Positions 1-22,155 are shown, numbered from the stretch's first letter. The stretch: DNA of 22,155 nt from a virus (IMGVR_UViG_3300031623_000058:1-22155); one strand, 5' to 3'. The notes: generated from the sequence alone by a model not told the origin. Program-made: numbers and translations.

Positions 1-476
1 AATCTCATAGTAGCACGGGCTCCTGTAGTAACTTCTTCGTATGTTGTACCAGCTGGAATATATAATAAATCTCCAGGGGTTAACCAAGTTTCACCTGTAC
101 CGGTTAAAGCATATCCTACCTTTCCAGTCCCTCCGACAAGCAATATATCTTTTTTATTACTATGTGGTCCAAGTGTAGGGGCGTCCGCATCAAACGAAAC
201 ATACAGGCACATACCTTTAACTTCTTTTAACCTTCCTACTTCGTTAAATGCATTTTGTATCGAAGCAGGATAATGCGTTGAATGTAATATCATTGTTGGT
301 AAGTTGTCTGGATCAAGGTCTCCATCGATGATTTCGTTGCCTAGATATTTAACACTTTCAGGATCATTTGTAGAATCCCATTCTATTTTTTCTAGTACAT
401 CTTCCCATCTAATTTCCGTTGCTTTTGGAAATTGGGCAAGTACTATCATAGGCTGTGATACTTTCTCTTTAGGCAT
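1..476 (-). CDS. Cupin-like (possible JmjC/Cupin_4-fold) protein, C-terminus cut by window edge
   Basis: The frame is open from ATG at 476 through position 1, so about 158 residues are visible and the C-terminus is missing. GGAG lies 4-5 nt upstream of the ATG, and the start overlaps the preceding methyltransferase stop by 8 nt. The visible part ends in a cupin-type beta-strand pattern: GPHSNKKD (first metal-ligand region), a GGTGKVGYAL strand, then PGDLLYIPAG and a following turn, which is the usual cupin motif 2 entry. This resembles the Cupin_4/JmjC-like 2-oxoglutarate oxygenase layout. The second ligand position after the His is Asn rather than Asp/Glu, so iron binding is uncertain, and any distal His would lie outside the window. 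It could be a hydroxylase or a non-enzymatic cupin; the fold call is moderate and the substrate unknown. Confidence 0.6.
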   Translation of the reverse strand, partial: MPKEKVSQPMIVLAQFPKATEIRWEDVLEKIEWDSTNDPESVKYLGNEIIDGDLDPDNLPTMILHSTHYPASIQNAFNEVGRLKEVKGMCLYVSFDADAPTLGPHSNKKDILLVGGTGKVGYALTGTGETWLTPGDLLYIPAGTTYEEVTTGARATMR

Positions 477-1035
477 TTTTCTCCACCACTACAACATATT
501 TGTTATTAGGATGTACTACGCCTTTTTTATCTGTTCTTGTTTTCTCTGCAAATTCATGGTGTATAATTTTGCCGTCAATGTGTTTCTCTATTAACGGTTT
601 CCACCAACCAGGATTTTCAACAATAAGATGTGCATTACGTCCGTCTGATAGATGCTTTTTAGCAGGACTAGTTGCAATAATTAAGAATGCAACTTTTGTA
701 AATAATTCATTTATATGCTTTAATACATTCTCTAAAAATACAGGTTCAATGTGCTCTAGTACATCTGTAGATACAAGCATGTCAAATGTTCCTTCAGGCC
801 TAGTATTAAAATTAGAATTTCCTGGATCATATCCTTGAACTCTCATGTCAGGATATGCTTCCTGTAACGCTAACGTTACTCCACCTTTCCCGCATCCGTA
901 GTCAACAATGCTTTTTGGACTATATTTTCTAATCCATTTCTCTGTTTGTTTTAAACCCTTAGCATCACCAAATGAAGCTTTTTCACTATGTAGTTGAGCT
1001 AGTTGTAATACATATTCTTCACTAATTGTCTTCAT
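469..1035 (-). CDS. Class I SAM-dependent methyltransferase
   Basis: A 188-aa protein with a Rossmann methyltransferase core. The glycine-rich SAM-binding loop VDYGCGKGG is at residues 44-52, an acidic end of strand 2 (GYDP) at about 68-71, and the DVLEHIEP motif typical of small-molecule and lipid-type methyltransferases at about 91-98. A Trp-rich segment (ENPGWW) follows the fifth strand. ATG at 1035 is preceded by an AGAGGAAAG ribosome-binding site, and the start overlaps the upstream gene by 14 nt. The acceptor is unknown; sugars, lipids and small metabolites are all possible. It is translationally coupled to the cupin-like protein downstream, so the two may modify the same substrate (inference). 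Confidence 0.85.
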   Translation of the reverse strand: MKTISEEYVLQLAQLHSEKASFGDAKGLKQTEKWIRKYSPKSIVDYGCGKGGVTLALQEAYPDMRVQGYDPGNSNFNTRPEGTFDMLVSTDVLEHIEPVFLENVLKHINELFTKVAFLIIATSPAKKHLSDGRNAHLIVENPGWWKPLIEKHIDGKIIHHEFAEKTRTDKKGVVHPNNKYVVVVEKNA

Positions 1036-1756
1036 TTAGTCTTTCCTCTTGTTTTCTTATAGCAAGTTTGCGTTTCAAATATCCGCCTGATATTGAATGA
1101 GCTACTCCACTATTTAATTGGTCTTGTCTCTCAGAACTTATAAGATGGCAGTGAATTTCTACGGGTTTATCAGACATTGGTACTAGTTGTAACCAAGGTA
1201 ATCCAGCTGGAATTGTAAGTTGAGTATCGTGCGGAATAAAGATATTATTTAAACAAGCATGTTGGTACTTGTATTCTATAAGTCCTGGAACAGTCCAGTA
1301 AGATAAAGGATTATCATGATGCCAATCTGGTTTCATCCAAACCCATTGCACTCCTGTTTCTTCTACTAACGTCCACGGAGATGTAATTTTAACATGAGCC
1401 AATCCCGGCTTATGATGTTCGAAATCACGTCTATCATGTTCTACTATTTGTATATAATCAGGTACTGCATGGAAAAACTTATTGCCACCAGCATCTACTC
1501 TGGCATGAAGTTCACACCAAGCAGGAAATATAATTCCTTCTTTAAGGATGCCGTTAATTGCAGGACAAGTTTTTAATGTTGCAACAGGCATTTTGTCATA
1601 GCCAGGCATATCTGTTTCTCTATGCTGTGGTAAGTTTTTCCACCAGTCGGGAAGAAACTTTCTAGCTAACATAGGTTGGTAAGCATCATACTGATCTTTC
1701 TTATCAGTATATGCATTTACTACAATAGTATCTGTTTTCTTTTTTTTCCAAAACAT
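1022..1756 (-). CDS. Conserved phage protein of unknown function
   Basis: About 244 residues from the ATG at 1756, which lies 1 nt after the preceding stop. An in-frame ATG at 1774 and a TTG at 1780 are alternatives; GGAG sits about 13 nt before 1756, and 1774 has only a weak GAG. The N-terminus is basic (FWKKKK), and the protein is rich in Trp, His and Pro with repeated aromatic pairs (PDWWKNLP, WVWMKPDWHH). No catalytic motif is recognised. The spread of aromatic residues and a segment IPHDTQLTIPAGLPWLQLVPM suggest a beta-rich fold. I recall similar proteins in T4-like marine phages but cannot name the family. It sits between another unknown and the methyltransferase, in one apparent transcription unit with uvsW. 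Confidence 0.75.
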   Translation of the reverse strand: MFWKKKKTDTIVVNAYTDKKDQYDAYQPMLARKFLPDWWKNLPQHRETDMPGYDKMPVATLKTCPAINGILKEGIIFPAWCELHARVDAGGNKFFHAVPDYIQIVEHDRRDFEHHKPGLAHVKITSPWTLVEETGVQWVWMKPDWHHDNPLSYWTVPGLIEYKYQHACLNNIFIPHDTQLTIPAGLPWLQLVPMSDKPVEIHCHLISSERQDQLNSGVAHSISGGYLKRKLAIRKQEERLNEDN

Positions 1757-1757
1757 A

Positions 1758-2264
1758 TTATAGCAATGCTCCATAATCAATCATCTCGCTTTGTCTACTA
1801 ATGTCTTTAACAAAGTAAGCACATAACGGATCGTCACCGTCTTCGATCGGAATTGCTAACAACTGACCGTTTTTCATTTTAGGAAAATACCATTTAACAT
1901 CATTATAAAAATTAGTTATTTTTATGTCTCCCCAATTTAACGTATAACTTGTTAGAGGATTAAACAAGAATGCTTCGAAGCCTCTATCATTTAAACTTGT
2001 TAACGGTAGTACTTCGATGTCTCCAGCACCTTGACTATCGCCAACAGCTAAACTCCAGTCTACCGGCATAGTGATTTCTCGGCCATTGATTTCTAATACC
2101 ATCGCAGGAGCACTGAAACTTTCTAAAAAGATTAGCGGAATAAAAAAGAAATCTGGTTCTTTAGAATTTGAATTATCTAAAACAGCAAATCTCACATCGT
2201 CCGTTAGTTCTTCTGGTAAGTTATTAAGATGGAATGTTTTGTTCTCTAATGTTAATATTTTCAT
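1758..2264 (-). CDS. Conserved T4-like phage protein of unknown function, downstream of uvsW
   Basis: A 168-aa soluble protein starting at ATG 2264 with AAAAGGAAAA directly upstream. No enzymatic motif is seen. The middle carries a segment with ESFSAPAMVLEINGREITMP and DWSLAVGD, followed by an LTSLNDRGFEAFLFNPL block and a C-terminal LLAIPIEDG strand, which looks like a beta-rich accessory fold. From memory, proteins with this ESF-APA and MP-DW-VGD pattern occur in T4-like cyanophages; this could not be checked here. Its place right after uvsW, with an 11-nt gap, suggests co-transcription with the recombination helicase, but no role can be assigned. Confidence 0.75.
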   Translation of the reverse strand: MKILTLENKTFHLNNLPEELTDDVRFAVLDNSNSKEPDFFFIPLIFLESFSAPAMVLEINGREITMPVDWSLAVGDSQGAGDIEVLPLTSLNDRGFEAFLFNPLTSYTLNWGDIKITNFYNDVKWYFPKMKNGQLLAIPIEDGDDPLCAYFVKDISRQSEMIDYGALL

Positions 2265-2275
2265 TTATTTTCCTT

Positions 2276-3733
2276 TTAAGTCCAGTCAAGTTTTTCTATT
2301 GAAAAAGGATACTGAGCTTCTTTATAAAACTTTTTACGTTGTGTTAAATGTCGCTTTGCATACTTACACGTTGACGTAATATCCCATATTTGTACAAAGT
2401 CTTTGTCTTCTGCCTTACGTACACCTCTGCCTATTGATTGTATAACACGAACAAAGCTCTTACCAGGTTCTATTAGAACAAGATTAAAAATGCGAGGTAT
2501 ATTAATCCCTACAGCCGCAACGCCATAAGTTGCAATAATAACTTTGTTAGTTGCTAATTTAACTTCGTCATATTGCTCTTTCCTATCTTTTAATTTTACA
2601 TCACCTTTAATAAAAACTGCTTCTGGTATTTGTTCTGCTAACAGTTCTCCTGCTTTAATACGGTCTACAAGTATTAATGTATTTCCTGAGTCTCTAATAG
2701 AGCTCATCATTTTGCCTATATATGCTATTCTTTTTTCATGCGTAACAAGATATTTTAATTCTTCTGCGTATCCATTATGCACTTGTGTATCTATTAATTG
2801 TACTACATTAACATGACAGTTAGATAATACACCTTTATCTTGTAACTCTTTAGCAGTTATCTTTCCTATTACAGGCCCTATACTTGCTAAGATTGCCTGA
2901 AATTCAAAATCTTCTTTTGGTACAGTTCCTGTTAAGCCCCATCTAAGTGGAGTATTTTTTAGATTCTGTGTTAGTAATTTTTTTAATACTTCAGCTTTAG
3001 CTTGGTGTACTTCGTCAACAATTAATGTTTGTACGCCTTCTAAAAACTCTGCTAGTGTTACTACAGCGTCATAGTCTTTACTTTTCTTATCAAGTATGTT
3101 CAAACTTTGCCACGTACAAATAGTATGCGTTTTACCAAGTTCTTTTCTATCACCAAAGTATACACCAACATCTAATCCACAGTTAACATAATCTTCTTCT
3201 GTTTGTGTAACTAAACTTTTATTAGGAACAATTACAAGTGTGCGACCATATGGTTCACAAAGATGTGATAGTGTTGCGGTAATAATTGTTTTGCCAGCCC
3301 CTGTGGCAACTTCTTGTAATGCTTGTGGAGTTTCTAAAAAATTATTAACAACTTCTACTTGGTAATCTCTTAATACAATTTTTTCACCAGCGGCGATGTG
3401 TCCTTCGGGCCAAGTTTTATGTGCCCAATAGTCCTTATCAATTTTATTAAATGCTAAGTTATGCTTAATCCGAAGGTCGCTAATTTCTGCAACTTCTACT
3501 CCTGAATCTACTAAAGTATTAACAATAATATCAAGATGGTTAACATATCCTGTTCCTCCTATACCAAAAAAGTTAATCTTGCCGTCCCAACGACCTAATT
3601 TATATTGCGGTAAGTATCTTGCATAAGGTACTGCAAACTTTAATTTATTTGCAATCTTACGTCTATACTCAACAGGAAGATTTTCAACCTTCACATTAAC
3701 TTCATCTTGAATTACTATTCGACAGCTTACCAT
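2276..3733 (-). CDS. uvsW: UvsW-like superfamily 2 recombination and repair helicase
   Basis: A 485-aa SF2 helicase; T4 UvsW is about 500 aa. Residues 1 to about 110 form a small N-terminal domain with the LGRWDGKINFFG segment seen in UvsW-type proteins. The helicase core shows a Q-motif-like region (VLRDYQVEVV, about 120-129), Walker A ATGAGKT at 143-149, DEVH box at 240-243, motif III-like GLTGT at 266-270, and motif VI QSIGRGVRK at about 432-440. In T4, UvsW unwinds and anneals branched DNA, remodels stalled forks and resolves R-loops, allowing the switch from origin-dependent to recombination-dependent replication. The start overlaps the upstream stop as TAATG, so translation is coupled to the 428-aa unknown protein. 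All key motifs look intact. Confidence 0.93.
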   Translation of the reverse strand: MVSCRIVIQDEVNVKVENLPVEYRRKIANKLKFAVPYARYLPQYKLGRWDGKINFFGIGGTGYVNHLDIIVNTLVDSGVEVAEISDLRIKHNLAFNKIDKDYWAHKTWPEGHIAAGEKIVLRDYQVEVVNNFLETPQALQEVATGAGKTIITATLSHLCEPYGRTLVIVPNKSLVTQTEEDYVNCGLDVGVYFGDRKELGKTHTICTWQSLNILDKKSKDYDAVVTLAEFLEGVQTLIVDEVHQAKAEVLKKLLTQNLKNTPLRWGLTGTVPKEDFEFQAILASIGPVIGKITAKELQDKGVLSNCHVNVVQLIDTQVHNGYAEELKYLVTHEKRIAYIGKMMSSIRDSGNTLILVDRIKAGELLAEQIPEAVFIKGDVKLKDRKEQYDEVKLATNKVIIATYGVAAVGINIPRIFNLVLIEPGKSFVRVIQSIGRGVRKAEDKDFVQIWDITSTCKYAKRHLTQRKKFYKEAQYPFSIEKLDWT

Positions 3734-5019
3734 TAAATTATTTCTACCTTTCTGTCACCAATTTGACACAATGTTCCAAACGCCGATACCTCAGTATCGT
3801 ACTGTATGTATAAATCAGACCCTGAAATATATCCATCTACTTTAGAATAGTTTCTTCTACTACCAACAGTAAATGCACACGAAGGTCGCCATTGAGTTTT
3901 TATTAAGGGCTTGGGAACCTTATTACTATTAATATACACTATTTTTGTTTTGTTGTCAACTATATTATTTAAGTGGTTCTCTCTGATGAAATGGTTAAAT
4001 TCGTTTCCTTTTGGAGAATCTAATCTAAACATAACACTCATTTCTTCTGTTGGAATAAAATTTACAAATCGTCTATGCAGTTCAATTAGTTGATCGTGTG
4101 CTTGTTTACTATCAAGAACTATTAACAATGGATACCGATCCAACTCTTGTATACTTGCTAACACATGGTCAAGCGTCCATTTTGAACTATCAATACATAT
4201 TTGCGAATGCGGTCTTTGTGTAATTTTTGCTGTAAGTAACGAACAATGTTTAAAACTTTCTAATACAGAATTTTCGTCGATCCACTCAAATCCATATAAG
4301 TATCTTCGGTCATAGTATTTCCAAAGATTGGTTTGGGCAGGAAGTTCTCCAATACTATTAACACAATGTTCTACTCCTTTAACAGGTAGATTAGCTATTT
4401 TATAATTGTAGATACCTGGAATATAGTCTTGTTTATTATTATCAAATTCTACTAGTTGATTATATATGTCCATAATTAGTGGTTCTATATCAAACTTCTT
4501 TTCAAATCGTTTAGCTATAGTAACAAGTCGCATAACATATCTTTCTTCAAACGGAAAAAAATGCTGATGCTTTTCGTAGAAGTATTCTTTATCTACACTA
4601 TTTTTTAAATCTTCGATATGTTTTAGAACTTTTTTATTAAAAGGAAATCTAATTACAAGCATCGTCATATCTTTGTAATCTAAAAGTTTAATCCAATGCT
4701 CTTCATTAATTTTACGTAACGGATTACGTAATCGTTCAATACACTCATTAAGATCTATTTCATGTGAATCGAACTGCTTTGAATAATAATCAACTAATAG
4801 CTTTTGTACAAGGGTATATTGACGTTGAGTTAATGCAGTACCTCTAAATACTTGTTTAGCAATACTAAACATTATCTTATGATTGTCTTTGTGTAATGTA
4901 AAATTTTGGAGTTTAGAGAGTGTAGGGTCTTCGTGGAATTTAAGTTGGCTTATTCCGGCAACTAATTCCAAGCAATCTTCAACAGTAAGAGATTCTTTTC
5001 CAACACTTTTTCTAAACAT
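3733..5019 (-). CDS. Unknown 428-aa protein coupled to UvsW; possibly a degenerate helicase-like partner
   Basis: A 428-aa soluble protein with no intact Walker A, DEAD box or nuclease motif that I can see. An N-terminal helical part contains FRGTALTQRQYTLVQKLL (about residues 58-75), recalling helical regions near phage helicases. The C-terminal half shows alternating strands (PLLIVLDSKQAHDQLIELHR; KTKIVYINSN; a WRPSCAFTVGS turn) that resemble a RecA-like fold without its catalytic residues. It ends TAATG into uvsW, so the two are translationally coupled and probably act in the same recombination or repair process (inference). A consensus sigma70 promoter stands just before the ATG with almost no leader, and there is no Shine-Dalgarno sequence. 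The next internal Met is about 50 residues in, so ATG 5019 is favoured. Confidence 0.8.
   Translation of the reverse strand: MFRKSVGKESLTVEDCLELVAGISQLKFHEDPTLSKLQNFTLHKDNHKIMFSIAKQVFRGTALTQRQYTLVQKLLVDYYSKQFDSHEIDLNECIERLRNPLRKINEEHWIKLLDYKDMTMLVIRFPFNKKVLKHIEDLKNSVDKEYFYEKHQHFFPFEERYVMRLVTIAKRFEKKFDIEPLIMDIYNQLVEFDNNKQDYIPGIYNYKIANLPVKGVEHCVNSIGELPAQTNLWKYYDRRYLYGFEWIDENSVLESFKHCSLLTAKITQRPHSQICIDSSKWTLDHVLASIQELDRYPLLIVLDSKQAHDQLIELHRRFVNFIPTEEMSVMFRLDSPKGNEFNHFIRENHLNNIVDNKTKIVYINSNKVPKPLIKTQWRPSCAFTVGSRRNYSKVDGYISGSDLYIQYDTEVSAFGTLCQIGDRKVEII
3931..3959 (-). promoter_or_regulatory. Possible internal sigma70-like promoter upstream of uvsW
   Basis: On the minus strand TTGACA (3959-3954) is followed by a 17-nt spacer and TATATT (3936-3931): a perfect -35 and a 5/6 match to the -10 consensus at ideal spacing. 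It lies within the coding region of the 428-aa protein, about 200 nt before the uvsW start, and could give uvsW extra transcription. The DNA is AT-rich here and codes for protein, so chance is a real alternative. Confidence 0.3.
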
Positions 5020-5021
5020 AA

Positions 5022-5057
5022 TATAACTATTATACTATGTTAGAAGGAAGAAGTCAA
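5022..5057 (-). promoter_or_regulatory. Consensus sigma70-type promoter of the uvsW operon, nearly leaderless
   Basis: Minus-strand TTGACT (5057-5052), a 17-nt spacer, then TATAAT (5034-5029) preceded by TAG. With the usual distance from the -10 box, transcription would begin near 5022, about 3 nt before ATG at 5019. The elements sit in the end of the upstream gene (stop at 5042-5040) and in the 20-nt gap. The same TTGACT-17-TATAAT arrangement recurs before gp32, which supports it as a real early or middle promoter type recognised by host sigma70-like RNA polymerase. Confidence 0.75.
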
Positions 5058-5888
5058 GTGTTTATGTGGCAATCCTTGAGAAATTTCTTCAATTGTCCAT
5101 TCAGTATACGCTAAATCATTAAGCCACTGTTGTCTATTAGGCATAGCTGGATTATTAATAGTGTCTAATGAAGTGTTACTGACATCCCAGGCTAAACTTT
5201 CAGGACCTACAAAAACAGGAATGCCACCAATAACTGCTTGGGTAGCCGGGTTGCTAGACCAATTTACTACTGCCCATGCATTATGGAAATCAAAGTCAAA
5301 GTCATCATATGTATTTGGAATTTGTTGGGGTATTTCGTATGTTACGTTTGTAAATGTTTTAAGTTCAGTTAATGTTAATTTATTTCTAGGATGTGAACGA
5401 ACAATTATAGGTCGTGCTGTATGGTGTCTTATAGTCTCAATAGTAGCAAGAACCCATTCCTTCATTCTTGGCATATCGCGCCATTGGTGACTTTTATCAT
5501 GCTGGCCGCATATAATTATATCTCTGCCACTAGTGCGCCAGGGATGTAACTTTAAATTTAATAAGTTTGCACGTTCAGGACCGTTTTCTTTAGGACCAAA
5601 ATCTGCTTCCCTATTAATTCCGTTAATCCCAACCTTCCAAGTAGTACCTCGCTTGATACCACCAACTTCTAAAACTACTACTGGTTTATTTTGCGCCTTG
5701 CATATTTCCCATAGGTTTTTGTTTGGAGCCATTCTCCCGTTCCACAGAATACTCCAAATGACACATACGTCACTGTCATGATCGTTAAACACAACATCGT
5801 GACCGGAAACACGACACCCACTAGCAAAATTATCAAACACGTTTCTACTGTTTTTTGCACCATAATCTGTCCATAAGCTAAATTTCAT
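5040..5888 (-). CDS. KpsC/capsule-synthesis-like glycosyltransferase family protein (paralogue 1)
   Basis: A 282-aa protein sharing its C-terminal domain with two nearby genes. Diagnostic stretches are RPIIVRSHPRNK (about 159-170), a VVNWSSNPATQAVIGGIPVFVGPE block (about 207-230; Ser/Asn-rich loop, then GG-PV-V) and a Trp-rich tail (QQWLNDLAY.EWT). This R-HP / NSS-A-A...G-P-V pattern is that of capsular polysaccharide and sialyl/Kdo-transferase-like GT-B proteins (KpsC/KpsS type), where the loop contacts the CMP-sugar. The N-terminal half, with IWSILWNGRMAPN and VVLEVGG, would form the acceptor-side Rossmann domain. ATG 5888 lacks a clear ribosome-binding site. Donor and acceptor are unknown; a role in making or modifying a surface or virion glycan is inferred from neighbours. 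Confidence 0.75.
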   Translation of the reverse strand: MKFSLWTDYGAKNSRNVFDNFASGCRVSGHDVVFNDHDSDVCVIWSILWNGRMAPNKNLWEICKAQNKPVVVLEVGGIKRGTTWKVGINGINREADFGPKENGPERANLLNLKLHPWRTSGRDIIICGQHDKSHQWRDMPRMKEWVLATIETIRHHTARPIIVRSHPRNKLTLTELKTFTNVTYEIPQQIPNTYDDFDFDFHNAWAVVNWSSNPATQAVIGGIPVFVGPESLAWDVSNTSLDTINNPAMPNRQQWLNDLAYTEWTIEEISQGLPHKHLTSSF

Positions 5889-5903
5889 TTATATTTAGAG
5901 CAG

Positions 5904-6743
5904 TTATACTCCACTCCAATAGTCTTCAGTTCTATTTACTAATAAATCTTTTTTTCTACTACTGCCTTCTGTCTTACGTACACCCTTCATATGATCAAGC
6001 CAAGTTCCTAATACAGAATTAATTAGAGGATGTCCACCACCTCCAGTCTTTGCTATATTGTTATAAATGTGTTCACTATAATCTAATACATTAGGGTACT
6101 TTACTTTCATCTGATTTAGTATATGTCCAAATACAAATGAGTCATGCCATTCATCTAATTTAAAAATACCATCTTCGGCTTCTTCGTAATAACGTTCGAA
6201 CTCGTCTAAAAATTGTCTACACATTCTATCTTTAATATTCAAACCGTAAAAGCCACACTCAGGCCATGTTTGACTTCCGATACCTCTACCTACATACGTG
6301 ATCCATTTGTTTCTTGGCAATAAGTCAGATATTTGTTGATAACTCCAGTTACTATGAACAAAGGTGTCAGCATCAATCCATACTATCCAAGTAGCTTCGG
6401 GGTCTTGACATTCTTTAAATACAGAATAAACTTTATTAGCAAACCTAATAGCATGCCATTTAAACTCTTTATGATGATCACGTGGACGTCTTTCGGGCCA
6501 TGGACATTTGCCATTTGCTTTAGGTACATCTTTCCATTTTTCTTTAAAGGCTGTTAGTTTTGTTAATTCTTTTTGATCTTTAATAATAATTTGTTGGGGT
6601 CTAGGATTACTTGGTTGACAATCTTCAGCATACACTATCAATGGAATATTATTATCGACACGCTCTGCAAAACTATTAATAAATCGTTGTCCGTATTCAA
6701 CTAATCCCGGTTTATGAAATGTAGTTACAAATTTAATATCCAT
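5904..6743 (-). CDS. GT-A fold glycosyltransferase
   Basis: A 279-aa protein with a GT-A nucleotide-sugar-binding core. The N-terminal strand MDIKFVTTFH leads the fold, a long middle section rich in Trp and His (KEFKWHAIRFANKVYSVF) precedes WIVWIDADTFVH with the metal-binding DxD at residues 124-126, followed by WPECGFYGLN and a catalytic-region FKLDEWHDSFVFG; a C-terminal HPLINSVLGTWLDHMKG block may bind the nucleotide. Signal peptide and membrane segments are absent, so it should act in the cytoplasm on a sugar nucleotide. It overlaps the 97-aa unknown upstream by 11 nt and lies in the glycan island. The sugar and acceptor cannot be inferred from sequence alone. Confidence 0.8.
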   Translation of the reverse strand: MDIKFVTTFHKPGLVEYGQRFINSFAERVDNNIPLIVYAEDCQPSNPRPQQIIIKDQKELTKLTAFKEKWKDVPKANGKCPWPERRPRDHHKEFKWHAIRFANKVYSVFKECQDPEATWIVWIDADTFVHSNWSYQQISDLLPRNKWITYVGRGIGSQTWPECGFYGLNIKDRMCRQFLDEFERYYEEAEDGIFKLDEWHDSFVFGHILNQMKVKYPNVLDYSEHIYNNIAKTGGGGHPLINSVLGTWLDHMKGVRKTEGSSRKKDLLVNRTEDYWSGV

Positions 6744-7026
6744 TTTTTATTTCCTTTATATAGCTATTCAAATAGTCTTTAGTATCCTGTTTTACTTCAG
6801 GAGTAAAAAGAAAGCCAAATGTTTGTAGACGCCATAGTAATACCTCAGGGCCTTTTAAAAGACGATACCAATAAAATGGTAAAGATATTAGTGGCATTTT
6901 ATTCATTCCTGACCGACACAAAATAAAATCTTGAATCTGTTGTCGCGAGTGTCGAATAAGCTCCCAGTTTCCACGTTCTTTTAACGCCTTGGATATTCTA
7001 AGAATATTTAAAAATACTTTAATCAT
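6733..7026 (-). CDS. Unknown 97-aa protein in the glycosyltransferase island
   Basis: A small basic protein rich in Leu, Ile and aromatic residues: helix-like N-terminus (MIKVFLNILRISKALKERG), a middle stretch LISLPFYWYRLLKGPEVLLWRL that is amphipathic rather than a clear transmembrane helix, and a charged C-terminus. No family is recognised. ATG 7026 overlaps the upstream stop as ATGA, and its end overlaps the next glycosyltransferase by 11 nt, so it is a coupled member of the island. A peripheral membrane helper or a glycosyltransferase partner is possible but unproven. Confidence 0.65.
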   Translation of the reverse strand: MIKVFLNILRISKALKERGNWELIRHSRQQIQDFILCRSGMNKMPLISLPFYWYRLLKGPEVLLWRLQTFGFLFTPEVKQDTKDYLNSYIKEIKNGY

Positions 7027-7214
7027 TCTTTGGCTTTTTGTGCTTCATCTTTAGTCTGCGTATATTTTAAAGCCGCTTTGCCTTTGTTTCGTTTTCCTTG
7101 ATGGAATACATTTTCTCTTTGCCATGCCATAGCCGTTCTAGGGTTACACGTACATTGATATCTAAATACAGCATCGCACTTTCTACAAAATCTTGAATTA
7201 ACTCTACCATCCAT
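7023..7214 (-). CDS. Small zinc-ribbon-like basic protein
   Basis: About 63 residues from ATG 7214, or 72 from the in-frame ATG at 7241. I prefer 7214 because it forms a TAATG junction with the upstream stop, a pattern repeated in this genome; AGGA lies about 10 nt upstream. A cysteine cluster FCRKCDAVFRYQCTCNP (C-x2-C, then C-x-C after seven residues) is typical of a small zinc ribbon. The C-terminus is Lys-rich (GKRNKGKAALKY, KDEAQKAKE), which fits nucleic-acid binding. It is out of keeping with the surrounding glycosyltransferases and no homologue is recognised. Confidence 0.65.
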   Translation of the reverse strand: MDGRVNSRFCRKCDAVFRYQCTCNPRTAMAWQRENVFHQGKRNKGKAALKYTQTKDEAQKAKE

Positions 7215-8140
7215 TATATAAAATTCCTCATGTGTTGCCATGCTTCACCAGTAAGTAAATCTTTGAAGCTCCAGTGGCATTGTGCTATGTTATTAATCCA
7301 TTGAGTTCTATCTTTTTTCTGTAGGTTGTTTATGTCAGCTAAGTTAGTATGACATACTTCAGCTACTTGACTTGCAGTAGGATCTTCTACTATTACTGGT
7401 ACGCCCTCAATTACACTTGCTACAGCTGGACTACTATTATAAACGATTGTAACCATACTCTTTGCTAAATCATGTTCTATACGAGGTTCAAAACTAATAC
7501 GTACATTAGGTCCATGAATTTGTTTTGTATATTCAGGAGCCTTCTTATCTCCAGGGTGCGGTCTAACTATAATTGGTCTTTCGCTATACTGTCTAATATC
7601 TGCTATTTTACTATTAGCCCATTGTACAACATCTTTGCCCTTCATTGACCAGCCACCATTGCGTTGTAGACATAACAAAATACATTCACGTTCATTTATT
7701 GACCACGGTTGTAAAGTAACACCTAAGTCTCTTTGAATCTTGCGCCACTGACTGTCTGTTGAATTCTTATTACAATAATTTCCAGTATCATTAAAAACAC
7801 CATTAACACTATATCGTAGATAATGATGTGGTTCGTTAGTTATTGCTTTATATAAAAATAAATTACTATCTGCTGTTATAAATGCTTTATTTCTTGTATT
7901 ATTTGATATGCCTCTTCTAAGTTGTATGTGTGGGACATGAGCACTTCCTTCATGTATAAAGCCTTGCATCATTGCAACATCACATTCTAATAACTCAAAC
8001 CCGTCATAGACAAGACCATTATCTCCACATTCTCTTACTCCTGCAACAAAGTTACGTATAATTTGTTCCTTATGATTATGCTTTAACGGTTTAGCTCTTG
8101 TTCCAGGTGGAATAACTTTAGTGTAACCGACTACTCTCAT
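7214..8140 (-). CDS. KpsC/capsule-synthesis-like glycosyltransferase family protein (paralogue 2)
   Basis: 308 residues from ATG 8140, which overlaps the preceding stop as ATGA and has GGAG 9 nt upstream; an upstream in-frame TTG is less likely. It is clearly related to the 5040-5888 protein: SERPIIVRPHPGDKK, then VYNSSPAVASVIEGVPVIVE and a Trp-rich tail with RTQWINNIAQCHWSF. The canonical R-x-HPG-x-K motif is better preserved here than in paralogue 1. The N-terminal half is different (HVPHIQLRRG, a FLYKAITNEPHHYLRYSVNG region) and probably sets the acceptor. Predicted cytoplasmic GT-B-type transferase; donor unknown. Confidence 0.8.
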   Translation of the reverse strand: MRVVGYTKVIPPGTRAKPLKHNHKEQIIRNFVAGVRECGDNGLVYDGFELLECDVAMMQGFIHEGSAHVPHIQLRRGISNNTRNKAFITADSNLFLYKAITNEPHHYLRYSVNGVFNDTGNYCNKNSTDSQWRKIQRDLGVTLQPWSINERECILLCLQRNGGWSMKGKDVVQWANSKIADIRQYSERPIIVRPHPGDKKAPEYTKQIHGPNVRISFEPRIEHDLAKSMVTIVYNSSPAVASVIEGVPVIVEDPTASQVAEVCHTNLADINNLQKKDRTQWINNIAQCHWSFKDLLTGEAWQHMRNFI

Positions 8141-9189
8141 TTTACTATACTCCAAGCATATCCATTTAACATCTCGTCATACGTAAACTGATTATTAGCA
8201 AGGTAACGACAAAGCCAAGTTAGTTGTTTACGTCCTGGATGTTTTGCAAATTCAATGTGCGACAGTTTTGTTTGAGCAATATCTTGAGCACAATTAGGAC
8301 CTAATACTATTGCAGGTTTTCCATAAATCATTGATTCTAAGGCCGCAATACTATTGTATGTTACTAAACAATGTACATCACCATCTAGTGCTTGTTCCAT
8401 TGTATTAACTGATACTCGAGCTTCTCTACTAGGTTTCTTTCTAATTTCAACATCTCGTTGTGTATGTTTTTGAATTTGCATAACAGTATTTTCAATCCAG
8501 ATATCTAAATCTAATTCAAAATACTTCATTACTTTTTCGCTAGGAGGAACTAAAAGAATTTTCTTTCCAGGCTTAACATCTTTAAACTGTATAGCAAGAC
8601 GCTTCCATCGTTCACCACCATAATGCTGAGGAGCTTTTAGTAATAGATTAGCATCAAGTTTTCTTTGTGCAGTTATATCATCATCACCTGCTTCTTTTAC
8701 ATTATCTTCTAGTCTATCTCTAGCAGGCATGTGAAGGTTTTGTAATGCATTTTTAACTATTCGATGATAAGTCTTTTTACCACTAGGATTTGTTGGGCTT
8801 GGATTATTTCCAACATATCCGGTATCCATAAAATAAAAATCTCTGCCCACTTCAATACATTTTTTAATAATTTTAGTTTTACCTAACCCCCTTACTAAGA
8901 TTGGAGTTTTGTCATCCCAGTCTATATCGTCAGCTCTAATATATCTGCCATTGGATCCTAACGCCATTGCCATTACAAAAGAATCAACTAATCCAAATGG
9001 TGATTTTTCTTTTTTCTCTACTTTTTTAATTCCGCTATCAACACAAATTAGATTAGGCTTTTTAACATCTTCAAATGCTCGCGTTACTGCATTAACAGCA
9101 TCCTTAGCCTGGCCTGTTGCTACAGCGGCAAGTATATGATTAACTAAATCTTTTAATTCTGGTTTCAAGTGTCTAGGATCCCATTCCAT
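8137..9189 (-). CDS. KpsC/capsule-synthesis-like glycosyltransferase family protein (paralogue 3)
   Basis: 350 residues from ATG 9189, 1 nt after the previous stop with AGGGAAAA upstream; an extended frame runs to 9276 but would overlap the upstream gene heavily. The C-terminal domain carries the family signature VTYNSIAALESMIYGKPAIVLGPN (an NS-AA-E-GKP-V motif) and a tail with KQLTWLCRYLA. The basic segment before it (EIRKKPSREARVSV) replaces the R-HPG-x-K motif of paralogue 2, so the donor pocket may differ. Residues about 1-75 are charged and helical. It is the longest and most divergent of the three and, like the others, has no signal peptide. Confidence 0.75.
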   Translation of the reverse strand: MEWDPRHLKPELKDLVNHILAAVATGQAKDAVNAVTRAFEDVKKPNLICVDSGIKKVEKKEKSPFGLVDSFVMAMALGSNGRYIRADDIDWDDKTPILVRGLGKTKIIKKCIEVGRDFYFMDTGYVGNNPSPTNPSGKKTYHRIVKNALQNLHMPARDRLEDNVKEAGDDDITAQRKLDANLLLKAPQHYGGERWKRLAIQFKDVKPGKKILLVPPSEKVMKYFELDLDIWIENTVMQIQKHTQRDVEIRKKPSREARVSVNTMEQALDGDVHCLVTYNSIAALESMIYGKPAIVLGPNCAQDIAQTKLSHIEFAKHPGRKQLTWLCRYLANNQFTYDEMLNGYAWSIVK

Positions 9190-9190
9190 T

Positions 9191-9877
9191 TTATTTTCCC
9201 TGCATAGTTTCTGCAAGTACATCTTTCCAAACTTGATTATACTCACAGTTTCGATAATCTTTAAACCAAGGCCCACCTTCTGTATAATGTAATGCTTTAG
9301 GTTTACCGTCCTTTGGTTCTTTATACCAGCCCACTAACCAATTCCAATCAATCGGTAATGAACCAATTTCTTCATCTTCTAACCAAGAAAATCTATGTAA
9401 ATATTTTCCTGTTGTACCTTCATCATTAATTACATCAACTGTTAAGTTTTGATTACTTGGATGTCCGCAGTTCCATAATACTAATGAACTCCAGTTTTTT
9501 CTTGGATATTGTGTTTGTACTCTTCCATCCATCTTCGAGCCCGGCTTTGGTTTATACTCATGTTGTACGCACATAACAGCATACTTGTCATCAACTAAAT
9601 TAAATAAGTTTTGTACATCTTCTAAAAATACAACATCGTCATCACAAAATAATGCCCACCCTTTATAATCCATTAGATGCGGAACAAGGAACCTAGTAAA
9701 CGTAAACTCAGTTGATCCAAGTTTATCAGGTTCTCTCCAGTATAAGTTGCGTTGTCGTAAATCTTGTTGTGCTAACGGCTCAACTTTAACATCACTATTA
9801 AATCGTTTAATACTATGTTCACACACTTGCCAAGGAATGTCGCTCCGAGTATCGTATCCAATAAAGACGTTATTCAT
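9191..9877 (-). CDS. GT-A glycosyltransferase, GT8-like
   Basis: A 228-aa protein beginning MNNVFIGYDTR, the typical first strand of GT8-like enzymes, with a substrate-region STEFTFTRFLVPHLM and a metal-binding WALFCDDDVVFLED (DDD at about 79-81). Later motifs SSLVLWNCGHP, PIDWNWLVGW and a C-terminal LHYTEGGPWF match the acceptor and nucleotide-binding His regions of this group. The start overlaps the methyltransferase stop as ATGA. Expected reaction: transfer of a hexose or related sugar from a nucleotide donor. Sugar identity is unknown. Confidence 0.85.
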   Translation of the reverse strand: MNNVFIGYDTRSDIPWQVCEHSIKRFNSDVKVEPLAQQDLRQRNLYWREPDKLGSTEFTFTRFLVPHLMDYKGWALFCDDDVVFLEDVQNLFNLVDDKYAVMCVQHEYKPKPGSKMDGRVQTQYPRKNWSSLVLWNCGHPSNQNLTVDVINDEGTTGKYLHRFSWLEDEEIGSLPIDWNWLVGWYKEPKDGKPKALHYTEGGPWFKDYRNCEYNQVWKDVLAETMQGK

Positions 9878-10563
9878 GCACGTTCCTTCCTACACCAAAT
9901 TGCTGTCTGGTCAATAGTATGTATCTCCATTGTATCTCCAAAGACGTCATGAAAGGCTTTTTTACTACCTTGCCAACTATTATAGTCATCAATTACACAT
10001 ATACCACCTACTGATAACTTAGGCCAAAGTACCTTTAATTCCTTATACGTACTTTCATACCAATCAGTATCTAATCGAAGTAATGCAATATTAGTTGGTA
10101 CATTTCCCGGATTCTCAAGTGTTTTACATACATCACCAACAACATACTTGGTTTGACTTTGTGGAATAAATGGATTTATATTCTCAACAACTTCATTTAA
10201 TTCTGCCCTGCACCACTGATCATAACCTTTTTTTGCCTTAGTACTCTGATGTGCAAATCCATAAGATCCGTCAGCGTTAATTCTATAATCTTCTTCAGTT
10301 GGTGTTGTCATACCTTCAAATGTATCATACAACCAAAATTGTCTTTTGCTTTTTGTGTTTCCTAACCAAGCACTAATTATTTGGCCGCCTTTATAAACAC
10401 CACATTCTACTATAGCACCTTCAATTTTTTCTTTATCTAATTCTTTAACAGTATGATATGTATGTAACAGTCGTCGACCACTTGTCATAGTATAAGGTTT
10501 ACATACAGTTAGCATGTTCCATTCATCTTCTGTAAACTCTTCTTTACGCAATTCGTTTAACAT
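9874..10563 (-). CDS. TylF/MycF-type macrocin O-methyltransferase family protein
   Basis: A 229-aa SAM-dependent methyltransferase of the TylF family. Visible signatures: AIVECGVYKGG (about 50-60, SAM loop), FWLYDTFEGM (the family DTFEGM motif), LLRLDTDWYESTYKELKVLW and GGICVIDDYNSWQGSKKAF, with acidic residues typical of the Mg-binding site. Family members O-methylate sugar hydroxyls in antibiotics and glycans, so the likely substrate here is a sugar made by adjacent genes (inference). ATG 10563 has AGGA 5 nt upstream and overlaps the end of a 41-aa ORF closely. Length is near the family norm. Confidence 0.88.
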   Translation of the reverse strand: MLNELRKEEFTEDEWNMLTVCKPYTMTSGRRLLHTYHTVKELDKEKIEGAIVECGVYKGGQIISAWLGNTKSKRQFWLYDTFEGMTTPTEEDYRINADGSYGFAHQSTKAKKGYDQWCRAELNEVVENINPFIPQSQTKYVVGDVCKTLENPGNVPTNIALLRLDTDWYESTYKELKVLWPKLSVGGICVIDDYNSWQGSKKAFHDVFGDTMEIHTIDQTAIWCRKERA

Positions 10564-10569
10564 ATTATC

Positions 10570-10695
10570 CTAGAAACTTAAGATCCAAAAAAATACTACA
10601 AAACATAATAAAACAATCAATGCCCATTTTTCTGGGCCCTCTATGTTTCCATATTTCTTAGATTCTTCCCAAACTTCTTTCCAATTTATTTTCAT
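10570..10695 (-). CDS. Tiny single-pass membrane peptide (41 aa)
   Basis: ATG at 10695 overlaps the stop of the nucleotidyltransferase gene as ATGA, and the TAG is at 10572-10570, filling an otherwise empty 128-nt gap. GAGGA lies about 12 nt upstream of the ATG. Residues 1 to about 22 are charged (KEVWEESKKYG), and residues 24-40 form one hydrophobic helix (WALIVLLCFVVFFWIL) running to the C-terminus, giving a tail-anchored topology. No homologue is recognised. It may anchor a glycan-assembly complex at the inner membrane (speculation). Confidence 0.6.
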   Translation of the reverse strand: MKINWKEVWEESKKYGNIEGPEKWALIVLLCFVVFFWILSF

Positions 10696-11459
10696 AAGCG
10701 TTCAATGTCCTCTTCAACGCATCTTCTACCGTATTGTACTTCTAATATATGACACGGTTCTGTTGTATGATTACACCCTTGATGCCATTCATTTTCTTTA
10801 ATTGTAACTGTTTCATTTACAGTAAATTGACCATTTTCTTCTACATCAGATGACACGTTTATTGTATTAACTGTACATTTGCCTTTAAGAATATACCAAT
10901 GTTCTGCTCTATCTTGATGACGTTGCATACTTAAACTTTTGTTAGGCTCTATTACTAGTTCTTTAACTTTGTAACCATCCTTGTCATCTAGTACTCTGTA
11001 CCAACCCCAAGCACGTATTGTTTTAGGGTTTTTCCATTCTTCTAATATCCAACTGCTAGAATTTTTCTTGTTATCTCCGCCAACTCCAAATGCAAATTTT
11101 ACATCAGGATGAGCACCCCATTGTTTCATTTCAGGAATGGTTTCTTCTGTTCTATCTCCACCATTAGCAAAAATGATTTTTCTTGCACCTATGGCCATAG
11201 CTTTGTAAATTGCACCGCCGGCATCATCAACCCTATCGTCATTTGGAATATCAATAACATTATCAACAACTTTAAGATTTCTAATGATTTCACAGCGTTC
11301 AGCTATAGGCATAAACGCTCTTCCTTTTTTGCGTATTAACCATTCGTCAGAATTAATACCAACCCATAATTCATCGCCTAGCTCTTTAGCCGCTTTGAAA
11401 TACGCAATATGCCCAGAGTGGAGAGGGTCGAATCCTCCTGTAACCAATACAACTGTCAT
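10692..11459 (-). CDS. Cytidylyltransferase-like nucleotidyltransferase fused to a cupin domain
   Basis: About 255 residues from ATG 11459 (GTG at 11462 is the alternative; no strong ribosome-binding site is seen). Residues about 2-135 are a nucleotidyltransferase of the TagD/RfaE-C type: GGFDPLHSGH with the HxGH site at 15-18, INSDEWLIRKKG, ERCEIIRNL and an SSSW motif near 135-138. Residues about 150-256 are a cupin like that of type II phosphomannose isomerase, with SLSMQRHQDRAEHWYILKG and a second strand EWHQGCNH. The first part would form a CDP- or ADP-linked alcohol or sugar, and the cupin would bind or isomerise the same sugar phosphate; the joint reaction is inferred. It sits at the head of the sugar genes. 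Confidence 0.85.
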   Translation of the reverse strand: MTVVLVTGGFDPLHSGHIAYFKAAKELGDELWVGINSDEWLIRKKGRAFMPIAERCEIIRNLKVVDNVIDIPNDDRVDDAGGAIYKAMAIGARKIIFANGGDRTEETIPEMKQWGAHPDVKFAFGVGGDNKKNSSSWILEEWKNPKTIRAWGWYRVLDDKDGYKVKELVIEPNKSLSMQRHQDRAEHWYILKGKCTVNTINVSSDVEENGQFTVNETVTIKENEWHQGCNHTTEPCHILEVQYGRRCVEEDIERL

Positions 11460-11477
11460 CACAACTGTATTTAATCT

Positions 11478-12176
11478 TTATCGGAGAGTAGCTTGTATAT
11501 AATTGATTAGTGTTTCAGGATCAGATTTTTCATACGGATCTTCGTCGTTACCTGTTTGATTAAATCCAGGTTCAACAAATGCTTGATCAACAATACCGTT
11601 AATAACATATACTGAATAACGCCACGAACGTGGGCCAAATCCTAGATGTCTTTTATTACAACTAACGCCCATTGCTTGAGAAAAATCACCATTACCATCA
11701 GCGAGTAGTTTAATATTCTTAATACCTAAACTGTCAAACCAAGCATTCATAACAAAGCCGTCATTAACTGAAGCACAATATACTTCGTCTACACCTAGAC
11801 CTTTAAATCTATCATATGCTTCGTCATATGCTGGTAATTGTTTAGTTGAACATGTTGGAGTAAATGCTCCCGGTAGGCCAAATAGTACAACCTTTTTCTT
11901 TGTAAAAATCTCAGCAGTAGTAATTGTTTGAAAGTCTCCCATTACCCTATTAACAAATGTAGCATTAGGTATACGATCAAATCTTTCTATTTTTTGTATA
12001 GAACCTGGTAATGCAGGGTGTCCTATTCGTTCGAATTTATCTTTATATGCATTAGCGTACTCTTCAGGAGTCGGCGGCCGCTCAGTTTCGGTTTCAAATG
12101 TCTTGTCGGTCCCCCGGTGGTTGCCACCATATTGAGTTTTAAGTTGTTTACCGATATCAGTGTCAGTTAGTTTCAT
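11478..12176 (-). CDS. Prx5-type peroxiredoxin with an extra N-terminal segment
   Basis: A 232-aa thiol peroxidase. The catalytic block VVLFGLPGAFTPTCS (about 96-110) places the peroxidatic Cys at 109 with the conserved PxxxTPxC context, and SWRYSVYV (about 184-191) carries the conserved Arg. Cys134 and Cys173 could act in resolution. The Prx5 domain spans about residues 64-232. The first 60 or so residues, with a Pro-Thr-Glu-rich ETERPPTPEEYANAYKDKF segment, are an extra region absent from typical Prx5 proteins of roughly 160-170 aa. The enzyme would reduce peroxides using host thioredoxin or glutathione systems. ATG 12176 overlaps the small upstream ORF as ATGA. An auxiliary metabolic gene is inferred, possibly countering oxidative stress in the infected cell. 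Confidence 0.88.
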   Translation of the reverse strand: MKLTDTDIGKQLKTQYGGNHRGTDKTFETETERPPTPEEYANAYKDKFERIGHPALPGSIQKIERFDRIPNATFVNRVMGDFQTITTAEIFTKKKVVLFGLPGAFTPTCSTKQLPAYDEAYDRFKGLGVDEVYCASVNDGFVMNAWFDSLGIKNIKLLADGNGDFSQAMGVSCNKRHLGFGPRSWRYSVYVINGIVDQAFVEPGFNQTGNDEDPYEKSDPETLINYIQATLR

Positions 12177-12343
12177 TTGTATATTTTCCTCCAGCGTTGA
12201 TCATATATATTTTTATCATCTTCTGTTAATATATAGCTAGGAGATGCCTCCATTCGCTTTATTAATTCTTTTAAGTCTTTGCCTTCACTAGTTAACTCTT
12301 CGTCTGGTACATCTATTAAACTTAATAAATATCTTCGGCTCAC
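12173..12343 (-). CDS. Small hypothetical protein (56 aa, GTG start)
   Basis: GTG at 12343 has GGAG 7 nt upstream, and its TGA overlaps the peroxiredoxin ATG. The frame fills the 179-nt gap between uvsY and the peroxiredoxin gene. The product is highly charged, with LIDVPDEELTSEGKDLKELIKRMEA-like helical content and a C-terminal Trp-Arg-Lys segment. No homologue is recognised. The good ribosome-binding site and coupled stop/start support real translation, though the size leaves doubt. Confidence 0.6.
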   Translation of the reverse strand: MSRRYLLSLIDVPDEELTSEGKDLKELIKRMEASPSYILTEDDKNIYDQRWRKIYK

Positions 12344-12355
12344 ATACCTACTCCA

Positions 12356-12811
12356 TTAAAGACGAGCGTCTTCCATACCAGCAACTCGAAGCTTCACTAT
12401 ATTAGTTAGTTGCCATTGCTTTTGGTCTAGAGCCTTAGTGACTCCTAACCATTTGTTCCGCATAAGTGCGAATTCGTTAATGATTTTTTCGTAATCAACA
12501 ACGTCAGCTTCACCGTCAACATACTTTTCTACGTCACGACTACTTAATGCTCGTTGATAACTTTCCAAATATTTTCTAAAAAATGAACTTCTTAAACGGC
12601 GTAATTCAATATTTAGATATTCTAATATCGCTTCAAGCTCTTGAAGTTGATTGAACCGTTGTTCAACTAAGCCGGGCATCTCTGCCGCGGCATTTTCGAT
12701 ACTACCTTTAATCCGGATCTCAGCCTTAGCTTCTTCAAGCTCATGTTCAAAGTATCCTATTGCCGCAGGTATCTTATTAATATTTTTTGCAACGTCTGAA
12801 TACCAGCCCAT
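12356..12811 (-). CDS. uvsY: UvsY-like recombination mediator
   Basis: A 151-aa, largely helical and charged protein (T4 UvsY is 137 aa). The C-terminal half carries the pattern RDVEKYVDGEADVVDYEKII followed by KWLGVTKALDQKQWQLTNIV, which aligns by eye with the DVDKYLD...LE...LNNRTFQIKN region of T4-like UvsY. UvsY loads the UvsX recombinase onto gp32-covered ssDNA. Context strongly supports this: gp32, uvsX and this gene follow one another in one direction, separated by one small gene. The start at 12811 overlaps the previous stop as TAATG. The N-terminal Ala-Glu-Pro part (residues about 1-60) is not diagnostic. No key truncation is seen. Confidence 0.75.
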   Translation of the reverse strand: MGWYSDVAKNINKIPAAIGYFEHELEEAKAEIRIKGSIENAAAEMPGLVEQRFNQLQELEAILEYLNIELRRLRSSFFRKYLESYQRALSSRDVEKYVDGEADVVDYEKIINEFALMRNKWLGVTKALDQKQWQLTNIVKLRVAGMEDARL

Positions 12812-13050
12812 TAATAGACCTCGTCCTCGCTATCGTCGTCATAATCTTGTTCTTCGTCTTCAAGATAATAAGATATAGCTTTGTCTAAGTCACTATCATG
12901 TCCTATTGCATCTCGGAAGTCTTCATCGGAACAACCAAAATCTGCACATAAATCAACATAGCGTTCTGCAACGGTTTCCATGCTTTTTTTGTCAACATAC
13001 TCTTTAAAGCATTGCCAAATTTCGCTGACATGTGATCCACTTTCTATCAT
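12811..13050 (-). CDS. Small acidic conserved protein between uvsX and uvsY
   Basis: A 79-aa protein with helical pattern VAERYVDLCADFGCSDEDF and SDLDKAISYYLEDEEQDYDDD, ending in a strongly acidic tail (EDEEQDYDDDSEDEVY). ATG 13050 lies 8 nt after the uvsX stop with AAGGAT about 5 nt upstream, and its own stop overlaps uvsY as TAATG. I recall similar small proteins at this site in other T4-like marine phages. An acidic DNA-mimic or protein-protein partner for UvsX/UvsY is plausible but not shown. Confidence 0.75.
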   Translation of the reverse strand: MIESGSHVSEIWQCFKEYVDKKSMETVAERYVDLCADFGCSDEDFRDAIGHDSDLDKAISYYLEDEEQDYDDDSEDEVY

Positions 13051-13057
13051 ATAATCC

Positions 13058-14131
13058 TTACTCCTCTATAACAGTTTCTATGTTAGTATTCTCATCTTCT
13101 GTTTCGGATTCTTTAGTTTGAAAAGAATCGAAGTTATTCATAATTATGTCTAACTTCTCGCCTGACCAGTCTTTTCGATATTCAAGAGTTTCCTTACCAG
13201 TTGAATCAACGTATTTAAGTCGATTGCCTTGCTGTACTAGTAGGCCTTTCTTCTCAAATAAATCAACTAACCCTGAGTACGGATCCATGCCTGTTTCATA
13301 TGGTATTTTAACTTGTACGCCTTCAAAAGGTTTTGCATAACGTGTTTTCATAACCTTACAAGCGGCTCTAATACCCATTACATCAGTTACTTTTTTACCA
13401 TCTAAATCTTCTTTAAGTTTTAGTTTTTTCATTGCAACTACAATACTAGATGCGTAGATAAATCCTTGTCCACCACTAATTTTATCATCTGGGTTGAACA
13501 TATCTTGTGATGCGTAAGTGTGATTAGTACATACTAGTCCTACGTTATGTGAACCAATCATATTAACGGTATTACGTACTAATGAAGTAAGTGCTTTAGG
13601 TTTACGACCCATATCACCCTTCATATCACCCTTATTAAACTGATCTACATCAGTTGGTGTTAGTAACATACCCAAGCTATCAATAACAAACAACACCTTA
13701 GGTCGGTCTGTATCAGCCATTTCTCTGTATTCTGACATAAAGGTACTAATAGTTTTAGCAACATCGTCAATCATCGACATGTTAAGTTTTAGGATTTTCT
13801 TTTCGTCTGTGTCTACATTAAGTGCTTGTAACCATTTTTCATCTAATGCATTTTCACTATCAATTAGTACAACAAAGATCCCTTGATCTTGTGCCGCCTT
13901 GACAATGTTACCTGCACAAATGTATGATTTACCTGCACCTGATTCTCCAGCAAATACAGTAACTTTGCCTAAAGGAACACCTTTATTAAAGTCACCACTT
14001 ACTAGATAGTTTAGTGCATAATTACCGGTACTGACCCAATCAGTTGGATCATTAAAGCCTGAACTCATACCTGTAATAGATTTTGTTAAGTTTTTACGAA
14101 ACTTAGAAACGTCGAATGCTCTATTGGTCAT
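13058..14131 (-). CDS. uvsX: UvsX-like RecA-family recombinase
   Basis: A 357-aa strand-exchange protein (T4 UvsX is about 390 aa). Walker A is GESGAGKS at 62-69, the RecA-like catalytic-Glu segment DSENALDEKW is at 91-100, and Walker B KVLFVIDSLGML is at about 145-156. A disordered loop (QFNKGDMKGDMG, about 164-176) matches the DNA-binding loop region, and the tail is acidic (SETEDENTNIETVIEE). It would form filaments on ssDNA with UvsY and drive D-loop formation for recombination-dependent replication. AAGGAG precedes ATG 14131. A hairpin stands between this gene and gp32, so its translation or mRNA level may be set separately. Confidence 0.95.
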   Translation of the reverse strand: MTNRAFDVSKFRKNLTKSITGMSSGFNDPTDWVSTGNYALNYLVSGDFNKGVPLGKVTVFAGESGAGKSYICAGNIVKAAQDQGIFVVLIDSENALDEKWLQALNVDTDEKKILKLNMSMIDDVAKTISTFMSEYREMADTDRPKVLFVIDSLGMLLTPTDVDQFNKGDMKGDMGRKPKALTSLVRNTVNMIGSHNVGLVCTNHTYASQDMFNPDDKISGGQGFIYASSIVVAMKKLKLKEDLDGKKVTDVMGIRAACKVMKTRYAKPFEGVQVKIPYETGMDPYSGLVDLFEKKGLLVQQGNRLKYVDSTGKETLEYRKDWSGEKLDIIMNNFDSFQTKESETEDENTNIETVIEE

Positions 14132-14156
14132 AATTTCTCCTTGTCCAATTATTATG

Positions 14157-14180
14157 AGGGTGACTGTTTCCAGCCACCCT
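14157..14180 (-). promoter_or_regulatory. Hairpin in the gp32-uvsX intergenic region
   Basis: On the minus strand, AGGGTGGCTG and CAGTCACCCT form a 10-bp stem (one G-U pair) around a GAAA tetraloop. It begins 11 nt after the gp32 stop and ends 25 nt before the uvsX ATG. There is no T-run after it, so it is not a standard rho-independent terminator. A GNRA-type loop on a strong stem more often suggests mRNA stabilisation, RNase processing or a translational control site. The direct observation is the stem; the role is inferred. Confidence 0.6.
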
Positions 14181-14191
14181 GCATAACACTA

Positions 14192-15169
14192 TTAGTTGGT
14201 TTGACGTGAGCGGATCATTTTTAAAATGTCTTCCGCTTTATTATTATCCGTTGCCGGTGCTACTTCTTCAGCAACTGCGTTAGTAGTAGCTGATGCTTCT
14301 ACTGCTGGAGTTACCGGAGTTGGAGTTACCGGAGTTGGACTTGGACTTGGAGTTGCGGCCTTAACAGGATCTCCTGTACGAGCCGACATTCCCGCTGGGC
14401 GGAAATAACTACCAAATTTTTCCATGTCATACGCTTCGCCATCTACAGATTTTTCAAACATCTCTTTGATAGCGGCAACTTCTACTTCGCCTGGTTTCTT
14501 AGGTAAGTAATCGTTTAACGTATACAAGCCATGATCTTCTACAGCTTTATACTCATCTTCATTTAATGGACGCTCTCTACGTGCCCAAGTTGAAGTTGAA
14601 TAGTCTGCATAACCACCTTTAGAAGTTTTAGAAATTCTAAAGTCTACACCTGCTGTATAGTCGGTTGGCATTTCTTGCATGTCAGGATCCATTAATGCAC
14701 CCTTTATGATTTGGAAAATTTGAGGTCCAATAATAAAACGTCTAATTGGATTTGTTGGAGTGGTATCCTCGCTAAGAGGGTTATCAGTTACAAAGCCCTG
14801 GAATACATATGAACGTTTCTTCCAATACTTACGTCCCATATCTTCTAGGTTTTTATCTTTGAACCAACCACGTACTTCTGAAAGTACAGGACAAGTTTCG
14901 CCATACATTTCCATACATGGAACTTGCACTTGTATAGGTCGCGAATCAGACTGATTCGAAACTCCTGCAAAAGGTAGTTTGATCATCAATCGTTCTTTCC
15001 AGAAAAAAGTATTATCTTCATCTCCGTCTGGTAAGAAACGAATCGTTGCCGACTCACCTTCTTTTAAATTCCAAAATGGGTAAATTGCGTTGTCGCCGCC
15101 GCCTGACCCGCCTGAAGAGCGAGTTTCTTGTTCTTTCAATTTTGCACGAATTTCTGCTAGTGTTGCCAT
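14192..15169 (-). CDS. 32: gp32-like single-stranded DNA-binding protein
   Basis: A 325-aa protein (T4 gp32 is 301 aa). The N-terminus has Lys/Arg-Ser-type residues and a Gly-Ser-rich linker (SSGGSGGGDN) preceding the OB-fold region with FWNLKEGESATIRFLPDG. The core contains VPCMEMYGETCPV, KYWKKRSYVFQGFV and FIIGPQIFQIIKG, recognisable gp32 elements. The tail has a Pro-Thr repeat (TPSPSPTPVTPTPVTP) and an acidic part for partner recruitment, ending KMIRSRQTN. It coats ssDNA and recruits the replication and recombination machinery. ATG 15169 has a textbook AAAGGAGG 8 nt upstream. Two tandem promoters lie upstream. Zn ligands as in T4 (His/Cys set) are only partly apparent: two Cys are 8 residues apart. 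Confidence 0.9.
   Translation of the reverse strand: MATLAEIRAKLKEQETRSSGGSGGGDNAIYPFWNLKEGESATIRFLPDGDEDNTFFWKERLMIKLPFAGVSNQSDSRPIQVQVPCMEMYGETCPVLSEVRGWFKDKNLEDMGRKYWKKRSYVFQGFVTDNPLSEDTTPTNPIRRFIIGPQIFQIIKGALMDPDMQEMPTDYTAGVDFRISKTSKGGYADYSTSTWARRERPLNEDEYKAVEDHGLYTLNDYLPKKPGEVEVAAIKEMFEKSVDGEAYDMEKFGSYFRPAGMSARTGDPVKAATPSPSPTPVTPTPVTPAVEASATTNAVAEEVAPATDNNKAEDILKMIRSRQTN
14310..14339 (-). repeat. Two 15-nt direct repeats encoding the gp32 Pro-Thr linker
   Basis: GTTACCGGAGTTGGA (plus strand) occurs at 14310-14324 and again at 14325-14339, followed by degenerate ggacttggacttgga units. On the coding strand these give the Pro-Thr-Val repeats of the gp32 linker. They are in-frame and likely expand by slippage without breaking the gene. 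Confidence 0.8.
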
Positions 15170-15231
15170 AATTATAGCCTCCTTTAAGTTGTGTTAAGCC
15201 TTCGTTGCTTGTGCCTTGTTAATAGTAGCAC

Positions 15232-15267
15232 ATGTTACATGATACTATCTTTTACTTAGTAAGTCAA
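15232..15267 (-). promoter_or_regulatory. gp32 proximal promoter (P1)
   Basis: Minus-strand TTGACT (15267-15262), 17-nt spacer, TATCAT (15244-15239), one mismatch from TATAAT. Predicted start near 15232 gives a leader of about 63 nt before gp32. It lies in the first duplicated unit and the weaker -10 suggests it is the lesser of the two promoters. Confidence 0.65.
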
Positions 15268-15301
15268 GTTCTTATTTGCCTTATTAATAATAGTAGCACA
15301 T

Positions 15302-15337
15302 GTTAAACATTATACTACGTTCTACTTAGTAAGTCAA
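15302..15337 (-). promoter_or_regulatory. gp32 distal promoter (P2), consensus -10
   Basis: Minus-strand TTGACT (15337-15332), 17-nt spacer, TAG-TATAAT (-10 at 15314-15309). Predicted start near 15302 gives a leader of about 133 nt containing all of P1. Sequence and spacing match the uvsW-operon promoter, including the TAG before the -10 box. Confidence 0.75.
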
Positions 15338-15363
15338 GTTCTTATTTGCCGAAAAAGTGGTTT

Positions 15364-17388
15364 TTACTGGGGTATACCAGCCAATTGTTTCACACGAGAC
15401 ATTTCGTCGTCTTGGTTATGAAACAATTTTGTAATCATCTTTTCTGCAAATGGTAAACTCTTCTCACCAAATTCTTTTTCTACGGAAGTTAAAACTGCCG
15501 TTTCGCCTTTTGGAAATTTGTTAGTAGTATAATCATAATAACTTTTGATTAGTTCTTCTAGTCTTTCCGATGGTTTTCTTTTGTCGCCTTTATCGTCTTT
15601 CCCGTCCTTGCCTTTTTGTTTTAACATCTTTTTAATTATTTCAGGATCAAAGTTTTGTCCCTTATCTGGATGTCCGAGTGGTGCCGCCTCTGCAGGTACT
15701 TCTGCAGGTACTTCTGCAGGTACTTCTGTATCTGCTGTATGATCTGCATCGTCTGGTCTACCTAATTGTATTTGGTCCATAACTTCTGGAGCCTTAGCTT
15801 CTATCCATTTCATTACAAGTGGTGTTACGTTAATGTCGGAGTCTTTTTGTCCAATTTTACGGAACATTTCTTGTAGTTTTGGATCATCAATAACTCCTGC
15901 TAAACTTGAAATAGCATTCGCACCATTAACACCTGCTGGAAAATGATCAGCTACTAATTCGTTAATTTTACTAATTGCTTGATTTTTAGTTTCTTCGTCG
16001 CCGTCTAATATTGAATTCTCAGCTTCACCAACAATATAAGAAATAGCTTTTTCATATGCTGATATTGGATCAAATGCTTGTGGATCCATTTCTTCGTCGG
16101 TACTATTACCTTGTACTTTATCATTAGCATCTTCAGATGCCCGTTGCATTATCTCTTCAAAGTCAGCTTCAAGTGGCCATGCCTTAGGTCCATCATCAAA
16201 ATCATGTGAATTTATTCTACCTGGATTGTTTTCGTCGTCTACATAACCTTTAACTGACTTAGGATCAACTGTTACAGTTTTTGATTCTGGATCAATTTGA
16301 GCTGTATAAGTTACTCCACCCGGAGATAGTTCTCCATCATCTCCAGTAAATTCCCACTCTACATCACCTTCAATTGTGTTTGAATTATCTTCTAACATCT
16401 CTTCTGGACCAAGTTCGTTAACTTTTTTAGAATCATTAATAAGTTTATAAACATAAGGAAATACGCTTTTTAATTCTTCATTAAATGATCTAATAGTTAA
16501 TTCATCAATCCAACTGTTACTAACATCTTCTGGAACATCTTCTAATACTTCTTGCTTATAATTATCAACAGCATTTTTATAATATGATTCACGTTGTAAT
16601 TTTAAAACTTCGTTCTTAACAGAAGTTAATCGTTCATTAACAACGTCAACATAACCCTTTAAGCCTTCTGCCATTACTGCACTACGATTCATATAAGTTT
16701 TAAATTGACGTAATTTAGAAAGTTCTTCGCTGAGTGAAACGATATGTTTTCCAAATTCATCATAAAGATTTCCACCTTCAGCAACGTGTCGGGCTAATGC
16801 TCTCGCACCGTTTAGGTGTCTAAATGGATATTTAAATCTTTCGCCATTATCGCTTTCAATATAAATGCTATGAACGTGTTGCGTTCTTGATCCAGCAATT
16901 TCTGGGTTAACTGCTTGTGTGTGTTTAAGTACTAAACGAGCCTTGTCGACATCTTCATAGCTTGTTCGACTCGTTCCGTACATTTTAGATTCACTCATTG
17001 TGTTGTCTCCGGAGCTATTTTTAGTTAGGTGTGCATAATCTCGCTTATCAAGATTTGACTTTGTAATATCACGGGTATCAAAATTCATCATATTTTTCTT
17101 AGAAAATATTCTTAATTCTTTTAGGAAATCGTACCAGCTAGTTTTAACAGTATCTGATTCATCAGTTATAAATGAATCATTGTAAGTTATTACTACCCCG
17201 TCTTCTTCATTAATAGTGATACTTACTTTACCTAGTATTCTTTCGCCTTCTTTAAAATCAAAGTCAAAGTAGCGAGCTGTTTTGGGATCGTCTGTAACGA
17301 TACCCTCTGCATCACCTATAGTAACTGATGGAAATCGGCCTCTAATCTTAGCAAATAAATTCTCTGATATTTTATCCATTGTGCTCAT
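15364..17388 (-). CDS. Unknown 674-aa late-type protein, possibly virion-associated
   Basis: A 674-aa protein with no recognised catalytic motif. Residues 1 to about 110 look folded (IRGRFPSVTIGD, FDFDFKEGERILGKVSI). The middle (about 180-310) is helix-rich with RHLNGARALARHVAEGG and a long charged KLRQFKTYMNRSAVMAEG region; a low-complexity Pro-Ala-Glu-Val stretch (PAEVPAEVPAEVPAE) precedes a Lys-rich KGKDGKDDKGDKRKP segment, and the protein ends MSRVKQLAGIPQ. It sits immediately after gp17 behind a late-promoter element at 17394-17401, which fits a structural or packaging role. Head protein, core protein and DNA-ejection protein are all possible; none is supported further. Confidence 0.8.
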   Translation of the reverse strand: MSTMDKISENLFAKIRGRFPSVTIGDAEGIVTDDPKTARYFDFDFKEGERILGKVSITINEEDGVVITYNDSFITDESDTVKTSWYDFLKELRIFSKKNMMNFDTRDITKSNLDKRDYAHLTKNSSGDNTMSESKMYGTSRTSYEDVDKARLVLKHTQAVNPEIAGSRTQHVHSIYIESDNGERFKYPFRHLNGARALARHVAEGGNLYDEFGKHIVSLSEELSKLRQFKTYMNRSAVMAEGLKGYVDVVNERLTSVKNEVLKLQRESYYKNAVDNYKQEVLEDVPEDVSNSWIDELTIRSFNEELKSVFPYVYKLINDSKKVNELGPEEMLEDNSNTIEGDVEWEFTGDDGELSPGGVTYTAQIDPESKTVTVDPKSVKGYVDDENNPGRINSHDFDDGPKAWPLEADFEEIMQRASEDANDKVQGNSTDEEMDPQAFDPISAYEKAISYIVGEAENSILDGDEETKNQAISKINELVADHFPAGVNGANAISSLAGVIDDPKLQEMFRKIGQKDSDINVTPLVMKWIEAKAPEVMDQIQLGRPDDADHTADTEVPAEVPAEVPAEAAPLGHPDKGQNFDPEIIKKMLKQKGKDGKDDKGDKRKPSERLEELIKSYYDYTTNKFPKGETAVLTSVEKEFGEKSLPFAEKMITKLFHNQDDEMSRVKQLAGIPQ
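15689..15724 (-). repeat. Three 12-nt tandem repeats encoding Val-Pro-Ala-Glu units
   Basis: Plus-strand TCTGCAGGTACT occurs three times back to back (15689-15700, 15701-15712, 15713-15724) with a partial fourth. Being a multiple of three, it encodes the Pro-Ala-Glu-Val repeats of the 674-aa protein and can vary in copy number without a frameshift. Confidence 0.85.
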
Positions 17389-17393
17389 GTTAT

Positions 17394-17401
17394 TATTTAT
17401 C
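17394..17401 (-). promoter_or_regulatory. Late promoter element (GATAAATA) of the 674-aa gene, leaderless
   Basis: Minus-strand GATAAATA (17401-17394) matches the NATAAATA late consensus known for T4-like cyanophages (T4: TATAAATA). It ends exactly 5 nt before ATG 17388; since T4 late elements span -13 to -6, transcription would begin at the A of the ATG. It overlaps the gp17 stop codon (TAA at 17399-17397). No Shine-Dalgarno is seen. Confidence 0.65.
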
Positions 17402-18989
17402 TGTATTGCGTCGTAACCATAATAGGCATTGGCGCTACAAAGTCCTCTGGTTGGTCGGAATCAGCTTGGTTAAATGTGTCATATACTCTCGGATCCCATG
17501 CTTTTAGTACAGTGATCATTCGCATTGTTAATATAGAAGCCATTACTAAGTCGTCAGTTTCGCCCGGTTTTGCTTTAAAGCTAGAACCAGCCGCAACAAA
17601 CCCTTTAAGTTCAGTAATTAAAGGTTTACTGTTTATTTTCATTCTATCGTTTTCGATCATAGTCTTAAGTTTAGCACATGCACTTATTTTTGATATATGT
17701 GTAGTATTAAATCCTTTACGGAACTTACGAACATGTCCTTTTTTCATCGGTTCACTAACAAACATTCCTGGTATATTCTCTTCACCGAAATCATTAATAA
17801 CAATAAGGGCGGCTTCGCCTATAGCATTATTTTCTACACTCCAGTAAATATTTTGTCCTGTTGTATTTCCAGTTTCTTGAAGATAAATGCAAATATCCTT
17901 CATAATTCTAATTTGTGCAGGGATCGGTGTTGTATTATGCCGCCACTCTGCAATTTGTATGTAAGTAGGTAATTCAATAACTTGAATTGCTGAGTAATCG
18001 CCACCAGTACCCATTGCAGGATCTAATGCTACTACATACGTTTTATCTCCTGATGGTTTTCCGTACCAACGAGTTTGACCCATATTAAGTACAGGATCTA
18101 CTCCCTCTAATGTAGACAATTTAATTGAATTAATTAATGTTTCATCATAAACTAAGAATTCACAACCGTACTCACGCCTAAATCTTTCTTCACCAATACG
18201 GCCCACTTCAACTTTTGCCCAATCCTCATCTCTATCTGGATGAGCATCCCATGGAGCAGTATATCCATGAAATCCATTAATTCCTATTGGGTTCTCGTTG
18301 CCATTATCGTCAAATTTATTTTGCGATTCTTTCCATATAATTGCAAATGTATCTTCGTCGGAGTTTGGTGTTGATGTAATAATTGCACGACCACCTGTTG
18401 CTAGTGTAGGTGACATTGAAGTCCAAAATTCATCAGCAATACTAGGATTAACAAATGCAAACTCATCACAGTATAGTAAAGATATAGACATACCTCTACC
18501 AGTATTACCTGTAGTAGTAGCACTTACTAATCTACTACCGTTTTCAAATTCCATTGACCCTTTATTATAATTTGTAACGCCTGCCCGAATAAAGTCTGGA
18601 CATAATTCATATCCGTAACGAACACGTTGCATAATTTCTTGGGCACCAGCAAATTTATGTGCGGCAATTAATATTGTTTGATCAGGATGGAACATAGCAT
18701 ACCATAAAAGATATGCAGAAGCACAAGTTGTTTTACCACTTTGACGCGGTAACATATTAACATTGAATCGATGATTATGGTAAGCACTTAATAGTTCTTC
18801 TTGATATTTAAAAGGTTTGAATAACATTTTACCTTCAACAGGATGTTGAATATACATGAAATTTTGTGCAAAGTGTAAATAACCTGTAACAGGATCCATA
18901 CAGGCTTTTAAGTGCTTTATTTCGGCTTCACCGAACTTTTCACGTAAGTGAGCTTTTTTAGTTAATACGCCGTCTAAACTTTTTACCAT
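17397..18989 (-). CDS. 17: Large terminase subunit (gp17-like ATPase-nuclease)
   Basis: 530 residues from ATG 18989 (T4 gp17 is 610 aa); an in-frame TTG at 19007 is disfavoured because it lies in the terminator. ATPase half: Walker A LPRQSGKT at about 80-87, Walker B LLYCDEF at about 171-177, and coupling motif TSTPN at about 205-209. Nuclease half (RNase H-like): VVALDPAMGTGGD with Asp near 323, SVENN with Glu near 386, and GETDDLV with Asp near 479, the expected catalytic triad. The protein packages DNA into the prohead and cuts concatemers with gp16. The TTG-to-ATG choice and the missing ribosome-binding site fit a leaderless late transcript from the element at 18995-19002. Confidence 0.96.
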   Translation of the reverse strand: MVKSLDGVLTKKAHLREKFGEAEIKHLKACMDPVTGYLHFAQNFMYIQHPVEGKMLFKPFKYQEELLSAYHNHRFNVNMLPRQSGKTTCASAYLLWYAMFHPDQTILIAAHKFAGAQEIMQRVRYGYELCPDFIRAGVTNYNKGSMEFENGSRLVSATTTGNTGRGMSISLLYCDEFAFVNPSIADEFWTSMSPTLATGGRAIITSTPNSDEDTFAIIWKESQNKFDDNGNENPIGINGFHGYTAPWDAHPDRDEDWAKVEVGRIGEERFRREYGCEFLVYDETLINSIKLSTLEGVDPVLNMGQTRWYGKPSGDKTYVVALDPAMGTGGDYSAIQVIELPTYIQIAEWRHNTTPIPAQIRIMKDICIYLQETGNTTGQNIYWSVENNAIGEAALIVINDFGEENIPGMFVSEPMKKGHVRKFRKGFNTTHISKISACAKLKTMIENDRMKINSKPLITELKGFVAAGSSFKAKPGETDDLVMASILTMRMITVLKAWDPRVYDTFNQADSDQPEDFVAPMPIMVTTQYR

Positions 18990-18994
18990 ACTAG

Positions 18995-19002
18995 TATTTA
19001 TT
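18995..19002 (-). promoter_or_regulatory. Late promoter element (AATAAATA) of gp17, leaderless
   Basis: Minus-strand AATAAATA (19002-18995) fits NATAAATA and ends 5 nt before ATG 18989, the same spacing as before the 674-aa gene. The predicted +1 is the A of the start codon. It directly abuts the terminator, so the module reads terminator, late promoter, start codon within about 43 nt. Confidence 0.65.
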
Positions 19003-19031
19003 GGCAAAAATAGGACCCGGAGGTCCTATTT
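19003..19031 (-). terminator. Rho-independent terminator before gp17
   Basis: On the minus strand a perfect 10-bp stem (AAATAGGACC / GGTCCTATTT) around a UCCG-type tetraloop (19031-19008) is followed by a T-run ending in TTTTTG. It would end transcripts from the upstream virion genes. A second, AT-only hairpin lies beside it around 19038-19064 (AATATTT, loop cctccc, AAATATT). Confidence 0.85.
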
Positions 19032-19068
19032 GAGTTTAAAATATTTGGGAGGAAATATTAAAATTAAT

Positions 19069-19422
19069 TTATGATATAACTACGGAAGTACCAGCCGCAA
19101 CATCTGAACCTGTAACATCAATATTGTTTGGTCCAACTGTTGTGCCTAATCTTCTAATACGTATTTGCATATCTGCCGCTGAAGAATTATTATCCATTAC
19201 TACATGAATAGTACCAGCCGCTGTATTAGTAACCATATACATTAATGGGCTTAATTCTTTCATAATGTATTCAGCCGCTTCTTCAACTGCATCATCTTCT
19301 GCTCTTAAATCTTGTGCAGTATTTGAAGCGTTCTGTATCGTTACTAAATATGCTTTTGCATTATGTCCGTAAAGTGTTCCTGCTGTAACACCTAGTCCGT
19401 TTGTTCTTGTAAAGCCTACCAT
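19069..19422 (-). CDS. Probable small virion structural protein
   Basis: A 117-aa protein starting MVGFTRTNGLGVTAGTLY, with YLVTIQNASNTAQDLRAEDDAVEEAAEYI and an ending GPNNIDVTGSDVAAGTSVVIS that suggests a beta-rich capsid-decorating or structural fold. I recall closely similar small proteins, often in several copies, in T4-like marine phages, annotated as virion structural. ATG 19422 overlaps the upstream stop as TAATG with GGGA upstream. It lies in the late gene cluster and is followed by a terminator, so it ends that transcript. Confidence 0.75.
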   Translation of the reverse strand: MVGFTRTNGLGVTAGTLYGHNAKAYLVTIQNASNTAQDLRAEDDAVEEAAEYIMKELSPLMYMVTNTAAGTIHVVMDNNSSAADMQIRIRRLGTTVGPNNIDVTGSDVAAGTSVVIS

Positions 19423-20165
19423 TATTTTTTCCCTTTTTTATCTTTGATGGCTTTTTTCATTGGTTCTTTTTTATCGCCATCTTTGTCCATATCAAGAAAG
19501 TCTGGTTTTGTTTTCTTTTCTTCTAACGCTTTCCAAAGTACTTCTTTAATTGAACCTTCTAAACGAGTTAGCTCAGCCCTAATTGCCATTGGATTATCAC
19601 CACCTGCTACTTTTGGATAAGATTTTTTAGGTCCGTTTAATCCGCCTGCTAAATCTTTAGTCATAAGTTTTGTATCACCATATTTTTCATCAGGTTCGTT
19701 AGCGTAGTCTTGTCCTTCTTCAGGACCGTCTGGGTCAGTTAATGAATCTCCAGCCGCCGCACCTACTAATGAACCTAAAGCTCCTCCACCTGTTGCGGCG
19801 CCTACTGCGGCTCCGCCAAGTGCGCCAACAATGCCTGAATCTACATCTTGGTCACATGGTGAATCGTCTTTACCTGGAATCCCAGGATCATCAGTGTGAG
19901 GTAATTTTAATAATTTAGGCTCACTATCCATATCTGGTTTATCAATTATACTTCTAAATTTTTCCATATCCATTCTTGGATTTGGATCGCTCATGTCTGA
20001 TGCTGGTGCCGCTTTATCTAGCCCTGCATTCTGCATCATTTTTAAAAGCATGCCAACGTCATCAGCTGTGTCGCCGTTCATCATAATATTCATTGATGCT
20101 TGTTCATTCAAATCATTAGCTTTATTTAAGCTATCAATTTTTTTATATATGTCATTCAATTTCAT
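19422..20165 (-). CDS. Virion-associated or assembly protein with a glycine-zipper segment
   Basis: A 247-aa protein, largely polar and probably disordered, with a clear glycine-zipper segment of small residues (GIVGALGGAAVGAATGGGALGS, about residues 111-132) that could insert in a membrane or pack as helices. The C-terminus has a Ca-binding-like motif PDFLDMDKDGDKKEPMKKA (DxDxDG type) and a Lys-rich tail (IKDKKGKK). A PDFLD-D-DGDK-EPMKKA motif recurs in marine T4-like structural or scaffold proteins as I recall them. The neighbours are virion genes, so a structural, scaffold or ejection role is inferred. The start sits directly after the previous stop. Confidence 0.7.
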   Translation of the reverse strand: MKLNDIYKKIDSLNKANDLNEQASMNIMMNGDTADDVGMLLKMMQNAGLDKAAPASDMSDPNPRMDMEKFRSIIDKPDMDSEPKLLKLPHTDDPGIPGKDDSPCDQDVDSGIVGALGGAAVGAATGGGALGSLVGAAAGDSLTDPDGPEEGQDYANEPDEKYGDTKLMTKDLAGGLNGPKKSYPKVAGGDNPMAIRAELTRLEGSIKEVLWKALEEKKTKPDFLDMDKDGDKKEPMKKAIKDKKGKK

Positions 20166-20738
20166 CTATTTGCTCCCTAGAGGACTGGTTGTTCCTGGTT
20201 CACCCATATCGTGTTTTTGTTCTTTATCACTCAAGCCATCTGGAACTTGTTTATTTTCACGTTCAGATCTAACTTTTTCAAGATCTTTTAACAAGGCCAT
20301 TACTCTACCGCCGCCAACTGTGACTTCTGGATTCGGAATAGCTGATTCCATTTCGGAACCTAAGTTAGCAGTATATACTTTATCATACTGTTCGCTATCT
20401 TGGTATTCTTCTTGTGGCTCACCTGCTCCCCTTACAATAACATAAGATTCTTGAATGCCGCAGGCTTGTGCAACATATTGTTGTAATACTTGCGGAGTAG
20501 TTGGGTAAGTTAGTTCAACGTCATAGTAGTGAACATGTGTATTTTGTAATTGTGGAAAATCTAAAGGTCGTTCGGTAATTGGTGTTCTCTTACCAGCTGA
20601 CATGTTTGAAACTTTAAACTTTTGTAATGCACTTTCTAGTGTATCAGCACAACCTTCTGGCAAATCGCCAGCTACACCGATTTTAAAGGTGTACGTTTTT
20701 TGTGCTTCATTTAAATGTTCGACAAATGTTTTACTCAT
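20166..20738 (-). CDS. Probable virion structural protein (190 aa)
   Basis: A 190-aa protein with KTYTFKIGVAGDLPEGCADTLESALQKFKVS in the N-terminal half and NTHVHYYDVELTYPTTPQVLQQYVAQACGI in the middle, a pattern I recall in T4-like marine phage structural proteins. The C-terminal third is charged and low-complexity (DLEKVRSERENKQVPDGLSDKEQ). ATG 20738 has an AAGGAAA ribosome-binding site, and a late element lies upstream, giving a leader of about 19 nt. Function is unproven. Confidence 0.7.
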   Translation of the reverse strand: MSKTFVEHLNEAQKTYTFKIGVAGDLPEGCADTLESALQKFKVSNMSAGKRTPITERPLDFPQLQNTHVHYYDVELTYPTTPQVLQQYVAQACGIQESYVIVRGAGEPQEEYQDSEQYDKVYTANLGSEMESAIPNPEVTVGGGRVMALLKDLEKVRSERENKQVPDGLSDKEQKHDMGEPGTTSPLGSK

Positions 20739-20761
20739 GACTTTGTTTCCTTGTTATACTG

Positions 20762-21250
20762 TTATTTATCCATGTGCTTGAGTTTTTCTAGCAGACTATT
20801 GCGATCTGTAACTACATACCCTTCGCCGTTTACTATATTAGCATCATCTATGTGACTTTCTTTATCCATTTTTTCTTTTTTAAGCTGTAATTCTACCATC
20901 TTTAGCTTTTTATCAAGTTTTGCATTCTTAGCGTCTAAGTTAGTTTTAAGCATTTGGCCTGCAACTTCAAACACACGCCCTGAATATCGTGCTTCAACGT
21001 TCATACCTAGATCCATTAAATCTTCGTATGCCTGCATAGACTTATCAGAAACTTCATTTAGTTCCTTATCAGCTAGTTCTCCTAGACCCTTTACCTGAGG
21101 TAAAGCCGCTGTAATTTTGTCAAATTCAGCTATTTCGCGAAATGTTTCTTTTTGTTCTCGCTTCGCTTCTAGTTTAGCTTTATTGTTATCTGCATCGATA
21201 ATTTCTCTTGATTCAGGTAAGTTTAAAAGCTCTTCTAACTTCTTAGTCAT
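20762..21250 (-). CDS. 16: Small terminase subunit (gp16-like)
   Basis: A 162-aa helical protein (T4 gp16 is 164 aa). The central part matches the family layout: FDKITAALPQVKGLGE, MQAYEDLMDLGMNVEARYSGRVFEVAGQML and the tail KNAKLDKKLKMVELQLKKEK, giving a helix-turn-helix core with a long coiled-coil. gp16 rings recognise the DNA for packaging and regulate gp17 ATPase and nuclease activity. ATG 21250 overlaps the iscU stop by 8 nt with AAGGAAAG upstream. gp17 is three genes downstream, fitting a packaging cluster. Confidence 0.85.
   Translation of the reverse strand: MTKKLEELLNLPESREIIDADNNKAKLEAKREQKETFREIAEFDKITAALPQVKGLGELADKELNEVSDKSMQAYEDLMDLGMNVEARYSGRVFEVAGQMLKTNLDAKNAKLDKKLKMVELQLKKEKMDKESHIDDANIVNGEGYVVTDRNSLLEKLKHMDK
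20763..20770 (-). promoter_or_regulatory. Late promoter element (GATAAATA) upstream of the 190-aa virion gene
   Basis: Minus-strand GATAAATA (20770-20763) overlaps the end and TAA stop of the gp16 gene. Predicted start is near 20757, leaving a leader of about 19 nt with AAGGAAA before ATG 20738. It matches the late consensus seen at gp17 and the 674-aa gene; because it coincides with Asp-Lys-stop codons, chance is possible. Confidence 0.5.
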
Positions 21251-21620
21251 TTCTTTCCTTATAATTTTTTACAGCTGATTTAATTGCATCTTCGGCTAAA
21301 ACTGAACAATGAATTTTAACTGGGGGTAATGCTAATTCTTCAGCTATGTCCATATTTTTAATTTCTTCTGCTTGGTCTAAAGTTTTACCTTTTAACCATT
21401 CAGTTACTAAACTTGAACTTGCAATAGCTGAACCACACCCAAATGTTTTAAATTTTGCATCTACTATTGTTTCTTTGTCTACTTTAATTTGTAACTTCAT
21501 AACATCACCACATGCTGGTGCTCCAACCATTCCAGTTCCAACTGTTGGATCTTCTTTATCAAACGTACCTACATTTCGCGGATTCTCGTAATGGTCTAAA
21601 ACTTTTTCACTATAAGGCAT
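21243..21620 (-). CDS. iscU: IscU iron-sulfur cluster scaffold protein
   Basis: A 125-aa protein matching bacterial IscU along its full length (E. coli IscU is 128 aa). All cluster ligands are in place: GAPACGDVM with Cys37 and Asp39, FGCGS with Cys62, and KIHCS with His104 and Cys105. The LPPVK motif (98-102), recognised by the HscA chaperone, is intact. It should hold nascent [2Fe-2S] clusters delivered by IscS and pass them to carriers. Its neighbours are a membrane protein and gp16, with the gp16 start overlapping its stop by 8 nt, so it is co-expressed with virion packaging genes. AGAGAG precedes ATG 21620. It resembles cellular IscU so closely that recent acquisition is likely (inference). 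Confidence 0.95.
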   Translation of the reverse strand: MPYSEKVLDHYENPRNVGTFDKEDPTVGTGMVGAPACGDVMKLQIKVDKETIVDAKFKTFGCGSAIASSSLVTEWLKGKTLDQAEEIKNMDIAEELALPPVKIHCSVLAEDAIKSAVKNYKERND

Positions 21621-21656
21621 AATACTCTCTTTTCTAAAATATACTGCTATATTTAC

Positions 21657-21851
21657 CTAATCTTTATCATCCTTACTTTGTTTTGACATCCACTCATTAT
21701 ACAAATCAAATAATGTACGGACTTTTTCGCGTAATACTTCTATTGATGAGTGCATTTTAGCTAGGACTATTACCAAGCCAACGAATCCTAAAAATATGGG
21801 CCATAAGCTCGCCAATAGATTCAACGAGTCTGCTGTAGTTACATCGGTCAT
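21657..21851 (-). CDS. Small single-pass membrane protein with a coiled-coil-like tail
   Basis: A 64-aa protein: hydrophobic helix at about residues 12-32 (LLASLWPIFLGFVGLVIVLA), then a charged helical segment (SSIEVLREKVRTLFDLYNEWMS) and a polar end. ATG 21851 overlaps the gp4-like stop as ATGA. No family is recognised. A holin-like or other membrane role is possible, but no lysis gene is nearby. An AT-only inverted repeat (21637-21654) lies in the short gap between this gene and iscU. Confidence 0.7.
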   Translation of the reverse strand: MTDVTTADSLNLLASLWPIFLGFVGLVIVLAKMHSSIEVLREKVRTLFDLYNEWMSKQSKDDKD

Positions 21852-22155
21852 TTCCTTTTTCCTCCGTGGTATATGTCATGTTCATTGATGACTCTAAATA
21901 AAATTTTTCTTTGTTTAGACCAAGCCCTTGCGGCTTCCCACTTTGCAAGATTCTGTACATATTGAGCCTGGCGATATTTGTTTCTGCCAATACTCTCTTT
22001 CTTCATCTGGTTTTCAGGTTTAACTTCTATTAATTCAACATGCTCTTTGCCCTTTGCATCTGTATATTGAATCATAAAGTCTGGAACATAGACCGTTAGT
22101 TTACCTGTCAACGGATTCCTATAAGGAATTTTAACTGATTCACTAGCCCATTTAG
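21848..22155 (-). CDS. 4: Head completion protein (gp4-like, TnsA/PD-(D/E)xK fold), N-terminus outside the window
   Basis: The frame is open to the window edge, so the N-terminus is missing; about 101 residues are visible before the stop at 21850-21848 (T4 gp4 is 150 aa). Visible motifs are VKIPYRNPLTGKLTVYVPDF and VELIEVKPENQ, giving a PD...ExK nuclease-like core (Asp of PDF, Glu and Lys of EVK) as in TnsA and T4 gp4. gp4 acts at the last step of head completion, with gp50 and gp65, before tail joining. Its place beside terminase genes fits. The stop overlaps the small membrane protein ATG. Confidence 0.8.
   Translation of the reverse strand, partial: KWASESVKIPYRNPLTGKLTVYVPDFMIQYTDAKGKEHVELIEVKPENQMKKESIGRNKYRQAQYVQNLAKWEAARAWSKQRKILFRVINEHDIYHGGKRK

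Follow-up and report, generated by a model that had tools for sequence, protein, structure and literature searches.

Retaining β-Kdo transferases carry a QXXXD motif, in which Asp is the nucleophile and Gln binds the Kdo carboxylate, and a (K/R)XHP motif that binds CMP, with a Glu as the base (PMC12887879, PMC10148158, PMC9587256). The known members of this group share negligible sequence similarity (PMC12887879). In these papers they are the only glycosyltransferase group for which double displacement has been shown, and the group is described as being of unclear origin. Among marine viruses, kdsA, kdsB and heptose genes are already known as LPS-type auxiliary genes, and virome surveys class viral kdsA, kdsB and gmhD as LPS genes (PMC10653327, PMC9529941). 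The window analysed here, the whole of a 22,155-bp IMG/VR record, encodes three proteins, K1, K2 and K3, whose closest described counterparts are KpsC (GT107), the N-domain of WbbB (GT99) and KrkA (GT140). The overall fold of these enzymes is like that predicted for K2 and less well like that of K1, and K2 and K3 have in common with them the Gln, the (K/R)XHP motif, a similar motif spacing and an acidic residue at the position of the probable base. However, at the position of the Asp nucleophile K2 has Gly or Asn, K3 has Ser and K1 has a non-acidic residue, and K1 also lacks the Gln and the His. K1–K3 further differ from the described enzymes in being single-module proteins and in having no detectable sequence similarity to them.

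The terminase encoded in the window best matches those of the jumbo phage PA5oct and its kin (~53%), which are T4-superfamily phages, and the longest of the related marine contigs has 268 kb. The gene order is gp17, gp32, uvsX, uvsY, cassette, uvsW. The upstream boundary of the cassette is uvsY (12356–12811, minus strand), a call made without a Pfam match for a gene that adjoins uvsX and has a conserved position in related loci, and the downstream boundary is the uvsW helicase (2276–3733, minus strand). All genes that the sequence-only reading had listed for this interval are present: a nucleotidyltransferase-cupin fusion (NT-cupin), a TylF-type methyltransferase, GT8, K1, K2, GTx and K3, on the minus strand throughout. 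Between K3 and uvsW there is always h428 (3733–5019, minus strand), a conserved gene of unknown function with no match in searches of Pfam and NCBIfam. Among the 65 loci found with K2, 63 keep the order TylF-GT8-K1-K2-GTx-K3-h428-uvsW as far as the contig ends allow; the exceptions, L066 and L067, have additional K copies and GTx on the opposite strand. Purifying selection acts on every cassette gene (dN/dS 0.05–0.37). Relatives of the phage keep a coordinated gene set in the uvsY-uvsW gap, so that the absence which would have refuted the sequence-only reading was not seen. The coupling by overlaps that was claimed for the whole set is common, but gaps of ~130 bp separate NT-cupin from TylF and 15 bp separate GTx from K3. 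Two small ORFs, h97 and h72 (6733–7241, minus strand), form a lineage-specific insertion outside the conserved cassette; h97 was seen in one near-identical contig only, and h72 in that contig and four close relatives. The interval also holds a peroxiredoxin (11478–12176, minus strand; phrog_2281, 5.9e-62), a neighbour with no indicated role in a glycan pathway, and a 56-aa ORF that, like the peroxiredoxin, is no obvious glycan gene. The T4 late promoter TATAAATA was found 0 times in the window against 3.95 expected, and promoter and terminator scans of the window gave nothing above chance.

On their sequences, K1, K2 and K3 are beyond doubt true paralogues. With K2 as the query, a search of the window recovers both K3 (9.8e-19) and K1 (4.9e-6), a profile-profile comparison of K2/K3 with K1 gives E = 1.3e-23, and the motif NS..A...G.P, by which they had been proposed as paralogues, is found in all three. 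Comparison with 30 homologues moves the start of K1 (8137–9189, minus strand) to the ATG at 9189, giving a protein of 350 aa instead of 379; with this start, K1 abuts GT8 by 1 bp. The most likely start of K2 (7214–8140, minus strand; 308 aa) is the ATG at 8140, with a 4-bp overlap with K1; K2 residue numbers below are counted from the TTG at 8155. K3 (5040–5888, minus strand) has 282 aa.

The AlphaFold2 model of K2 is confident (pLDDT 88.3, pTM 0.86), and the top 15 PDB matches in Foldseek are all retaining β-Kdo transferases (KpsC, KrkA and WbbB), with E-values of 8.9e-7 to 2.8e-5, a probability of 1.00 and TM-scores of about 0.4–0.5. The likeness is one of fold, as the TM-score to KpsC is only ~0.5 and the rmsd over both domains is 8–11 Å. 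The K1 model is weaker (pLDDT 74.8), and its three best Foldseek matches are all KpsC, from 2.8e-4 (6mgb) to 9.3e-4. Judged by these models, K2 has the KpsC-type two-Rossmann fold, K1 has it with fair confidence, and K3 is assigned to it via its homology to K2. The earlier description of the paralogues as KpsC-like was thus right at the level of predicted structure for K2 and K1, and the fold is not unrelated to GT-B. Matches of K1 to CDP-glycerol-type polymerases (TagF) came only at low probability, and we rejected this assignment. Neither the K2+K3 profile nor the K4 profile (see below) matched KpsC in the PDB, and PF05159 (Capsule_synth; KpsC/KpsS) had no match in the window, even at E 10, nor in four cultured phages. 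That sequence searches miss the relation to KpsC is expected, given the negligible similarity among known members of the group (PMC12887879).

We counted the catalytic motifs in an alignment of the whole phage K family together with cellular sequences from L175/L177. The Gln of QXXXD is invariant in K2 (21/21), K3 (26/26) and in a fourth class, K4 (16/16), and absent from K1. The His of RXHP is present in 100% of the K2, K3 and K4 classes; in the K1 class it is replaced by Lys in 28/28 sequences. At the nucleophile column, Asp is confined to K4 (16/16) and two cellular sequences, from L175/L177; K2 has Gly or Asn there, every K3 has Ser and no K1 has an acidic residue, so that QXXXD with its Asp is lacking from every K1, K2 and K3 sequence. 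In the window, K2 has QRNGG (7652–7666) at the QXXXD site and RPHP (7553–7564), K3 has QHDKS (5490–5504) and RSHP (5388–5399), and K1 has no QXXXD and RKKP (8431–8442) at the RXHP site. An R-HP region had been described for all three paralogues; K2 and K3 fit the (K/R)XHP pattern, but K1, without the His, does not. The loss of the catalytic Asp in K1–K3 and of this His in K1 had been overlooked. One N-terminal column is acidic in every row, with Glu in K3 and K4 and Asp in K1 and K2: D122 in K1 (8824–8826), D96 in K2 (7868–7870) and E74 in K3 (5667–5669). This residue is probably the general base, an assignment based on the phage-family alignment and on resemblance of its pattern to KpsC Glu66, as opposed to a superposed structure; the alignment to KpsC rests on a published peptide and the papers. 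We considered K1–K3 as decaying pseudo-enzymes and rejected this, since their dN/dS values are 0.05–0.25 and the substitutions are fixed class-wide and under selection. Judged by fold, K1–K3 work like, or derive from, the retaining β-Kdo transferase fold group, and because the QXXXD nucleophile is lacking we do not file them in GT99, GT107 or GT140.

K4 is a paralogue from sister marine phages (L184, L253–L280) in which both QXXXD and R-X-H-P are intact. It occurs in 28 viral loci within the same uvsY-uvsW interval, where it is typically followed by NT, GT8, K1, K2, GTx and K3 if the contig extends that far. K4 belongs to a common family with K1–K3 (hhalign 9.6e-53 to K2/K3; QRPGDSSLK in K4 compared to QRNGGWSMK in K2) and shares their interval and neighbours, but unlike them it keeps QXXXD. 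K4 was not found in the window phage.

Cassette-like gene sets also occur in two cultured phages and in cellular DNA. The Pelagibacter phage Mosig EXVC030M has GTx-GT8-K-K with FkbM methyltransferases. It differs from the window in having a sulfotransferase between its K genes and in the location of the locus, near nrdA/nrdB, and both of its K proteins are of the K1 class, with neither the Gln nor the His of HP. The Caulobacter phage CcrColossus has K-K-GT8 in a row (gp126–gp129), as in the cassette, but there these genes lie between tail genes and the lysis cassette, with a putative sialyltransferase-like gene adjacent. A module in a marine alphaproteobacterial single-cell genome (L175/L177) follows the cassette order GT8-K1-...-GTx-K; it differs in a TPR protein in mid-module, and the flanks of L177 are cellular housekeeping genes. 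The last K protein of this module has QXXXD (QLPHD) and lacks HP.

The other enzymes that the sequence-only reading had named, two GT-A enzymes with D-x-D motifs (DDD in GT8, DAD in GTx), a TylF-type methyltransferase and a nucleotidyltransferase-cupin fusion, were all recovered. GT8 (9191–9877, minus strand) belongs to its family by a PF01501 score of 31.0 bits (2.4e-7) against a cut-off of 24.3, together with the D-x-D motif D79-D80-D81 (9635–9643), in which D79 and D81 are invariant in 30 distinct relatives. GTx (5904–6743, minus strand) is a putative GT-A enzyme with an invariant D124-A-D126 (6366–6374); it has no family match and no PDB sequence match, and a profile comparison gave no relation to GT8. 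The O-methyltransferase (9874–10563, minus strand) is a TylF family member with a PF05711 score of 112.3 bits against a cut-off of 23 (3.1e-32). NT-cupin (10692–11462, minus strand) joins a HIGH-type nucleotidyltransferase, similar to TagD and the C-terminal part of HldE (CTP_transf_like, 1.3e-14), to a MannoseP_isomer-type cupin (4e-21). Its NCBIfam matches, TIGR02199 (1.1e-16) and GMP_PMI (2.8e-18), are both under the curated cut-offs, and it falls short of the named equivalogs (60.9 vs 181.5 bits for rfaE_dom_II and 45.7 vs 165.4 for TagD), so that membership in the HldE/TagD-type nucleotidyltransferases holds at domain level. Its PDB matches are CTP:ethanolamine-phosphate and glycerol-3-phosphate cytidylyltransferases.

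Donor supply genes were found in relatives. The 268-kb relative G001 encodes a KdsA above the NCBIfam curated cut-off and a KdsB (E 4.7e-48). Of 80 viral loci found with KdsB, 72 also encode KdsA; within 10 kb, 30 show uvsW and 19 a gene of the K2/K3 type. The order in these KdsB-linked loci is K3, uvsW, KdsA, KdsB, and L184, which is a phage despite its bacterial bin since gp32, uvsX and uvsY are present, has K4-NT-GT8-K1-K2-GTx-K3-uvsW-KdsA-KdsB inside 20 kb. Part of this linkage reflects a gene order inherited from a common ancestor. Separate arrangements are seen in L212, where KdsB lies within the cassette, in cyanophage S-SCSM2R, and in Alteromonas L196 and Thalassotalea L208, where GT8 adjoins Kds genes. 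A search of 10 cassette contigs, all of them fragments, recovered KdsA/KdsB in just one. The K proteins could also use another CMP- or CDP-linked or other donor and no Kdo, with the Kds linkage a coincidence in a crowded glycan region. The loss of QXXXD in K1–K3 and of Gln and His in K1 would fit such a donor, as would the resemblance of NT-cupin to glycerol-3-phosphate and ethanolamine-phosphate cytidylyltransferases and the failure to find KdsA/KdsB in the window-subclade fragments G004 and G005. We nevertheless consider it unlikely, as the Gln that is the Kdo carboxylate ligand in KpsC-type enzymes is invariant in K2/K3 together with RXHP, and the Kds linkage recurs in several distinct arrangements.

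HldE, for ADP-heptose, is encoded on 7 of 7 contigs longer than 100 kb, including G004 and G005, which are closest to the window. In G001 HldD lies beside HldE, and the two genes adjoin a third whose 2569-aa product is probably a tail fibre. The kept gene set, the KdsA-KdsB linkage and HldE on every long relative support the glycan-building role originally suggested for the island. The cassette relatives resemble other viruses with LPS-type auxiliary genes (kdsA, kdsB, gmhD/hldE) in their supply genes. Two marine surveys list LPS-pathway genes (PMC10653327, PMC9529941), whereas here a conserved transferase cassette accompanies the supply genes.

Virions, DNA and the host surface had all been named as possible sites of the glycan. 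T4-superfamily phages glycosylate DNA, and the cassette sits among DNA-repair genes, so sugars might be placed on modified bases of the phage DNA. This is very improbable: a search for PF00303 (thymidylate synthase/hydroxymethylase) in eight relatives, including the 268-kb G001, found none, and KpsC-type enzymes and KdsAB suggest saccharide or protein acceptors. LPS core sugars are added at the cytoplasmic face, and Kdo and heptose are inner-core sugars. The Kdo and ADP-heptose genes (KdsA-KdsB, HldE in all long relatives and HldD in G001) favour an LPS acceptor, where a glycan on lipid A-core would change the receptor and block superinfection. The filing of viral kdsA/kdsB/gmhD as LPS genes (PMC10653327, PMC9529941), an Alteromonas carbohydrate locus in which KdsA-KdsB and a KdsD-like gene adjoin GT8, and the fact that the cassette would need no exporter of its own point the same way. 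We consider host-LPS remodelling less likely than not, given that the nearest cellular relatives of GT8 lie by flagellin genes, that K-K-GT8 of CcrColossus comes after tail genes, and that the single candidate tested had no heptosyltransferase family match.

The same flagellin neighbours and CcrColossus tail genes favour a protein acceptor, which could belong to the virion or be the flagellin of the host. Five GT8 genes of marine betaproteobacteria nest with strong support in the phage clade of the window group in the GT8 tree, which suggests that the gene has moved between these phages and bacteria of this kind, perhaps their hosts. A giant flagellin gene lies no more than ~10 kb away in four of the five loci, and the fifth locus is only 4.7 kb long. 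The proximity of HldE/HldD to the probable tail fibre in G001 and the fact that the cassette has no gene for a lipid carrier, flippase or polymerase are also consistent with protein glycosylation. We regard it as a tentative reading, itself less likely than not and only slightly ahead of LPS remodelling, as no acceptor sequence was identified, the neighbourhood evidence is indirect and the betaproteobacterial GT8 occurs without K genes.

The explanation we favour, with a probability of roughly 0.6, is that the phage has its own cytoplasmic pathway, which assembles a short oligosaccharide with Kdo or a closely similar ulosonic acid among its sugars and O-methylates it. K2 and K3 would bind the CMP-activated ulosonate through the Gln and R-X-H-P on a KpsC-like fold, with the donor made by phage KdsA-KdsB in some relatives and by the host for the window phage. 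Since the Asp nucleophile is gone and an acidic residue occupies the likely base position, we infer that K2 and K3 transfer the sugar in one step with inversion, where KpsC takes two steps and retains the configuration. K1, lacking the Gln and His as well, would perform a diverged step, GT8 and GTx may add ordinary hexose-type sugars, TylF would methylate, and NT-cupin may make or tune one nucleotide sugar. The acceptor would be a protein (virion protein or flagellin), slightly favoured over host LPS. The proposal that the paralogues act in successive steps with different sugars is supported only as far as class-specific fixed residues fit different reactions. A more far-reaching version, in which K1–K3 are new glycosyltransferase families, K2 and K3 being inverting CMP-ulosonate transferases derived from a double-displacement scaffold and K1 catalysing a different reaction, and in which the phages use the three to coat their own virions or the flagellum of the host with Kdo-type glycan, is rather unlikely to hold in full.

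A limited search of the open-licence literature gave no description of the transferase cassette or of nucleophile-less KpsC-type enzymes. New here are the loss of the QXXXD Asp in K1–K3, the linkage of the cassette to KdsA-KdsB and the apparent passage of GT8 into marine betaproteobacteria, where its neighbours include giant flagellin genes. Natural sets of close paralogues, some keeping the nucleophile and others lacking it and often encoded in the same operon, make the question of how the retaining Kdo transferases arose directly testable, and as Mosig and CcrColossus are cultured, experimental tests are possible. Our results suggest that some marine phages carry an entire Kdo-glycan pathway, with donor synthesis and transferases, beyond stray LPS genes.

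At the upstream edge of the cassette, a 56-aa ORF with a GTG start (positions 12173–12343, minus strand) lies between uvsY and the peroxiredoxin gene, and it is probably the reason why the sequence-only reading ended its interval at 12343. At the downstream edge, h428 (3733–5019, minus strand) encodes a conserved protein between uvsW and the KpsC-fold paralogue K3. The order in relatives is always K3–h428–uvsW and no family match was found for h428, which could be part of the cassette or belong with uvsW. A 41-aa ORF (10570–10695, minus strand) overlaps the end of the NT-cupin gene and precedes TylF; the hydrophobic stretch at its end likely forms one membrane helix. Several relatives have no space for this ORF, since their NT-cupin gene runs directly into TylF, either overlapping it or ending where it begins. 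Elsewhere in the window, the phage itself encodes a NifU/IscU-type Fe-S scaffold protein (21243–21620, minus strand; Pfam NifU_N, 5.1e-54).

Two divergent relatives (L066 and L067) carry extra KpsC-fold copies and have a GTx, a putative GT-A enzyme, on the opposite strand. In the jumbo relative G001 (L074–L087, 267,783 bp), a 2569-aa protein, probably a tail fibre, adjoins HldE/HldD, and NodU-type carbamoyltransferases and a nucleotide-sugar dehydrogenase are also encoded. By eye only, G001 also appears to have QueD/QueE-like, ThyX-like, ClpP-like and several radical-SAM-like proteins.

A module with the order GT8–K1–...–GTx–K occurs in two marine alphaproteobacterial single-cell genomes (L175 and L177); the L177 copy includes a TPR protein and is flanked by housekeeping genes. 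The final KpsC-fold protein of both modules has the QXXXD motif and lacks the HP motif. This module is a possible cellular source of that in the cassette. GT8 genes of marine betaproteobacteria (L170–L174), which lie near giant flagellins of about 1135 aa, are nested inside the phage clade of the window group, possibly reflecting gene transfer between phage and host and hinting at the host.
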